Positions 1 to 64,000 of a DNA stretch of 64,000 nucleotides are shown here, piece by piece. Within the stretch, counting starts at the first letter, position 1, and each line of letters opens with the position of its first letter. Made by a program: the position numbers and the translations under genes. The notes under the pieces are model-generated. The model ran no database searches. It was not told the DNA's origin and saw only the letters and a program-made list of their open reading frames with translations. Source of the DNA: Candidatus Bipolaricaulota bacterium (GTDB taxonomy: Bacteria > Bipolaricaulota > Bipolaricaulia > UBA7950 > UBA9294). The stretch spans positions 124,001-188,000 of the forward strand of contig JANQGM010000040.1 in the NCBI GenBank assembly GCA_028277345.1, written 5' to 3'.

Positions 1-733
1 GAATGAAGATGAGGTGTTCAAGATGGTCCATCCAGCCCGCCATTCCAGAGGGAAGAGGGCGGCCCGTGACCTGCGCGAAGGTCGCCGGCAATCCTCCACT
101 GAACGCGACTATCTCAAACCCTCGGACACTTCGCTGAGCCAGTCGATCGCACTCCGCATGAACCGGCTGATAATAGGACTCCCAAAAGCGTGTGATCGCA
201 AGAACCAGCTGGGCCTTCAATTCACTCGGAGACACAATCAATCTCGCGATCCTTCTGAATCGCTCATCATTCGCTTCCGCCAACTCCGTCCACTCACATG
301 CCGTGTTGCAAAAGAACTCGCGAAGCCGCTCGCCGTCGGCCAGATTGGTCGGTACAGCGAGTGGGGCCTCGTGCGTTGAGGCCTTTCGCGCCAGTTCCTC
401 AAAAAGCCTGACTACTCCCTGATGAATCGCGTCATCGGGAATCGCCGCGATCCAACCCAAGAGCGCGGACAGATCGCCTATCTCCGGCTGTTGATTGAGC
501 AGCTCTTGTAGCAGAATGGGCACACCGAGGGGCCCGACAATCCACAGGATGTCTCGCCGGACGCCCTCCTCAAGTGCAGCGAAGGTCACGTAAATCCACT
601 GATCGAATCCTTCATAGCGTGGCGCCTTCGAGAGTGTGGTCAACGTTCCGATGATGAGGAAGGGAAACGAATGCCGAAACTCCACGTGAGGAGTCGGCGA
701 GGCTTGGGGATTCGAGCTATCATTTATAAGCAT
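1..733 (-). CDS. ArsR-type transcriptional regulator, N-terminal part (DUF5937-like), truncated by the window edge
   Basis: An open frame of 244 codons runs from an ATG at 733 to the window edge with no stop, so the C-terminus lies outside. The visible protein has a helical mid-section containing LKAQLVLAITRFWESYYQPV and looks like the N-terminal DUF5937 region that precedes a winged-helix ArsR domain in many bacterial regulators. That family call is from general resemblance only, and the DNA-binding domain itself is not visible. The start is supported by a near-consensus promoter whose -10 box ends 6 nt before the ATG, with no Shine-Dalgarno, so the mRNA is probably leaderless. It is transcribed away from the thioredoxin-fold gene. 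Overlapping plus-strand open frames here are shadows. Confidence 0.6.
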   Translation of the reverse strand, partial: MLINDSSNPQASPTPHVEFRHSFPFLIIGTLTTLSKAPRYEGFDQWIYVTFAALEEGVRRDILWIVGPLGVPILLQELLNQQPEIGDLSALLGWIAAIPDDAIHQGVVRLFEELARKASTHEAPLAVPTNLADGERLREFFCNTACEWTELAEANDERFRRIARLIVSPSELKAQLVLAITRFWESYYQPVHAECDRLAQRSVRGFEIVAFSGGLPATFAQVTGRPLPSGMAGWMDHLEHLIFI

Positions 734-739
734 ATAGTT

Positions 740-768
740 ATATTATTATTTATTTAGCGCCGCGTCAA
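740..768 (-). promoter_or_regulatory. Sigma-70-type promoter of the ArsR-like gene, predicted leaderless
   Basis: On the minus strand TTGACG (768-763) is followed after exactly 17 bp by TAATAT (745-740). The ATG starts 6 nt further on, about where transcription should begin. The spacer and -10 region are AT-rich, unlike the surrounding DNA. Confidence 0.65.
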
Positions 769-847
769 CGTGGATCACGTCGATTTCCCAACGGAGTCCG
801 CACCATGTGATAGACTTGGGAAACGCTCAATCGAAGCGAGGGGGATC

Positions 848-1288
848 ATGAATCGAACGCTTACCTTGTTTTTGCTGCTTGCCCTCGGCGTCGCCGGCAT
901 CGTCGGTCTTCAATCCTTGGGCGTTCTTCCCCCCATCGCGCGGCTCTCCAATTCTCCCGACGATTCCCTGGAGTCCGCTCACATCATCTTCTTTGAGAAG
1001 GAAGATTGCTCACGCTGCCGGAACATGAAGAAAAGTCTGGCGCAATTTCTTCAGGATTACCCCGATGTCACCTACGTCCTCTACGATGTCGAGGCGGATG
1101 CTGAGCTGCTGCTTCGACTCCAAGAGCACCATGGAATCGCCGATGCGCGAGAGATATATCCTGTGATGTTCATCGGCGACGACGTCATCGTCGGAGAGGG
1201 GCGTTTGGAGGAACTGGCACTCCGAAGCGCCATGGCGTCCTGCCAATCCGAGGGCTGCCCGCCTCCAGCCTCACTTCTCAATCGATAG
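848..1288 (+). CDS. Membrane-anchored thioredoxin/glutaredoxin-fold protein
   Basis: Small protein of 146 aa. Residues 4-22 form one hydrophobic segment, a signal anchor without a lipobox. A thioredoxin-like domain follows with a CxxC redox pair at Cys54 and Cys57 (DCSRCRNM), preceded by a strand HIIFFEK and followed by a helix. A Val-Pro-like turn (YPVMFIGDDV) matches the cis-Pro side of thioredoxins. It is probably an extracytoplasmic thiol-disulfide protein. Its partner is not evident, because the flanking genes are an ArsR-like regulator and hypC. I chose ATG 848 because GAGGGGG lies just upstream and the hydrophobic anchor begins there; a longer in-frame start at 770 adds a non-conserved N-terminus. 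A second Cys pair lies near the C-terminus. Confidence 0.6.
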   Translation: MNRTLTLFLLLALGVAGIVGLQSLGVLPPIARLSNSPDDSLESAHIIFFEKEDCSRCRNMKKSLAQFLQDYPDVTYVLYDVEADAELLLRLQEHHGIADAREIYPVMFIGDDVIVGEGRLEELALRSAMASCQSEGCPPPASLLNR

Positions 1289-1370
1289 AGGAACGGTATG
1301 CCCGGGAAGCCCCGATTCAATCCGCCGACATCGCTCCATCACACGCCGCATCCGAAGATCACGCGAAGTG

Positions 1371-1510
1371 ATTCTCGGACCTTCCGTCGAAGGATGCTGG
1401 AGGCTGAACCACACGTGTCGTTGACGGTTTCCGTAGGCTAATCCTCGGGCCTTTCGTCGAAGGATGCCGGAGGCTGAACCGCACGTGTCGTTGACGGTTT
1501 CCGTAGGATA
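1371..1510 (+). repeat. Perfectly abutting 70-bp tandem duplication upstream of hypC
   Basis: Two 70-bp units, 1371-1440 and 1441-1510, lie end to end and differ at only 6 positions, 5 of which are transitions. Each unit contains a short hairpin CCTTC-N4-GAAGG. In the second unit the single change in its stem gives a G-U pair, so pairing is kept. Each unit also contains an AACC...GGTT inverted pair enclosing ACGTGT, then TTGACGGTTTCCGTAGG. The unit length is not a multiple of three and no coding frame is plausible. The second unit ends 20 bases before the hypC start codon. Confidence 0.85.
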
Positions 1511-1514
1511 TACT
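1509..1514 (+). promoter_or_regulatory. Possible -10 box for the hypCDE operon
   Basis: TATACT sits at the downstream end of the 70-bp repeat array, 16 nt before the hypC ATG. A TTGACG lies upstream at 1491-1496, but the spacing is only 12 bp, so it cannot be a standard -35 partner. An activator-dependent promoter, or a different start, is possible. Confidence 0.35.
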
Positions 1515-1530
1515 TCCCCCGGTGATAACC

Positions 1531-1836
1531 ATGTGTTTGGCTGCCCCTGCGAAAGTCATTTCCATTGCCGACAACGAAGCCGTCGTCGATTACAACGGCG
1601 TGCAAACGACGGCACGCCTCGATACGTTGACCGAGCCGCTTTCCCCTGGCGACTATGTGCTCATTCACACCGGATTCGCCATCCGAAGGCTGTCGCCCGA
1701 AGACGGGGAAGAGACGCTGAAGCTGTTTGACGAACTCGCGCGCGCTCTCGACGAAAACGCGGGACGTTCGAACGAGAACGCAGCGCGTTCTCGTGCAGAC
1801 GCTGACACGTCACAGCCGCCTGAAAGCGAGGTCTAA
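1531..1836 (+). CDS. hypC: Hydrogenase maturation chaperone HypC
   Basis: HypC delivers the Fe(CN)2CO group assembled on HypD to the [NiFe]-hydrogenase large subunit. The protein starts MCLAAPAKVISI, with the essential cysteine directly after Met, which fixes the ATG at 1531 rather than the earlier in-frame start at 1522. It is 101 aa, somewhat longer than typical HypC because of a polar tail of about 25 residues rich in Asn, Arg and Ser. The stop codon shares one base with the hypD start (TAATG), implying translational coupling. No hydrogenase structural genes, hypA, hypB or hypF are in this window. Confidence 0.93.
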   Translation: MCLAAPAKVISIADNEAVVDYNGVQTTARLDTLTEPLSPGDYVLIHTGFAIRRLSPEDGEETLKLFDELARALDENAGRSNENAARSRADADTSQPPESEV

Positions 1837-2921
1837 TGGCTAGGCCGTTTCAACTGTCCGATCCGAAACGCGCGCGTCAGCTTGCCGATGCCATCGCCAT
1901 TCTCGCGCCCCCCACACCCATCAAGATCGTTCACGTATGCGGAACGCACGAGATGGCCATCACGCAACACGGACTTCGCCGCTTCCTGCCCGAGAAGGTC
2001 CAGGTGCTCGAAGGCCCCGGATGCCCGGTCTGCGTCACGCCGACAGCGGATATCGATGCCGCCGTTCGAATCGCGGAAGCCGGCGCTATCGTCTGCACAT
2101 TCGGCGACATGACTCGGGTTCCGGGCACGCGGCTGACGCTCGAACAAGCCCGCTCCAAGGGCGGGGACGTCCGGGTCGTGCTGTCGGCGACCGATGCTGT
2201 GAAGATCGCCCAGGAGACGGATCGTGAGGTCGTCTTCTTCGCCGTCGGTTTCGAGACGACGACGCCTATGACGGCAGCCGTTCTTCTCGACGATCCGCCC
2301 GCAAACTTCTCCGTCCTGACGTCCCACAAGAAGATCCCCGAGGCCATGGGCGTGCTTCTCGACCTGCCCGGCACGAACATCGGCGGCTATCTTGCGCCGG
2401 GTCATGTCTCAACGATCCTCGGGCTCGCGCCCTACGAAGCCCACTTGGCCAAGTTCAACATTCCCGTCGTCATCGGCGGATTTGAGCCTCTCGACATCCT
2501 CTATGCCGTCGCCCTGATTCTGCGGCAGGTCCGAGACCAGGTTGGCTTCGTCGAGAACGCATTCCCACGCGCCGTCGCCGACGAAGGGAACCCCGCCGCT
2601 CAAGCCTTGATCGAAACCGTCTTTGAGTCCGCAGGCGTCCATTGGCGAGGGATTGGATCCATCCCGGATTCCGGCTATCGCTTGAGAGACGACTTCGCTG
2701 AGCTCGATGCTCGGCGACGTTTCGATGTCCAGGGAGAACGCGGCGACGAGGTGATTCCAGGCTGTCGTTGCGCCGATGTCCTGACCGCGCGCGCCACGCC
2801 CGCCGACTGCCCCCTCTTTGGCACGCGCTGCACGCCGCTATCTCCGATTGGCCCGTGCATGGTGGGAACGGAGGGCGCTTGCAGTATCTGGTTCCGCTAC
2901 GGAGGACGTGAGTTGCCATGA
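1836..2921 (+). CDS. hypD: Hydrogenase maturation protein HypD (Fe-S scaffold)
   Basis: HypD is the iron-sulfur scaffold on which the Fe(CN)2CO group of [NiFe]-hydrogenase is built together with HypC and HypE. It is 361 aa, normal for the family. Visible signatures are CGTHE with Cys35, GPGCPVC with Cys63 and Cys66, GFETT, and a C-terminal cysteine cluster (CRCADV, DCPLFGTRC, GPCMVGTEGAC) that binds the [4Fe-4S] cluster. It overlaps hypC by 1 nt and hypE by 4 nt, so the three form one operon. Nothing in the sequence suggests loss of function. Confidence 0.95.
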   Translation: MARPFQLSDPKRARQLADAIAILAPPTPIKIVHVCGTHEMAITQHGLRRFLPEKVQVLEGPGCPVCVTPTADIDAAVRIAEAGAIVCTFGDMTRVPGTRLTLEQARSKGGDVRVVLSATDAVKIAQETDREVVFFAVGFETTTPMTAAVLLDDPPANFSVLTSHKKIPEAMGVLLDLPGTNIGGYLAPGHVSTILGLAPYEAHLAKFNIPVVIGGFEPLDILYAVALILRQVRDQVGFVENAFPRAVADEGNPAAQALIETVFESAGVHWRGIGSIPDSGYRLRDDFAELDARRRFDVQGERGDEVIPGCRCADVLTARATPADCPLFGTRCTPLSPIGPCMVGTEGACSIWFRYGGRELP

Positions 2922-3940
2922 CGCATGATCTCGATCGCATCTCGCCTCTGCACGGCGCCGGCGGTGAACTCATGGGGCGCCTGCTCGCCGAGCATGTCCT
3001 TCCGCATTTCGAGGACGATCCTTCTCAAATCGGCCTTTCCGCCATGGATGACGGGGCAACGCTCGCGCGACCTTCTTCCGGCGATCTCGTCATGACCACG
3101 GACAGCCATGTGGTCAAGCCCATCTTCTTTCCCGGAGGAGATATCGGGACACTGGCCGCCGCCGGAACGTTGAACGATCTCGCCGTCATGGGCGCGCGCC
3201 CGCTCGCCCTCAGTTTGGCCGTCATCATCGAAGAGGATTTTCCCATCGCCGATATCGACCGCATCGTGGGCTCCTTCGCCAAAACGCTTAAGGATTCGGG
3301 CGCTCGTCTCATCTGTGGCGACACGAAGGTGATGGGGGTCGGCGAACTCGATGGAATCGCCATCAATACGTCCGGCATCGGCGTCGCCGATCCGGTGGTC
3401 GGGGACGCGGGGGCTCGTCCCGGAGACGCCATCATCGTGACGGGAACGCTAGGCGACCATGGCATGGCCTTGCTGGCAGCGCGTGAGGAATTCCGCCTGT
3501 CAACCGAACTGACGTCTGATGTCGCCTCCATCTGGCCGATGATCCGCAGCATCCTCCCGGTCGGAGGGATCCACGCCATGAAGGACCCGACCCGGGGCGG
3601 ATTGGCCGCCGCCTTGAATGAGATGGCTCGCAAGTCAAACACCACGATGGAAATCGAGCACGCGAAGATTCCGATCCGCGAGCCGGTTCGTGGCCTATCC
3701 GATCTTCTGGGGATCTCTCCGCTGGTCGTGGCCAACGAAGGCAAAGCCGTGCTCGTTGTCTCACCCGAGGTCGCTGACGAGGTTCTCGATCGCCTGCGCT
3801 CGCACGCGTTGGGGCGCGATGCCGCCATCATCGGCCACGTCGATGACACACGCCCCGGCCGCGTCATCGTCACGACAGCTGTAGGCGGCCGACGCTTCCT
3901 CGACATGCCCTTGGGCGATCCCGTTCCCCGGATCTGCTGA
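2918..3940 (+). CDS. hypE: Hydrogenase maturation protein HypE (cyanide-ligand synthesis)
   Basis: HypE dehydrates the carbamoyl group that HypF places on its C-terminal cysteine, producing the thiocyanate used for the active-site CN ligands. The 340-aa protein belongs to the PurM-like ATPase fold (motif MDDGATLARPSSGD, later GDTKVMG and DPTRGGLAAALNE). It ends with the diagnostic PRIC tail, Cys340 being the last residue, so it looks fully functional. The ATG lies inside the end of hypD (ATGA overlap). HypF, needed to carbamoylate Cys340, is not in this window. Confidence 0.95.
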   Translation: MTHDLDRISPLHGAGGELMGRLLAEHVLPHFEDDPSQIGLSAMDDGATLARPSSGDLVMTTDSHVVKPIFFPGGDIGTLAAAGTLNDLAVMGARPLALSLAVIIEEDFPIADIDRIVGSFAKTLKDSGARLICGDTKVMGVGELDGIAINTSGIGVADPVVGDAGARPGDAIIVTGTLGDHGMALLAAREEFRLSTELTSDVASIWPMIRSILPVGGIHAMKDPTRGGLAAALNEMARKSNTTMEIEHAKIPIREPVRGLSDLLGISPLVVANEGKAVLVVSPEVADEVLDRLRSHALGRDAAIIGHVDDTRPGRVIVTTAVGGRRFLDMPLGDPVPRIC

Positions 3941-4002
3941 TCGTTCGCCGAGCATCAACGCCGTAAGCCCTTTCGGACGCTGTACCGCTGATGCCTCCTC
4001 CC

Positions 4003-4045
4003 TTGACGACCGGCCCCTCTCTCAGTACGTTCCCCATCAAGGAGG
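4003..4045 (+). promoter_or_regulatory. Promoter and Shine-Dalgarno of the amidohydrolase gene
   Basis: TTGACG (4003-4008), a 17-bp spacer and TACGTT (4026-4031) are followed by AAGGAGG (4039-4045), which ends 7 nt before the ATG at 4053. This is a conventional leadered promoter, in contrast to the leaderless ones elsewhere in the window. Confidence 0.65.
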
Positions 4046-4052
4046 TTTCCCC

Positions 4053-5318
4053 ATGACCACGCCCGCGACTCAGCGCACCGCCATCCACAACGTGACCCTC
4101 ATCGATGGAACCGGCGCGCCCCCCATCGAGAACGCCGCCGTCCATATCGAGGGGGATCGAATCCTCTCGATCGCACCGCACGACAGCGAGAGCGTCCCGT
4201 CAGACAGCCATCGCATCGACGGGGATGGCAAGTGGCTGCTTCCCGGTCTCATCGATGCGCACGTTCACGTCTCTGCGCAGGATTTCATCCCCATCGCCCC
4301 CAAGGGTGACCGGACCGCCTATATGACTGTGATCGCCGTGCGCGCACTTCGCACGGCCCTTCAAGCGGGCGTGACAACGATCCGCGATGTCTGCGGCCCT
4401 CGCATGAACCTCGCGCTGCGGACCGCGATCCAGCGCGGCCAGCTGGTCGGACCACGCATGCTAACCGCGGGGAAAGGCATCTGCATGACGGGAGGACACG
4501 GATCCGGCGATCCCTCAGCCGTTCACCAAGTCGATACGCCCCAAGCCGTCCGCCAGGCCGTTCGCGAAGAGCGCAAGGCGGGCGCTGATTTGATCAAACT
4601 GCTGACGTCTCATCGCACCGAGTATCCGGAATTCAGCCAAGCGGAGATCGACGCCGGCGTTAACGAGGCACATCGGCTCGGGTTGCGCGTTTCCATTCAT
4701 GCCGCCAATTTCGCGACCACGGCGATGGCGGCGCGTGCCGGTGTTGACGTCATCGAGCATGGAAGCTGCATCGATGAGCCCACCATGCAGCTGATGGCTG
4801 AAAAATCCATCATGCTCGTTCCCACGCTTTGGGTGAAACACGACCTCGCCGTTCGCTTGGAACGCTGGAAAGCGACGCCCGAGAAGTTTCCATGGGGAGA
4901 TGCCGCCGACCTCCATGAAAGCGCGGCCTGGTTCCAACGTTGTGTAGAGTGTTTACCCACCACGATGGCGCTCGCACGCCACTACGGCATTCGGATGGCC
5001 GCCGGAACGGATTTCGTGATGAACGATCGCTCGTGGGCCCTTCTTCCCGAAGAGGTCGCCCTATTCACCACGCTGGGGTGCACGCCCATGGAAGCCATCG
5101 AAGCGGCGACGCGCGGCGGCGCCGAGTGCCTGGGATTGGAACGCGATCTGGGCACCATCGAAGCCGGCAAACTGGCGGACCTCATCCTCGTCGATGAGAA
5201 CCCGCTTGAGGACATTCGTGCGCTCGAACGCGTCTCGTGGGTGATGCAGGCCGGACGCGTCATTCCTCGAAGCCCTGAATGGGAGCGCCGCCCCATCCGG
5301 GCTCCCATTGAACTCTAA
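4053..5318 (+). CDS. Metal-dependent amidohydrolase (imidazolonepropionase/prolidase-like)
   Basis: A 421-aa member of the amidohydrolase superfamily, which hydrolyses C-N bonds with one or two metals in a TIM barrel. Metal ligands are recognisable in order: His70 and His72 (DAHVHV), a probable carboxylated Lys182 (LIKLL), His216 (SIHAAN), His236 (IEHG) and Asp320 (AGTDF). N- and C-terminal strands form the usual composite beta-sandwich (TLIDGTG; GKLADLILVDENPLEDI). The family includes Xaa-Pro and aryl dipeptidases and imidazolonepropionase-like enzymes, so the substrate cannot be assigned from sequence. It has its own promoter and strong Shine-Dalgarno, and is convergent with mutM. Confidence 0.85.
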   Translation: MTTPATQRTAIHNVTLIDGTGAPPIENAAVHIEGDRILSIAPHDSESVPSDSHRIDGDGKWLLPGLIDAHVHVSAQDFIPIAPKGDRTAYMTVIAVRALRTALQAGVTTIRDVCGPRMNLALRTAIQRGQLVGPRMLTAGKGICMTGGHGSGDPSAVHQVDTPQAVRQAVREERKAGADLIKLLTSHRTEYPEFSQAEIDAGVNEAHRLGLRVSIHAANFATTAMAARAGVDVIEHGSCIDEPTMQLMAEKSIMLVPTLWVKHDLAVRLERWKATPEKFPWGDAADLHESAAWFQRCVECLPTTMALARHYGIRMAAGTDFVMNDRSWALLPEEVALFTTLGCTPMEAIEAATRGGAECLGLERDLGTIEAGKLADLILVDENPLEDIRALERVSWVMQAGRVIPRSPEWERRPIRAPIEL

Positions 5319-5435
5319 CCACCAGTTAAGCGCTGGCATGGCATTCCCTGTCCGAACGCGTGTCGAACGATGTCGTGACGGTGGCTGGCGCGGGGAGCAG
5401 ACCGTGGGCTCCAAACTTGATTTGGTGGGCCAACA

Positions 5436-5486
5436 CGAGAAGGCATCGCCTTCTCGTCCGAACGCAGGTCGGACGATCTGCGTTCG
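5436..5486. terminator. Two perfect hairpins between convergent amidohydrolase and mutM
   Basis: A 9-bp perfect stem with a 3-nt loop (CGAGAAGGC at 5436-5444, arm to 5456) is followed by a second 9-bp perfect stem (CGAACGCAG 5459-5467 with CTGCGTTCG 5478-5486). They lie just beyond the mutM stop codon and between convergent genes, where a bidirectional terminator is expected. Neither is followed by a clear T-tract on either strand, so termination may be weak. The 22-bp stretch covering the start of the second stem recurs with 19/22 identity at 5350-5371. Confidence 0.55.
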
Positions 5487-5488
5487 CA

Positions 5489-6337
5489 TTAACGCGTCAG
5501 CCAAGCGCGGCGGTCCTTGATGGTCTTGTCGCTCGACTGACAGTGAGGGCAATAGTAGGTCTTGGTCTGCGCATAACGAATTTCGGCAATGCGCGTCCCA
5601 CACTCCGGACAAGGCTGGTTCGTTTTCTTGTAGATGCGAGTGAACGATCGCCCGTGGGGCGTGAGCGCGGCCCCGCCCGCCTCGGCTCGGATTTCATCGA
5701 TCGCCCAATGGAGGACGGATCGAATCGAACGATGGAGACGCGTCACCTCTTCCTCAGTGAGCGTCGTACCATATCGAATGGGAGACAATTTGGCATCGAA
5801 CAGAATCTCGTCCGCATACGCCGATCCAATCCCGGCAATGACCGTTTGATCGGTCAGCGTCTTCTTCAATTGTCGGCGGCGCCCACGGACATGTTCCGAA
5901 AGGTACTCTAGCGTAAACGCCTCTGACAGCGGTTCGGCGCCGGCCTTGGCAATGGCCGCAACCTCGCGTGGATCACGAACGACGTGCACGCGAACCAGAT
6001 GCGTTGTGCTGTTTTCGATCACTCGCAGGTCATCTCCATCGGCAAGCGAGAGCACGAAGCCGGTCGCCTTGGTTGCCTTGGTGTCGGATTGACACAGGAT
6101 GAGACGTCCGGCCAACATCAGATGCAGCACGACATGCAGCGTGTCATCGACAGTGAAAATCAGATGCTTGGATCGACGCGAGATCGCACGCACGCTGTGA
6201 CCGATCAGATCGTCGATCGCTGGCTCGACCGTCTTCAGAATCCCGGGGTGAATTGATCGCGCAGCGACGATCGTTTTCCCCACCAGCGTCTCGGACAACA
6301 CGTCGCGCATCACTTCCAGCTCAGGCAATTCCGGCAT
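5489..6337 (-). CDS. mutM: Formamidopyrimidine-DNA glycosylase (Fpg/MutM)
   Basis: Bifunctional base-excision repair glycosylase/AP lyase acting on 8-oxoguanine and formamidopyrimidines. It starts MPELPELEV, where Pro2 is the Schiff-base nucleophile and Glu3 assists; this fixes the start at 6337 rather than the in-frame start 13 codons upstream. The helix-two-turn-helix region and a C-terminal zinc finger (Cys243, Cys246, Cys263, Cys266) are present. Length is 282 aa, with about 16 residues beyond the finger. GGAGG lies upstream on the minus strand (6348-6344) and TATAAT at 6361-6356. It appears monocistronic and convergent with the amidohydrolase. Confidence 0.95.
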   Translation of the reverse strand: MPELPELEVMRDVLSETLVGKTIVAARSIHPGILKTVEPAIDDLIGHSVRAISRRSKHLIFTVDDTLHVVLHLMLAGRLILCQSDTKATKATGFVLSLADGDDLRVIENSTTHLVRVHVVRDPREVAAIAKAGAEPLSEAFTLEYLSEHVRGRRRQLKKTLTDQTVIAGIGSAYADEILFDAKLSPIRYGTTLTEEEVTRLHRSIRSVLHWAIDEIRAEAGGAALTPHGRSFTRIYKKTNQPCPECGTRIAEIRYAQTKTYYCPHCQSSDKTIKDRRAWLTR

Positions 6338-6343
6338 CGTCGT

Positions 6344-6361
6344 CCTCCGGCGTTTATTATA
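6344..6361 (-). promoter_or_regulatory. -10 box and Shine-Dalgarno of mutM
   Basis: Perfect TATAAT on the minus strand at 6361-6356, then GGAGG at 6348-6344, 6 nt before ATG 6337. No good -35 match is seen 17 bp upstream. Confidence 0.55.
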
Positions 6362-6473
6362 CGGTCCGGCCGGCATCCAGTCCTCTGTGAAGGGTGCTCA
6401 GCGTCCCTTGAATGGTGCCCGTCAGTCTCGCCTCCTCAGCCATTCACAAGAGAAAATGGGTATGAGGTGGACA

Positions 6474-6932
6474 ATGAGTCGATGGCAGAAGCATCTTGTC
6501 GCGCGGATCGTAATCATCAGTACCCTGTTTCTATGGGGCTGCTTTTTCTCAACCCCCATCAACATCACAGGGACGTGGACGGGGTCCTTCACGTGGACCT
6601 CCGGTCCGGCGACAGGCATTACCTATCCCTTCAGCATGGAATTGCTGCATGAAGGACAGACCGTCACCGGAACGGTCACACTGCCCAGCCATGCCGCATT
6701 GACCTTCGAGCTTCCCGTTGTTCAGGGGCGTGCCCGGTCGATCAATCTCGATCTCATCGCCCGCGGCATCAACACGAACGTTCCCACAGAACCCACGGTG
6801 GAGTTTGAGATCGAGGGACGCTTCGAGCAAACCTCCATGTCAGGCGAAGGCACCCAAACCATTGATGACGCGACCTACGACTTCGAGTGGGAAGCGACCT
6901 TGATCACCGAGCCTCAGCCTGCCGGTCTGTAG
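6474..6932 (+). CDS. Small predicted lipoprotein of unknown function
   Basis: A 152-aa protein with a short basic N-terminus, a hydrophobic segment and a lipobox ending LWGC (Cys23), so probably a membrane-anchored lipoprotein. The rest is beta-rich and Thr/Gly-rich, beginning ITGTWTGSFTWTSG. This resembles small lipocalin-like beta-barrel modules that start with a GxW motif, but no family can be named. Several ATGs lie in frame (6456, 6462, 6474); I prefer 6474 because AGGTGG precedes it and it leaves a compact signal peptide. It is convergent with hyuB, 10 bases apart. Confidence 0.6.
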   Translation: MSRWQKHLVARIVIISTLFLWGCFFSTPINITGTWTGSFTWTSGPATGITYPFSMELLHEGQTVTGTVTLPSHAALTFELPVVQGRARSINLDLIARGINTNVPTEPTVEFEIEGRFEQTSMSGEGTQTIDDATYDFEWEATLITEPQPAGL

Positions 6933-6942
6933 TCGCAGGACT

Positions 6943-8586
6943 TCAGCAACGGCTCGTGCGCTCCTCGCGACAATCGCGTTCCCGCGCCGCGTCCGATCGT
7001 CGCGTTGCGGCTCCGTATCCGCCGCCTCCCGGAGTCCGGATGCTGACGGTATCACCGTACTGGACCGTCACCACGCCCTTGCCCGGCAACACGATCGCGC
7101 CATCGTCACAAAGGATGACATTCTCCCCAGGAGCGCCCATCTCGCCGCCGTTGACGCCATAGGGACGCGTTGTGCGACGATCGCTCAAGAAGGAAACGCG
7201 CGCCGATTTCGCGAGACACGTCATGTCCCGCCGTAGGCCGAGCCCGCCTCGGAATTGTCCGTCACCTCCTGTCCCAGTACGCAGCTCATAGCGTTCGACA
7301 CGGAGCGGATAACTCGTTTCCAAGGCCTCGATCGGCGTGTTCAACGTGTTGGTCATATGGGAGTGAATGCCATCGATCCCATCCTTGGACGGCCGCGCTC
7401 CGAAACCTCCCGCCATCGTCTCATACACCGCAAAGGGACACCCGTTGCGAGGATCGATTCCCCCAATGGCCAGGTTGTTCATCGAACCTTGACAGGCGGC
7501 CATCGACCGCTCGGGGACGATCTTTCCGAGCGCCCCCAGCACGACATCGACGACACGTTGCGAAGTTTCCAGGTTCCCTCCCACTACGGGAGCCGGGAGT
7601 GAGGCATTCAACACGCTGCCTTCCGGCGCTACGATGCGAATGGGACGATAGCAGCCAGAATTCGGCGGGATCTCGGGATCCGTGAACGCTCGGATGGCAT
7701 AGTAGGTGGCCGACGCCGTCACGGCGAACACGGCATTGATGGGACCCAAAGCCTGATCGGCTGTTTCGCTGAAATCGACCTCGATCTCATCATCGAGAAT
7801 TGTGATTCGAACCCGTATCGGAATGGGATCTCCTGACACGCCATCATCATCCAAAGCATCTTCGAAAGACGCTTCTGCTCTCGGAAGCTGGGAAATCTCG
7901 TGCCGCATCCGTCGTTCCGAGTAGTCGAGCATCGCGCTCATGCCTTCGACCAACATCGTTGCGCCCTCTCGCTGGCAAAGGGCTTGCAGGCGATCGATCC
8001 CAGTGATACAGGCGGCGCGCTGAGAACGAAGGTCACCCCAACGTTCGCCAGGTGTTCGCACATTGGCGAGGATCAGATCCAGCAGGTCGCGGTCAATCTC
8101 ACCGGCCCGCCACAGACGGACAGGAGGAATTCGCAATCCCTCTTGGTAAATCTCAACGGAATCTCCCGCCAGGCTGCCGGGTTCTTTTCCCCCGACATCG
8201 GCGTGATGGGCACGGTTGGCCACGAACCCAAGCAAGCGCTCCTCGATGAAGACCGGAGCCACGAACGTCACATCGGGCAGATGTGCGCCGCCGGCATAGG
8301 GGTCATTCAGCACGACGATGTCACCGGACGAGAATGCGTCAACGGCATCGATCGCCGCAGCAACGGAGTACGGCATTGCACCAAGGTGGACGGGAATGGA
8401 CTCGGCTTGAGCGATCATACGACCGTGAGAATCGAACACCGCACTGGAGCAGTCTCGCCGCTCCTTGATGTTTGGGCTGTACGCAGTTCGGATGAGATTG
8501 GCGTTCATCTCGTCCGCAATGGCCGCCACCGCATGCCGCAGAACCTCCAACGCAATGGCGTCGATCTTCCGATCCGGTCCCTTCAT
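6943..8586 (-). CDS. hyuB: Hydantoinase/5-oxoprolinase B-type subunit
   Basis: A 547-aa member of the hydantoinase B/oxoprolinase family, the second subunit of ATP-dependent amide-ring hydrolases (N-methylhydantoinase, 5-oxoprolinase, acetophenone carboxylase-like). Typical motifs are visible: NPYAGGAHLPDV-like NDPYAGGAHLPDVTF, RAHHADVGG, and the C-terminal PGGGGYG. ATG 8586 overlaps the hyuA stop as ATGA, so the subunits are translated in a coupled way; the longer frame from 8622 is not needed. The substrate is uncertain because the two-subunit family covers several ring amides. The C-terminal 20 or so residues are Arg-rich and not family-typical. Confidence 0.88.
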   Translation of the reverse strand: MKGPDRKIDAIALEVLRHAVAAIADEMNANLIRTAYSPNIKERRDCSSAVFDSHGRMIAQAESIPVHLGAMPYSVAAAIDAVDAFSSGDIVVLNDPYAGGAHLPDVTFVAPVFIEERLLGFVANRAHHADVGGKEPGSLAGDSVEIYQEGLRIPPVRLWRAGEIDRDLLDLILANVRTPGERWGDLRSQRAACITGIDRLQALCQREGATMLVEGMSAMLDYSERRMRHEISQLPRAEASFEDALDDDGVSGDPIPIRVRITILDDEIEVDFSETADQALGPINAVFAVTASATYYAIRAFTDPEIPPNSGCYRPIRIVAPEGSVLNASLPAPVVGGNLETSQRVVDVVLGALGKIVPERSMAACQGSMNNLAIGGIDPRNGCPFAVYETMAGGFGARPSKDGIDGIHSHMTNTLNTPIEALETSYPLRVERYELRTGTGGDGQFRGGLGLRRDMTCLAKSARVSFLSDRRTTRPYGVNGGEMGAPGENVILCDDGAIVLPGKGVVTVQYGDTVSIRTPGGGGYGAATRRSDAARERDCREERTSRC

Positions 8587-10619
8587 TCGATCTCCAGGTG
8601 AATCGTCCCAAACCCATCGCACTGCCCTCGCACCCCATCCGGTACCAACAACGTCGCTTCAGAGCCCCAAAGGATGGCCGGGCCCTCGATCCTCTCATTC
8701 TCACTCAATGCTCGGCGATCACGCACGTGCGTCACGACAGGGCCTGCCTCATCAAACCAGACGTTGGCTTCAAACGGACCGAGAAAAGCGCCGTCGTACC
8801 GAACTCGCGGATGGGTGAAGGCAGGCGGCGCCGTCATTCTCACACGCAACGTCACCAGCTCGACGAGTTCGTCGCGCGAGCAATGGCCGAATCGAGCCTT
8901 ATGTTCAACATGGAAATCGTTCTCCCAGCGCTCTAGGTCATCGATCGTCAGGATAGGGGACCGTTCCGAGTTTCTGCCGATGTTTAGTTCATGAGATTGC
9001 CCATGATAGCGAAGGTCGGCGGATAGACTCAGCTGAACGAAAGCCGCGTCAAATCCCTCGTCGGCTAGCTCACGTCCGCCGCGCTCGGAGAGGGAGAGGA
9101 TCATCTGCGTGAGCGTCTCCGGGGACAGAGAACGAAGCGGGCGAACGATGCTGCGGCCATAGTCTCGGCCCACATCGCACGCCAGCAACCCCATCGCTGA
9201 CAACACACCCGCTGTCGGAGGGATGAGTATATGTCGAATTCCCAGACGCCGCGCAATCGATACCGCATGCAGCGGCCCGGCGCCTCCAAAGGCGAGCAGG
9301 GCAAACTGGCGCGGGTCGTGCCCGCGCTCAATCGAGATAACGCGAACGGCGCGCTCCATGGCCGCATCTGCCACGCGCAGAATGCCCAACGCCGCTTCTT
9401 CGACCGACCGCTCAAGGCGCTCGGCGAGAGGCTCGATCACCGCCCGTGCCATCGCGACATCAAGCGGCGGGAGCTCGCCAAGCGGCATCTCAGGCAACAG
9501 ATGCCCGAGCACGGCGTGGGCATCGCTTACCGTCGGCCGCGTTCCGCCCTTTCCGTAGCACGCGGGTCCAGGGACGGCGCCCGCACTCTGTGGTCCCACG
9601 CGCAAGGCGCCTCCGGCATCGATCCAAGCGACGCTGCCACCGCCGGCACCGATGGTATGAATTTCGTTCATTCTGACGGAAACTGGATGGTCGCCGACAG
9701 CACCCGCCGTCGTTTGTCCGATCTCGCCATTTCGGATAAGGGCGACATCGCAGCTTGTTCCCCCCATATCCATGGTGATCAGGTCAGGCGCGTTCGACAA
9801 CGTCCCCATCGTTTTGGCGCCTTCTACCCCCGCTGCCGGTCCTGAAAGCAGGATTCGCACCGGCTCATGTTGCACTTGTGCCGCACTGATGACCGTTCCA
9901 TTGGATTGCATGATTTGCCATTCGGGCACGATCCCCAGCGTTCTGGCTCCGTCGGATAGCCGTTGAATGTACTGTTCGATGACCGGACGCAACGACGCGC
10001 ACACTGCCGTGGTCGATGTGCGTTCGTACTCTCGAAACTCCGGCAAGACATCGCTCGACAGCGTAATCGGCAACTCCAGCGCATCTTTCAGAACCCGGCC
10101 GACGCGTTGCTCATGCTCGGGATTCAGATACGAGAACAAGAAACTCACGGCAACGGATTCGACGTTCGTCGAGATGATCCGGTCAATCAACCCGCCCAAC
10201 TCGGATTCAGCTAAAGGCAATACCACGTCGCCCTCTGCACCGATACGCTCCGAGCACTCCAACCGCAGATCGCGGGGAACGATGGGGCGCGGACGATCGA
10301 GGTTTAGATCGTACAGATCAGAGCGATTCTGGCGTCCGATCTCAAGAACATCCCGGAAGCCCCGTGTCGTGATCAGGGCGGTGGGCGCCCAGTTTCCTTC
10401 CAACAAGGCATTGGTTGCCACGGTCGAACCATGCGCAATTCGCTCGACATCCGGCGCGCAAAAGATCCCGCGTTCAATCAGGGCTTCGAGGGCATGAAGC
10501 ACGCCACGTTCGGGAGCATCCGGAGTGGATGGGAACTTGAAAAGCCGCAAACCAGAAGCATCGGAAAGCACTACATCAACGAAGGTTCCGCCGATATCGA
10601 TTCCTATTGCAATGGCCAC
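8583..10619 (-). CDS. hyuA: Hydantoinase/5-oxoprolinase A-type subunit
   Basis: A 678-aa ASKHA-fold ATPase subunit partnering HyuB. The start AIGIDIGGTFVDVVL carries the phosphate-binding loop, followed by HGSTVATNALLE, DMGGTSCDVALI and FGGAGPLHA, all characteristic of HyuA/OPLAH. Together HyuA and HyuB hydrolyse a cyclic amide such as 5-oxoproline or a hydantoin using ATP. I chose the GTG at 10619 because TATACT ends 8 nt upstream with TTGCAT 17 bp before it, and the longer ATG start at 10643 would lie upstream of the predicted transcript. The AEC transporter gene is immediately upstream on the same strand and may import the substrate or export the product. Confidence 0.88.
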   Translation of the reverse strand: MAIAIGIDIGGTFVDVVLSDASGLRLFKFPSTPDAPERGVLHALEALIERGIFCAPDVERIAHGSTVATNALLEGNWAPTALITTRGFRDVLEIGRQNRSDLYDLNLDRPRPIVPRDLRLECSERIGAEGDVVLPLAESELGGLIDRIISTNVESVAVSFLFSYLNPEHEQRVGRVLKDALELPITLSSDVLPEFREYERTSTTAVCASLRPVIEQYIQRLSDGARTLGIVPEWQIMQSNGTVISAAQVQHEPVRILLSGPAAGVEGAKTMGTLSNAPDLITMDMGGTSCDVALIRNGEIGQTTAGAVGDHPVSVRMNEIHTIGAGGGSVAWIDAGGALRVGPQSAGAVPGPACYGKGGTRPTVSDAHAVLGHLLPEMPLGELPPLDVAMARAVIEPLAERLERSVEEAALGILRVADAAMERAVRVISIERGHDPRQFALLAFGGAGPLHAVSIARRLGIRHILIPPTAGVLSAMGLLACDVGRDYGRSIVRPLRSLSPETLTQMILSLSERGGRELADEGFDAAFVQLSLSADLRYHGQSHELNIGRNSERSPILTIDDLERWENDFHVEHKARFGHCSRDELVELVTLRVRMTAPPAFTHPRVRYDGAFLGPFEANVWFDEAGPVVTHVRDRRALSENERIEGPAILWGSEATLLVPDGVRGQCDGFGTIHLEIE

Positions 10620-10627
10620 GGTCGGAC

Positions 10628-10656
10628 AGTATAGAATGTCCACAGACCCTATGCAA
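10628..10656 (-). promoter_or_regulatory. Promoter of hyuAB, predicted leaderless
   Basis: Minus-strand TTGCAT (10656-10651), 17-bp spacer, TATACT (10633-10628), then 8 nt to the GTG at 10619. No Shine-Dalgarno is visible before the GTG. Confidence 0.6.
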
Positions 10657-10658
10657 AC

Positions 10659-11558
10659 CTATCGAAGAATCGTCAGAAGCAAGGTAATCGTTCCGAGGCT
10701 GAGGAGTGTCGAGATGAAGACGGTTGCTGCCGCCAGCTCCGGTTTTCTCCGAAAGTGTGTGGCCAGAATCAGTGAGTTCACGGCGCTCGGCATGCTGGCT
10801 TCAGCGATCAAAACCGCTTGGAGAAGCCCTCCGATTCCCATCAACGAGGTCACCGCCCATCCGAGAAATGGAGGAATCGTCAGCTTGAGCACGCTGAGGA
10901 GAAGCGGGTCAAGGCCGAAATGGTGGAAACGAACTCGCGAGAGCTGCAGTCCGAGCATGAGGAGCTGGCCCGGGATCGCAGCCTCCGCCAACAGGTCGAC
11001 GGTTCGAAAGAGGCTTACCGGCAGCTTTACCGATGTGGTCCGAAGGAGAATAGCTAGAAGAAACGCGTAGATATACGGAACGCGAAGGATCTGCGTCACA
11101 GCGCGCTTCCAGGAGGCTCCCTTGCGCCACGACGCGACGCCGATCCCTAGGATCGCCTGGGACATACCCGAGATCAGCACATAGATGATGCCGAAGGCGA
11201 ACCCCTGTTCCCCAAATGCAAACAACATCACCGGCAATCCATAGTTGGCGCAGTTCGCGAACAGCATCGTGAGCGAACCGGCCGCTTGCGTATCATCATC
11301 CCAACGGCGAAGCCGTCCCACGAGTCGCGAGATCGCGAACATCACGCCCTGAACGATAAGCACATAACCCGCGATCTCCAAGGCATTCGCAAGCGTGACG
11401 GTCGATGTGTAGATGGATCGAAAGATCAATGCCGGGCCAAGCAAGTAGAAGATGACGCGCGTGAGCACAACCGGCTCCGCCTTGGCGGCTCGACCGACGA
11501 GATAGCCGCAGCCTCCGACAAGAAAGACGGGAAGAATAACATTCAGCAGTATCGTCAC
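10659..11558 (-). CDS. AEC-family (auxin efflux carrier-like) membrane transporter
   Basis: A 299-aa integral membrane protein with about ten hydrophobic segments, matching the auxin efflux carrier family (AEC), whose bacterial members transport small carboxylates such as malate or malonate. Typical features are the N-terminal LPVFLVGGCGYLVGR, the broken helix FANCANYGLPVMLFAFGEQG and the C-terminal EASMPSAVNSLILA. The start is a GTG preceded by GAGGAGT. It lies upstream of hyuAB on the same strand, suggesting a joint role in organic acid or oxoproline handling, although hyuAB also has its own promoter. Divergent from the threonine dehydrogenase gene. Confidence 0.87.
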   Translation of the reverse strand: MTILLNVILPVFLVGGCGYLVGRAAKAEPVVLTRVIFYLLGPALIFRSIYTSTVTLANALEIAGYVLIVQGVMFAISRLVGRLRRWDDDTQAAGSLTMLFANCANYGLPVMLFAFGEQGFAFGIIYVLISGMSQAILGIGVASWRKGASWKRAVTQILRVPYIYAFLLAILLRTTSVKLPVSLFRTVDLLAEAAIPGQLLMLGLQLSRVRFHHFGLDPLLLSVLKLTIPPFLGWAVTSLMGIGGLLQAVLIAEASMPSAVNSLILATHFRRKPELAAATVFISTLLSLGTITLLLTILR

Positions 11559-11645
11559 GTGACTCCTCAGCGCGCTTGGTTTCTCGTAGTTTCAACCAAT
11601 CCCTAGAGAGTCGCAAACAGTCTACCCGTTCCCTCCGTTCTTGCG

Positions 11646-11651
11646 TACAAT
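11646..11651 (+). promoter_or_regulatory. Likely -10 box of the threonine dehydrogenase gene
   Basis: TACAAT followed by a GAGGGAGG ribosome-binding site 5 nt before GTG 11678. The -35 region is poor (TTCCCT-like). Confidence 0.4.
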
Positions 11652-11677
11652 TCCAGCGCTAGAAGAGGGAGGCACTT

Positions 11678-12646
11678 GTGACGCGTATGACTCGACGGAT
11701 CCTGGTGACCGGAGCATGTGGCCAGATTGGCTCGGAACTGACCCCTGTGCTGCGAGCGCGCTATGGCAACGACCATGTCATTGCGACGGATATCCGCCCC
11801 CCTGAGACGGCCTGTCTCGCGGATCAGGGTCCTTTCGAGCAACTCAATGTCTGTGACCGTGAAACGATGGAGCGCATCATCGCATCGTATGAAATCGACA
11901 CCGTCTACCACATGGCCGCGATCCTCTCCGCGACCGGCGAGGAGAGACCGAGCTTGGCATGGGATGTCAATATTTGCGGCCTGATGAATGTCCTCGAAAT
12001 CGCACGGGAGAGGCAGCTTCATCGCGTTTTCTGTCCGAGTTCGATCGCCGTTTTCGGCCCTGAGACGCCACGTGCCTGTGCGCCCCAAACCACAATTCTT
12101 CAGCCGACAACCATGTACGGGATCACGAAGGTCGCCGGCGAACTGCTCGGAGAATACTACGTTCAGCGTTACGGGCTGGATGTCCGGGGCGTTCGCTACC
12201 CGGGCATCGTCTCTTCGGAAACCCCGCCGGGTGGAGGGACCACGGACTACGCCGTCGACATCTTCTATCAAGCCCTCCGGACGGGGTCGTACTCATGCTT
12301 CGTTCGGGAGGACACCGTGCTTCCCATGATGTACATGCCGGATTGCATCAAGGCCACGATCGATCTCATGGACGCGGACTTTGATTCACTGGAAGGGCAC
12401 TGCAACTTCAATATCGCGGGAATGAGTTTCTCTGCAAAACAGCTCGCAGATGAGATCGCCAAGCACATCCCCGGTTTCGTCTGCACCTACGAACCGGACT
12501 TCCGTCAGGCCATCGCCGATTCGTGGCCGAGGACCATCGACGATGAAGCCGCACGTTCGCAGTGGGGGTGGACGCCTCAGTATGACCTTCAATCTATGAC
12601 CGAGGATATGTTGGAGAAGCTAGGGACACGTTTGAGCGCTGAATAG
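11678..12646 (+). CDS. NAD-dependent L-threonine 3-dehydrogenase, SDR/epimerase type
   Basis: Extended short-chain dehydrogenase of 322 aa. It has the Rossmann motif ILVTGACGQIGSEL, the AAILSATGE and PSSIAVFGP signatures, the catalytic YGITK (Tyr-x3-Lys) and the segment PGGGTTDYAVDIFYQAL. That combination is typical of the SDR-type threonine dehydrogenases that oxidise L-threonine to 2-amino-3-oxobutyrate, rather than of sugar epimerases. The lyase partner (kbl) is not adjacent. The start is GTG with GGGAGG 5 nt upstream. A strong bidirectional terminator follows the gene. Confidence 0.85.
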   Translation: MTRMTRRILVTGACGQIGSELTPVLRARYGNDHVIATDIRPPETACLADQGPFEQLNVCDRETMERIIASYEIDTVYHMAAILSATGEERPSLAWDVNICGLMNVLEIARERQLHRVFCPSSIAVFGPETPRACAPQTTILQPTTMYGITKVAGELLGEYYVQRYGLDVRGVRYPGIVSSETPPGGGTTDYAVDIFYQALRTGSYSCFVREDTVLPMMYMPDCIKATIDLMDADFDSLEGHCNFNIAGMSFSAKQLADEIAKHIPGFVCTYEPDFRQAIADSWPRTIDDEAARSQWGWTPQYDLQSMTEDMLEKLGTRLSAE

Positions 12647-12688
12647 CCTTATCACTGTCGCCGACGCAACTCGAGAGTGCAAAAGAAA

Positions 12689-12720
12689 AACGCCTCCGTG
12701 ATGGGAGGCGTTCTTTTTTT
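12689..12720. terminator. Bidirectional intrinsic terminator
   Basis: A perfect 9-bp stem AACGCCTCC / GGAGGCGTT with a 6-nt loop is followed by a T-run on the plus strand. It is preceded by an A-run (12681-12690) that becomes a T-run on the minus strand. It separates the convergent threonine dehydrogenase gene and the end of the ribosomal superoperon. Confidence 0.9.
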
Positions 12721-12741
12721 CAGATTCAGTGTGCGTGGAGA

Positions 12742-13104
12742 CTATTCTCCGGAGTCGACCAACATGAGGCGCGCCATCTCAGCACCATCGCCACGACGGG
12801 GACCGAGTTTAATGACCCTTGTGTAACCGCCGCTGCGTTCCTTGAACCGCGGACCCAACTCATCGAACAGCTTGGTGACCGCCGCCTTGTCGCGAATGCG
12901 CGAGAAGGCGATGCGCCGCGCATGCAGGTCGCCGCGTCGTGCCAATGTAATGAGGCGTTCGGAAAACTGCTGACTGGCCTTTGCTCGCGCCAGCGTCGTA
13001 TCCACGCGCTCGTTTTGAATCAGAGCCACCGCCAGATTGGCCAACACGCTCTTACGGTGACTTCGCACCATGCCGATCTTATCGACAGTCCGTCTATGCC
13101 TCAT
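12742..13104 (-). CDS. rplQ: Ribosomal protein L17 (bL17)
   Basis: Large-subunit protein near the exit tunnel, 120 aa, with the family start MRHRRTVDKIGM and the conserved LAVALIQNERVDTTLARAK region. It is the last gene of the alpha cluster, overlaps the 3' end of rpoA by 11 nt, and is followed by the bidirectional terminator. Confidence 0.97.
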   Translation of the reverse strand: MRHRRTVDKIGMVRSHRKSVLANLAVALIQNERVDTTLARAKASQQFSERLITLARRGDLHARRIAFSRIRDKAAVTKLFDELGPRFKERSGGYTRVIKLGPRRGDGAEMARLMLVDSGE

Positions 13105-14047
13105 GACGAATGTCTCCTTCGTTTCTTAGTGAATAGCCGAGCTCTTCCAATCGGTCCTCGACCTTGCTCAGCGTCTTGCCGCCGAATCCATGAATGTCGA
13201 GAAGCTCTTCTCGGGGACGCGTCAGCAGATCATTCAGCGTCACGATGTCCGCCTCTTGCAAGAGGTTACACGCGCGCTGATCGATGTTCAGATCAATCAG
13301 CGGGATCGACAGTTCTTCCGCTTCGACCTCAACGGTCTCTTCAACGGAGATCCCAAAGGGATGTTCGGCAAAATCATTGAACAGATCGAAGTGCCGCTTC
13401 ATGATCCGGCTCGCTTCGGAGAGCGCTTCCTCGGGCTTGATGCCGCCGTTGGTCGTCATCTCCAGCACGAGACGCTCATACCCCGTCTTTCCTCCGACGC
13501 GAGTCTCTTCCGAGTGGAAATTGACCCGACGGACGGGAGAGAAGTCGGCATCGATCGGGATCACCGAGATCGGCGAATCCTCAAGACTGTTCATCTCGGA
13601 GGCGACATAGCCAAACCCCGTCTCGACTTCCAGCTCCACTTCCAATTCGCCGCCCTTGTTCAAGGTCGCGATGTGAAGATCGGGATTGATGATGTCCACC
13701 TCTGGCGGCGTCTCGATATCGGCGGCCGTCACATCGCCCGCGCCCTTCTTGGCGAGGGTCAGCCGCTGCAATTCATCGCCCTTCATTCGGAGCGCGAGGC
13801 TCTTGAAGTTCAGGATGATCGACAATACATCCTCTCGAACGCCATCGATGGTGTCGTATTCGTGATATTTCCCAAAGAAGCGAACGCGCACTACGGCCGC
13901 GCCGGGGATCGCGGATAACAGCACGCGGCGTAGGGAATTTCCCAACGTCGTCGCGAATCCGCGCTCCAACGGCTCGATCGAGATCTTCCCGGTCGTGTCC
14001 GTCAACTCCTCAACTTTGATGTTCTGTGGGAAGACAAGCTCGTCCAT
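13094..14047 (-). CDS. rpoA: RNA polymerase alpha subunit
   Basis: A 317-aa alpha subunit. The N-terminal domain for dimerisation and beta/beta-prime assembly carries EPLERGFATTLGNSLRRVLLSAIPG. The flexible linker is acidic, and the C-terminal domain has the helix-hairpin-helix LLDIHGFGGKTLSKVEDRLEELG that contacts UP elements and activators. Both domains are complete. It lies in the usual alpha-operon order after rpsD and overlaps rplQ by 11 nt. Confidence 0.98.
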   Translation of the reverse strand: MDELVFPQNIKVEELTDTTGKISIEPLERGFATTLGNSLRRVLLSAIPGAAVVRVRFFGKYHEYDTIDGVREDVLSIILNFKSLALRMKGDELQRLTLAKKGAGDVTAADIETPPEVDIINPDLHIATLNKGGELEVELEVETGFGYVASEMNSLEDSPISVIPIDADFSPVRRVNFHSEETRVGGKTGYERLVLEMTTNGGIKPEEALSEASRIMKRHFDLFNDFAEHPFGISVEETVEVEAEELSIPLIDLNIDQRACNLLQEADIVTLNDLLTRPREELLDIHGFGGKTLSKVEDRLEELGYSLRNEGDIRHEA

Positions 14048-14056
14048 GCGCGCCTC

Positions 14057-14680
14057 CTAGCGGGAGTAGAACTCAACGATCAAGTTGGTAGCGATAGAGA
14101 GACCCATCTGCTCCACATTCGGCGTTGAGACCAATTGAAACTTCATCGCATCGGCGTTGGCTTCCAGCCACGTCGGGATCTCGCGTCCTTGATTGGCTTC
14201 GACAATCGCCTTCAGGCGGCTTCGGCGGCCTTCCTTGATGGAGACCATGTCGCCATCTCGCAGCAATGCGGACGGAACGTTGGTCGCTCGGCCATTCAGC
14301 TCAAGATGTCCGTGAACGATCATCTGCCGTGCCTGCTGCCGGGAAGATGCAAAGCCCGCGCGATAGACCAGGTTGTCAAATCGACGTTCCAGGAGCGTCA
14401 GTAGGGCTTCGCCCGTCACGCCCTTCTTGCGTTTGGCCTCGGCCACATAACTGCGGAACTGCCGCTCGCGCACACCATAAATGCGTCGTGCTTTCTGCTT
14501 CTCACGAAGGTGAATTTGATACTGACTTCGTCGTGGGCGGCGTTTCTTCGATCCCTCTCCCGGAGGCCGGGAGTGCGAGTTCATCGCGCAATTACGCGAA
14601 TAGCAACGATCGCCCTTTAAGAAGAGCTTCTCGCCTTCGCGACGGCATTGTTTGCATTTTGGTCCAGCTTCTCGACCCAT
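14057..14680 (-). CDS. rpsD: Ribosomal protein S4 (uS4), zinc-binding form
   Basis: A 207-aa primary 16S-binding protein. The N-terminus has four cysteines (CKQC and CYSRNC) typical of the zinc-containing S4 form, then the S4 RNA-binding domain (RRFDNLVYRAGFASSRQQARQMIVHGH). In many bacteria S4 represses the alpha operon, but no pseudoknot site was identified here. Its start shares one base with the rpsK stop. Confidence 0.97.
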   Translation of the reverse strand: MGREAGPKCKQCRREGEKLFLKGDRCYSRNCAMNSHSRPPGEGSKKRRPRRSQYQIHLREKQKARRIYGVRERQFRSYVAEAKRKKGVTGEALLTLLERRFDNLVYRAGFASSRQQARQMIVHGHLELNGRATNVPSALLRDGDMVSIKEGRRSRLKAIVEANQGREIPTWLEANADAMKFQLVSTPNVEQMGLSIATNLIVEFYSR

Positions 14681-15024
14681 TATCGTCTCCCCTTGCTATG
14701 GGAAACCGGTGTGACGTTCTTGACTTCTTCAACGCGGATCCCTGAAGACTTGATCGTCTGAATGACAGACTGTCGGCCTGAGCCCGTTCCCTTGACGAAC
14801 ACGGCAACCGACCGGATTCCAACATCCTTCATCTCTCGAGACAAGGACTCAGCAGCGATCTGAGCGGCGTACGGGGTGCCCTTTCGGGAGCCTTTGTATC
14901 CGACGACGCCCGGCGTCTTCCACATCACCGGATGCCCGTTCATATCCGTGATCGTGATGATCGTGTTGTTGAACGTCGCATGGATGTGGACCTGGGCTCG
15001 TTCGAGCTTCACGTTTTTTGCCAT
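14680..15024 (-). CDS. rpsK: Ribosomal protein S11 (uS11)
   Basis: A 114-aa small-subunit platform protein. Signatures NNTIITITDMNGHPVMWKTPG and KGTGSGRQSVI are clear, and the C-terminal basic tail reaches the 16S 3' region. It lies between rpsM and rpsD in the standard order. Confidence 0.97.
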   Translation of the reverse strand: MAKNVKLERAQVHIHATFNNTIITITDMNGHPVMWKTPGVVGYKGSRKGTPYAAQIAAESLSREMKDVGIRSVAVFVKGTGSGRQSVIQTIKSSGIRVEEVKNVTPVSHSKGRR

Positions 15025-15029
15025 AGCCG

Positions 15030-15395
15030 CTACCTCTTCTTACCCGCCTTCGCCGGACGTGGTCCTTTCCACGTTCGAGCGTTGGCCCGAGTCCGCTGTC
15101 CGCGCGCCGGTAGGCGCCTCTGATGTCGTGTGCCGCGGTAGGCGTTGATGTCCTTGAGTCGCTGGATGCTTGCATGAATACGTCGCCGCAAGTCACCCTC
15201 GACCATGAACTGCTCAACCTCACGTCGCAGATTGTTGACCTCGTTTTCGGTGAGATCCTTCACACGAACGTCGGGAGACATCCCTGACTTCTCAATGATT
15301 TCAGCCGCACGCGATGTTCCGATCCCGTAGATATACGTCAACGCGATCTCGACTCGCTTGTTATTCGGCAGATTAACACCTGCAATTCGCGCCAT
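15030..15395 (-). CDS. rpsM: Ribosomal protein S13 (uS13)
   Basis: A 121-aa small-subunit head protein contacting the P-site tRNA and the L5 bridge. It has the start [21 protein letters not shown], the helix-two-turn-helix [12 protein letters not shown] and the basic tail [20 protein letters not shown]. It lies 11 nt after rpmJ. Confidence 0.97.
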
Positions 15396-15406
15396 TGATG
15401 TTCCCC

Positions 15407-15520
15407 CTACCCTTGCCGCTGCTTATGCTTAGGATTCCGACAGATGACGCGCACTCGCCCCTCACGCCGGATGACCTTACATTTGGCGCACATCTTCTTA
15501 ACTGAAGCTCGAACTTTCAT
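15407..15520 (-). CDS. rpmJ: Ribosomal protein L36 (bL36), zinc-binding form
   Basis: A 37-residue frame starting [19 protein letters not shown] and ending KHKQRQG. Cys11, Cys14 and Cys27 plus the late His make the zinc ribbon of C+ L36. It fills the gap between infA and rpsM, as in most bacterial spc/alpha clusters. The frame is short but unmistakable in sequence and position. Confidence 0.96.
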
Positions 15521-15538
15521 AATGTCCAAGCGTAGTGG

Positions 15539-15781
15539 TTACGATTCACGATACACGATCCTTCCCTTGGTCAGATCGTAGGGAGAGAATTCGACAATGA
15601 CGCGATCTCCTGTAAGGATACGGATATAGTGCTTGCGTATTCGTCCCGAAATATGACACAGTACGACATGGTCGTTCTCCAGCTTCACCCGGAAGGTGGA
15701 ACTGGGTAGGGATTCGATCACTTCACCACGAACCCGTAGTACGTCTTTCTTCCCTCCACGTTGCTTCTCGTTAGTGGCCAC
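15539..15781 (-). CDS. infA: Translation initiation factor IF-1
   Basis: An 80-aa OB-fold factor that occupies the A site during initiation with IF-2 and IF-3. It has [34 protein letters not shown] and the [22 protein letters not shown] segment. There is a basic N-terminal extension of about 12 residues ([12 protein letters not shown]), longer than the E. coli form. The start is GTG, overlapping the map stop as TAGTG. Confidence 0.96.
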
Positions 15782-16545
15782 TACGTCTTTTCGTCACCTC
15801 CTAGCGTTACGACGATTGCTCCGTCTTCTGTCAGCACAATCGTATGCTCAAAATGCACAGACAATCCACCCGATCCGGTGACGACGGTCCAGCGGTCATC
15901 AAGCACCTGCGTTGGCAACGCATCGAGCTTGATCATCGGCTCAATCGCCAATGCCATTCCCGGCCGTAGGCGAACGCCATGACCAGGTGGACCGTAGTTG
16001 GGAATCTGTGGATCCTCGTGCAAGGCTTTCCCGATTCCATGTCCGACGTATTCCTTGACGACGTAGAAGCCCGCCTCTTCGACATAGCTTCCGATCGCGT
16101 ACGAAACATCGGACAAACGGTTTCCAATCTTAACTTGTTCAATTCCTTCCCACAAGCTGCGCTCGCCAACATCCAACAACCGGCGAGCAACGTCATCCAC
16201 GTCGCCGACAGGCAACGTTGTCGCCATGTCGACGTGCATGCCGTCACGCATCAATCCGATATCGATCGAGAACACATCGCCCTCAGAGAGCGTGCGCTCG
16301 GAGGAGGGGATGCCGTGCACCACTTCCTCATTGATCGACGCATTGATGGTGGCCGGGTAGCCGTGATATCCCTTGAACGAGGGAATGCCGCCTGCTTCCC
16401 GAATGAGCGATTCCGCCATCTCATCGAAATAGAGCGTCGGACGTCCCGGTTGAACCTCTCGGCATAATGCAGTCAGAATCCGGGACAGTGTCTGTCCGTT
16501 CTCGCGCAAGACAGACACTTCGGTCGGTGATTTCAGCGCAATCAT
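15781..16545 (-). CDS. map: Methionine aminopeptidase, type I
   Basis: A 254-aa dinuclear metalloprotease that removes the initiator Met from nascent proteins. The metal-binding series is visible as [17 protein letters not shown] (two Asp), [12 protein letters not shown] (His) and two downstream Glu (AIEPM, VHFEHT). It lies in the secY-adk-map-infA order, overlapping adk by 4 nt and infA by 1 nt. Confidence 0.96.
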
Positions 16546-17174
16546 GCGGTCAGAATATCAATGATCTCCGCGAATACGCGCTCGGATCCAAGTGAACCGT
16601 CGAGCGTACGCAGAACGTTTTGCTTCGTGTAATACTCAATCAACGGAGCGGTCGAGGTCTCGTAAACATCGTAGCGGTTTTCGATGACATCGGTCTTGTC
16701 GTCATCTCGCTGGTAGAGTTCGCCGCCGCACGCTTCACACGCGGTTTGCCCCTCTTTGAGATTGAAGGTGAGGTTATAGATCTTCCCGCATGACCGGCAC
16801 ACGCGTCGACCGGTCAGACGTCGAACCACTTCATCTCGGTGAAGCGTGATGTTCAAGACGACATCGATTGTCGCGAATTGGCTCAATGCCTCGGCTTGAG
16901 CCGTCGTTCTCGGGAATCCGTCCAACAGAAACCCCGACGATGCCGCTTCGATTCGTCCTCGAATCATGTCGATGATCAACTGATCGGGGACCAGTTCCCC
17001 CCGGTCCATGAAGCCCTTGGCCGTCGTCCCAAGCTCCGTTTCGCGCCCCACTTCATCGCGCAGAATATCGCCCGTCGACAAATGCACCACACCAAGCTTC
17101 TCGATGATCTGCTTCGCTTGCGTCCCCTTGCCGGCCCCTGGAGGACCGAGCAGGACGATGTGCGTCAGCGCCAT
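16542..17174 (-). CDS. adk: Adenylate kinase, zinc-LID form
   Basis: Catalyses ATP + AMP to 2 ADP. The 210-aa enzyme has the P-loop LLGPPGAGKGTQA, the AMP-binding DGFPRT, and a LID with four cysteines (CRSCGK, CEACGG) that bind zinc, as in Gram-positive and thermophilic adenylate kinases. It overlaps secY by 1 nt and map by 4 nt. Confidence 0.97.
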   Translation of the reverse strand: MALTHIVLLGPPGAGKGTQAKQIIEKLGVVHLSTGDILRDEVGRETELGTTAKGFMDRGELVPDQLIIDMIRGRIEAASSGFLLDGFPRTTAQAEALSQFATIDVVLNITLHRDEVVRRLTGRRVCRSCGKIYNLTFNLKEGQTACEACGGELYQRDDDKTDVIENRYDVYETSTAPLIEYYTKQNVLRTLDGSLGSERVFAEIIDILTA

Positions 17175-18451
17175 TAGCCTCTCCGTCCCAGCAGTCCGCC
17201 GGACTTGGTAAGCGACTCGTAGTGGCGCATCACCAGGTGCGTCTCAATCTGCATGATCGTGTCAATGCCCACACCTACGACAATCAGGAGTGAGGTTCCG
17301 CCGATCAGGAACATCGCCTGGGAACCGCTCAACGACGATAGCACAAACGGTAGAACGGCGACTGCGGACAAGAACATCGCTCCGACGAGGAGCATGCGCC
17401 CGAGAATGCCGGTGATGTACTCGGCAGTCGGCTTTCCGGGACGAACGCCGGGAATGAAGCCACCGGCTTCGCGGATGTTCTTGGCAACATCATTCGGATC
17501 GAACACGATCGAGCTGTAGAAGTACGTGAAGAAGAAGATCAACAGCACGTAACAGACGATGTACAAGATGCTTCCCTGGTAGAAATAGGCCTGTCCCGCC
17601 TGCCAATTCAAGGCTTGGAAAATGGTGATGGGAAACGTCAACAGGGCGGTCGAGAAGATGACGGGGATAACACCTGATTGATTCACACGCAGCGGCAGGT
17701 GAGACGAATGCCCACCGTAGATGCGCCGCCCCATCGTCCGCTTGGCGTACTGGATGGAGATCTTGCGCTGTCCTTGTTGCACCATCGTCATCCCTGCCAC
17801 CACAACGACCAGAAGTACGATAAACGCCAATCCCCAGTAGGCGGGCGTGGAGCCCGTCGAGATCTCAATCCAGAGCGTTCGCAGGTTTGCGGGGAAACGG
17901 GACAGAATGCTGATCATGATGATCAAGCTGATGCCGTTTCCGATTCCGTTCTCAGTAATGCGCTCACCGAGCCACATCAAGAAGATGGTGCCCGTTGTCA
18001 ACGTCACAATCGTCGTTGCATAAAACCAAATCGTCGCATCGACAGGGAACGCTTGGCGAATGATCGATGAGAAAGCGATGCCTTGAACGATCGCCAAACC
18101 AACGGTCGCATAGCGTGTATAGGCGGTGATCTTGCGCCGACCTTCTCGCCCCTGCTGCTGGAGCTCTTTAAGCTTCGGAATGACCGATGTCAGCAGGCTG
18201 AAGATAATCGACGCATTGATGTAGGGCGTAACACCGAGCGCGAACAGCGAGAATCGCTGCAAGGCGCCACCGGTGAACAGGTTCAAGAAATCGAGAAGTC
18301 CGCCCTCTTCGAAGGCGCCGATGGCGTTCAAGTTTACGCCGGGAACGGAAATATGCGTCCCCAAGCGAATAATGATGATCGCACCCAGTGTGAATAGGAT
18401 TCGCTTGCGCAGTTCCGGAACCTTGAACAGACTCGCGAACTTCTCCCACAT
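17174..18451 (-). CDS. secY: Protein translocase subunit SecY
   Basis: A 425-aa channel protein with ten hydrophobic segments, the central pore of the Sec translocon. Motifs seen are the plug region (GALQRFSLFALGVTPYINASI), the cytoplasmic loop before TM5 and GFIPGVRPGKPTAEYI before TM8-9. The order rplO-secY-adk is standard. Confidence 0.97.
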   Translation of the reverse strand: MWEKFASLFKVPELRKRILFTLGAIIIIRLGTHISVPGVNLNAIGAFEEGGLLDFLNLFTGGALQRFSLFALGVTPYINASIIFSLLTSVIPKLKELQQQGREGRRKITAYTRYATVGLAIVQGIAFSSIIRQAFPVDATIWFYATTIVTLTTGTIFLMWLGERITENGIGNGISLIIMISILSRFPANLRTLWIEISTGSTPAYWGLAFIVLLVVVVAGMTMVQQGQRKISIQYAKRTMGRRIYGGHSSHLPLRVNQSGVIPVIFSTALLTFPITIFQALNWQAGQAYFYQGSILYIVCYVLLIFFFTYFYSSIVFDPNDVAKNIREAGGFIPGVRPGKPTAEYITGILGRMLLVGAMFLSAVAVLPFVLSSLSGSQAMFLIGGTSLLIVVGVGIDTIMQIETHLVMRHYESLTKSGGLLGRRG

Positions 18452-18453
18452 GC

Positions 18454-18900
18454 CTAAATCACCTCGGCCTTTCCACCAGCATCTTCAATCTTGCGAACCG
18501 CTTCAGCAGCGAATCGATGCGCTCGAATCACCAGCGGCTTGGTCAGCTCTCCTCGACCGAGGATCTTGACGCGCTCAATCTTTCCCTTCACCAGCCCGCC
18601 TTCACGAAGGCGTTCCGGTGTAATCTCATCATTCGCATCGAACAGATTGTTCAGGGTGTCGACGTTCACGCACGCGTATTCCACGCGCGTGAAATTCTTG
18701 AATCCACGCTTCGGGAAGCGCATCCAAATCGGTGTCTGACCGCCCTCATATCCCAATCGCGTTCCGCCGCCGGAGCGAGAGTTCTGCCCCTTCGTTCCAC
18801 GGCCGGACTCATGACCCCCAAGCCCGGAGCCGTAGCCGCGGCCCACGCGCTTCTTTCGATGCTTGGCTCCCTTTGTAGGGCGCAGATCTTCAAGCCGCAT
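18454..18900 (-). CDS. rplO: Ribosomal protein L15 (uL15)
   Basis: A 148-aa large-subunit protein. The mature family start [20 protein letters not shown] places the ATG at 18900, ten codons inside the open frame. The Gly-rich [19 protein letters not shown] segment is clear. The start overlaps the rpsE end by 11 nt, leaving no room for rpmD (L30), which lies between these genes in many bacteria. Confidence 0.95.
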
Positions 18901-19426
18901 CTTCGACCTCCTGCTTCGGAGCTTCACCAATACCGCGAAGCTGCTCGATCTCTTGACGGCTTCGAAGCTGCGACAGCCCCTTCAATGCAGCCCTGGACAA
19001 GGTCAAGGGGTTCGTCGTTCCGATGGACTTGGTCAAGACATCCTTGATGCCGGCCAGACGGCAGATCGCGCCGACGGTTGTTCCCGCGATCACGCCCGTT
19101 CCAGGATAGGCCGGTTTGAGAAGGACATTGCCCGCCTTGAACTTGCCGATCACTTCGTGAGGGATCGTTCCGCCGTCCATATTGACCTTCACGAGGCTTT
19201 TCTTGGCGTCGCGAATGGCCTGTTGGATCGCACGCGGGATCTCGGTCGTACTACCGATGCCGACCCCTACCCGTCCCTTGCCGTCACCGACGACCATCGT
19301 CACGCGAAATCTCAAGTTACGTCCACCCTTGGTAACCTTACTGACACGTCGGATATCGATAATTTCGTTCTCGAATTCGTCTTGAATACGTTGATGCCGC
19401 GGATTGCGTTGTTGGCGATTTCTCAA
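18890..19426 (-). CDS. rpsE: Ribosomal protein S5 (uS5)
   Basis: A 178-aa protein important for decoding accuracy. It has the dsRBD-like N-domain ([21 protein letters not shown]) and the S5 C-domain ([23 protein letters not shown]). The start is TTG, overlapping the rplR stop as TTGA, which indicates translational coupling. The C-terminus is extended by about 25 polar residues after the usual end. Confidence 0.96.
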
Positions 19427-19785
19427 AACTGCAGTCCCCCTTTGCGACAGGCGTCGGCAAAAGCCTTGATGACGCCGTGATACATGTGACCGCCGCGGTC
19501 GAAGACAACAGTCTCGACACCCTGCTCTTTCGCGCGTTCCGCCAAGACGGCGCCGAGTTTCTCAGCCGTCGCGATATTGGCTCCTCGATGTTCGTCTCGG
19601 AACCCGGGCTCAAGCGTCGATGCCTGCAGCACGGTGACTCGGGCTTCGTCGTCAATGATCTGTGCATAGAGATGCCGAAGCGTCTTCGCGATGCACAGGC
19701 GCGGACGAGCGTTGGTTCCGGAAACTTTCTTCCGAATGCGCTTGTGTCGTTTGATGCGCTCCGCGGCACGATTAAACCTTGCCAT
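19423..19785 (-). CDS. rplR: Ribosomal protein L18 (uL18)
   Basis: A 5S rRNA-binding protein of 120 aa, with RIKRHKRIRKKVSGTNARPRL and the C-terminal [14 protein letters not shown] prefer ATG 19785, 9 nt after GGGAGA, over the GTG three codons upstream, which abuts that site. Confidence 0.95.
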   Translation of the reverse strand: MARFNRAAERIKRHKRIRKKVSGTNARPRLCIAKTLRHLYAQIIDDEARVTVLQASTLEPGFRDEHRGANIATAEKLGAVLAERAKEQGVETVVFDRGGHMYHGVIKAFADACRKGGLQF

Positions 19786-19799
19786 GAATCTCACTCTCC

Positions 19800-20351
19800 C
19801 TATGCCGCACCAGGTCCACCCAGTTTTCCTGCCTTCTGGATGACCTGCTCGTTTTGATAGCGAATGCCCTTGCCGTCATAAACGTTGGGCTTCCGATATT
19901 TGCGGATTCTCGCCGCCACGTGGCCGACAACCTGCTTGTCGGCGCCCCGGACGATGATCTCATTCGGATTCGGCACTTCGACCTCGACGTCCTTGGGCAA
20001 GTCATACTCCATCGGATTGGAGTAGCCCAAGTCCATGATCAAGGTATTCCCCTGGAGTCGAGCTCGGTAGCCCAATCCGCGGACCAATAACGTCTTCTCC
20101 CAACGTTGCGACACTCCGTACACCATGTTCGCCAGCAAGCTACGGTACAGTCCATGAAAAGCCCGGTATTCTTTGCCTTCCTTAAGACGTGTGACAGTTG
20201 CCTCTGCGCCATCGACGGCGATCTGAACCATGTCGGATCGGAATGTCTGCTCCAAACGACCGTGCTTGCCTTCAACGGCAAACGAGTCGGGACCGACGGA
20301 GATCTTTACACCGTCGGGGATCGCAATAGGTACTTTGCCTACTTTAGACAT
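19800..20351 (-). CDS. rplF: Ribosomal protein L6 (uL6)
   Basis: A 183-aa large-subunit protein at the factor-binding site. It starts MSKVGKVPIAIPDGVKI and carries two similar beta-sheet halves, ending with IRKYRKPNVYDGKGIRYQNE. Typical length and position after rpsH. Confidence 0.97.
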   Translation of the reverse strand: MSKVGKVPIAIPDGVKISVGPDSFAVEGKHGRLEQTFRSDMVQIAVDGAEATVTRLKEGKEYRAFHGLYRSLLANMVYGVSQRWEKTLLVRGLGYRARLQGNTLIMDLGYSNPMEYDLPKDVEVEVPNPNEIIVRGADKQVVGHVAARIRKYRKPNVYDGKGIRYQNEQVIQKAGKLGGPGAA

Positions 20352-20363
20352 CTTCGATTCTCC

Positions 20364-20768
20364 CTACCAAACTTCACAAAGAACTTCGCCGCCGATTCCG
20401 CGCAGCTGAGCGTCCTTGCCGGAGATAATCCCTTGCGAGGTCGAAATGATGCTGATGCCCATTCCACCCAACGGCCGCGGGATCGAATCTTTTCCAACAT
20501 ACACTCGGCGGCTCGGTTTGCTGACCAGCTGAATCGAGCTGATGGCGCAAACCGTGTCCGATCGATCTCCCTGATATTTCAGTTGGATCTTCAGTTCAGG
20601 CTGAGGATCCAGTGCAACAACTTCGTAACCTTCGATGTACCCCTCAGCCTCAAGGATGCGGGCAACCGCTTCCTTCATCTTGGAATGAGGCATGGATACG
20701 GACGGATGAAAACGCGAATTCGCATTTCGGATCCGGGTGAGCATGTCTCCAATCGGATAAGGAATCAT
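20364..20768 (-). CDS. rpsH: Ribosomal protein S8 (uS8)
   Basis: A 134-aa protein binding the 16S central domain, the classical spc-operon repressor in E. coli. It starts with MIPYPIGDMLTRIRNA, and the C-terminal STSQGIISGKDAQLRGIGGEVLCEVW is typical. It is 1 nt from rpsN. Confidence 0.97.
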   Translation of the reverse strand: MIPYPIGDMLTRIRNANSRFHPSVSMPHSKMKEAVARILEAEGYIEGYEVVALDPQPELKIQLKYQGDRSDTVCAISSIQLVSKPSRRVYVGKDSIPRPLGGMGISIISTSQGIISGKDAQLRGIGGEVLCEVW

Positions 20769-20769
20769 C

Positions 20770-20955
20770 TTACCAACTCGCCTTCTTTACGCCCGGGATT
20801 TCCCCGCGATGGGCAAGCTTCCGAAAACAGAGTCGGCAAATGCCGAAATCGCGAATGTAGGCATGAGGGCGCCCACAAAGGGAACATCGATTGTATCCCC
20901 GCGAACTGAATTTCGGCGATCGCTTGCTCTTCACAATCAATGATGTTCGTGCCAT
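20770..20955 (-). CDS. rpsN: Ribosomal protein S14 (uS14), short zinc form
   Basis: A 61-aa type Z S14 with four zinc cysteines ([18 protein letters not shown]). It starts [19 protein letters not shown] and ends GVKKASW. The zinc form is the ancestral version found in Gram-positive and thermophilic lineages. Confidence 0.97.
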
Positions 20956-20967
20956 GTCGCCCCCTTC

Positions 20968-21498
20968 TTAATCGTTAAATGGGAAGCCCAGTGCCTTGAG
21001 CAGGGCATACCCCTCACGGTCCGTTCGCGCCGTCGTGACGATCGTAATATCCATCCCTTGTGTCTTGACGACCTCGTTATAGTTGACTTCCGGGAACGAA
21101 AGCTGCTCCCTCAAGCCCAACGTATAGTTACCGCGTCCGTCGAACGCCGACGAGGACAAGCCGCGAAAGTCACGGATACCTGGCAACACAGCATTGAACA
21201 GCCGGTTCAGGAACTCGTACGCCTGATCGCGACGCAGGGTGACTTTGCAGCCAATCGGATCTCCCTGAACGAGCTTGAAATCGGAGATCGATTTCTTGGC
21301 CTTGGTGATGATCGGCTTCTGACCGGTCAGCTTGGTCAGGTTGTTGACCGCGCCCTCCAGCACCTTGGGGTTGTCCTTGTCGCCGACACCCATGTTCACG
21401 GTAACTTTGACGATTCGCGGAATCTCCATGACGTTGGAGAGTTCCAGCTCATCCTTCAGTTTCGGAGCAATCTCTGTCTCGTAACGTTCGCGCAACAT
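20968..21498 (-). CDS. rplE: Ribosomal protein L5 (uL5)
   Basis: A 176-aa 5S rRNA-binding protein with [29 protein letters not shown], and the C-terminal [29 protein letters not shown] 21498 lies 2 nt after the rplX stop; the longer frame would overlap rplX. Confidence 0.96.
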
Positions 21499-21500
21499 GA

Positions 21501-21812
21501 TTATTCGAAATTCTCCCCGCACTGCTTGCAGCGCCGCATTTTCTTTCCATCGACTTCTGCGAATCCGACGCGCGTCGGCTCGTCACATTCCGGACAGATC
21601 GGAAGAAGGTTGGATAGGTTGATCGTTCCCTCCCGCTGGACAATGCCCGGCTGACGCAGGTTCTGTGTCGCTCGCTGATGCTTGGTGATCATGTGCACGT
21701 TCTCGACAATCGCTCGGTCACGTTCAGGATAGACCGCCAAGACGCGACCGACTTTGCCTCGGTCGTTTCCGGCGAGAACCTGGACTCGATCACCTTTCTT
21801 GATTTTCCTCAT
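21501..21812 (-). CDS. rplX: Ribosomal protein L24 (uL24), with zinc-ribbon C-terminus
   Basis: A 103-aa KOW-domain protein that helps start 50S assembly ([21 protein letters not shown]). The C-terminal half has two CxxC pairs (CPECDE and CKQCGE), the zinc-ribbon version present only in some bacterial lineages. Confidence 0.96.
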
Positions 21813-21824
21813 GATCGCTCTCTC

Positions 21825-22193
21825 CTATAGGACTTCGGGTGCGAGCGAAATGATCCGCATCATCTTCTTATCTCGCAATTCACGCGCCACCGGACCAAAC
21901 ACACGCGTACCAATCGGCTCGCCGGCTTGGTTGATAAGCACGACCGCGTTGTCATCGAATCGCACGAACGTCCCGTCTTTGCGGCGATGCGCGCGACGGG
22001 TCCGCACGATGACGCCTCGCACGATCTCACCCTTCTCGATGTCGCTGTTGGGCAGCCGCTTGCGAACCGAAGCAACGACGATGTCGCCAATCACGCCTTG
22101 CCGGCGATTCGAAGGGCCGAGCACGTTGATGCAACGCACCATCTTTGCGCCGGAGTTATCCGCCACCTTCAGCATCGTTTGCATCTGAATCAT
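21825..22193 (-). CDS. rplN: Ribosomal protein L14 (uL14)
   Basis: A 122-aa protein forming intersubunit bridges. The start [17 protein letters not shown], preceded by GGAGG, fixes ATG 22193; the upstream 23 codons overlap rpsQ and are not L14-like. The core VGDIVVAS-type and [13 protein letters not shown] segments are intact. Confidence 0.97.
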
Positions 22194-22195
22194 GG

Positions 22196-22441
22196 CTAGA
22201 CCTCCGCCTTCTTGATCACTTCGATCAATCGCCATCGCTTGAGCCGGCTCAGCGGACGGCACTCTTCGATCTTCACGGTGTCGCCGATCCCAGCGGCTTC
22301 CTGGGGATCATGCGCATGAAACTTGACGTGGCGACTGACGTGCTTGCGGTACTGCTTGTGGACCTTTCGCTCCTCCACACGCACGACGATCGTCTGCGTC
22401 ATCTTGTCGCTGACTACCTGTCCAATCTTGATCTTCTTCAT
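22196..22441 (-). CDS. rpsQ: Ribosomal protein S17 (uS17)
   Basis: An 81-aa OB-fold 16S-binding protein with [25 protein letters not shown]-type sequence and [20 protein letters not shown] near the end. It overlaps rpmC by 4 nt. Confidence 0.96.
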
Positions 22442-22641
22442 GCGTCGCTCGCCCCCAGCTTGCGCTCAGCGAGTAGCGTCATCACCCGCGCAATATCCTT
22501 CCGCGTCTTCTTCAATTCCGCACTGTTGTCGAGCTCTCCGGACGCACGCTGGAATCGCAGATTAAAGAGCTTTCGCTTGAGCTCCAATTCTCTCTGCACA
22601 AGCTCATCAGGCGTCAACTCGCGCAATTCCGCAGCCTTCAT
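22438..22641 (-). CDS. rpmC: Ribosomal protein L29 (uL29)
   Basis: A 67-aa helical-hairpin protein at the tunnel exit and SRP/trigger-factor dock. It starts [26 protein letters not shown] and has the conserved [12 protein letters not shown]-type turn. Overlaps rplP and rpsQ by 4 nt each. Confidence 0.95.
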
Positions 22642-23069
22642 ACCTCTCCTCCAAGAACAATTCGCTTTTTCAGTTTCGTACGGATGGGAAGCTTGTGACT
22701 CACCAGCTCATGAACCCGCTTCGCCTGCTCCGGAGCCAATCCGGAGATCTCGAACAGGATCGTCCCGGGGCGCACCACGGCCACCCAGTGATCGACGGGA
22801 CCCTTCCCCTTCCCCATGCGCGCTTCCGCGGGGTGTTTCGTAATCGGCTTGTCCGGGAAAATGCGAATCCAGATGCGTGCGCCACGCTGGGTGGTTCGCG
22901 CGATCGTCGTTCGGCAAGCCTCAATCTGTGCGCCCGTAATCCAAGCGGCTTCCATCGATTGAATGCCATACTCGCCGAAGGCGATGTACTGTCCACGCGT
23001 GGCCTTCCCGCGGCGCTTCCCACGATGCGTCTTTCGATGTTTGGTTCGTTTCGGGAACAGGAGTGCCAT
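22638..23069 (-). CDS. rplP: Ribosomal protein L16 (uL16)
   Basis: A 143-aa protein contacting A-site tRNA. It has [19 protein letters not shown], the arginine of the loop that is hydroxylated in some bacteria ([16 protein letters not shown]-like region), and a usual C-terminus. It begins 1 nt after the rpsC stop. Confidence 0.97.
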
Positions 23070-23070
23070 G

Positions 23071-23724
23071 CTAGTTCACCTCTTCCCGTTGACTCTTGTG
23101 CGGATGCTCGCCGCGGAAGATCCAAACCTTCACGCCGATGTTTCCGTATTTCGTGCGCGCTTCGACCAATCCGTAGTCGATGTCAGCGCGCAAGGTCTGG
23201 AGCGGAATACGTCCTTCCTTCATAGTGATGGAGCGGGCGATGTCTGCCCCTCCCAAGCGTCCGCTGACCTTGAATTTCACGCCGCCGGCGCCGGCGCCCA
23301 TGACGCGGCGCATGGCCTCTTTCATCGCGCGGGCTGGTGCCGTTCGATTCTCGATCTGGATGGCGACATCCTGAGCAACCAATCGCGCTTCCAAATCAGG
23401 GCGCTCGATCTCTTGAATCGACACCTTCACGCGGCGACCGGTCAGATCTTCAAGTGCCGCCTGAAGCAACTCGATCTCCGAGCCGCCGCGGCCAATGATG
23501 ATGCCGGGGCGCGCCGATCGGATGACGATCGAGACGCGATCCTCTTTCGAACGTTCGATATTGATTTCGGATACCGAGGCGCGGCGATAGCGCTCCGTAA
23601 CCAGGTCGCGAATGTGCTTGTCCTCGGCAATATACTCCGGGGCCAGTGCGGGGTTATACCAATTGGAAACCCATTTTCGGTTGACCCCAACGCGAAAACC
23701 CACCGGATGGATCTTCTGGCCCAT
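23071..23724 (-). CDS. rpsC: Ribosomal protein S3 (uS3)
   Basis: A 217-aa mRNA-entry-tunnel protein. The KH domain motif [18 protein letters not shown] is clear, with the N-terminal [16 protein letters not shown] and C-terminal [10 protein letters not shown]. It shares one base with the rplV stop. Confidence 0.97.
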
Positions 23725-24065
23725 TATTCACTCTCCCTATCGCCGACCACGATGGTGATGTGGCTCGTCGGACGGCGGATGATATCGGCTCGGCCGTACG
23801 CACGGGGACGAAGCCGGCGCAGTGCCCGGCCCATGTCTGCGGTTGCCTTGACCACATACAGATCGTCCACATTGACGTCGAAATTATTCTCGGCGTTGGC
23901 AATGGCGGACTCTAGCGCTTTGCGGATAGGTCGTGCCGCCTTCTTGCTCGACAGCTGCACGATACGCAAGGCGTCATTGACGTTCTTCCCTCGAATGACA
24001 TCGATCACCAATCGAGCCTTTCGAGTGGACAGGCGTACGTACTTGGCAACAGCTCGTGCTTCCAT
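23724..24065 (-). CDS. rplV: Ribosomal protein L22 (uL22)
   Basis: A 113-aa protein lining the exit tunnel, with [21 protein letters not shown] and the C-terminal [20 protein letters not shown]. The beta-hairpin that reaches into the tunnel is present. Confidence 0.97.
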
Positions 24066-24077
24066 GTTTCGTTCTCC

Positions 24078-24362
24078 CTACGTCAGGCCAGGAGCCCGCT
24101 TTTTCTTCATTCCACCATGGCCGCGGAACGTACGCGTCGGCGAGAACTCGCCCAGCTTGTGTCCGACCATGTTCTCCACGATGTAAACGGGAACGTGAAC
24201 CTTCCCGTTGTGAACCTTGATCGTCAGCCCCACCATGTCAGGAATGATCATGGAGGAACGAGACCAAGTGATAATCTCTTCGATCTCTCCGCGCTTGGCA
24301 CGCTGAACCTTCTTGAGAAGGCTCTCCTTGACAAACGGTCCTTTATTCGTCGATCTGGGCAT
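24078..24362 (-). CDS. rpsS: Ribosomal protein S19 (uS19)
   Basis: A 94-aa head protein, with [19 protein letters not shown] and [16 protein letters not shown]. It lies 8 nt after rplB in standard order. Confidence 0.97.
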
Positions 24363-24370
24363 ACTCTCTC

Positions 24371-25207
24371 CTAACGTCGACCCTTGCCGGCCCGTCGCAC
24401 GATCAAGGCCGTGCTCTTCTTCCTCTTCTTGCGCGTGCGTCCACCCTTGGCGAACACACCCGTCGGAGAAACCTGCGGGCGACCGACGCGCGCCCGACCC
24501 TCACCACCGCCATGCGGGTGATCGACCGGGTTCATGGCCACACCACGCACATGCGGCTTCCGGCCCAGATGGCGTACGCGTCCTGCTTTACCATGCTTGA
24601 CGTTTTTGTGATCGGGATTCGAGACTTCGCCGATCGTCGCCCGGCACGAGGTGCTGAAGATTCGCACTTCCCCCGAGGGGAGGCGAATGTGCGCCCGTTT
24701 GCCTTCCTTGCCAATCAACTTGGCCGATGTACCGGCCGAGCGAGCGATCTTCCCGCCACTGCCTGGACTGAATTCCAAGTTGTGGATGATCGCTCCCAGA
24801 GGAATGCGCGCCAGCGGCATCGAGTTGCCGACGCGAACCTCGGCATTCTCACCGGATTCCACCATGGCACCGATCTCAAGCTCCACCGGAGCGACAATGT
24901 AGCGCTTCTCGCCATCCACATAATGCAGCAGCGTGATCCATGCCGATCGATTGGGATCGTATTCGCGCGTGGCCACGCGCGCCGGGATGCCGTCCTTGCC
25001 TCGCGTGAAATCAATAACGCGATAGCGGCGCTTGTGCCCTCCACCGCGGAATCGAGACGTAATGCGTCCCTGGTTGTTGCGTCCACCCGTCTTGGTGATC
25101 GGCCGAAGCAGGCTCTTCTCGGGCGCGACTTTCGTCAATTCCGAGAAGTCCGGAAGCTCGGCATGGCGACGTCCCGGGGACGTGGGATTAAATCGTTTCA
25201 GCGTCAT
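24371..25207 (-). CDS. rplB: Ribosomal protein L2 (uL2)
   Basis: A 278-aa core 50S protein near the peptidyl transferase centre. It starts [20 protein letters not shown] at 25207, 2 nt after rplW; the 44 extra in-frame codons upstream overlap rplW and are not L2. The conserved C-terminal [17 protein letters not shown], with the key His, is intact. Confidence 0.97.
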
Positions 25208-25209
25208 GT

Positions 25210-25509
25210 CTAGCCTCCCATGAGGTCGATTCGGTCGCCGGGCGCCAATCGCACGATTGCCTTTCGCCAGCGGGCCGTCCGGCCGTGTTGCTGGCTCAAG
25301 CGCTCTCGTCGCGGCTTGCCCTTGCGGTTGGCTGTCCATACCTTCTCGACCTTGACGTCAAAAAGGGCCTCGACAGCCTTCCGAATCTGAATCTTGTTCG
25401 CACCAAGCGCCACGCGGAACGAATACTTCCGCTCCTCCATCCTCTGCCACGTCTCTTCAGTCAGAATGGGAGCGAGCAGAACGTCCTCGTGATGATCGAA
25501 CCTTGCCAT
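25210..25509 (-). CDS. rplW: Ribosomal protein L23 (uL23)
   Basis: A 99-aa tunnel-exit protein that docks trigger factor and SRP. It has [21 protein letters not shown]-like sequence and the [16 protein letters not shown] loop. Confidence 0.96.
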
Positions 25510-25511
25510 GG

Positions 25512-26141
25512 CTAAAACCTCTCCGTCAATTCGTCTACGGCCTTCGTCGTCATGAGAAGGTGATCGTGGCGAAGAATGTCATAAACGTTAACCCCCCCGC
25601 AGGCGATGCACTTCGCATGGGGGAGGTTGGTAAACGATTTCTTGACCGCTCGCGTGTATTCGTCCGTCGCGACGACAATCAGCGTCTTGCCGGAAAGCTC
25701 CATACGGTTCAGCAGTTCGACAGCGCTCTTCGTTTTCGGCGCGTCAAACGGAAGCTGATCGACAAGGGCAACGTTACCGGAACTTGCACGGTCAGAAAGG
25801 GCGGCAGCCAGTGCGCCCAGTTTCATCTTCTTTGTAAGCTTGGACTCGTAGGATCGCGGTTTGGGACCGAAGATCGTGCCACCGCCAACCCAGACCGGGG
25901 AACGACGAGAACCGGCACGCGCGCGGCCCGTTCCTTTCTGGCGCCACGGTTTGCGTCCGCCACCGCTCACTTCTCCACGCGTCTTGGTGGAGTGCGTTCC
26001 CTGTCGGCGATTGCCCATCTGCATGCGGACCACGCGATACAACAGGTCTTCATTCACAGGCGCCGCAAACATGCGCTCGTCCAATGACGTCGTCTGCGGG
26101 GCGCCCGAGCCTTCGTAGGTATAGAGTTTTGCTTCAGCCAT
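25512..26141 (-). CDS. rplD: Ribosomal protein L4 (uL4)
   Basis: A 209-aa protein with a loop into the exit tunnel ([29 protein letters not shown] region). In E. coli it also represses the S10 operon. Start ATG 26141 overlaps rplC by 8 nt; earlier in-frame codons lie inside rplC. Confidence 0.95.
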
Positions 26142-26757
26142 GGCGTTTCCCCAATTCAAGAATGGCTCCGCGAGCGCCCGGCGTGCTCCCCTTAACAATC
26201 AGAAGGTTGCGTTCCGGATCGACACGAAGCACTTGAAGCGCCCGCACGGTAATGCGGCGTGATCCCATCTGACCGGGGAGCTTCTTGCCCTTGATAACGC
26301 GTCCCGGCTTTACACAGTTGCCGACGGACCCCGGACGGCGATGAAAATGGGACCCGTGTGTTTTGGGTCCCCCGGCGAAGTTCCATCGTTTGACGACGCC
26401 CTGAAAGCCACGTCCTTTGGAGGCGCCGGCAATATCAATCTTCTCTCCCTCTTCAAAATGGTCCACGTTCAACGTGTCGCCCACGGAATAGTCTTCCGGG
26501 TTGTCAATGCGCAGTTCGAAGACGTGACGATGAGGAGCCACGCCCGCCTTGCCGAAATGTCCGGCCATGGGGCGTGTCACTTTCGATTCTTTGACTTCAT
26601 CATAGGCGAGTTGGAGCGCATTGTATCCATCGGTTTCCACCGTCTTGATCTGGACGATCGAACACGGCTTCGTCTCAATGACGGTTGCGCCGACTGCTTG
26701 ATCCTCAACGAATAGCTGAGTCATACCGATTTTACGGCCTAGAATTCCGCGAGCCAT
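26134..26757 (-). CDS. rplC: Ribosomal protein L3 (uL3)
   Basis: A 207-aa early-assembly protein. MARGILGRKIGMTQLF and GRGFQGVVKRWNFAGGPKTHGS are diagnostic, the latter carrying the glutamine that is methylated in some bacteria. Confidence 0.97.
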   Translation of the reverse strand: MARGILGRKIGMTQLFVEDQAVGATVIETKPCSIVQIKTVETDGYNALQLAYDEVKESKVTRPMAGHFGKAGVAPHRHVFELRIDNPEDYSVGDTLNVDHFEEGEKIDIAGASKGRGFQGVVKRWNFAGGPKTHGSHFHRRPGSVGNCVKPGRVIKGKKLPGQMGSRRITVRALQVLRVDPERNLLIVKGSTPGARGAILELGKRHG

Positions 26758-26774
26758 GATCTGCCAACCTCCGC

Positions 26775-27083
26775 CTAGAGCTTGATTTCGATATCGATTC
26801 CCGTAGGTAGCTCGATATCCATCAATGAATTGATCGTCTCCGAGGTCGGCTCTTTGATATCCAGGAGCCGGGTATGAATCCGACGCTCGAAGTGTTCCAT
26901 CGACCGCTTGTCAATATGCGGCGATCGCAACACAGTGTAGATCCGCCGCTGAGTGGGCAGAGGAATGGGGCCGGAGATTTTGGCACGCGTTTCCTTGGCC
27001 GAATCAACGATTTTGCGGATCGAGCTGTCGACGAGCTCGTGGTCATATCCCCGCAGTTTGATACGAATTTTCTCTCTTGCCAT
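26775..27083 (-). CDS. rpsJ: Ribosomal protein S10 (uS10)
   Basis: A 102-aa protein, also the NusE partner of NusB in antitermination. [20 protein letters not shown] and [20 protein letters not shown] are typical. It starts 2 nt after the fusA stop, with no tuf gene between. Confidence 0.97.
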
Positions 27084-27085
27084 TT

Positions 27086-29155
27086 TTAATATCCTCTGCT
27101 CTTTATGATCTTCTCTTTCAAACCTTCGGGAACGAGATCATAGCGTTCCACACGCAATGAGTACGTTGCCCTCCCCTGGGTTAAAGAACGCAGCCGCGTG
27201 GCATATCCGAAGGTCTCCGCCAGCGGAACCGAAACCCGCAGTATCTGCACGGTTTCCCGCTGCTGGAGCTCCTGGATTTCCCCTCGCCTGCGAGCCAGGT
27301 CCTCCATCACCTCACCCAGATAATCCGCCGGTGTGATCACTTCGCCTTCCATGATCGGCTCTAGAAGTTCAAACACACCCTCACTGTACGCTCGGTGCAG
27401 CGCGCCAGCTGTTGCTGCCCGAAACGCCAGTTCAGACGAGTCAACTGGATGAAAAGACCCACCAATTAAGGTGGCCCCAATATCGGCCAGAGGATAACCG
27501 GCCACAGGCCCATTTGTCAATGTGCCCCGAAGTGCGCTTTCTATGGGGCTTCGATACTCTTTTGGAATCTCCTCGGTAGGGGCGGCGCAATCGAATGCAA
27601 ACCCACCTCCACGCGGGAGTGGCTCTAGCTTTAGGCGCACATGCGCGAACTGTCCCTTGCCGGCCGCTTGTTTATCGAACCGATCTTCTACCTCGATGGG
27701 AGCATTCAACGTCTCTCGATACGCGACCTGAGGCTTCCCAACATGAACTTGCATGCTGAATTCATCACGCAAGCGACGGATGAGAACCTCCAAGTGCAGC
27801 TCTCCCATGCCGGCAAGAATCGTTTGATTGGTCGCTTCATCGGTTCGCACATGGAAGGTCGGATCCTCATTGGCCAATGTTCCCAGCGCCTTCAACAGAT
27901 CGTCGAATTCGGCTTCGGTTCGTGGCTCGACGGCAATGAAGACAACGGGATCCGGAAACTCGATCTTCTCCAACAAAATGGGATCTGACTTGGCTGCCAA
28001 CGTATCGCCCGTCGCGATATCCTGCGACCCTACGATGGCCACGATGTCGCCGGCTTCCGCCTGAGTCAACGGTAGCCGCTGGTCCGCATGCATGCGGAAA
28101 ATCTTCGAGATTCGCATCCCCTTCCCCGTGGAGACATCGAACGCATGGCCGCCTGATTCGAGGACCCCGGAATAGACGCGAATGAACACAAGCCGCCCAG
28201 CGTATCGATCCGCAACCACCTTAAACGCGAGGGCAGAGAAGGGTTCATCCACGGAGGCGTGGCGAACGTCCTCGGAATCCACGCTTTGGATGGCGGGAAC
28301 GTCGATCGGCGACGGCAGGTAGCGAATGACGGCATCCATCAACAGCTGAATACCGATGTTGGCAAAAGCGGATCCTCCAACCACGGGAATGATCCCTTCT
28401 TCAATGCATCCACGTCGAAGCGCCGCATGAAAATCAGCCGGTGAGACGTCTTCCTCAGCGAGGAACTTCTCCATGATCGCATCGTCCAGCTCGGCGACAC
28501 GCTCGATGGCCAGTTCGCGAAGCCGTTCCGCATCGTCGACGACATCGGCGGGAATCTCTCGAACCTCAAACTGGGCGCCCTGCGTCTCTTGATCCCAGAC
28601 AAGGTAGCGCCGCTCGATCAGGTCGACCAATCCTTCGAGCCGACGATCTTCGTTTCGAATGGGGAGCACCAACGGAACGGTGCAAACGCCCAACCGATCT
28701 TCGATCATCTGCCACGTTCCCGAGAAGCTGGCTTCAACACGATCTAGTTTGTTCACGAAAGCGATGCGGGGAATGTGATAGCGATCGGCTTGTCGCCACA
28801 CCGTTTCAGACTGGGATTCGACCATTTCAACGCCCGAGAAGACGACAACCCCTCCGTCAAGAACACGGAGGGATCGCTCCACCTCGGCCGTGAAATCCAC
28901 GTGGCCCGGGGTATCGATGATGTTGATGCGATGATCCTGCCAGGAACACGTTGTTGCTGCCGACGTAATGGTGATGCCACGCTCGCGTTCCTGGATCATC
29001 CAGTCCATCTCGGTGTCGCCCTCATGGACTTCACCCATTTTGTGGATCTGGCCGGTGTAAAAGAGGATGCGCTCGGTGGTCGTCGTCTTCCCGGCATCGA
29101 TGTGCGCCATAATGCCGATATTGCGGACTTTATCGAGACTCACCTTGGCATCCAT
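27086..29155 (-). CDS. fusA: Translation elongation factor G
   Basis: A 689-aa translocase GTPase. Domains in order: G domain ([15 protein letters not shown], switch [14 protein letters not shown]), domain II, and domains III-V with the tip region. Small departures from the commonest EF-G are visible: [11 protein letters not shown] in place of a GVEPQSE-type segment, and FVNKLDR rather than FVNKMDR. These may reflect a divergent lineage or an EF-G2/spd-type paralogue, but its place in the str operon argues for the main translocase. ATG 29155 has AGAGGA 4 nt upstream. Confidence 0.94.
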
Positions 29156-29177
29156 GACGTCCTCTTTTCCATGTCAA

Positions 29178-29201
29178 ACCCTTCCCAAAGGAGAGAAGGG
29201 T
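29178..29201 (-). other. Hairpin in the 71-nt rpsG-fusA gap
   Basis: ACCCTTC and GAAGGGT form a 7-bp perfect stem around a 10-nt loop in the largest gap inside the rpsL-to-rplQ run. It could be a processing or regulatory structure, since S7 regulates this gap in E. coli, but no motif match is claimed. Confidence 0.45.
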
Positions 29202-29226
29202 CAACATGAATTCGCTTCGCGATGTG

Positions 29227-29688
29227 CTACCAGCGATAGTGCGCGAACGCCTTGTTTGCCTCGGCCATACGATGGGCGTCGAGACGTTTGTTGTACGCTT
29301 TGCCTTCCTTGCGTGCGCCTTCCGAGATTTCACCCGCCAGCCGTTCGGCCATCGTGTTCTCGCCACGCATGCGCGCTGCGTCCACCAGCCACCGAAGGGC
29401 AAGCGCAATCTGACGATCCTGGGGAACCTCGTAGGGAACCTGATAGTTGGCACCACCGACTCGGCGGGTACGCACTTCCAACCGGGGAGAGCAATTGGCT
29501 AACGCTTCGTTAAATACCTCAAGCGCCGTTTGCTCGCTTCGCTCTTCGACGAGGGCCAACGCATCATAGACGATCCGCTGGGCCGCCGACTTCTTTCCTT
29601 CAAGCATGACGTAGTTGATCAGCTTGGAGAGAAGTTGGCTCCCGTACTTCATGTCAGGCTGCACTGTTCGACCGGGTAGTTTCATCAA
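29227..29688 (-). CDS. rpsG: Ribosomal protein S7 (uS7)
   Basis: A 153-aa 16S head-domain assembly protein. The segment LEVRTRRVGGANYQVPYEV and the C-terminal AHYRW are clear. It lies 6 nt after rpsL. Confidence 0.96.
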   Translation of the reverse strand: MMKLPGRTVQPDMKYGSQLLSKLINYVMLEGKKSAAQRIVYDALALVEERSEQTALEVFNEALANCSPRLEVRTRRVGGANYQVPYEVPQDRQIALALRWLVDAARMRGENTMAERLAGEISEGARKEGKAYNKRLDAHRMAEANKAFAHYRW

Positions 29689-29694
29689 GCTCTC

Positions 29695-30063
29695 CTAGCT
29701 CTTCTTGGCGCCATACTTCGAGCGCCCTTGCTGACGACCGTCAACACCCTCGGAGTCGAGGGTTCCCCGAACGATGTGATAGCGAACGCCGGGGAGATCC
29801 TTTACACGACCACCGCGCACCAGCACCATGGAGTGTTCCTGCAGGTTGTGACCTTCGCCTCCGATATAGGCGGTCACTTCTCTGCCATTGCTGAGGCGAA
29901 CGCGCGCCACTTTGCGAAGGGCGGAGTTCGGCTTCTTGGGCGTACGCGTATACACACGTGTACAAACGCCACGGCGTTGTGGACAAGAATCGAGTTGAGG
30001 AGCCTTGCTTTTCTTGCGCTTCGGCTTCCTCCCCATTCGGATCAGTTGATTAATCGTCGGCAT
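29695..30063 (-). CDS. rpsL: Ribosomal protein S12 (uS12)
   Basis: A 122-aa decoding-centre protein. [21 protein letters not shown] and the loop [13 protein letters not shown] are intact, with the lysines that determine streptomycin sensitivity present. The N-terminus [13 protein letters not shown] is standard. It follows rpoC by 45 nt. Confidence 0.97.
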
Positions 30064-30108
30064 AGTCTCTCCTAAGAATTGGATCGGATTATAGAACCTG
30101 GGTACAGC

Positions 30109-33100
30109 TCATTCAACCTCGGATGCAGTCTCATCATCCGGCACGTAGGCAGCCTCCGGCGCGAGGATATCGTCCACGTCGTCTGCCAGAAGATCTTCGG
30201 CCAAGCCCGGGATATGGAATCCCGTTCCCGATGGAATCCGCTTCCCGACAATGATGCTTGGCTTCAAGCCGCTAAGCTCGTCAACCTCACCACGAAGCGC
30301 GGCTTCGGACAAAACCTTCGTCGTCCGTTGGAAGGAGGCGGCGGACAGCCAGCCCTTGGTCTGCAGGGCGGCTCTCGATATTCGCAACAGTTCGCGCTCA
30401 CCATCCGGATAGCGCTTTTCGATCAACGGAACTTCGACTGCTTCCTCGCCGTGCGTCACATACACTTGCTCGATACCCAGCTTGGCCGCGCGGGCGATCA
30501 AGGTTTGGGTTAACGGATCGCCGACCGTGGCAATCAGGTGTCCGCCGGCGGCGATGTCCTCCGCCAATGGCGCGTTCATAACATCCTTCCGCAAGCGATC
30601 GGCCTCTTGATTCCATGCCGTCAACTCACGGATCTCCTTGCGGAACTCCTCCAGAGTCACAAGATCGCCCAACAGGAACCGCGCGTCTCCTCGGTCGATA
30701 ATGCGAACATTGTTGAGGATCTGGCGGATGATGACTTCCAGATGCTTGTCGTTGATGTCAACACCCTGCTGCTTGTAGACCTTGTGGATCTCATTGAGCA
30801 GATACTGGCGCGCCTTCTGGACGCCGGCGGCTTCCAAAAGCGTATGCGGCGCCACGACCCCCTTGGTGAGCAGGTCACCCTCTTCGACCTTATCTCCGAC
30901 CTTGACGGTAATGGCTTTGTCAATCTTGACGATACTCTTCGGTTGGATATGCACCGTTGCGATCCCCTTGCGCTTGGAGATCGATTCGACAACGACCTCG
31001 CCCTGATGAGCGATTTCGAGCGCGAGAACCTGCTCGCCCGATTTCACGGTTGCCCCATGGCGTTTCGTTACACGCAGGTCCGAGGTCAGCGGTAATCGCA
31101 GGTTTCCGCCATCCGGGTTGTAGATGAGGATTCGATCCGGGAGCACCTCAACCGTACCTTCCCCTTCGGCCGCGACGAAAACCGGTTTCGACTTCGATGT
31201 CAGTTGGTCGCCGTCCTTGACCTGTGCGCCCGCTTCGACCATGAGGCGCGCGCCAAAAGGAATCTCGAATTCGGAGCGCTCGCCATCTTCATCGGTGATC
31301 ACCAAGGTGCGTTCCTCGCCCTCCGGGAGCTCGACGATGCCGCTTCGATCGGCGATGAGCCCCTCGATATTGAATCGCTCGGTCAGGGCATCACCTTCGG
31401 AAATACGATCGCCATTGGCCACCTTGGCCTCGGCGGCCACCGGAAGCGGATACGAACGATCACCCGACGATGTATCGATGATGAACAGTTCCTGTGAGCC
31501 GTCCTCATGCTCGAGAACGTACAGCTCACCCACACAGGGACTCGTGGCGTCGATCAAGGCATCGAGATCGACCTGTTGCTCGGCCTCTGCGCGGAGGATG
31601 TCGACGGGAATCTTAGCTGTTCGGGTTTCTCCGGTGACTTCAACCTGATCATCTCCGGTCGCCGTGGGGGTGATGTTGGTGATGTAGCCATCCAGCGGAG
31701 AAATGCCGGCTTCGCCGGACTTCATCGTCTTCCGGGCTTCGAACAGTTCCTCGGCTCGGGGCAATCCCTGAGTGATATCATCACCGGCGACACCGCCTGT
31801 GTGGAACGTTCGCATCGTCAGCTGGGTACCGGGCTCGCCAACCGACTGCGCCGCGATCACGCCGACGGCGGTTCCAAGCGTCACCGGCTGGTGATTGCTC
31901 ATATCGAATCCGTAGCAGAGCTGGCAAATCCCGTTGGCCGTCTCGCACGTCATGGGCGAGCGAATGGTAATTCGCGGTCGCACGCGCACCGTCTTCACGC
32001 CGCCATCCTCCAACACCTCGATATGACGAGGCGTCAACAGTTCGTCGGCCTTGATGAGCACGCGGTTCGTCTTGGGGTGCTTGATTTCGGTCACGCTCTT
32101 CGTTCCGATGACGCGCGCCTTCTCGGCAGGCTTCTTGAGCGAAAGTTCGCACTCCAGCTTGCCAAGATGGTCGGCGACATCTTGTGAGATCCACTGATTG
32201 GCATCGACCAAGATCTCTCCGGAGGCAGGATCCACAACCGGCTCGGCGGTGACACGCCCATAGATGCGCTCGTCAACGGCTTCCATGACTTCCGTCTTGC
32301 TGAACCACAGCGGATCGATGTCAATTCCCTGAGCGGTTCCGCAATCGAGCTCGGAAATGATCGTGTCGGACGACGCATCAACCAATCGGCGCGTCAGATA
32401 CCCCGAATCCGCCGTCTTCAAGGCAGTATCGGCAGCACCCTTGCGCCCGCCATGCGTGGAGATGAAGTACTCCATCATGTCCAATCCTTCACGGAAGTTG
32501 GAAATAACGGGTCGCTCGATGATGTCTCCCGACGGACCGGCCATGGGTCCGCGCATCCCGCACAGCTGTTTGACCTGATCCGGTCCACCGCGCGCGCCCG
32601 AGGTGACGATGCCGTACACCGGGTTAAAGCGGTGGGTCTTCAAGTTGTCCATGGTCGCGTGTTCAACCTCGTCAACCGTTCGACGCCAGATTCGAATCAC
32701 GGCCATTCGGCGCTCATCATCCGTCGCCAATCCCATGCGGAACAAGGTTTCGATTCGCAGCACCGCAGCCTGCGATTCGCGAACGATGTCTTCTTTCACG
32801 TCCGGGATCAGACAGTCCTTGAGTGAAATGGTCAACCCGGCTTGGGTCGCATACTTGAAGCCAAGGTCCTTGAGATCGTCCAGGACTTCGGCTGCGCGTT
32901 GCCAACCGTATTCGTGATAGCACGAGCGGATCACGCGGCGGATGGCGCGTCGCGTCATCACCTTGTTGTAATCACGCACCGATTCGGGAAAGATGCGATT
33001 CAGTTCCGCGCGCCCAAGCGTCGTCTCGACGATCTTTCCGTCCATTCGGATGCGGACCGGACTGTGAATCTCGAGGATGCCTTCTTCATAGGCCTTTCGC

Positions 33101-35106
33101 GCCTCATCGAGGTCGCGGAACGCCTTGCCTGAGCCCTTTCCATCCTCAACCTCAAGGGTCAGATAGTAATAGGCATAGACCGGGTCTTGCGTCGGTAGAC
33201 TGATCGGTTCACCATCCGACGGAGACAGGATATTCCGCGGTGCCGCCATCAACTCTCGCGCCTCGCGAATCGCCTCTTCGGAGAGCGGCAAATGAACGGC
33301 CATCTGGTCGCCATCGAAGTCCGCATTGTAGGGAGGGCAGATCAGCGGGTGGATGTGAATGGCCTCGCCGTCCACCAGAACGGGCTCGAAGGCCTGCATC
33401 GAAAGACGATGCAAGGTCGGCGCGCGATTGAGCAGCACGGGATGCGATTTGATCAATTTATCCAAGATATCCCATACCTCGGGCATTTCACCCATGAGCG
33501 CACGATTCTTGATCTCATCGAAATCCGAGAACGTCGTCGTCTCCAGATAATGGAGAATAAAAGGCTTGAACAGTTCGAGCGCCATCTTCTTCGGCAGTCC
33601 ACACTGATGCAGCTTCAGCGTGGGATCGACGACGATGACGGCTCGTCCGGAGTAGTCGACGCGGCGTCCCAACAGGTTGCGTCGCAGCCGTCCGTGTTTG
33701 CCGTGAATGCGTTCGGACAACGATTTCAGCGGCCGATTGTCGCGGCCGCGAATGGGACTTTCTTTCTTCTCATTGTGAATCAATGCATCGACAGCTTCCT
33801 GCAACATGCGGCGCTCGTTTCGAAGGATGACCTCCGGCGCCCCCATGTCGATGAGCTTCTTCAGTCGGTTGTTGCGATTGATAATTCGACGATACAGGTC
33901 ATTCAGGTCCGTGGTCGCGAATTTGCCACCTTCCAGCTGAATCATCGGTCGCAAGTCCGGGGGAAGGATCGGAATGACCTCAAGGATCATGTCTTGGGCG
34001 TTATTGCCGGATTGACGGATCTGATCGACAACTTCGAGCCGCCGGATAATGCGGCGGCGATTGCCGGCCGCGGTCTCGCGGTTCAATCGTTCGGACAACG
34101 ACCGATGCAGTTCATGCATGTCAAGCGCTTCCAGGAGCCCCTTGAGTCCGGCCGCCCCCGTCTCGGCGATGAATCCGTCGGGGTAGATACGCTCATAGGC
34201 CCGTTTCTCAAGATACGAAAGGTGGGTTCCCAACTCAAGCGGGAGCTCGCGATTCTTGATTCGCGTGACAATAAAGATCAGTGAGTCAAGGATTTCACGA
34301 TCCAGGACTTCGCCCTTGATGGCGCCGCCATAGCGGTCGGCCAGCATCTCGAACGCGGTTTGAGAACAGAGTTCGTCGACAGGACGCTCGGCGAGGATCG
34401 TTCCTTCCTCGACTTCATCTCCCTCTTCCACCATCAGATCGACATCGCCGATCAACGGATATTCCACGGAGCCCACAATGAGGGACACGAACGTTTCGCC
34501 GTTCGTCAGCTGTCGATCTTCGATCGTCACGCGGCCCGCTTCTTCAGCCGGAATGCGCGGCGCATCTTCAACGTAATAGGCCGGCTCCACCTCGAAGCTG
34601 AAGGCCTGAGAAAGCACGTTGTATTCCGATGAATAGAGACTCTCTCCGGGACGAACTTCCTTGGACTCCGATGTCGTTACAAGGTAAAGGGCTTCTTCCA
34701 TCGGCTCGGTCTCGTAGTAGGCAATGCGTTGCAGCTCGCGCTTTTTCATGCCGAGCAAGCGGCTGAGCAAGCTGGATACACCTTTGAGAAACCAGAAATG
34801 GACGACGGGGCTCGCCAGTTGAATGTGCCCCATGTTGACGCGGCGAACGGATGAATCCGTGACGAGAACGTGACACTTCTCGCACGTAATGCCTTCGTAT
34901 TTCTTCCCTTTGTATTTCCCGCAGGCGCATTCGTAGTCATTGGCCGGTCCGAAAATCTCTTCGGCATATAACCCGCCACGTTCTGCGCGGTGAGTTCGAT
35001 AGTTGATCGTTTCGGATTCCGTAATCTCCCCATGTGACCAATTCAAGATCACCGAGGGGGGGGCTAGCTGAAGTTTGACGCGTTTGATGTCGTCACCCGA
35101 AATCAC
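30109..35106 (-). CDS. rpoC: RNA polymerase beta-prime subunit
   Basis: A 1665-aa catalytic subunit, longer than E. coli RpoC (about 1400 aa). Zinc site 1 has Cys60, Cys62, Cys75 and Cys78; the catalytic Mg loop [11 protein letters not shown] is at 594-604; zinc site 2 includes [15 protein letters not shown]. The extra length comes from sandwich-barrel-like inserts: one after the N-terminal zinc finger at about residues 135-270, and a larger one between the trigger-loop region and the C-terminus, rich in short beta repeats ([27 protein letters not shown]). The start is GTG after GAGGTGA. No rpoB precedes it. Confidence 0.97.
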
Positions 35107-35200
35107 ATCTCACCTCGTTTTGTTGGTTCATTCTCGCGGTAGAGGATGTCGATCACTGCTGGATCCGCCACCACCGACAGCGCGCCTGGGCTGCGCTGAT

Positions 35201-35368
35201 TTAGCCTTCATCTCCGCTCACGAAGAGTTGGAGATAATCCTTTGCCGTTCGCTGTTTCGTGTTCCCCCTATGCGTAGACCCGCTCTCGAACGTGTTTCTC
35301 TGATGCACGCCCCGCACTAAAAGCATCAAAATGGCATAGAATCCCCACTCCCACTGGGGATCAGCCAT
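35201..35368 (-). CDS. Candidate 55-aa open frame in the rpoC leader
   Basis: ATG 35368 to TAA 35201 encodes 55 residues starting MADPQWEWGFYAILML, with a short hydrophobic stretch and a polar C-terminal half. The only ribosome-binding signal is a weak GAGATG a few bases upstream. Codons such as TTA, AGA and AGG are less like the neighbouring genes, so it may be a leader peptide, a piece of a dispersed repeat, or chance. I do not recognise a family. Confidence 0.25.
   Translation of the reverse strand: MADPQWEWGFYAILMLLVRGVHQRNTFESGSTHRGNTKQRTAKDYLQLFVSGDEG
35341..35361 (-). promoter_or_regulatory. Hairpin in the rpoC leader
   Basis: ATCCCCA and TGGGGAT form a perfect 7-bp stem with a 7-nt loop. 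On the minus strand it is followed by a T-rich but interrupted stretch, so it might terminate transcription of the upstream gene, attenuate rpoC, or be a processing site. Confidence 0.5.
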
Positions 35369-35425
35369 CGTTTCATCTCACAATCTCACTTCACGTGCAA
35401 CGTTCACTGCTTTTGTCTCGTTCAG

Positions 35426-35454
35426 AGGGTAGTCCTTCGAGGCAATGATTTCAA
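35426..35454 (-). promoter_or_regulatory. Candidate rpoC promoter
   Basis: Minus-strand TTGAAA (35454-35449), exactly 17 bp, then TACCCT (35431-35426), just beyond the stop codon of the PP-loop gene. Confidence 0.45.
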
Positions 35455-35461
35455 GCTGGTT

Positions 35462-36526
35462 TCATGTGACAACGACACGTTGAGAAGGCAGCTCGAGGGG
35501 GATGTGCTCCACATCCTCGCGCGCCTCAAAGGCTTCAATGGAGTCAAACGGCTCGACGTTGAGCAATTGCCGTTCGTCTTCGCACTCAAGCCGGCAATAG
35601 ACGGGCACCGTTCCCTGTCCTTCAAGCTCGGTATAGGTTGCTGTGAGCCGCGCGACAAACTCCACAATCTCCCGCTTCTCTGCTGCAGACTTCGCATCCC
35701 ATGCCGTTCGCAGCAGGGTCATGGGACCATGCGGCGTGGACGGATAGACGCGCAGGTCCTTGGGCAAGTAGAAATTCTGAAGCTCTCGCTTCTCCATCTC
35801 ATCGAAGGCGAGCACAATTTGAAGATCCGGCTCCACCTTCAGGTACATGGGAAAGTCAAGCAGGCACATCGAATTGAGCGTGACCACCTTCTCTCGGAAC
35901 AGTGAAGCAACACGCTCTCCGAATCCCGGCGTCGTCAGCTTGCATCGACACGGCGAGGCCATCGGATCACTGGGAACAAGCTCCAGCGCGTCAGCCCATT
36001 CGGAAAGCCGTAGCATCGTACTGTCCGGTGATTTCCGCCGGCTTCGTGCTTTCGTCCAGGACGCAAGATTCTCGGGAAGCTCAAGTGGGTTGACCTGAGA
36101 CAGAGGATGCAACAGGCGCCCCGTCAAGCCGACCGTCCTCGCAATGGCCGCCCCTTCGTCCAGCGTCATTCCATGCGATCCCGGAACCCATCCGGTCACC
36201 AAGTAGTCCGCGTCGATACGCTCCATATAGCGTGCAGCTTTGCTCATCAGCAAGTATTGACAATTGCTGCAACTCCCCGAAAGAGAAAACTCACCGCAGT
36301 CAGTGAGTTCGATGAGATCTTGATATTCCTTCTTGATGGACTGCGTGCGGAAGGTCATCCGCGGCCATTCCGACTTGACAATGGGCCGCAATTCCTCGCA
36401 TTCACGCGAGAAGGGTGACCGGAAATGCAACAGTTGCATCGACTCCACATCGGGGTGACGTTCGACAAGGCGAGCCGCAACTCGGCTCGCCAAACTCCCC
36501 GAGAATAGCGATAGTACTTTGACCAC
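35462..36526 (-). CDS. Divergent PP-loop (ThiI/MnmA-like) nucleotide-alpha-hydrolase family protein
   Basis: A 354-aa protein with a PP-loop-like N-terminus VLSLFSGSLASRVAARL; residues 9-14 read SGSLAS where active PP-loop enzymes have SGGxDS. Further landmarks are CSNC (Cys86, Cys89), TGWVPGSHGM at 111-120 and SPCRCKLTTPGFGERV (Cys193, Cys195). This layout recalls a family of tRNA-thiolation-like PP-loop proteins with the motifs CxxCK, TGEVLGQRPM and GGCLLTDP, but several motif residues are changed here. It may thiolate RNA with an altered pocket or have lost ATP chemistry. The start is GTG, 23 nt downstream of hpf, so the two are probably co-transcribed. Confidence 0.6.
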   Translation of the reverse strand: MVKVLSLFSGSLASRVAARLVERHPDVESMQLLHFRSPFSRECEELRPIVKSEWPRMTFRTQSIKKEYQDLIELTDCGEFSLSGSCSNCQYLLMSKAARYMERIDADYLVTGWVPGSHGMTLDEGAAIARTVGLTGRLLHPLSQVNPLELPENLASWTKARSRRKSPDSTMLRLSEWADALELVPSDPMASPCRCKLTTPGFGERVASLFREKVVTLNSMCLLDFPMYLKVEPDLQIVLAFDEMEKRELQNFYLPKDLRVYPSTPHGPMTLLRTAWDAKSAAEKREIVEFVARLTATYTELEGQGTVPVYCRLECEDERQLLNVEPFDSIEAFEAREDVEHIPLELPSQRVVVT

Positions 36527-36549
36527 GCCCTACCCCGTCCCCCGTCGTG

Positions 36550-37074
36550 TTACCGTCGTGGCTCGATCAATCCAAAGTTCCCATCTCTCCGTCGATAGAT
36601 TATGGCGATTTGATCCGTCTCAACATCGATGAAGACTAGAAACTCTTTCTCGATTGCCTCCAATTGAAGGGCTGCTTCCTCCACCGTCATCGGCTTCTGG
36701 AAGTAGGTTTCCGATCGAATGATTCGCTTGTCAGAAGAGGATTCCTCTTCCTCATCCGTCTTGATACTAGCACCTGATCGATCCTTCACTTCTTGCAGTT
36801 GATCTTTAAACTTCACCAACTGGCGTTTCAAACGATCGATGGCTTTGTCGATCGACGCGTACATGTCGGTCGATTCTTCGCGTGCGTTGATTCGTTTCTT
36901 GTTGGTTAGGTGCGCGTGAAAGTCCGCGATCTGCCTTTCTTTCTCAACAGAAAGGACAACATCGACACTGATAATCCGATCAAAGAACCGTTCAAGAGCT
37001 TCCGTTTTTTCGATGACATAGTCTCGAAGAGCCGGGCTTGCGTCAGTATGACGACCAGCGATTTTGATCTTCAT
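36550..37074 (-). CDS. hpf: Ribosome hibernation promoting factor, long form
   Basis: A 174-aa protein of the HPF/RaiA/YfiA family that silences ribosomes by binding the decoding channel and, in the long form, dimerising 70S to 100S. The N-terminal domain (MKIKIAGRHTDASPALRDYVIEK) and the C-terminal dimerisation tail (YFQKPMTVEEAALQLEAIEKEFLVFID) are both present, joined by an acidic Ser/Glu linker. ATG 37074 lies 5 nt after AAGGAGG, and the long in-frame TTG start at 37122 would lie inside the promoter. It has the strongest promoter seen in the window, fitting high stationary-phase expression. Confidence 0.95.
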   Translation of the reverse strand: MKIKIAGRHTDASPALRDYVIEKTEALERFFDRIISVDVVLSVEKERQIADFHAHLTNKKRINAREESTDMYASIDKAIDRLKRQLVKFKDQLQEVKDRSGASIKTDEEEESSSDKRIIRSETYFQKPMTVEEAALQLEAIEKEFLVFIDVETDQIAIIYRRRDGNFGLIEPRR

Positions 37075-37093
37075 CCACGCCTCCTTACGTGAG

Positions 37094-37122
37094 ACTATAG
37101 CAGAAAAGGGGAAAGCAGTCAA
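37094..37122 (-). promoter_or_regulatory. Near-consensus promoter of hpf
   Basis: Minus-strand TTGACT (37122-37117), 17-bp spacer, TATAGT (37099-37094), then AAGGAGG before ATG 37074. One of the best sigma-70-type promoters here, and leadered. Confidence 0.8.
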
Positions 37123-37166
37123 TTCAGACTACAACAGGGATTGCGCAAATCGACAATTACTGCCAT

Positions 37167-38705
37167 TTAGACGATGACCGCCAGCCGGTCGCGCAGTAAT
37201 CCGGTGACGCGATGAAGGCCGCGCTCGCCGATATCCGGTTGAAAGACCTTGAACTCACGATTCACGTAGGCTCTCAATGCACTTCGATAAAGGGTTCCCG
37301 AGGTTCTTCGCTCGCGAAGGATCAACCCGGCATGCAGGAATTCGTACGGAGGATCGTCCTCGATCAATTCTTGGGGGCAACGAGTCCATGCCGCAATCTG
37401 ATGTGCAGAATAGGATCCTGGCGCATGCTCAATCAAAAAGGCGAGAACTCGGCGGTGGAGTGTCCCTGCTCGACCGAATCGCGCGACCAGCCTCTCCATG
37501 TGTTGAGCCACTGCAGGAGGCAAGTCGCGATCGACCGCCTCATCACTATCGTCTTCCTGTCGATTCGCCATTGACACCGGTTCCGGAACCGGGATGGACG
37601 GAATCGTGATGGAATCCGTGATATCGACGGCATCTTCGGCAATGACAATCGGCAAACTCTGTGCCACGCGTTGCGTTTTCTCGGGCAAGCTCTCCGCAGG
37701 GTGCCCCTCCCGAACGAGCGCGGGAATCTCAAGCTTGATGTATCCCAGTGTTCGGGCCACTTCTTCCAGTTCGGAGATGCGCTCATCCTTGGAGTCCAAC
37801 ATCCGCTCCAATTGTTCGATGCGCTCCTCCAGCTTCTCGGTGGCCGATTTGGCGCCCTTGCCTTCCCGTGCCTTTTCAATCGTATCGATGATGGACGCCG
37901 AGACGCTACGGAGTTCAGGCGATTGCACGACCTCCAACGACGGCGTGAATCCGGCGTGAAAGGTTGAGCGCTCTCGAACGTAGATCGGAAGGATGTTGTC
38001 ACCATTCACGTAGATGCAGTCTCCGGTGTCCAACGAGTTGATGATCTCCTTAACCTCGGTCTTACGCCACGGCAACAGCTCGCTGTAAACGCGCATGTCC
38101 ACTTCATGGACGACGCGATGCAAGAACAGCATGCCGGCTTGGCTCAGCACATCCTTGTCCACCTTGGCCGAGCGCTGAGAGACGACAATGCCTCCCAAGC
38201 CACGCTTGCGGCCGCGGAGAGCGATGCGGGCAATCATCTCTTTGAGCTCGTTCTTGACGCCTTGAGGAATGAACTCGTGCGCCTCTTCGATTCCAATCAT
38301 GTAGGGCTTGCGGAACGTGCCCGCCAGATTCCACAGCGCTGAAAGGTACGCCTTGAGCAGCTCGGTTCGTTCTTCGGAGAGGAATCCGCTGAGGTCCAAC
38401 ACAACGGGAACATTCTGTTCCATGCTAACCTGCGCGATCTCGGCGGCGCAGTGGGCGTCAATCTCGATCTCAACACCCTCTCCCGTGCCGACCACCAGCA
38501 CTTCGTATTTCTCTTTCAATCCGAAGTACTCGCCTTCAATATCAACGATCGAAAGGGGATAGTTGTTCTGAAGCAGCTCTTCGAAGATCACGCCGGCGGT
38601 ATTGGATTTCCCCGACCCGCGAATGCCAAGAATGGCAATGCACTGGCCAATAAGATCTTCCAGGTTGAGATTCAAGTCTCGGCTGATACTAAGAGGCTTC
38701 CCCAT
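37167..38705 (-). CDS. HerA-like FtsK/DUF87-family ATPase with coiled-coil tail
   Basis: A 512-aa protein. The ATPase core has Walker A GIRGSGKSN (27-35), Walker B MIGIEEAHEF (about 136-145), a REL-type region with SQRSAKVDKDVLSQ and an Arg-finger-like segment, matching HerA-type bidirectional DNA translocases (DUF87). Residues about 285-325 form a charged coiled coil (EKLEERIEQLERMLDSKDERISELEE), followed by a Pro-rich linker and a C-terminal domain of about 110 residues that could be a winged helix. NurA, the usual nuclease partner of archaeal HerA, is not adjacent; neighbours are the CCA-adding enzyme and hpf. GGGGG lies 5 nt before the ATG. Role in DNA end processing or defence is unproven. 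Confidence 0.8.
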   Translation of the reverse strand: MGKPLSISRDLNLNLEDLIGQCIAILGIRGSGKSNTAGVIFEELLQNNYPLSIVDIEGEYFGLKEKYEVLVVGTGEGVEIEIDAHCAAEIAQVSMEQNVPVVLDLSGFLSEERTELLKAYLSALWNLAGTFRKPYMIGIEEAHEFIPQGVKNELKEMIARIALRGRKRGLGGIVVSQRSAKVDKDVLSQAGMLFLHRVVHEVDMRVYSELLPWRKTEVKEIINSLDTGDCIYVNGDNILPIYVRERSTFHAGFTPSLEVVQSPELRSVSASIIDTIEKAREGKGAKSATEKLEERIEQLERMLDSKDERISELEEVARTLGYIKLEIPALVREGHPAESLPEKTQRVAQSLPIVIAEDAVDITDSITIPSIPVPEPVSMANRQEDDSDEAVDRDLPPAVAQHMERLVARFGRAGTLHRRVLAFLIEHAPGSYSAHQIAAWTRCPQELIEDDPPYEFLHAGLILRERRTSGTLYRSALRAYVNREFKVFQPDIGERGLHRVTGLLRDRLAVIV

Positions 38706-38802
38706 GCGTTCCCCCGCCCTCGCGTCTTACGGCTACAGCAGCTTTGATCACTCAAGAGTCTAGGTGGAAGACGTGGAGCAAGACGGGCCGAATGTCCTCT
38801 GG

Positions 38803-40266
38803 CTAGGACCCGATCGTCTCATCTTCGGCAAGGGGCGATTGGGCGATCAGCGCGCGGGCGAGCTCAAGCGCCTCCCCACGCGTCATGATGAAGCCTGCAA
38901 GGATTCGGTCGTGCACATGATCCAAGATCTGGCCGGTTCGCGGCCCCGGCGGCAACCCCAATTCTGTCAGATCATGTCCATCAAGAAGCGATCGTGCTTT
39001 TTTCAGTCCGCAGACGTGATCCACATGATCGGCGACGCGAATGGCCTCCCGCAGAATCGGCGCCCATCCCGACGAACGATGCGCGCTCGCTTCACAGTCG
39101 GCGACCATGACTTGAAGGAGTTGGAAGAACAGGGGATACCGATCCCGGATGTTCCCGCCATCCGGACACTCGCCCTCACTGAGAAAGCGCACCTGCTTTC
39201 CGCGTCCCATGACCGGGAAGTCGGCGATTCGCATGTGCTGCCGAACGAGGTAGGCGAGCCGATCGGCTTGCTGATTGCTCAATCGAAGCCGCCGCCCCAC
39301 CGCCTTGGCCATCCGGGCTCCGATGGCGCAGTGACCGCCCATGTTTACGCCCTCATTGCGCTCCAGCGCCACCGGCTTGCCAATGTCGTGGAGCAACACA
39401 GCAAGCTTGACGATCGGATCGCGGATGAATCCATCCGCCACCTTCAGGGCCACCAATGTATGCACATACACATCGCCTTCGGGGTGATACTCCTCTGGCT
39501 GCTCCACACCGTGACACGCCGTCAACTCAGGGAGGATAAGGGCCAACAGCCCGAGATCATCGAGGAGCATGATCCCTCGGGAAGCGTGTGGTGTCTCCAG
39601 AATCCGCAGGAGTTCTTCACCGATTCGCTCGGCTGAAATAGCGGCAATCGAGGGGGCGTGTTCACGAATGGCGAGGGCGGTCGCTGCATCGATTTTCCCG
39701 TCGACCCGGCAGGCGAATCGGACGGCACGCATCATCCGCAGGTAGTCTTCGCCAAACCGAATGTCCGGGTCGCCGATCGTCGTCACACGGCGGTCACGCA
39801 GGTCCTGGATTCCGTTGACGAGATCGATCACCACGCCGTCCGCCGACGCCGCCAGACCATTGATCGTCAGGTCCCTGCGATTCACATCCGAGGCGAGGTC
39901 ACGAACAAGCCGGACGTTGGCGGGCCACCGGCCATCATATTCGGATTCCACACGAAAGGTGGCCACTTCGTAGGTCCGATCGCATGGGCCTACAATCAAC
40001 AGCACTCCGAATGCCTCACCCACGCCAAGGATGGTTCGATCGGGGAACACCGCTCGGATCTCCTCAGGCATTGCGGATGTCGCAATGTCGATATCCTGAG
40101 GCGGATAGGTCACCTGCCGCCCCATCTGGACTTGCAGGCCGTCGCGAACCACACCACCAATAAGAACGGCATCATGCCCCGCCTCTTGGAGGCGCACGAG
40201 GATCTCAAGCGCAAACGGATGCTCTGCGTAGATCGGATCAATGGCGATGCGATGCGGATCAGTCAT
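38803..40266 (-). CDS. cca: CCA-adding tRNA nucleotidyltransferase with HD domain
   Basis: A 487-aa class II nucleotidyltransferase that adds or repairs the 3' CCA of tRNA. Visible are GGVVRDGL, the metal-binding DIDIA pair of aspartates, RRDLTINGLA (base-binding region), GDPDIRFGEDYLRMMRAVRFA, and an HD phosphohydrolase motif (LLHDIGKP). Two of the three tRNA genes in the window do not encode CCA, so this enzyme is required. I chose ATG 40266 because TATAGT ends 9 nt upstream; the longer frame from 40305 would begin upstream of the predicted transcript start. A poly(A) polymerase role is possible but less likely. Confidence 0.9.
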   Translation of the reverse strand: MTDPHRIAIDPIYAEHPFALEILVRLQEAGHDAVLIGGVVRDGLQVQMGRQVTYPPQDIDIATSAMPEEIRAVFPDRTILGVGEAFGVLLIVGPCDRTYEVATFRVESEYDGRWPANVRLVRDLASDVNRRDLTINGLAASADGVVIDLVNGIQDLRDRRVTTIGDPDIRFGEDYLRMMRAVRFACRVDGKIDAATALAIREHAPSIAAISAERIGEELLRILETPHASRGIMLLDDLGLLALILPELTACHGVEQPEEYHPEGDVYVHTLVALKVADGFIRDPIVKLAVLLHDIGKPVALERNEGVNMGGHCAIGARMAKAVGRRLRLSNQQADRLAYLVRQHMRIADFPVMGRGKQVRFLSEGECPDGGNIRDRYPLFFQLLQVMVADCEASAHRSSGWAPILREAIRVADHVDHVCGLKKARSLLDGHDLTELGLPPGPRTGQILDHVHDRILAGFIMTRGEALELARALIAQSPLAEDETIGS

Positions 40267-40275
40267 GGCGAACTG

Positions 40276-40305
40276 ACTATACAAATCCGAAGAATGGCCC
40301 CGCAA
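40276..40305 (-). promoter_or_regulatory. Promoter of cca, predicted leaderless or near-leaderless
   Basis: Minus-strand TTGCGG (40305-40300), 18-bp spacer, TATAGT (40281-40276), then 9 nt to ATG 40266, with no Shine-Dalgarno. It lies immediately downstream of the fhs stop codon. Confidence 0.5.
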
Positions 40306-40312
40306 CTCCCCG

Positions 40313-42046
40313 TCAGCTGAGGCCTGTCACGTTGCCTTCGTCATCGAGGTCGATCTCGAAGAAGGCGGGACGGGCGGGAAGTCCGGGCATGGTTCGAACG
40401 GCGCCGCACAGCGGATAGATGAACCCCGCTCCCAGGCTGGCCCGCACCTCGCGAATCGGCAGCTCGAAGCCCGAAGGAACGCCCTTCAACGACGGATCAT
40501 GAGAGATCGAAAGCGGCGTTTTCGCCATACAGATCGGCAAACGGCCATATCCAAGGTCCTCGTATCGCGCCAGCTGACGCACCGCCGTCGCACTGAGTGC
40601 GATGCCGTCTGCGCCATAGACACGGCGCGCAATCGTTTCAATTTTCTGTTCCAAAGGCAGATCCAGTGGATAGAGGAACTGGAAATCGGCACGTTCTTCG
40701 CACGCAGCTTCAACCGCCTCCGCAAGGTCCACAGCGCCTGCGCCTCCTTGAGCCCAGTGGTCGGAGACGACCGACGCATAGGCGCCGGATTCCGCTGTGG
40801 CGCGGCGAACCAGTTCATGCTCCGCCTCTGTGTCGGATGGGAACGCGTTGATGGCGACGACGACGGGGATGCCGTACAGCCGTGCAATCTCGATATGGCG
40901 CAAGACATTGGCGCATCCGCACTCAAGCAGGGGCAGGTTTTCGATCTCATATTCCGCAGGAAGCGGCTTGCCTGCCGATACGTTCGGTCCGCCGCCATGC
41001 ATTTTGAGCGAACGGATGGTGGCCACCAAAACCACGGCATTGGGAACAAGCCCGCTGGCCCGGCATTTGATGTCGAAGAATTTCTCCATTCCAATGTCGG
41101 CGCCGAACCCCGATTCCGTCACCACATAGTCGGCCAGCTTCAATGCCATTCGATCGGCGATGATCGATGAATTCCCATGGGCAATGTTGGCAAACGGACC
41201 CGCGTGAACGAAAACCCCCTGTCCTTCCAGGGTCTGGAGCAGTGTCGGATGGATGGCGTCCTTCATCAGAACCGTAGCCGCCCCTGCGACGCCCACGTCA
41301 TCGGCAGTCACCGGCGTTCCACATCGGCTGAACCCCAGCACGATGCGCCCGATCCGCGCTCGCAAATCGGAAAGATCGTCGGCAAGCGCCAAGCAGGCCA
41401 TCAATTCCGAAGCCGCCGTGATGTCAAATCCGGATTGCCTGGGCATTCCATCCTGCTTGGCGCCCAACCCCACCGTAATGTGGCGCAAGGCCCGGTCGTT
41501 GACGTCCAGTACGCGCCGCCACCCGATCGTGTACGGATCGATATCGAGCCGTTCCAATCCGCGAGCCGACCACCCCGCATCGGAGAAATCCCGCTCGTGC
41601 ATCAGCCGCGCATCCAGTGCAGCCGCAATCAAGTTGTGCGCGGCGCTGATGGCATGCATATCTCCCGTCAAATGCAGGTTGAACTCCTCCATGGGGATGA
41701 CTTGAGCATGGCCTCCCCCAGCCGCGCCACCCTTAATCCCAAACGTCGGACCTTGCGACGGTTGGCGAATGCACGCCATGGCCCGCCGGCCACGCTTTCC
41801 AAGTCCTTGAAGCAGGCCGATGGTCGTCGTTGTCTTGCCTTCGCCCAACGGCGTCGGTGTAATGGCTGTCACATCGATGTATTTCCCGTTGGGAACGGAT
41901 CGACGAGCATCCAATGCCGAATGTAGGACCTTGGCTTTCGTTCGTCCGTACATCCACAGCTCGTCCGGCCTCAGGCCGTAGGACGTGGCGATATCGCCAA
42001 TGGGCTTCGGAGTGACCGACCGGGCGATCGACAGATCAGTATTCAT
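40313..42046 (-). CDS. fhs: Formate-tetrahydrofolate ligase
   Basis: A 577-aa enzyme making 10-formyl-THF from formate, THF and ATP, used for purines, fMet-tRNA and, in acetogens, the methyl branch of the Wood-Ljungdahl pathway. The P-loop-like [33 protein letters not shown], and [11 protein letters not shown] are diagnostic, and the length is typical. It overlaps the upstream membrane-protein gene by 11 nt and is the last member of the run infB-DUF503-rbfA-membrane-fhs. The remaining Wood-Ljungdahl genes are not in this window. Confidence 0.97.
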
Positions 42047-42707
42047 CGGAGGTTCCTTTCAATGCGCCACGTTCATGGACTCGTTCCAGGAAAAAGAGTG
42101 TGACGGCAATGTTAACGAAGGCCAGGAATCCTGTGGATACGGCAATGGACACGAGATGGATCCACCACCCAGAAACTGCGGGGCGAAGCAGCAAATCCAC
42201 GCCCAGTGGGATGCAGTACGCGACACCAAGAACAGCCAACAATTGTCCCAAATGCCTCCAATCCGGCGTCAGCTGAAAGCTGCGCTGAAGCGCCACCAAC
42301 GGGCGGTCCTTGTATAGAACGATCGCTTGTTTGTAGTAGATGGCGCGAAGCCCGATGTAAATGCCGGGCAACAGAAAGAGCGCGCCGCCGAGGATGACGG
42401 CGGCATTGACCATCAATTCCCCGACCACCAGCGGCCCAAAGGTTTCCAACGGGATGTTCCTCCAATGGTCCGAACGATCGGCAGCCACATTCTCAACTGC
42501 GGATAGGACGTAGGCGTGATACACGGGAGACAGGAGAAGGACGAGGCCGACCGTGACGACCCACCACGGGTCGGCGATATCAAGCAGATCGGCTCTGAGC
42601 GTCGAGAGGTGGATGACCGTACTGAAGAGAAACGTGCTCCCGAGGATCCGGGGAGCGCGGCCCATGAGAACGAAAGAGCGTTTAGTTTGCCTGAGAATCG
42701 TTTTCAT
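42036..42707 (-). CDS. Predicted multi-pass membrane protein of unknown function
   Basis: A 223-aa protein with five to six hydrophobic segments. A segment [33 protein letters not shown] resembles the DUF975/glycerophosphodiester membrane-domain type found in poorly characterised integral membrane proteins, but I cannot name a function. ATG 42707 lies inside the end of rbfA (26-nt overlap), and the gene overlaps fhs by 11 nt, so it is a coupled member of the operon. The longer frame back to 42908 is antisense-like noise within rbfA. Confidence 0.7.
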
Positions 42708-43041
42708 CACTGAGCAGCTTTTCCAGCCGCAACGATCGCTCCACCGTATGATCGACGATGAACTGCAATTCCGGGGTATGGCGAACCGAGAGACGGTGCG
42801 CGAGCTCGGAACGATAGAATCCTTGGTCTTTCTGAAGCGCGCGCTCGAACTCCATGGAATCGATCTCGGTCCCCGCCGCCACGTAGACCCTCGCGTGCCT
42901 GGCGTCAACCGACAGCTTCACATCCATGACCGTAGGAAAAGCGTCCCGAACGATGGGATCTCGGCTTTCGAACTCCACGATCGCTGCCAATTCACGCTGG
43001 ATCTCTTCCTGCATTCGAGCCAGCTTGCGTTTGCCAGTCAT
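42682..43041 (-). CDS. rbfA: Ribosome-binding factor A
   Basis: A 119-aa KH-fold factor for late 30S maturation. RKLARMQEEIQRELAAIVEFESRDP and LQFIVDHTVERSLRLEKLL are typical. It lies after the DUF503 gene with a 4-nt overlap, the common infB-rbfA neighbourhood. Confidence 0.93.
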   Translation of the reverse strand: MTGKRKLARMQEEIQRELAAIVEFESRDPIVRDAFPTVMDVKLSVDARHARVYVAAGTEIDSMEFERALQKDQGFYRSELAHRLSVRHTPELQFIVDHTVERSLRLEKLLSDENDSQAN

Positions 43042-43322
43042 AGGATCTCCAGTACCGCTTCCTCCACCTCGTATCCATCGCCACGATCCAATTTGGACTG
43101 CAGTTTTCGAAGCGCCGAATCGGAGTACGCCGCGTCGTTAGAGAGGTGGGCAATGCGAATCGCCATGTGCTGCAAATCGTCTTGATCCCCCACCTCGCAA
43201 GCAGCAAACGCAATCCCATGCCGCTGCACATCGGCGAGCATGCGTTTGACGATCGAACGCTTCCGTTTGATCGAATCGACAGCGTGTAACCGGCAGCGAA
43301 TCGTGAGGATCCCTGCATTCAT
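43038..43322 (-). CDS. DUF503 (YlxP-like) family protein
   Basis: A 94-aa protein with the DUF503 signature (L-x4-SIKRKRSIVKRMLADVQRHGIAFAACEVGDQDDLQ). DUF503 genes are repeatedly found between infB and rbfA in bacteria and are thought to act in ribosome biogenesis; the biochemical role is not established. It overlaps rbfA by 4 nt and sits 6 nt after infB. Confidence 0.9.
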   Translation of the reverse strand: MNAGILTIRCRLHAVDSIKRKRSIVKRMLADVQRHGIAFAACEVGDQDDLQHMAIRIAHLSNDAAYSDSALRKLQSKLDRGDGYEVEEAVLEIL

Positions 43323-43328
43323 ACGAAG

Positions 43329-45122
43329 CTAGCGCTCAACCTCTTCAAGCACGAATATCTCGAGGCGGTCGCCAATCTGCACGTCGTTGAAATCCCGGAT
43401 TCGAATGCCGCACTCCCGGTCCGCCTGAACTTCGCGCACATCGTCTTCGAAGCGGCGAAGCGACGCAATCTCGCCGACGAAGATCTCCGAGCCATTGCGC
43501 ATCACGCGAACCTGCCCGCGTCGTTCGACGCGTCCATCCGCGACGTAACAGCCGGCGATCACGCCCGACGGCGCCTTGAAAGTGTCGCGAACCTCAGCAA
43601 TGCCAAGCGAGGTTTCGACGTAGGCCGGTCCGAGTTGGCGCTTCAGCGCACTTTCGATCTCGTCCACCAGATCGTAAATGATGTCGTACAGAAGCAGCGG
43701 AATGCCTTCGCGTTCCGCCAACTTGACGGCCTTTGAATCAGCGCTGACGCCAAATCCGACAGCCATGCACTCCTCCTGGACCGTCGAGGCCAGAACAATA
43801 TCGGACTCGGAAATGCCTCCGACACCGGAAAGCAGAATCTCCACTTCGATTCCCTCGACATCCAATCCTGCGATTTCGCGGCGCGCGGCTTCCAGCCCGC
43901 CGGTTGATGCCGCCTTCAAGATCACCTTGAGCTTGGCGACCTCGACCTGCTCGGCAAAGAGGTCATCCAGGGTCCGCGCCTTCGGTGCGGCCTGCGGGCG
44001 CTTGGCGCGTCCGGCTTCTTGCGCCTGTTTCTTCGCTTGTCCCTGGTTCTTGACGCGTTCGATCTGCATGCCGACTTCGGGCACTTCACAGAAGCCGAGG
44101 ACCGAAACGGCTTCCCCAGGCGTGGCTTCATTCACGCGATGGCCAGCATCATCGATGAGCGCCTTGACGCGGCCGTACGCCGTGCCGGCGACAACCCAGT
44201 CCTTGGTGCGCAAGGTGCCATTGCGAATGATCGCCGTGGCAACAGGTCCCTGACCGGTCGCCAGGTGCGATTCGATGATGGCAGCTTCCAGTTCCCCTTT
44301 GGCGTCCGCGCGAAGATCGCCCATTTCCGCGACCAGGAGAATCATCTCCAGGAGTTCGTCGATGTTCTGGCCGGCTAGCGCGGACACTTCAACCGTGATG
44401 GTGTCTCCGCCCCAAGCTTCGGGCATGAGACCATGCTGGGCCAGGTCATTGATGACTTTGCTGATGTCGGCGTTGGCTTTGTCGATCTTGTTGATGGCAA
44501 CGATCATCGGCACTCCGGCCGCCTTGATATGATCGATGGCTTCAACCGTCTGGGCCATCACTCCGTCATCGGCCGCCACAACCAGAATGGCAATGTCGGT
44601 CACCTGAGCGCCCCTCGCGCGCATGCCCGTGAAGGCCTTGTGCCCGGGGGTATCGACGAACGTGATTTTTCTGCCGTTCAATTCGGCTTGGTAAGCGGCA
44701 ATCCCTTGGGTGATCCCTCCCGCTTCTTTGGAGGCCAAGTGCGATTCTCGAATGGCGTCCAAGAGCGTCGTCTTCCCGTGGTCGATATGTCCGAGGACTG
44801 AGACAATGGGCGGACGCAAGTCGCCGCTCACCGAAGTAGAGGGAGGTGCGGACCCCTTCGCGGACGCTGAGACAGCAACTTCCGGCGTCGAAGAGGCGTC
44901 GGCAGTGGGCGCCGGCTCGGCCTCAGCCGGCTCAGCCTTCGCTTCGGTCTCCGCGGGAGCGCCCTCGTCTTCATAGAGGTGCACGATCAGCGCATATTCT
45001 TCATCCTCTACGGAATTGGCCGCCTTGAGACCCGGCATTCCCATTTCCTCAAGTTTGGCAATCAGTTCCTTACTCGAAATCTCTAGTTCGCGAGCAATTT
45101 CGTAGATTCGTTTCTTTGACAA
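43329..45122 (-). CDS. infB: Translation initiation factor IF-2
   Basis: A 597-aa GTPase that delivers fMet-tRNA to the 30S P site. The N-terminus has an IF2-N helix-turn-helix (RIYEIARELEISSKELIAKLEEMG), a short Ala/Glu/Pro linker, then the G domain (GHIDHGKTTLL at 111-121, DTPGHKAF, NKIDKAN), domain II and the C1-C2 domains. It is a compact IF-2, shorter than the E. coli alpha form. The start is TTG with GAGGA 5 nt upstream. It heads the operon infB-DUF503-rbfA-membrane-fhs from a strong promoter. Confidence 0.97.
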   Translation of the reverse strand: MSKKRIYEIARELEISSKELIAKLEEMGMPGLKAANSVEDEEYALIVHLYEDEGAPAETEAKAEPAEAEPAPTADASSTPEVAVSASAKGSAPPSTSVSGDLRPPIVSVLGHIDHGKTTLLDAIRESHLASKEAGGITQGIAAYQAELNGRKITFVDTPGHKAFTGMRARGAQVTDIAILVVAADDGVMAQTVEAIDHIKAAGVPMIVAINKIDKANADISKVINDLAQHGLMPEAWGGDTITVEVSALAGQNIDELLEMILLVAEMGDLRADAKGELEAAIIESHLATGQGPVATAIIRNGTLRTKDWVVAGTAYGRVKALIDDAGHRVNEATPGEAVSVLGFCEVPEVGMQIERVKNQGQAKKQAQEAGRAKRPQAAPKARTLDDLFAEQVEVAKLKVILKAASTGGLEAARREIAGLDVEGIEVEILLSGVGGISESDIVLASTVQEECMAVGFGVSADSKAVKLAEREGIPLLLYDIIYDLVDEIESALKRQLGPAYVETSLGIAEVRDTFKAPSGVIAGCYVADGRVERRGQVRVMRNGSEIFVGEIASLRRFEDDVREVQADRECGIRIRDFNDVQIGDRLEIFVLEEVER

Positions 45123-45166
45123 CGGAGTCCTCTCTTTTTTGAAATCCTTCGATAATCGCGATCCAG

Positions 45167-45195
45167 ACTATACGAAATCGCTCTGATTGCGTCAA
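45167..45195 (-). promoter_or_regulatory. Promoter of the infB operon
   Basis: Minus-strand TTGACG (45195-45190), 17-bp spacer, TATAGT (45172-45167), then about 44 nt to the TTG start, with GAGGA before it. Confidence 0.8.
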
Positions 45196-45223
45196 ACAGG
45201 CCAACCAAAGGGCAGTGGAGCGA

Positions 45224-45700
45224 TCAGCGCGTCACTAGCCAAACAACGAGGACGATCAACGCGAGTCCGCTCAGCAACCATAGAAAGACTTTTCCACTCA
45301 AGCCACGAAGCCGCTTCTTCTCCTCGGCATTGAACGAGGTTTTGTGTGGCTTCTTGATGGCCAGTCGCTGGGATTTCTTGTAGGTCTTGACGTACAACGA
45401 CATCTTCTTCTGGCGGCGGTAGACGACGGCCAGATTGTGCATGGCATTGACGTAGTTCGGATCCATCTCCAACGCGCGATTGTAGGCGTATTCCGCCCGA
45501 GCCAGATCGTCACCGTCAACATAGACATTGCCGAGCCGATAGTAGATCTTGGCCTTCTCAATGCCGTAGCGCAGGGCCTCAACCAAGATGGAAATCGCTT
45601 CTCCGAATTCCTTCTTCTTTCGAAGCGCTTCCGCTTTCACGAGGGACTCCTCGACAAAGGCGGCTTGTTCGTCATGCGTCTTTAGCTCGTCGGTACTCAT
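45224..45700 (-). CDS. TPR-repeat protein with C-terminal membrane anchor
   Basis: A 158-aa protein with two to three tetratricopeptide-like repeats (LVEALRYGIEKAKIYYRLGNVYVDG; LARAEYAYNRALEMDPNYVNAMHNLAVVYRRQ) and a single hydrophobic C-terminal segment of about 20 residues (FLWLLSGLALIVLVVWLV), so a tail-anchored scaffold on the cytoplasmic face is likely. It overlaps the uracil-DNA glycosylase gene by 29 nt. The partner is unknown. Confidence 0.75.
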   Translation of the reverse strand: MSTDELKTHDEQAAFVEESLVKAEALRKKKEFGEAISILVEALRYGIEKAKIYYRLGNVYVDGDDLARAEYAYNRALEMDPNYVNAMHNLAVVYRRQKKMSLYVKTYKKSQRLAIKKPHKTSFNAEEKKRLRGLSGKVFLWLLSGLALIVLVVWLVTR

Positions 45701-46286
45701 CGATCCATTTACTCACTTTCTGTATATCCAACCAGGTCAAGTATTTCGGACTCCCCTTCTCGCGCGACGGGTTACGCAACAGATAACTGGGATGAAACAT
45801 CGGGAAAAGCAAGATGCCCCCACGCCACGAGTAGAAACTGCCATGTGACTTCGTGATTCCGGGGATATCCGGCATCAGCCACTGCGTTGACGTATTCCCC
45901 AGCGTCACGATCAGCGCCGGCTTGATGAAGGCAATCTGCGATTCGAGGTACGGAAAGCACGCTTCCATCTCCGCTCGATTCGGCACGCGGTTTCCGGGAG
46001 GCCGGCACTTCACGATATTGCCAATGTAGACCGTCTCTCGCGCAATGTTGACGGAGGCCAGCACGTCATCCAGCTTCTGTCCCGCCGGGCCGACGAACGG
46101 TCGGCCGGTTTGATCTTCGACTTCCCCAGGACCTTCGCCGATCAATAGCACATCGGCGTCGGGGTTCCCTTCGCCGAACACCACATTCGAACGCGTTTCG
46201 GCAAGCGGGCACTGAGTGCAGGAAAGCACACGCGGCCGAAGCGCATCGAGTGACACCTGTGCAGCGGATTGTTGGGCGTCCTGCAT
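45672..46286 (-). CDS. udg: Uracil-DNA glycosylase, type 4 (Fe-S)
   Basis: A 204-aa repair enzyme removing uracil from DNA. Fe-S ligands are Cys23, Cys26, Cys94 and Cys110, and the catalytic motif is GEGPGEVEDQTGRPFVGPAGQ-like, where most type-4 enzymes have GEAPG. The second motif HPSYLLRNP is intact. ATG 46286 follows AAAGGAAA; the longer frame reaches into the tRNA-Gly upstream. Type-4 enzymes are common in thermophiles and deep-branching bacteria. Confidence 0.93.
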   Translation of the reverse strand: MQDAQQSAAQVSLDALRPRVLSCTQCPLAETRSNVVFGEGNPDADVLLIGEGPGEVEDQTGRPFVGPAGQKLDDVLASVNIARETVYIGNIVKCRPPGNRVPNRAEMEACFPYLESQIAFIKPALIVTLGNTSTQWLMPDIPGITKSHGSFYSWRGGILLFPMFHPSYLLRNPSREKGSPKYLTWLDIQKVSKWIDEYRRAKDA

Positions 46287-46334
46287 ATCGTTTCCTTTAC
46301 GGGAAAACCGAGACAACCGACGTTTCGAACCAAA

Positions 46335-46406
46335 AGCGGGCAACGGGATTCGAACCCGCGACCCTCAGCTTGGGAAGCTGATGCTCTACCACTGAGCTAT
46401 GCCCGC
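46335..46406 (-). tRNA. tRNA-Gly (anticodon CCC)
   Basis: Minus-strand cloverleaf of 72 nt. The acceptor GCGGGCA pairs with TGCCCGC, the D-arm is AGCTCAGTGGTAGAGC, the anticodon loop TTCCCAA lies in a TCAGC/GCTGA stem, and the T-arm contains GTTCGAATC. The discriminator is U73, as expected for bacterial tRNA-Gly. The 3' CCA is not encoded. Confidence 0.97.
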
Positions 46407-46444
46407 AACACCTGCATTATACCCGCAGATGGAGTTCGTCAACA

Positions 46445-47623
46445 TCAGACGCGAAGCGCTTCAAGCGCTGACATTGTCTTGCCCCTCAAAAGCGCGAGGC
46501 AAGCGCCACCCCCTGTTGAGATATATGAGGCCTGATCTGCAAAGCCGAATCGCTCCATCGCTTCGCCGGTTTCTCCGCCTCCGATGACGCTGTAGGCGTC
46601 TCCCCGGGCAATCACAGCCCCGATGCACCGCGTTCCTTCAGAAAAAGCCGGGAACTCATAGGCGCCCATCGGTCCTGTCCACACGATGGTTTTCGCCTCG
46701 GTGATGCGTTGGCCAAAGGCCTCGACCGTCTGGGGCCCAATATCGAACCCGTGCCATCCTGCCGGGATTTCGTTGACAGGGTAGATTTCGGCGTCACCCT
46801 CGTTCGAAAGCTCGGGTGCCGCGACCACATCGATGGGGAGGTAAATGGCCGTCCCCTCACGTTCCGCGATTCGGCGGATTTCTTGAACCTCGTCCAGCAC
46901 CTTGTGATCGACCACCGAGGCGCCGACGTCGATGCCCAGCGCATGCAGGAACGTCATGGCCACGCCGCCGCCGATCATGATTTCATCGACCTGCGCGGCC
47001 AGATCGTGCAAAGGCCCCAGCTTGCTCTGTGCCTTCTTCCCTCCCACGATGGCTGCATAAGGGCGATCCGGAGAAGCGATTAGCGGGGTTAGCGCGTCGA
47101 TTTCCTTTTGAACGAGGAAGCCGGCGTAGGCCGGCAGATGATCGGCAACACCGACGGTCGATGCATGGGCGCGATGCATTGTCGCAAAGGCATCGTTCAC
47201 AAACAGGTCGGCGAGATCGGCCAATTGATGGGTAAACGCCGGTTCGTTGGTTGTCTCCTCGCGATAGAACCGCAGGTTCTCTAGAAGAAGAACATCGCCA
47301 GGGGCGCTCGCCGCGATGGCTTCGGCGACCGACACGCCAATACAGTCATCAAGCTTCCGTACTGGAGCGCCCAATAACCCAGATAGGACGTCGGCCACAG
47401 GATCGAGCCGGAGTGCGTCAACGACCCGCCCTTCCGGACGTCCCAAATGCGACATGACGACCGATATGGCGCCCTGTTCTCGTAGCCATCGGAGGGTGGG
47501 CAGCGATGCCTGGATTCGCCGATCGTCAAGTACGCGACCATCGTTCAGCGGCACGTTGTAATCCACTCGAACCAGCACGGTTCGCTTTGCAACCTCTGCA
47601 TCCTGCAGTTTCCGGAGTTCCAC
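46445..47623 (-). CDS. pgk: Phosphoglycerate kinase
   Basis: A 392-aa glycolytic/gluconeogenic enzyme (1,3-bisphosphoglycerate + ADP to 3-phosphoglycerate + ATP). Motifs: VLVRVDYNVPLNDGRVLDDRRI, SHLGRPEGR, and the nucleotide-binding GGGETGEAMERFG with VSTGGG-like ISTGGGACLALLRG. I prefer the GTG at 47623, 6 nt after GGAGG; the in-frame ATG at 47650 gives an N-terminus longer than usual. It shares a palindromic -10 box with the divergent gene at 47703. Confidence 0.95.
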   Translation of the reverse strand: MELRKLQDAEVAKRTVLVRVDYNVPLNDGRVLDDRRIQASLPTLRWLREQGAISVVMSHLGRPEGRVVDALRLDPVADVLSGLLGAPVRKLDDCIGVSVAEAIAASAPGDVLLLENLRFYREETTNEPAFTHQLADLADLFVNDAFATMHRAHASTVGVADHLPAYAGFLVQKEIDALTPLIASPDRPYAAIVGGKKAQSKLGPLHDLAAQVDEIMIGGGVAMTFLHALGIDVGASVVDHKVLDEVQEIRRIAEREGTAIYLPIDVVAAPELSNEGDAEIYPVNEIPAGWHGFDIGPQTVEAFGQRITEAKTIVWTGPMGAYEFPAFSEGTRCIGAVIARGDAYSVIGGGETGEAMERFGFADQASYISTGGGACLALLRGKTMSALEALRV

Positions 47624-47665
47624 CACGAGCCTCCAATCTCCCTGTCCCATTCGCTGAAAACTCTA

Positions 47666-47694
47666 TTGAATGCCCATCTGAAGGGGATTATAAT
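47666..47694 (+). promoter_or_regulatory. Promoter of the LolA-like gene, leaderless
   Basis: TTGAAT (47666-47671), 17-bp spacer, TATAAT (47689-47694), then 8 nt to ATG 47703, with no Shine-Dalgarno. Confidence 0.75.
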
Positions 47695-47714
47695 GCTCCT
47701 CGATGAACAGTCAA
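47687..47714 (-). promoter_or_regulatory. Promoter of pgk, overlapping the opposite promoter
   Basis: Minus-strand TTGACT (47714-47709), 16-bp spacer, TATAAT (47692-47687). The -10 lies in the palindrome ATTATAAT (47687-47694), which also provides the -10 of the plus-strand gene. The -35 overlaps the first codons of the plus-strand gene. Confidence 0.65.
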
Positions 47715-48635
47715 ACTGGGGTTCTTCTTGCTATCGGCGCCTTTGTTGCGCTCATTGTCACGGTTGCGGCCGTGGACCAGTATCTCTTGGATGAGCATCC
47801 GCCAACTGAGGTCGACGGCCTCATGTGGCGTGTCGAGAACGCGTTCAACCGAATCCAAGACCTTGAGGCAACGCTTCAGGTCACAAGCGAATATCAACCG
47901 GCTGAGAACGTACGAATGAAGGTTCGCTATATCAAGGGACCGCCTTCGTTGCTTTCCATGCGATACGTTCCGCCCCAAGATGCCGATGAGGAGCTGTTCA
48001 TCGCCGCCGTGCGAGATGAGACCTTCACGGTTCAGAACGATCAGCTCTTTCACTACTTGCCAAGCGAGGACATTGTGGTCAGCAAGCGTTGGCCGGGGCT
48101 TCCTCTCGTTGCCGTTGGATTGGGAATCTTCGATGTCGGTCAAATCCGTGCCGATTGGCTGGCCGGCAAGACGGACGTTCGCATTCTTCAAAATATCGCC
48201 GGCTTTTCTGGGTTCTCATTTGCATCACACATGACGGGATTCGACTCCTTCAGCGAGCCTCCCCTTGAAACAGAAAACGTATTCTCAGGACTTGGATTTC
48301 CGTCTCAAGCCTACTCGCTTTGCCTTTCCCTTTGCCCGGATGACGCCGAAGAACATCCCATGCTTTCATTGCGAATCGCTCAAACCATTGAACCGGAAAG
48401 TCAGGGAACGCTGCCCAGCAGCTACATTCTTGAGGTTCGCAATGCGTCGACCGCCAATCTCGTTCGGATGGTTTGGATTGACCGCGATACCTATCTCATT
48501 CAGAAGGTCATCGTGTTTGAGAACGGCCAGCGGAGCGCGACATTGCTTGTCCAGCTTCTAACCGTCGACCAAGGATTAACCGAATCCGAGGTTATCCCAC
48601 CCCCGCAAATCGGCGTCGAAAACGTCCGTGGTTAA
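47703..48635 (+). CDS. LolA/outer-membrane-lipoprotein-sorting-like protein with N-terminal anchor
   Basis: A 310-aa protein. The N-terminus has one hydrophobic segment (VLLAIGAFVALIVTVAAV) without a lipobox, then a domain whose pattern (helix with MWRVENAFNRIQDLEATLQVTSEYQ, then strands VRMKVRYIKGPPSLLSMRY, ELFIAAVRDETFTVQNDQLFHYLP) resembles the LolA/MucB half-barrel that holds a lipid. It is longer than LolA itself. Expression starts from a strong leaderless promoter. It is convergent with the DUF151 gene; the two stop codons overlap by 4 nt. Lipid carriage is inferred from fold pattern only. Confidence 0.6.
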   Translation: MNSQTGVLLAIGAFVALIVTVAAVDQYLLDEHPPTEVDGLMWRVENAFNRIQDLEATLQVTSEYQPAENVRMKVRYIKGPPSLLSMRYVPPQDADEELFIAAVRDETFTVQNDQLFHYLPSEDIVVSKRWPGLPLVAVGLGIFDVGQIRADWLAGKTDVRILQNIAGFSGFSFASHMTGFDSFSEPPLETENVFSGLGFPSQAYSLCLSLCPDDAEEHPMLSLRIAQTIEPESQGTLPSSYILEVRNASTANLVRMVWIDRDTYLIQKVIVFENGQRSATLLVQLLTVDQGLTESEVIPPPQIGVENVRG

Positions 48636-49147
48636 GCGTCCTCGGAATCGTGTTCGCGCTCGGTGACTTCTTCCCGCCAGCGTCGAAACTCGCCGAGGTT
48701 GAGATCGTCCTCTACGAATTCGTGGAACTCATCTTCCTCAGCAAAGGGAGACTCAATCGCTTCTGAATCGAAAACCTCATCGGCAACGAAAATCTGACAC
48801 CCCGATCGAAGCGAAAGCGCAAGAGAATCGGAGGGACGCGCATCGAATTCCATCACATCGCCATGTGAATCGCGGACGTAGACCGACGCGAAGTACACGC
48901 TGTCCTGATAGTCCTTAATGATGACTTTATCAATCTTGGCGTCCAGGTTTTCGACCATTTCCTTCATCAGAACGTGCGTCAATGGGCGGGGAAAATCCTC
49001 GCTCTGGAGACCAAAGGCAATCGAAATCGCTTCGGAATCGCCAATCCAAATCGGCAGAGCCTTTCTGGAATCTCGGTCCTTCAGCAATACCACTGGCGAG
49101 TTGTTCGAGGGGTCGACAAGTAACGCTTTGATGACGACTTCACGCAT
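48632..49147 (-). CDS. Bifunctional nuclease-family protein (DUF151)
   Basis: A 171-aa protein of the DUF151 family, whose characterised members have DNase/RNase activity in vitro. The core is VLLKDRDSRKALPIWIGDSEAISIAFGLQ, followed by the acidic C-terminal tail usual in the family. AAGGAG lies 6 nt before the ATG. It is divergent from glmS and convergent with the LolA-like gene. In vivo function is not settled. Confidence 0.9.
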   Translation of the reverse strand: MREVVIKALLVDPSNNSPVVLLKDRDSRKALPIWIGDSEAISIAFGLQSEDFPRPLTHVLMKEMVENLDAKIDKVIIKDYQDSVYFASVYVRDSHGDVMEFDARPSDSLALSLRSGCQIFVADEVFDSEAIESPFAEEDEFHEFVEDDLNLGEFRRWREEVTEREHDSEDA

Positions 49148-49188
49148 GCCATGCTCCTTAGATTCGATCTACCAATGAATGACGTTGA

Positions 49189-49217
49189 AGTATAGCCTCT
49201 TGTGCACTCATCGGCAA
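49189..49217 (-). promoter_or_regulatory. Promoter of the DUF151 gene
   Basis: Minus-strand TTGCCG (49217-49212), 17-bp spacer, TATACT (49194-49189). Confidence 0.65.
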
Positions 49218-49229
49218 TTGCCGCTTGCA

Positions 49230-49258
49230 TTGGCGCGTTTTGCACAATCGGCTACACT
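49230..49258 (+). promoter_or_regulatory. Promoter of glmS
   Basis: TTGGCG (49230-49235), 17-bp spacer, TACACT (49253-49258), then AGGAGG (49271-49276), 6 nt before GTG 49283. There is no room for a glmS ribozyme. Confidence 0.6.
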
Positions 49259-49282
49259 TCCCGAAGATTGAGGAGGTTACTT

Positions 49283-51100
49283 GTGTGTGGAATCATCGGA
49301 ACCATCGGGAACGATCCCGTCGTCCCCTACCTTCTGGAGGGACTATCGCGCTTGGAATACCGAGGCTATGACTCAGCCGGTATCGCCGTTATTGCCACTG
49401 CCAATGCCGAGCTCCTCCGGGTTCGCCGCGCAGGTAAGGTCAAGGATCTTAGAACCTCGGTTGCCTCGCGAGACCTATCGGCGACCATCGGGATCGGTCA
49501 CACGCGGTGGGCCACACATGGCGCACCCACGGAAGCCAATGCGCACCCTCATTTCGATTGCCATGAATCCATCGCCATCATTCACAATGGCATCATCGAA
49601 AACTACCTCGCCCTCCGCGAGGAACTCCTCTCCGAAGGCCATGCGTTCCAGTCAGAGACCGACACCGAAATCCTCGCGCACCTGATTGAGAAGTATTTCG
49701 AGGGTGACTTGCTCTCCGCCGTTTCAAAGGCTGTACAGAGAGCCGAAGGCGCCTTCGCCCTTGCCGTTTTGTGCCGCCACACGCCGGATCGAATCGTCAC
49801 TGCACGCCGCGGCAGCCCCCTTGTTATCGGGCAATCCGATGCTGCAACCTATGTCGCGTCCGATATTCCCGCGCTGCTCGGCAAAGCGGAGTCGGTCATG
49901 TTTCTGGCTGATGACGAGTTGGCCGAACTCACCCAACATACGGTCCGCATCGTCGATTTTGAGGGCCACGATGTTCAACGCACCCCGCATCGCGTGCAGG
50001 CCGATCAGGTATCGATCCAGAAGAGCGGATACAAGCACTTCATGCTCAAGGAAATTCACGAGCAAGACCGGTCGGTTGGCGAAACCATTCGAGAGAAGAC
50101 GCACGGCGGAACGCTGGATCACGCCATTCTCAGCGTACCCCTCGCGCCGTACGACCACATCTACCTCATCTCGTGCGGCACCGCCTACCACGCCAGTCTC
50201 GCCGCCGAGTACCTGTGGGAGCAATCATTGAACGTTCCCATTCAAGCGATGATTGCGTCAGAGTTCCGAATGAGGAACCCCCATCTCTCCGAGCGCTCGC
50301 TCGTGATCGCCGTGTCCCAATCCGGAGAAACCATTGACACGCTGATGGCGCTTCGCCGCGCCAAGGAGTCGGGCGCGCAAGTCGTCGCCCTCGTGAACAA
50401 CGAGCAGTCAACCATCGACCGGGAAGCCGATGGCTCAGTCTATACACGCGCGGGAATTGAGATCGGCGTCGCTGCGACAAAGACGTTTACCGCTCAAATC
50501 GCCGCGTTGGGACTTCTCGGTCTTCACCTGGGCCAAGACACCCTTCCTGCGCATGAACTCGATGAGGAGCTCAATCGACTGGACCTGCTCCCGGGCCGCG
50601 TCACCGAATGCCTGCAGCAAGAGGCCGCCATCCGTGCGATTGCGGAGAAGATCCACCACGCATCGGATGTCCTCTTTCTCGCACGCGGCGATCTCTACCC
50701 CATCGCCTTGGAGGGCGCACTGAAGCTCAAGGAAATCTCGTACATCCATGCCGAGGGGTATCCGGCCGGCGAAATGAAGCATGGCCCCATCGCGCTCATC
50801 GATGAGGCAACACCCGTTGTCTTCTTGTTGTCGAAGGACGTTGCCTTTGAGAAAGTGCTCTCCAATATGGAAGAGGTCAAGGCACGCAACGGGAAGGTTC
50901 TCGCGGTCACGGATGCGCCAGAGGATCCCGCCATTACCCGCTTGGCCGACCACATTCTTCCCGTTCCACACGTCGGCGGCATATCCCGGCCGATCTTATT
51001 CACGATTCCGCTGCAGCTCCTCGCCTATCACACGGCCGTTTGGCGCGGAACCGATGTCGACCAACCCCGAAATCTTGCCAAGACAGTGACTGTCGAATAG
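49283..51100 (+). CDS. glmS: Glutamine-fructose-6-phosphate aminotransferase
   Basis: A 605-aa enzyme making glucosamine-6-phosphate, the first committed step of amino-sugar and peptidoglycan synthesis. The catalytic Cys follows the start (MCGIIGTIG), which fixes GTG 49283 after AGGAGG and rules out the longer frame from 49202. The glutaminase domain (HTRWATHGAPTEANAHPH, HNGIIENY) and two SIS domains (SQSGETIDTL, EVGVAATKTFTAQ-like) are complete. It ends DQPRNLAKTVTVE. Monocistronic, convergent with pfkA. Confidence 0.97.
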   Translation: MCGIIGTIGNDPVVPYLLEGLSRLEYRGYDSAGIAVIATANAELLRVRRAGKVKDLRTSVASRDLSATIGIGHTRWATHGAPTEANAHPHFDCHESIAIIHNGIIENYLALREELLSEGHAFQSETDTEILAHLIEKYFEGDLLSAVSKAVQRAEGAFALAVLCRHTPDRIVTARRGSPLVIGQSDAATYVASDIPALLGKAESVMFLADDELAELTQHTVRIVDFEGHDVQRTPHRVQADQVSIQKSGYKHFMLKEIHEQDRSVGETIREKTHGGTLDHAILSVPLAPYDHIYLISCGTAYHASLAAEYLWEQSLNVPIQAMIASEFRMRNPHLSERSLVIAVSQSGETIDTLMALRRAKESGAQVVALVNNEQSTIDREADGSVYTRAGIEIGVAATKTFTAQIAALGLLGLHLGQDTLPAHELDEELNRLDLLPGRVTECLQQEAAIRAIAEKIHHASDVLFLARGDLYPIALEGALKLKEISYIHAEGYPAGEMKHGPIALIDEATPVVFLLSKDVAFEKVLSNMEEVKARNGKVLAVTDAPEDPAITRLADHILPVPHVGGISRPILFTIPLQLLAYHTAVWRGTDVDQPRNLAKTVTVE

Positions 51101-51110
51101 CCGTCGGCGG

Positions 51111-52100
51111 CTAGTGGGCGACCGTGTCGGCGAGATCCAGGATCGCTTGATCGACGTTCTCGCAGGGTGCGTCAAGCGTGGAGAACGGACGCGGAACGAT
51201 ACCACATCCGTCGTAGCTCAGCATTACCGCTGGATCGTTCTCAAGGAATGCGCTGACAGAAGCGCGCCCGAAGCGACTGGCCAAGATCCGGTCGAAGGCG
51301 GTGGGCGATCCCCCTCGCTGCAGGTGCCCGAGAATCGTCAGCCGTGTTTCAACCAGGCCGAGCTCGCTCAGGCGGGTGGCGATCGCTCGCGCCGGAGAGA
51401 CCGAGGCCATCGTCGAGCCCTTCGGCGAAAACCCTTCGGCGACAACGATGATGGAATGGCGCTTCCCCAGGTCCAAACCCCGCTTGACGATGTCGGCGAC
51501 TCGATCGAGAGAAACAGGATGCTCGGGCAGTAGAATGATCTCAGCTCCACCGGCAAGCCCGCCCATCAGAGCGATGTAGCCTGATTTTCTGCCCATCACT
51601 TCAACGACGAACGCGCGCTCGTGGGCAACCGCCGTATCGCGAAGGCGATTCAGGCAATCGACCACCGTGTTTAGCGCGCTGTCGACGCCGATGGCCATGC
51701 GCGAGCCGGGGATATCGTTGTCGATCGAGGCGGGCATCCCAACGGTCGGCACGCCCTGCTCGTTAAGCCACTGCGCGCCACGCAACGACCCGTTGCCCCC
51801 GATGACAATGAGCCCATCAATCGAGTGTTGCTGGAGCGTCGCCAGCGCCCTCTGCTGACCGGAGGACTCCATGAACTCGGGAGATCGCGCACTGCGTAGC
51901 ATGGTGCCGCCGCGCTCAATGATGCCGCCGACGGCTCGATTATCGAGCGGAAGAACGTCCCCCTCGATCAACCCCGCATAACCACGGGCAATTCCCAGCA
52001 TCGTGAATCCGGCATCCGTTCCGCAGCGCACCGTGGCGCGAATCGCGGCGTTCATTCCCGGCGCATCGCCGCCGCTGGTCAAGACTCCGATTCTTGGCAT
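51111..52100 (-). CDS. pfkA: 6-phosphofructokinase
   Basis: A 329-aa glycolytic kinase. ATP-type signatures are present: GVLTSGGDAPGMNAAIR, Gly104 rather than the Asp of pyrophosphate enzymes, and PASIDNDI with the catalytic base Asp127 where PPi enzymes carry PKTIDND. The notable change is GGNGS at 101-105: Asn103 replaces the Asp103 of E. coli PfkA that helps bind Mg-ATP. EVMGRKSGYIAL is otherwise standard. It lies 9 nt downstream of the YtcJ-like amidohydrolase on the same strand. Confidence 0.93.
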   Translation of the reverse strand: MPRIGVLTSGGDAPGMNAAIRATVRCGTDAGFTMLGIARGYAGLIEGDVLPLDNRAVGGIIERGGTMLRSARSPEFMESSGQQRALATLQQHSIDGLIVIGGNGSLRGAQWLNEQGVPTVGMPASIDNDIPGSRMAIGVDSALNTVVDCLNRLRDTAVAHERAFVVEVMGRKSGYIALMGGLAGGAEIILLPEHPVSLDRVADIVKRGLDLGKRHSIIVVAEGFSPKGSTMASVSPARAIATRLSELGLVETRLTILGHLQRGGSPTAFDRILASRFGRASVSAFLENDPAVMLSYDGCGIVPRPFSTLDAPCENVDQAILDLADTVAH

Positions 52101-52109
52101 GTGCGTCGC

Positions 52110-53642
52110 CTACTCCCTTCCCTCAGTTCGGGTTTCACCGTTCGTATAGACAATCTCTCCATCAACAACGGTCATCATCACCGTGCGTTCGGCAATCGCC
52201 GCCGGGTGCTCCAACGGATGCTCGTCCAAGACGACGAGATCGGCCTTCATTCCGGGTGCCAATCGCCCCGTTTCCGTCTCGCTGAATCCGAAGTAAGCGC
52301 CGCCCTCGGTATAGCGCGCGAGGGCTTCTTCCAGCGTCAGCCGCTGCTCAGGATAGGCTCCCTGGGTCGCTCCATGGAGTCCGTACAACGGGGACGGCGG
52401 CATGCCGTCCGATCCAAAGGCCAGCGGGATCTCCAGATCGTGAATGAGCCGGAGCGGGTTGCTCAACTGGTCCCTCTTCGTACCAAGCCGGTCGACATAC
52501 AGGCTGTCGGACCCCGACCAATTAGCCGTGAAGTTCGGCTGCATGCTCAGATGCAGGCCTGCCGACTTCACTCGCTCAAGCTGGGGCCGCTGGGGCAACT
52601 CGAAATGCTCGATGCGGTGGCGCAACGAGGCATCCGTCCCCAATGCCTCGTGCACGCCGATCACCTGCTCGATGGCGCGATCGCCGATCGCGTGAATGAT
52701 CGTTTGCCAGCCCGATCGATCCGCTTTCTGAACCCACTGGCAAAGCGTCTCCGTCTCATGATTGAGTTCCCCCAAGCCTCCGGAAAGGAAGGGCTCCGAA
52801 ACCGCCGCATTGGCGGCGCCGATGGATCCATCGGCGAAAATCTTGATCCCTCCGAACCGTAGCCACGGATCCCCATAGCCTGTCTTCAGCCCAACAGCGC
52901 TGAGCTTCTCGAAGGAGGCCACCTCCGGACAGATCGTGATGCGTAGCTTGCGATCCGACCGTTCCATCATCATCGCTTCGAAATGCTCGAGCCGGGACAT
53001 GGTATGAACGGAGGTGATGCCCAACCGATGGCAAAGTCCGGCGACCGCATCAAGCGCATCGGACATCGCGCGCCGATCCGGCTTCACGGTGTTGACGAGC
53101 GCGGACACGGCGCCTTCTCGCAACAAGCCACGCTTTCGATCGATGAGCGCATCCGGCGCCGCCGCAGGAATGCGCTCCATGCCCTTTCGATTGACGGTCA
53201 ACAGATGGCCATCCAGCCGGATCGCCATCAACGGCGCGTGCGGAGAGATTCGATCCAATTCCTCCATCGTCAAATAGGCTCGATCCACCCACGTCGATTC
53301 ATCCCATCCATAACCGACGACCCACTCTCCATCTCGAGCCGTCGCGGCTTGCGCAAGGATCTCAAGGACCTCAGCCCGCGACCGATTGGCCAAGTCGATG
53401 CGCCAGCCGCTCTCAACCAACCCGGTATGGATAAGATGGATGTGGGCATCGATAAACCCGGGAAGCAAACAGCCACCATTCAGATCGATCAGATGGCCGT
53501 CCAAGAGTCCCGCGCGCAACTCGTCGTATCGTCCAATCGAGCGGATTCGATCCCGCTCGACAAGGAGCGCGTTCGCCTGTGGGTACCCGTAAATATCTCC
53601 GTTATAGAACAGCGTCGTTTGAAGGTCGCTCATCTGTGTCAT
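52110..53642 (-). CDS. YtcJ-like amidohydrolase
   Basis: A 510-aa amidohydrolase-3-family protein. Metal-ligand motifs are GFIDAHIHLIHTG near the N-terminus, HAIGDRAIEQV and HRIEHFELP in the middle, and FGSDGMPPSPLYGLHGA near the end. YtcJ-like enzymes hydrolyse N-acyl or aromatic amides, and the substrate is not predictable. ATG 53642 is chosen because AGGA precedes it and it starts 28 nt after the stop of the PKD lipoprotein gene; the longer frame would overlap that gene. Confidence 0.82.
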   Translation of the reverse strand: MTQMSDLQTTLFYNGDIYGYPQANALLVERDRIRSIGRYDELRAGLLDGHLIDLNGGCLLPGFIDAHIHLIHTGLVESGWRIDLANRSRAEVLEILAQAATARDGEWVVGYGWDESTWVDRAYLTMEELDRISPHAPLMAIRLDGHLLTVNRKGMERIPAAAPDALIDRKRGLLREGAVSALVNTVKPDRRAMSDALDAVAGLCHRLGITSVHTMSRLEHFEAMMMERSDRKLRITICPEVASFEKLSAVGLKTGYGDPWLRFGGIKIFADGSIGAANAAVSEPFLSGGLGELNHETETLCQWVQKADRSGWQTIIHAIGDRAIEQVIGVHEALGTDASLRHRIEHFELPQRPQLERVKSAGLHLSMQPNFTANWSGSDSLYVDRLGTKRDQLSNPLRLIHDLEIPLAFGSDGMPPSPLYGLHGATQGAYPEQRLTLEEALARYTEGGAYFGFSETETGRLAPGMKADLVVLDEHPLEHPAAIAERTVMMTVVDGEIVYTNGETRTEGRE

Positions 53643-53670
53643 TTCACGCCATCCTTTTCTTCCGGGGCTT

Positions 53671-54735
53671 CTACCGTTGTATGGCCAATCCGGACAGAGC
53701 CGCTCCCGGACCTCCGGGAACAAAAACGCCGGTTCGTTGGCCGGTCTCTGGATTGACTTGTGTGATCCGATGCCGATGGCGCTCGACAACCCAAAAGAAG
53801 CCGTCGTACCACTCCAATCCGGACACCGGACGCAGATCCTCAGAGATCGATATACTTTCGGCTTGAATCTCCAGCTGCGTTCCGGAGAAGAGCCCGACAG
53901 AGGGGACGATCGTCAGTTGGTACAGGATCATCGACGTCTCCTCAAGCACCCAAATCGAACCGGATTCCGCCGGACCTTCCGCCCACGCCATGCCTGTCGG
54001 CGCATACAAGAACACGGCATCCAGATGATGAGGCGCCGCTTGAAAGTAGCTGGCTCCATAGCTATTGAGAACCCCGCCCGACCCCGCATCCAGTTCGTAG
54101 ATTTTCCGGCTCATCCGATCGACATGCCAGAGCACGGAGGGAAGCTGAGGCGCGAGGGCGAGTCCGCCCGGGCTCTGCGCCGGCGCCGAGCGTTCGGCGA
54201 GGACCTCGCCGGTTTCCGGATCAAGTTCAAACAGCCGTTGGAATCCACCGCCCATGCACACAACATGGAGCGACCAAACCTCCCCTCGCTTGGATAGCGC
54301 CAAGCCTCTCGGTTGAGGTGCGGGGGAGGCGATCGTATGTAGAAGCTGACCGTCAGGGCTTAACTTGTAAATCACGCCAAGATTCTCGTCCGCGGTCCAG
54401 AAGGCGGGCGCGACCTCAACGATCTCCACGACGCGGTCGATCGACCCATCGACGCCACGCACCGTTAGCGCGATCTCGTACGACCCGGCATGGTGATAGG
54501 TGTAGGCGCCGGCTGAGCTAACGCTCTCGCCACCATCGCCAAATGACCAATGCACCGAATCAACGCCACCCCTAGCATCCGATGCGCTTGCATCGTAGGT
54601 CACGCGAAACGGAACGACGCCGCTTCGGTCGGATACGCGTAGCACAGCCGTCGTCGGGTTGAGCCACGCACATCCGGCGATCCCAACGGCAAGCAGGATG
54701 GCAAGCCCAAGTCCTATTAGACTCCGGATTTTCAA
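53671..54735 (-). CDS. PKD-domain lipoprotein with beta-propeller-like C-terminus
   Basis: A 354-aa exported protein. TTG 54735 follows AAAGGAG by 8 nt and gives a clean lipoprotein signal: a basic start, LIGLGLAILLAVGI and the lipobox IAGC with Cys22. A PKD domain follows (VPFRVTYDASASDARGGVDSVHWSFGDGG). Then come repeated strand motifs ending in turns such as LSPDGQLLHTI, LDPETGEVLAERS, LDAGSGGVLNSY and VNPETGQRTG, as in NHL/Kelch-type propellers. It is probably a cell-surface protein with a binding or sensing role. A longer frame from 55005 has no support. It is followed by the YtcJ-like gene. Confidence 0.7.
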   Translation of the reverse strand: MKIRSLIGLGLAILLAVGIAGCAWLNPTTAVLRVSDRSGVVPFRVTYDASASDARGGVDSVHWSFGDGGESVSSAGAYTYHHAGSYEIALTVRGVDGSIDRVVEIVEVAPAFWTADENLGVIYKLSPDGQLLHTIASPAPQPRGLALSKRGEVWSLHVVCMGGGFQRLFELDPETGEVLAERSAPAQSPGGLALAPQLPSVLWHVDRMSRKIYELDAGSGGVLNSYGASYFQAAPHHLDAVFLYAPTGMAWAEGPAESGSIWVLEETSMILYQLTIVPSVGLFSGTQLEIQAESISISEDLRPVSGLEWYDGFFWVVERHRHRITQVNPETGQRTGVFVPGGPGAALSGLAIQR

Positions 54736-54821
54736 GGCACGTTCTCCTTTCTTCCCCCGCACTGCCGCATTGTACTTCATCCCCATCGGGCCAAGAAAAG
54801 CGCCCATCGAGTTTTGCATGT

Positions 54822-54893
54822 TTCTTTCATAATCGTTTCCAGGTTTATCCATAGAACACGTCGCATTACGGGGTATTCTTTCATTAATCGTTA
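54822..54893 (+). repeat. Two near-identical 17-18 bp direct repeats between divergent genes
   Basis: TTCTTTCATAATCGTTT (54822-54838) and TTCTTTCATTAATCGTTA (54876-54893) recur 54 bp apart, about five helical turns, in the AT-rich gap between the lipoprotein gene and the small ribbon-helix-helix gene. The spacing and placement suggest an operator pair, perhaps for autoregulation. Confidence 0.55.
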
Positions 54894-54957
54894 ATTTGGG
54901 GCGATGAGAAGACATCGTCCCACATTGACTCAGACAAAACAGGAGGGGGTGAACTCC

Positions 54958-55131
54958 GTGGCCAGCAAAGAAATCCTGGATAAACTCTCCATCTATATCC
55001 CTCAAAGGAAGATGGAAGAAAAACCGGTCGAACGGCTGATCCAGTTAGGTGACAAGCGCGATCGCTCGATCAACTATCTGGTCGTTGACGCCATTCTCCA
55101 GTACTTGGAACGCGAAGAGAACAAGAGCTAA
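54958..55131 (+). CDS. Small ribbon-helix-helix (CopG-like) protein
   Basis: A 57-aa protein: a strand KLSIYIPQRK, then PVERLIQLGDKRDRSINYLVVDAILQYLEREE, matching the beta-helix-helix fold of CopG/MetJ-type DNA-binding proteins. GTG 54958 is preferred because AGGAGGGGG lies 8-11 nt upstream; the open frame from 54904 lacks a ribosome-binding site. It may bind the paired repeats upstream. A terminator hairpin follows. It could instead be the antitoxin of a pair, but no toxin gene is adjacent. Confidence 0.7.
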   Translation: MASKEILDKLSIYIPQRKMEEKPVERLIQLGDKRDRSINYLVVDAILQYLEREENKS

Positions 55132-55154
55132 CCTCCGTTAGCTTTCATACCATC

Positions 55155-55195
55155 GAAGCGAGCTAGGCACACTCCACGTGCAGCTCGCTTCTTTC
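55155..55195 (+). terminator. Terminator of the ribbon-helix-helix gene
   Basis: GAAGCGAGCT (55155-55164) pairs perfectly with AGCTCGCTTC (55182-55191), with inner GCAC/GTGC pairing, followed by TTT. It lies between convergent genes. Confidence 0.7.
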
Positions 55196-55224
55196 ATCCG
55201 ATCCGCCACACACCCGTTGACAAG

Positions 55225-56271
55225 TTACAGCAGAGCGCGAATGGCGCCGATATCCACATGATCGGAGATCATCGCTGTCAGCTTGTCGATTTGCGCTTCA
55301 TCTTCAGTGCGAAGCAGCGGTCGAATCCGCTCGACTTGCAGTGCCGTCGAATAGGTATCCCCTGAGACCAACAGCAATGGAATCCCTTGATCCGCCGCCT
55401 TGGCCACGATATTGGCCGGAGGAATGATGTCATTGGTCAAGACGATGCCCGCCGTTCCTTCGGTCTCCATCATGGCCAGGATCATGTCCGAGCGGTCCCC
55501 GCTGGTGATAACCAGCTTATCCGGATCGCTGATATGCGGATCGACAAGCGCCGCTCCCACCGACATCGCGCCGACCACGACGGATCGCACCCGATTCGAA
55601 AGCCCGGATTCGCCGGCCAACACCTTGGCGAACAGCTTATCCGCCACCGTCGCCAGCGAGAGGGTGGAGAATTCGGCCCGATGGGGAAGCACGCCAAGCA
55701 CGTTGACGCCGAGCTTCTCGATCTCAGGAAGATGCACGTCGCAGAAATCCTCCATCTGGACGACCTTGTTGATGATCACACCGCCGATCGTCGCTTCATC
55801 ATGCGTGACAAACCGATGGATGAAGGCAAGATCGTCCGCGATCTCGTTCTCTCCCCCTGACGCAAGAATGATGACGGGCGCGCCTGTTTCATGCGAGATG
55901 GTGAGGGGATCGAGGCAAACGGACGCACCGTAGGCAAGATCCTTTCCGCATTCCACGAATACGGCCTCCCGATCCGCGCCCACCTGTTCAAGAATGCGGT
56001 TGTACTCAGAGAAGATGGACGTCCGATCGTACATGTAACGAAGCTTGGAGTGATCGAAACCGATGCTGATCGTCTCCGGCTCTTCTCCCAACCCGAACAG
56101 CTGCGTCAACAACGAGGCATCGTAATCCCACAGACGTTTCTTACGGTAGAGGAATCGGTCACCAAGCGGCTTGAGGTACCCGAACCGCTTGCCCAGCAAC
56201 CGTGCCAGTGCTATGACTGTGCTTGTCTTTCCCGCGTCTTCGCGCGTCGAGGCCACGATGATCGATTTCAC
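55225..56271 (-). CDS. P-loop and DRTGG-domain protein (phosphotransacetylase N-terminal-like)
   Basis: A 348-aa protein. The N-terminus MKSIIVASTREDAGKTSTVIALARLLG is a dethiobiotin-synthetase-like P-loop. The middle has SIGFDHSKLRYMYD and GVIINKV, and the C-terminal part a DRTGG domain. This architecture equals the N-terminal half of bacterial phosphotransacetylase without its catalytic domain. Such stand-alone proteins occur beside acyl-CoA synthetase and acetate genes and probably sense or regulate acetyl-CoA flux, though the role is unproved. The start is GTG, 1 nt after the acyl-CoA synthetase stop, with its Shine-Dalgarno inside that gene. Confidence 0.78.
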   Translation of the reverse strand: MKSIIVASTREDAGKTSTVIALARLLGKRFGYLKPLGDRFLYRKKRLWDYDASLLTQLFGLGEEPETISIGFDHSKLRYMYDRTSIFSEYNRILEQVGADREAVFVECGKDLAYGASVCLDPLTISHETGAPVIILASGGENEIADDLAFIHRFVTHDEATIGGVIINKVVQMEDFCDVHLPEIEKLGVNVLGVLPHRAEFSTLSLATVADKLFAKVLAGESGLSNRVRSVVVGAMSVGAALVDPHISDPDKLVITSGDRSDMILAMMETEGTAGIVLTNDIIPPANIVAKAADQGIPLLLVSGDTYSTALQVERIRPLLRTEDEAQIDKLTAMISDHVDIGAIRALL

Positions 56272-56272
56272 G

Positions 56273-58378
56273 CTACCTCACCTCCTCGGTGTTCTGAAAC
56301 AAGATGCGGACATCCACCGCCATCGCCCCGTCTCCAAGATCGTAGGCAACGAGTGGATTAATCTCGATATCCGTCAGTTCTCTACATTGGTCCACCAGAT
56401 GACTCAGGGTGACAATGACGTCGGCAACGGCGTCCATATCCTTCCGCGCCTCACCGCGTACGCCGAGCAACAAGGGAAAGGATCGCAGTTCTGCCAGCAT
56501 CTGCAACGCCATCGCCCGGTCCACCGGTGCCGCCCGGAAGGCAACGTCCTTCATGACTTCCACATAGATACCGCCCAGTCCCGCCATCACTGTGGGGCCG
56601 AATGAGGGATCTTGCCGGGCGCCGATGATGATCTCGACCCCTGATCGCACCATCTCAGCGACTTCGACGCCCTCGATCTTGGCGTCCCGCTTGTATGCCC
56701 GACAGGATCGCAGGATCGCCTGATAGGCGTCGATGACCTCATCCTTCGATTCCAAGTCAAGTGCCACGCCACCGGCATCGGATTTGTGAATGATATCTTT
56801 GGAAACCACCTTCAGGACGACGGGATAGCCGATCGTCTCCGCCGCTTCGACGGCATCCCTCAGATTTCCGGCAACCGTCGAACGCGGCATGGTCATCCCA
56901 AGTGATTTCGCGACAGCGGCTGCCTCGTCCGCCAGCAGGAACCCGCGGCCTTCACGCCCCGCCTCCGCCAAGATCTCCCGGATTGGCGCTGTCGGAAGCG
57001 CGGGAGCGGACGGATCGAGTGCCGGGGCCCGATGAACCCGCCATGACCGATAAAGAACGCCCAAGCACGACACTGCTTCATAGACATTGGCAAAGACGGG
57101 AATGCCCTCAGCGCGCAACTCGCGCACAAGCGCTTCGATTTTCGCCCCGCCGAACAGTGTGAACACAATCGGTTTTTTCTCCTGGTAGCGGGCATAGGTT
57201 TCTCGTAACAGTTCGCCGAACTGCTCGGTGTCAAAGAGAGCGGTTTCACAGTACAGGGCGATCACCGAGTGCATGCGGGGCTCGACGAGCGCAGCGTCCA
57301 AGGCCTTCTGGTAATCGTCGGCCGAGGCCTGTCCCGTCAAGTCGACCGGATTCTTGGATGAGCCGAAGTCCGGCATCACCGGAGCGAAGGCATCGTGCAG
57401 GCACTTCTGATCGTCGAACAGGGCCACATCGTGTTTCTCGCATGCATCAGTGGCCATGACGCCGATGCCGCCGCCGTTGGTAACGATCACAGCGTCCTTG
57501 CCGTCCGGTGTCGGCGCCGTCGCCAGGTATTGCACCCAATGGAAAGCGTCTTGCACGCTTTCCGCCCTCAACGCACCGCACTGTTTCATGACGGCGTCGA
57601 AGACCTCATCCGCGCCGGCCAGCGATCCCGTATGCGAGGCCGCCGCCATCGCGCCGCGTTTGGATCGTCCGGATTTGATGACGACGACGTGCTTGCGGCG
57701 CGTGACCCAACGCAACGTCTGCTCGAGGCGATCCCCGTTTTTGACGCCTTCGATATAGAGCAGGATGACGCGCGTCCGGTCATCCCTTCCCAAATACTCC
57801 AGCAAATCGGCTTCATCCACATCGGACTTATTTCCCACCGACACGACAGCCGAGAGCCCAAGGGATTCGGCCGCTGTCTTACCGATCATGGCGATCCCAA
57901 GCGCGCCGCTCTGCGTCACGATGGCAACATGGCCAGGAAGAATGCCGCTGGGACCGAAGGTCGCGTTCATCGACGCGACATCGGAATAGACGCCGAACAC
58001 GTTGGGCCCAAGGATGCGCATACCGTACTTGCGGGCTTCGTCGACGATCCGGTTCTCCTCGTCCAAGTTCCCGATTTCGGAGAACCCCGAGCTGATGATT
58101 ACCACGTGCTTCACGCCTTTGCGACCGCATTCCACGACTGCATCGAACACGAATCGCGCGGGAATCGCGACAACGGCGACATCGATGTCCACGTCGGCCC
58201 CATCGAGAGACGAGACCATGGGCAGTCCGAGCACCTCGCCGCCCTTGGGGTTAATCGGAATGATCGTTCCCTCATAGCCGCCGATCTGGAGGTTCTCGAC
58301 AATGCGATAGCCGATCTTCGCCGCATTCGCGGATGCCCCAAAGACGGCAATACTGCGGGGTTCGAAGAGACGTTTCAT
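56273..58378 (-). CDS. Acyl-CoA synthetase, NDP-forming (acetate-CoA ligase, ADP-forming), fused alpha-beta
   Basis: A 701-aa fused enzyme that interconverts acyl-CoA + ADP + Pi and carboxylate + ATP + CoA, the energy-conserving acetate step in many anaerobes. The CoA-binding Rossmann domain starts LFEPRSIAVFGASANAAKIGY. The ligase-CoA region has the phosphohistidine loop AASHTGSLAGADEVF, and the C-terminal ATP-grasp domain has GYPVVLKVVSKDIIHKSDAGG. ATG 58378 gives the standard N-terminus; the upstream 25 codons overlap the CoA-transferase gene. It sits between the CoA-transferase and DRTGG genes in one operon. Confidence 0.93.
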   Translation of the reverse strand: MKRLFEPRSIAVFGASANAAKIGYRIVENLQIGGYEGTIIPINPKGGEVLGLPMVSSLDGADVDIDVAVVAIPARFVFDAVVECGRKGVKHVVIISSGFSEIGNLDEENRIVDEARKYGMRILGPNVFGVYSDVASMNATFGPSGILPGHVAIVTQSGALGIAMIGKTAAESLGLSAVVSVGNKSDVDEADLLEYLGRDDRTRVILLYIEGVKNGDRLEQTLRWVTRRKHVVVIKSGRSKRGAMAAASHTGSLAGADEVFDAVMKQCGALRAESVQDAFHWVQYLATAPTPDGKDAVIVTNGGGIGVMATDACEKHDVALFDDQKCLHDAFAPVMPDFGSSKNPVDLTGQASADDYQKALDAALVEPRMHSVIALYCETALFDTEQFGELLRETYARYQEKKPIVFTLFGGAKIEALVRELRAEGIPVFANVYEAVSCLGVLYRSWRVHRAPALDPSAPALPTAPIREILAEAGREGRGFLLADEAAAVAKSLGMTMPRSTVAGNLRDAVEAAETIGYPVVLKVVSKDIIHKSDAGGVALDLESKDEVIDAYQAILRSCRAYKRDAKIEGVEVAEMVRSGVEIIIGARQDPSFGPTVMAGLGGIYVEVMKDVAFRAAPVDRAMALQMLAELRSFPLLLGVRGEARKDMDAVADVIVTLSHLVDQCRELTDIEINPLVAYDLGDGAMAVDVRILFQNTEEVR

Positions 58379-58403
58379 GTCAGCCGCCCGCTCGCTCGCC
58401 CTG

Positions 58404-60305
58404 TCAGAACAGCATTCGCAGCTCATAGACGCCAGCACCTCGTTTCTTCTCAATGGTGAATCCGGCCGATTCGAATAAATGCATCATGGTCAGATTGTCC
58501 ACCAGCACCTCGGCGCGAAATCCCAATAATCCCGCCCGTTTGGCCAACAGTGTCACATAGTCCAGCAGTTCAGTTCCAATTCCGCGCTTCTGATAATCGT
58601 CTCGAACGACCAAGGCCACCTCAGCGGTGTGCGATTCGGGTTCGATTCCATACTGCGCCACGCCGACAACCGTACGAACGCTCTCTGCCTCTTCGATGGC
58701 CAGGATCACCATCTCCATCGAATAATCGATCACCACGAACTCCTGAAGCCGTTCGTGCGGCATGTCCTTGCGGGCGGAGATAAACCGCTGATACACCGAG
58801 CGATCGGAGAGCGAATAGAAGAAGTCCTTGAGCAACGGCTCGTCGGAAATACGAACCGGCCGCAACAAGATCTCAAGCCCGCTCCTCACCGTACGGTAGG
58901 TTTCGAGGGACTCCGGATACTCGCCTCGCTTTCCGGGGACAAAGGCTTGATCCGCATAGATCAGGTTTCTCGCCTTGGCCTGCCTCAGCAACTCGGCACG
59001 GAACGAGGGATGTGCAATGCGGATAAGCTCCATGGCCCGTTCGCGCAGGTTCTTGCCATGTAGATAAGCGATACCGTATTCCGTGACCACATAGTGCACA
59101 TCGCTTCTCGTCAGCGTCACGCCCGCGCTCGCCCCCAACTGAGGAACGATTCTCGATACGTCACCGTTTCGTGCCGTTGAGGGAAGCACGAGCACCGATT
59201 TGCCCTCAGGCGCCAGCACGGCTCCACGCATGAAGTCCGGCTGACCGCCCACACCGCTGTAGACGGCAGCGCCCAGTGATTCCGCCGTCGCTTGTCCCGT
59301 GAGGTCAATCTCCAACGCGGAATTGATGGCCGTCATCTTTCGGATGCGGCTGATCACGGCGGGGTTATTCGTGTAGTCAACGGCGCGAAAGGCAATGGCC
59401 GGGTTGTCGTCCAAATACGCGTAGGTGTCCCGGGACCCCATACAAAACGCAGCCACCGTTTTGTGGCGGTCCACAGACTTCTGCGTATTATCGATCACAC
59501 CGGTTCGCATGAGGTCGACAATGCCATCGCTGATCAGCTCAGTATGCACTCCGAGGTGCTTCTTCTCGCTCAACCGAGCCAAGATCGCATCGGGAATGCG
59601 GCCATAGCCCACTTGAATTGTCGCGCCATCTTCCACCAAGCGAGAGACGTACCCGCCAATCCGGTCCGCGACGTCATCGGGGACATCGGCCGAGTATTCC
59701 AGCAAGGGCTCGTCAACGAAAAGCGCGTAATCGATCTCAGAAAGATGCACAAAGCTATCCCCATGCGTTCGCGGCATCGATGGATTGATCTGGCAAATCA
59801 CCGTTCGCGCGCAATCGACAGCCGTTCGTACAATGTCGACACTGATGCCCAGGCTGACGTAACCGTGATCGTCGGGCAGCGACGTTTGCACCAAGGCGAC
59901 GTCAATGGGAATGACGCCGCTGGACAGGAGCCCGGGAACTTGGGAAAGAAACATCGGCGTGTAATCGGCGGAGCCCTCATTGACTGCATCCCGTGTCGGC
60001 CCACTGACAAAGAACGAATTCAAGCGGAAGTTGCGTTTGACATCGTCGCCCAAATAGGGATTGACGCCCAGCGTCCAGACATGCAACACTTCGGCATCAA
60101 AGAAGGCCTTGGGATGCGTCTGTGTGTACGTCACCAACTCACTGACCAGAGATTGAGGATAGCCGCACCCCGTACCGATAAAGATTCGGTCTCCGCGATG
60201 GATGGAGGAAAACGCCTGATCCGAGGGCACAAAGATCCCGGGGTAGTTCGCCTGCAATTGACTCAACACCGCGTTCGGCCGATCAGCCGACGTCTCCGGG
60301 GACAT
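58404..60305 (-). CDS. Acetyl-CoA hydrolase/transferase fused to a GNAT acetyltransferase domain
   Basis: A 633-aa two-domain protein. Residues roughly 1-430 are an acetyl-CoA hydrolase/4-hydroxybutyrate CoA-transferase-type domain, with SALEIDLTGQATAESLG, GVGGQPDFMRGA and the C-terminal YVVTEYGIAYLHGKNLRERA. The last 170 residues or so are a GNAT domain (LLRPVRISDEPLLKDFFYSLS, VRDDYQKRGIGTELL for acetyl-CoA). CoA-transferase-GNAT fusions exist, but the pairing here with a nearby ADP-forming acyl-CoA synthetase suggests regulation by acetylation. I prefer ATG 60305, 3 nt after GAGGAGG; a GTG at 60341 after GAGG is an alternative. Confidence 0.88.
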   Translation of the reverse strand: MSPETSADRPNAVLSQLQANYPGIFVPSDQAFSSIHRGDRIFIGTGCGYPQSLVSELVTYTQTHPKAFFDAEVLHVWTLGVNPYLGDDVKRNFRLNSFFVSGPTRDAVNEGSADYTPMFLSQVPGLLSSGVIPIDVALVQTSLPDDHGYVSLGISVDIVRTAVDCARTVICQINPSMPRTHGDSFVHLSEIDYALFVDEPLLEYSADVPDDVADRIGGYVSRLVEDGATIQVGYGRIPDAILARLSEKKHLGVHTELISDGIVDLMRTGVIDNTQKSVDRHKTVAAFCMGSRDTYAYLDDNPAIAFRAVDYTNNPAVISRIRKMTAINSALEIDLTGQATAESLGAAVYSGVGGQPDFMRGAVLAPEGKSVLVLPSTARNGDVSRIVPQLGASAGVTLTRSDVHYVVTEYGIAYLHGKNLRERAMELIRIAHPSFRAELLRQAKARNLIYADQAFVPGKRGEYPESLETYRTVRSGLEILLRPVRISDEPLLKDFFYSLSDRSVYQRFISARKDMPHERLQEFVVIDYSMEMVILAIEEAESVRTVVGVAQYGIEPESHTAEVALVVRDDYQKRGIGTELLDYVTLLAKRAGLLGFRAEVLVDNLTMMHLFESAGFTIEKKRGAGVYELRMLF

Positions 60306-60385
60306 GTCCCTCCTCGAGCGGGAAGTGCGAATTTCAGACACTTTCCTCGCTCATCGGCCCTCTACACAGGGTCGAAAAGCGCCCT

Positions 60386-60414
60386 ATTCTCACCAAAGGG
60401 CATGCCGCAATCAA
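60386..60414 (-). promoter_or_regulatory. Promoter of the acyl-CoA cassette
   Basis: Minus-strand TTGATT (60414-60409), 17-bp spacer, GAGAAT (60391-60386), upstream of the CoA-transferase-GNAT gene. Confidence 0.5.
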
Positions 60415-60749
60415 GCGCAATACGGTTGCTGAGGCGGGATCGCGGCGGAAGGGGCGAATCCAGAGGCGGTTGCCCGTTCCTCAAGCGCGCCGTGCTAGCG
60501 GACACCGGACACTTCCGCCGCAGTCCACAAGGAGGTGACACGGTCTCGCGTTCGCTGTGCACCACCCGGAGCAACCCAACGAACGTGATGTCGATTACTG
60601 TCATTACCTATCAAACCGATTAACGCGACAACGCCCATCCCATCCGTCTCCTTGTCGGGGGTCATCGCGCACGTCCTGAACAGCCAGTTGACCGCCGCCG
60701 GCCTTGGGATTGGATTCTCGTCGCGATTTCGCTTTCTCCGGCTGCCCCG

Positions 60750-60755
60750 TATAAT
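60750..60755 (+). promoter_or_regulatory. -10 box of the phosphodiesterase gene, predicted leaderless
   Basis: TATAAT ends 8 nt before ATG 60764 and no Shine-Dalgarno is present. The -35 region is weak (TTTCGC). Confidence 0.55.
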
Positions 60756-60763
60756 CCCCATCT

Positions 60764-62014
60764 ATGAATGCGCACGCGATCGAGCAACGCCATATGGAGC
60801 GTGAGAATCCGTTTCAGCGTGGCCTGGATGTCGTGTTTCCGGACTATGCGGACTTTTGCATATCCAATATCCCGGGCATGATCGAGACAGCCCTGGGGAC
60901 AACAGAAGCTGGGGCCTCCCTGACAGCCTTGAACGCTGCCGTGGATGCCTATGACAAGATCGTGCTTCTCGTCTTGGATGGATTCGGCTACCGCAAGGCG
61001 CAATCGCTTTTTGAGTGTATGCCTGAAAGCGCGATCAGGCGCCTTGGAGAAAAAGGGCGGCTGATTCCGCTGACCTCCGTCTATCCATCCACCACCGTTT
61101 CCGCACTCACGTCGCTGGGAACGGGACTGTCTCCGCTGGAGCATGGCATGATCGGCTACCGCCTCTATCTGAGCGAAATCGCCGCCATCACCAACATGAT
61201 TCGCTTTACCTCCCACGGCAACTCCCGTCCGGACTCGGCATTTGCGTTGGGATTGGACCCCGAAACGTTGATTCCGGGGCCCACGCTTCATGGACGACTG
61301 GTTGAGAAGGGCGTTTCCGCCCATGCTCTGCTGCCCCACCACATCGCCTCCAGCGGACTCTCGACCGCCCTGTACCGCGGCTGCTCCGTGATTCATTCCG
61401 CCGTCAGCTTTCCGGACATGTTGGTCAAGACGCGCCATTTGCTCAGTCAAGCGACAGGGAAGACGTTCCTTTCCCTTTATTGGCCGAGTTTGGACACAAC
61501 AGCGCACGTTCTCGGCCCGGATTCCGAATCCTATACCGCCGAATTCTGTGCGATTGATGAGGCCATTCGGCGAGAGCTCATCGGGCATGCGGACGACACG
61601 TTGTTCATCGTCACAGCCGATCACGGGTTCGTCACCATGCAGCCCTCCGACTATATCCCACTTGATGCCGTTGTTGATGTCGGCCGCGCGTTGCTCATGT
61701 TACCTGTCGGCGAACCCCGCGCTTCCTACCTGTTCACACGAGATGGGGGTCAGGAGGTCATTCGCGAAGCTTTCGTGGAAGCACGTCGCGACGGCCTCAT
61801 TTGCCTCGATTCCCATGAACTCGTTGCATCCGGTTTGCTCGGCCGCGGACAACCGCATCCTGAGATTGGCAACCGGATCGGGCAACTCGCTGTACTGAGC
61901 ACGGGATCCGCCGGCATCGATCAAGCCTATCCCGATGGGGTGACATTGCGCGGCATGCACGGAGGACTGACGGCCGATGAAATGTTGGTCCCGCTGATCG
62001 TCTCTCCGCTCTAG
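60764..62014 (+). CDS. Alkaline-phosphatase-superfamily phosphodiesterase/nucleotide pyrophosphatase
   Basis: A 416-aa predicted phosphodiesterase. Metal-site and nucleophile motifs in order: LLVLDGFGYRKAQ (Asp), PSTTVSALTSLGTG (Thr nucleophile), WPSLDTTAHVLGP (Asp and His), VTADHGF (Asp-His) and GMHGGLTADEM (His). This matches the type I phosphodiesterase/nucleotide pyrophosphatase family. No signal peptide is obvious, so it is probably cytoplasmic. It begins a probable operon with the cupin gene (27-nt gap) and mnmA. Substrate unknown. Confidence 0.83.
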   Translation: MNAHAIEQRHMERENPFQRGLDVVFPDYADFCISNIPGMIETALGTTEAGASLTALNAAVDAYDKIVLLVLDGFGYRKAQSLFECMPESAIRRLGEKGRLIPLTSVYPSTTVSALTSLGTGLSPLEHGMIGYRLYLSEIAAITNMIRFTSHGNSRPDSAFALGLDPETLIPGPTLHGRLVEKGVSAHALLPHHIASSGLSTALYRGCSVIHSAVSFPDMLVKTRHLLSQATGKTFLSLYWPSLDTTAHVLGPDSESYTAEFCAIDEAIRRELIGHADDTLFIVTADHGFVTMQPSDYIPLDAVVDVGRALLMLPVGEPRASYLFTRDGGQEVIREAFVEARRDGLICLDSHELVASGLLGRGQPHPEIGNRIGQLAVLSTGSAGIDQAYPDGVTLRGMHGGLTADEMLVPLIVSPL

Positions 62015-62041
62015 GAATTACGGTTCGAGGAAGGAGCATCC

Positions 62042-62398
62042 ATGATCAAGGTCGGACAAAGTATGAACGTTGAACCCCGCGTTTATCACGACGGGAAGAA
62101 GGTCAAGCACGTTGAGAAGCGCGTCCTCGTTGGGCCCAATGACAACGCCCCCAACTTTTCCATGCGTCGGTTCACCGTTGGGACTGGCGGATGCAGCCCC
62201 TATCACACCCACCCGTGGGAGCACGAAGTCTACGTGCTATCGGGCGAAGGCGCCGTCGTGCATGCCGATGGCGAAGTCGCGGTCTCCGCTGGAGATTTCG
62301 CCTTCGTACCCCCGAACGAGGAACATCAATTCGTCAACCGAGGCGACGGGATCTTCGAGTTTCTGTGCGTGGTCCCCTTGGATGGTGAAGACGGCTAA
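62042..62398 (+). CDS. Cupin-domain protein
   Basis: A 118-aa single-cupin protein with motif 1 YHTHPWEHEVYVLSGEG and motif 2 FAFVPPNEEHQFVNRG; the metal-binding His/Glu set is complete. Small cupins range from enzymes to binding proteins, and function is unassigned. It starts 27 nt after the phosphodiesterase and abuts mnmA with no gap. AAGGAG lies upstream of the ATG. Confidence 0.88.
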   Translation: MIKVGQSMNVEPRVYHDGKKVKHVEKRVLVGPNDNAPNFSMRRFTVGTGGCSPYHTHPWEHEVYVLSGEGAVVHADGEVAVSAGDFAFVPPNEEHQFVNRGDGIFEFLCVVPLDGEDG

Positions 62399-63472
62399 AT
62401 GAATCCCCGCCGTTCGCTTGTCTGCCTCAGCGGAGGCGTCGACAGCACCGTTGCCGCCTTCCTACTCAAGGAGCGCGGCGATGATGTTTCCTCGATCACC
62501 TTCTGGTTCTGGTCGTTTCCCGGCGCTCCCGATTACGCGGGGAAGACCAAATGCTGCGCCTTGGATACCGCCGCGCTGGCCGCTCAAGAAGTCGGCATTC
62601 CGCATCGAGAAGTCGACGCGAGCCAGGAGTTCCACGAGAAGGTTCTCACGGACTATGTCGCCCGCTATGGGCGAGGGGAGACGCCCAATCCCTGTGGCCG
62701 GTGCAATCGGCATCTGCGCTTCGGCTATGCGCTCCGCGTCGCGCGCGAAGGCGGATTCGACGTCGTGGTCACCGGACATCACGTTCGCAAGGTTCAGCTT
62801 GAGGATGGATCCTACACCCTCGCACGCGGTGCAGATCCGAACAAGGATCAAACCTATTTCCTGTACGGCCTCAGCCAGGAGGACCTCGCGCACCTCGAGT
62901 TCCCGGTTGGAGAACTGACCAAGGCCGAGGTCTACGACATCGCCCAACGCGCCGAACTGACGGCGGCTCAGCTTCCCGAATCCCAGGACCTTTGCTTCGC
63001 CGTCGCCGGGGAGACCTCGTTCCTATTCCCTCCGGAGGCCTTTGCTCCCGGACCCATCCTAGACATAGCAGGGGCACAGCTCGGCACCCACAATGGGCTT
63101 CCCAACTTCACTGTAGGTCAACGGCGCGGACTGGGCATCGCCGCCAGTCAGCCCCTGTTCGTGATCGACATCGATCCATCGAGGAATGCGCTCATCGTCG
63201 GACCGGATGACGCCCTGCTTCGTCGCGAACTCACGGCCTATGAAGCCAGCTATCTCACGGGGAAGGCGCCCGAAGACGGCTCCCCCGTCAATGTCAAGAT
63301 TCGGTACCGATCCCCCGCCGTGCCCGCAATCTTCCGGCGGCTTGATAACCATCGCTTCCGCGTTGACTTCGCCGCCCCACAGCGCGCCATCACGCCGGGG
63401 CAACTGGCCGTACTCTACGACGGAGATCATCTGTTGGGCGGAGGCACCATCGAGCGGCCGACCGTTTCCTAA
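62399..63472 (+). CDS. mnmA: tRNA-specific 2-thiouridylase MnmA
   Basis: A 357-aa enzyme that forms 2-thiouridine at U34 of tRNA-Lys, -Glu and -Gln with sulfur from a persulfide relay. The PP-loop SGGVDS is at 11-16, the catalytic cysteines are Cys99 (NPCGRCN) and Cys199 (ESQDLCF), and FTVGQRRGLGI in the central domain is diagnostic. It abuts the cupin stop, so it is co-transcribed, and is followed by tRNA-Ser 31 nt later. The degenerate PP-loop protein at 35462 is a distant relative. Confidence 0.95.
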   Translation: MNPRRSLVCLSGGVDSTVAAFLLKERGDDVSSITFWFWSFPGAPDYAGKTKCCALDTAALAAQEVGIPHREVDASQEFHEKVLTDYVARYGRGETPNPCGRCNRHLRFGYALRVAREGGFDVVVTGHHVRKVQLEDGSYTLARGADPNKDQTYFLYGLSQEDLAHLEFPVGELTKAEVYDIAQRAELTAAQLPESQDLCFAVAGETSFLFPPEAFAPGPILDIAGAQLGTHNGLPNFTVGQRRGLGIAASQPLFVIDIDPSRNALIVGPDDALLRRELTAYEASYLTGKAPEDGSPVNVKIRYRSPAVPAIFRRLDNHRFRVDFAAPQRAITPGQLAVLYDGDHLLGGGTIERPTVS

Positions 63473-63486
63473 GCCCGGCGAGCGCG

Positions 63487-63492
63487 TATAAT
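63487..63492 (+). promoter_or_regulatory. -10 box of tRNA-Ser(UGA)
   Basis: Perfect TATAAT 11 nt before the tRNA 5' end. The -35 (GTTTCC) is weak. Confidence 0.55.
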
Positions 63493-63503
63493 CGAGTCCA
63501 ACA

Positions 63504-63587
63504 GGAGGGGTGGGTGAGCGGACGAAACCACCAGTCTTGAAAACTGGCAGGCCTCTGGTCTCGCGGGTTCGAATCCCGCCCCCTCCG
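63504..63587 (+). tRNA. tRNA-Ser (anticodon UGA)
   Basis: An 84-nt cloverleaf. The acceptor GGAGGGG pairs with CCCCTCC with G73, the anticodon loop CTTGAAA is in a CCAGT/ACTGG stem, there is a long variable arm, and the T-arm is GGGTTCGAATCCC. CCA is not encoded (CAC follows). Confidence 0.97.
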
Positions 63588-63597
63588 CACCTACGCC

Positions 63598-63622
63598 GCG
63601 ATGCGAAGCATCGCTTTTCCTT
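63598..63622 (+). terminator. Terminator after tRNA-Ser(UGA)
   Basis: GCGATGC, loop GAA, GCATCGC, a perfect 7-bp stem, followed by TTTTCCTTT. Confidence 0.85.
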
Positions 63623-63656
63623 TCTCAACCTATTGATTGCCCTGCATTCCGTTCGT

Positions 63657-63682
63657 CGGAGTTTGCCTACGGCAAACATCCG
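63657..63682 (+). repeat. Hairpin with GTTTG...CAAACATC motif
   Basis: GTTTGCC, loop TAC, GGCAAAC (63661-63677), extended by CGGA/TCCG with one bulge. It shares the outer GTTTG...CAAACATC with the second hairpin near 63946. No gene lies in 63623-63779. Confidence 0.6.
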
Positions 63683-63779
63683 AGTGGGATAGCATCTATG
63701 AGTTTCCGCCCATGTGGAATCCCGCTTATGCCAGCAAACAACACTGATACAAAGCACCACGCTGAGTTGACTTTCTCCT

Positions 63780-63808
63780 TTGATTCGACTCTGGTTCGCT
63801 AGTAGAAT
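63780..63808 (+). promoter_or_regulatory. Promoter of tRNA-Ser(GCU)
   Basis: TTGATT (63780-63785), 17-bp spacer, TAGAAT (63803-63808), then 10 nt to the tRNA 5' end. Confidence 0.7.
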
Positions 63809-63818
63809 TCGTTCGTTT

Positions 63819-63907
63819 GGAGAGGTAGTCAAGTGGTCCAAGACACCGGTTTGCTAAACCGGCGAGGGGTTCACGCTCCTCCGCGAGTTCGAATCTCGCC
63901 CTCTCCG
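63819..63907 (+). tRNA. tRNA-Ser (anticodon GCU), with encoded CCA
   Basis: An 89-nt cloverleaf. The acceptor GGAGAGG pairs with CCTCTCC with G73, the anticodon loop TTGCTAA is in a CCGGT/ACCGG stem, and the long variable arm GAGGGGTTCACGCTCCTC is present. CCA is encoded at 63908-63910, unlike the other two tRNA genes. Confidence 0.97.
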
Positions 63908-63913
63908 CCAATG

Positions 63914-63964
63914 CCAACTCAAACCAAAGGTTTGAGTTGGGACGAGTTTGAGCAAAGCTCAAAC
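63914..63964 (+). repeat. Two interlocking hairpins downstream of tRNA-Ser(GCU)
   Basis: Hairpin 1 is a perfect 12-bp stem (CCAACTCAAACC, AAA loop, GGTTTGAGTTGG; 63914-63940). Hairpin 2 is a perfect 8-bp stem (GTTTGAGC, AAA, GCTCAAAC; 63946-63964). Both reuse CTCAAAC/GTTTGAG, so arm 1 could pair with arm 3 and arm 2 with arm 4 instead. No T-tract follows before the window ends. Confidence 0.8.
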
Positions 63965-64000
63965 ATCGTGCTGGACAACGTAGCAGCGTTTCCCCTCTGT

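Follow-up and report, generated by a model that had tools for sequence, protein, structure and literature searches.

The window analysed here is a stretch of 64,000 nt from a Candidatus Bipolaricaulota genome, in which two genes diverge from a short intergenic region. The minus strand carries pgk, encoding phosphoglycerate kinase (46445-47623; Pfam PF00162, E 2.6e-137), and the plus strand carries a gene for a LolA/RseB-like protein with an N-terminal membrane helix (47703-48635), assigned from homologues, a structure model and fold matches. The window protein has no Pfam match, and the best Pfam LolA_like hit, seen in 4 of 31 family members, has an E of 0.026; there is no significant match to a LolA sequence model and the protein is therefore named LolA-like, not LolA. 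A Foldseek search with the predicted structure gave LolA (best E 2.6e-8) and RseB (1.6e-7), which points to a LolA/RseB-type fold, in a model with a mean pLDDT of 69.6 where residues 165-237 are unreliable.

The start of pgk is probably the GTG at 47623-47621 and not the upstream ATG at 47650, because the GTG follows a Shine-Dalgarno sequence, GGAGG (47630-47634, minus strand), at the appropriate spacing of 6 nt. Similar motifs of the GGAGG type precede pgk in many relatives. Just downstream of pgk and on the same strand is a tRNA-Gly(CCC) gene (46335-46406). The listed frame for uracil-DNA-glycosylase (45672-46343) overlaps the end of this tRNA gene, and its true start is for that reason probably further in.

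An earlier note on this DNA had proposed that a single palindromic -10 box serves both divergent genes, and the elements that it described are all present. The palindrome ATTATAAT at 47687-47694 gives TATAAT on both strands (plus hexamer 47689-47694, minus hexamer 47692-47687). On the plus strand it is preceded by the -35 element TTGAAT (47666-47671) with a spacer of 17, and the LolA-like ATG follows 8 nt after the -10 element, at 47703. On the minus strand the -35 element TTGACT (47714-47709), located within codons 3-4 of the LolA-like gene, precedes it with a spacer of 16. When 3.5 kb was scanned with the E. coli sigma70 consensus, which may not be that of the host, the two promoters scored 10/12 and 11/12 and were the top two sites. 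The same 3.5 kb has four promoter-like sites where 1.4 were expected. The -10 elements of the two strands overlap, and sequence and conservation together indicate elements usable in each direction.

The palindrome at this site is far beyond chance. Dinucleotide shuffles give an expectation of 0.16 palindromes per 64,000-nt window, and the only copy of ATTATAAT in the 2.76-Mb genome from which the window comes is the one between pgk and the LolA-like gene. In ten genomes of the family it is the sole copy in the assembly. With one mismatch allowed there are 2 sites in the window compared with 6 expected.

The distance of 8 nt from the plus -10 to the ATG places the predicted rightward start at 47701-47703, and the position of the minus -10 places the predicted start of pgk transcription at 47679-47680, so that the two transcripts would begin 21-24 bp apart. 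The leader of the pgk mRNA would then be of the conventional kind, about 56 nt long and with GGAGG ahead of the GTG. A tiny frame, ATG GGC ATT CAA TAG (MGIQ*, 47677-47663, minus strand), begins 2-3 nt after the predicted leader start; similar frames are found in some relatives within the genus but not family-wide, and it is probably incidental.

The LolA-like mRNA is apparently leaderless, with a predicted leader of 0-2 nt because of the 8-nt gap, which is the same in 31/31 loci and leaves no room for a Shine-Dalgarno sequence (5-9 nt was taken as the leaderless range). In the window's own genome (G000), TATAAT is found 5-9 nt before an ATG 21 times, compared with 3 in a reversed control, an enrichment of about seven-fold, and nine of those that were inspected open frames of at least 150 codons. 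Leaderless genes may therefore be ordinary in this genome.

The family to which the genome belongs was represented by 33 genomes of uncultured Bipolaricaulota from 13 genera, and the site could be read in 31 of them, spanning 12 genera. A search of named genomes with the LolA-like alignment found mostly metagenome-assembled genomes labelled Candidatus Bipolaricaulota (or Acetothermia) and a few with other or no lineage labels. In 31 of the 33 family genomes ATTATAAT is followed by an ATG after exactly 8 nt, always at the pgk/LolA-like locus, and it is identical letter for letter in all 31. A true loss in the two others (G011 and G031) was rejected, since these assemblies, with a completeness of about 70% and 67%, contain neither pgk nor the LolA-like gene. 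A close relative with both genes but without the palindrome had been named as the finding that would speak against a shared box; none of the 31 family genomes is of this kind, and conservation strongly supports one -10 element for the two genes.

When the intergenic region was footprinted without gaps and with weighting by genus, the eight columns of the palindrome were invariant, and the adjacent columns held about 0.3-0.8 bits. TTGAA and ATTATAAT stand out from the drifting DNA, as do the start codon and, for the minus -35, its CAA. The plus -35 begins with TTG in 31/31 loci, with a spacer of 17 in 30 and of 18 in one. The minus -35 also has TTG in all 31 and TTGA in 28, and is weak in genus g9 (TTGCCC). 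The locus pattern behind the footprint, the glutamine codon usage and the -35 counts required CAA at codon 4; judged by locus sets made without that requirement, no locus had been lost.

Each strand of the box has positions that the other does not use. The minus -10 element alone needs A47687 and T47688, as its positions -7 and -8, and A47693 and T47694 serve the plus -10 alone; none of the four varies. The coding sequence that holds the pgk -35 is also constrained. All 31 family loci, and both of those from the sister family f2, encode Gln4 of the LolA-like gene as CAA, while CAA makes up 10-49% of glutamine codons, depending on the genus. Among 38 positions with a conserved amino acid, none but Gln4 keeps to one codon; Gln290, for instance, is mixed (13 CAA, 16 CAG). 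In 28 of the 31 genes aligned, T is the last base of codon 3. A preference for A and T around the start codon was considered as the source of CAA and rejected, as the adjoining codon 2 favours AAC or AGC; where it encodes Asn it is AAC in 20 of 21 genes, so the T of codon 3 and the CAA follow the TTGA of the minus strand and not a general start-codon bias. Protein identity between genera is 30-45%, and silent sites would therefore have had time to change. The pgk -35 thus appears to have frozen the LolA-like gene at its first codons, and the invariant palindrome together with the frozen CAA suggests that both strands of the -10 element are under selection.

These observations bear on a simpler reading, in which only the rightward promoter of the LolA-like gene is real, the minus TATAAT is a by-product of near-symmetry and pgk is transcribed from elsewhere. 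TATAAT is indeed nearly self-complementary. However, this reading gives 47687-47688 no role although they are invariant, and it leaves codon 4 frozen as CAA. Elsewhere in the same genome, no TATAAT at 5-9 nt from a following ATG has AT in front of it, and the 3.5 kb scanned contains no better minus promoter. We regard a rightward promoter on its own as highly improbable.

A perfect palindrome so scarce in the rest of the genome might instead serve as an operator to which a dimeric regulator binds, in overlap with one promoter or two, and in one genome (L012) it extends to a perfect inverted repeat of 22 bp, TCAGATGATTATAATCATCTGA. Conservation in the family nevertheless ends sharply at 8 bp, symmetry beyond these is not consistently above that of shuffled sequences (the second flank is marginal), and the two -35 elements are kept at distances proper to a promoter. 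In the sister family the symmetry is broken at a base that a -10 element tolerates. An operator is for these reasons a very unlikely explanation.

The palindrome is lost only beyond the family, in f2 and f4. The sister family has AGTATAAT in its place, with TTGAAT-17 or TTGTAT-17-TATAAT rightward and TTGACC or TTGATT-17-TATACT leftward; it thus breaks the palindrome at a tolerant position and retains predicted promoters that would be usable both ways. In f4 a LolA-like gene that is a homologue by profile comparison (probability 97.2%) likewise diverges from pgk across a short intergenic region, where the footprints of polymerase should overlap, but there are two separate -10 elements and not one shared: TTGNNN-17-TAGAAT for pgk in seven loci and, some 6 nt upstream of the LolA-like start, a TATNAT-like box. 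The conserved pgk promoter in f4 (for example L035, L038 and L045) overlaps the LolA-like promoter without a common -10. No LolA-like gene was found in families f3, f7 and f8 in the search of the class. As far as these sequences tell, the gene pair is more widely spread than the shared box.

The site is very probably a bidirectional promoter of the sigma70 (housekeeping) type, with one palindromic -10 element read on either strand. From the left -35 polymerase would fire rightward and produce the leaderless LolA-like mRNA, and from the right -35, inside the LolA-like coding sequence, it would fire leftward and produce the pgk mRNA with its short leader and Shine-Dalgarno sequence. Transcription in both directions, the start positions and the presence of one polymerase at a time are what we infer from this arrangement, and the strength of either direction is beyond what conservation can tell.

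That polymerase would occupy only one direction at any instant, as the earlier note held, follows from the geometry of the site, and occupancy is described as mutually exclusive for bidirectional promoters of this kind (PMC12825309). It is about an even chance that competition between polymerases is negligible here and that the site persists as a compact layout, with little way out after the pgk -35 has come to lie in LolA-like codons. This reading concerns function and is compatible with a bidirectional promoter, and the overlap of the pgk -35 with these codons would suffice to lock the layout. Genes for phosphoglycerate kinase are usually highly expressed, which speaks against negligible competition, as does the closeness of both promoters to consensus; since both sites are near consensus, competition between pgk and LolA-like transcription is plausible. 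Five bidirectional promoters of E. coli show no substantial competition because basal transcription is too low, but competition arises once activity is raised or one side is activated (PMC12825309).

Bidirectional promoters of prokaryotes, a class recognised only lately, have been described by Warman, Grainger and co-workers as common and basally weak, and these authors speculate that recently acquired DNA is richer in them (PMC12825309, PMC10268837). Earlier cases of a shared -10 come from E. coli and Salmonella. The present site is like these in that one -10 element is read on both strands between flanking -35 elements and divergent genes, and its predicted starts, about 21-24 bp apart, can be set beside the distances of 10, 18 and 23 bp that are common in those reports. 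It differs in its perfect consensus palindrome, invariant throughout the family, in its near-consensus -35 elements both ways, in having one -35 in the codons of the other gene and in being apparently leaderless on one side. The examples tested by those authors have low basal activity, whereas the sites here are near consensus. A literature search gave nothing relevant on promoters in Bipolaricaulota and no papers on conserved overlapping -10 elements.

What makes the site noteworthy is the depth of conservation, the near-consensus strength in both directions and the apparently leaderless LolA-like mRNA. The site also offers a defined short target for the study of polymerase competition at near-consensus strength. 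The shared -10 might represent a long-lived balance, in which opposing near-consensus promoters compete, the output of pgk, a core glycolytic gene, varies inversely with that of an envelope protein that handles lipoproteins, and selection has maintained this relation through the diversification of the family, but this is a tentative and rather doubtful extension. At the level of sequence, the locus is a case of a probable bidirectional promoter that has been kept intact family-wide, strongly enough for a silent codon position of the adjoining gene to be frozen, and the comparison of genomes speaks for a contribution of both directions to fitness.
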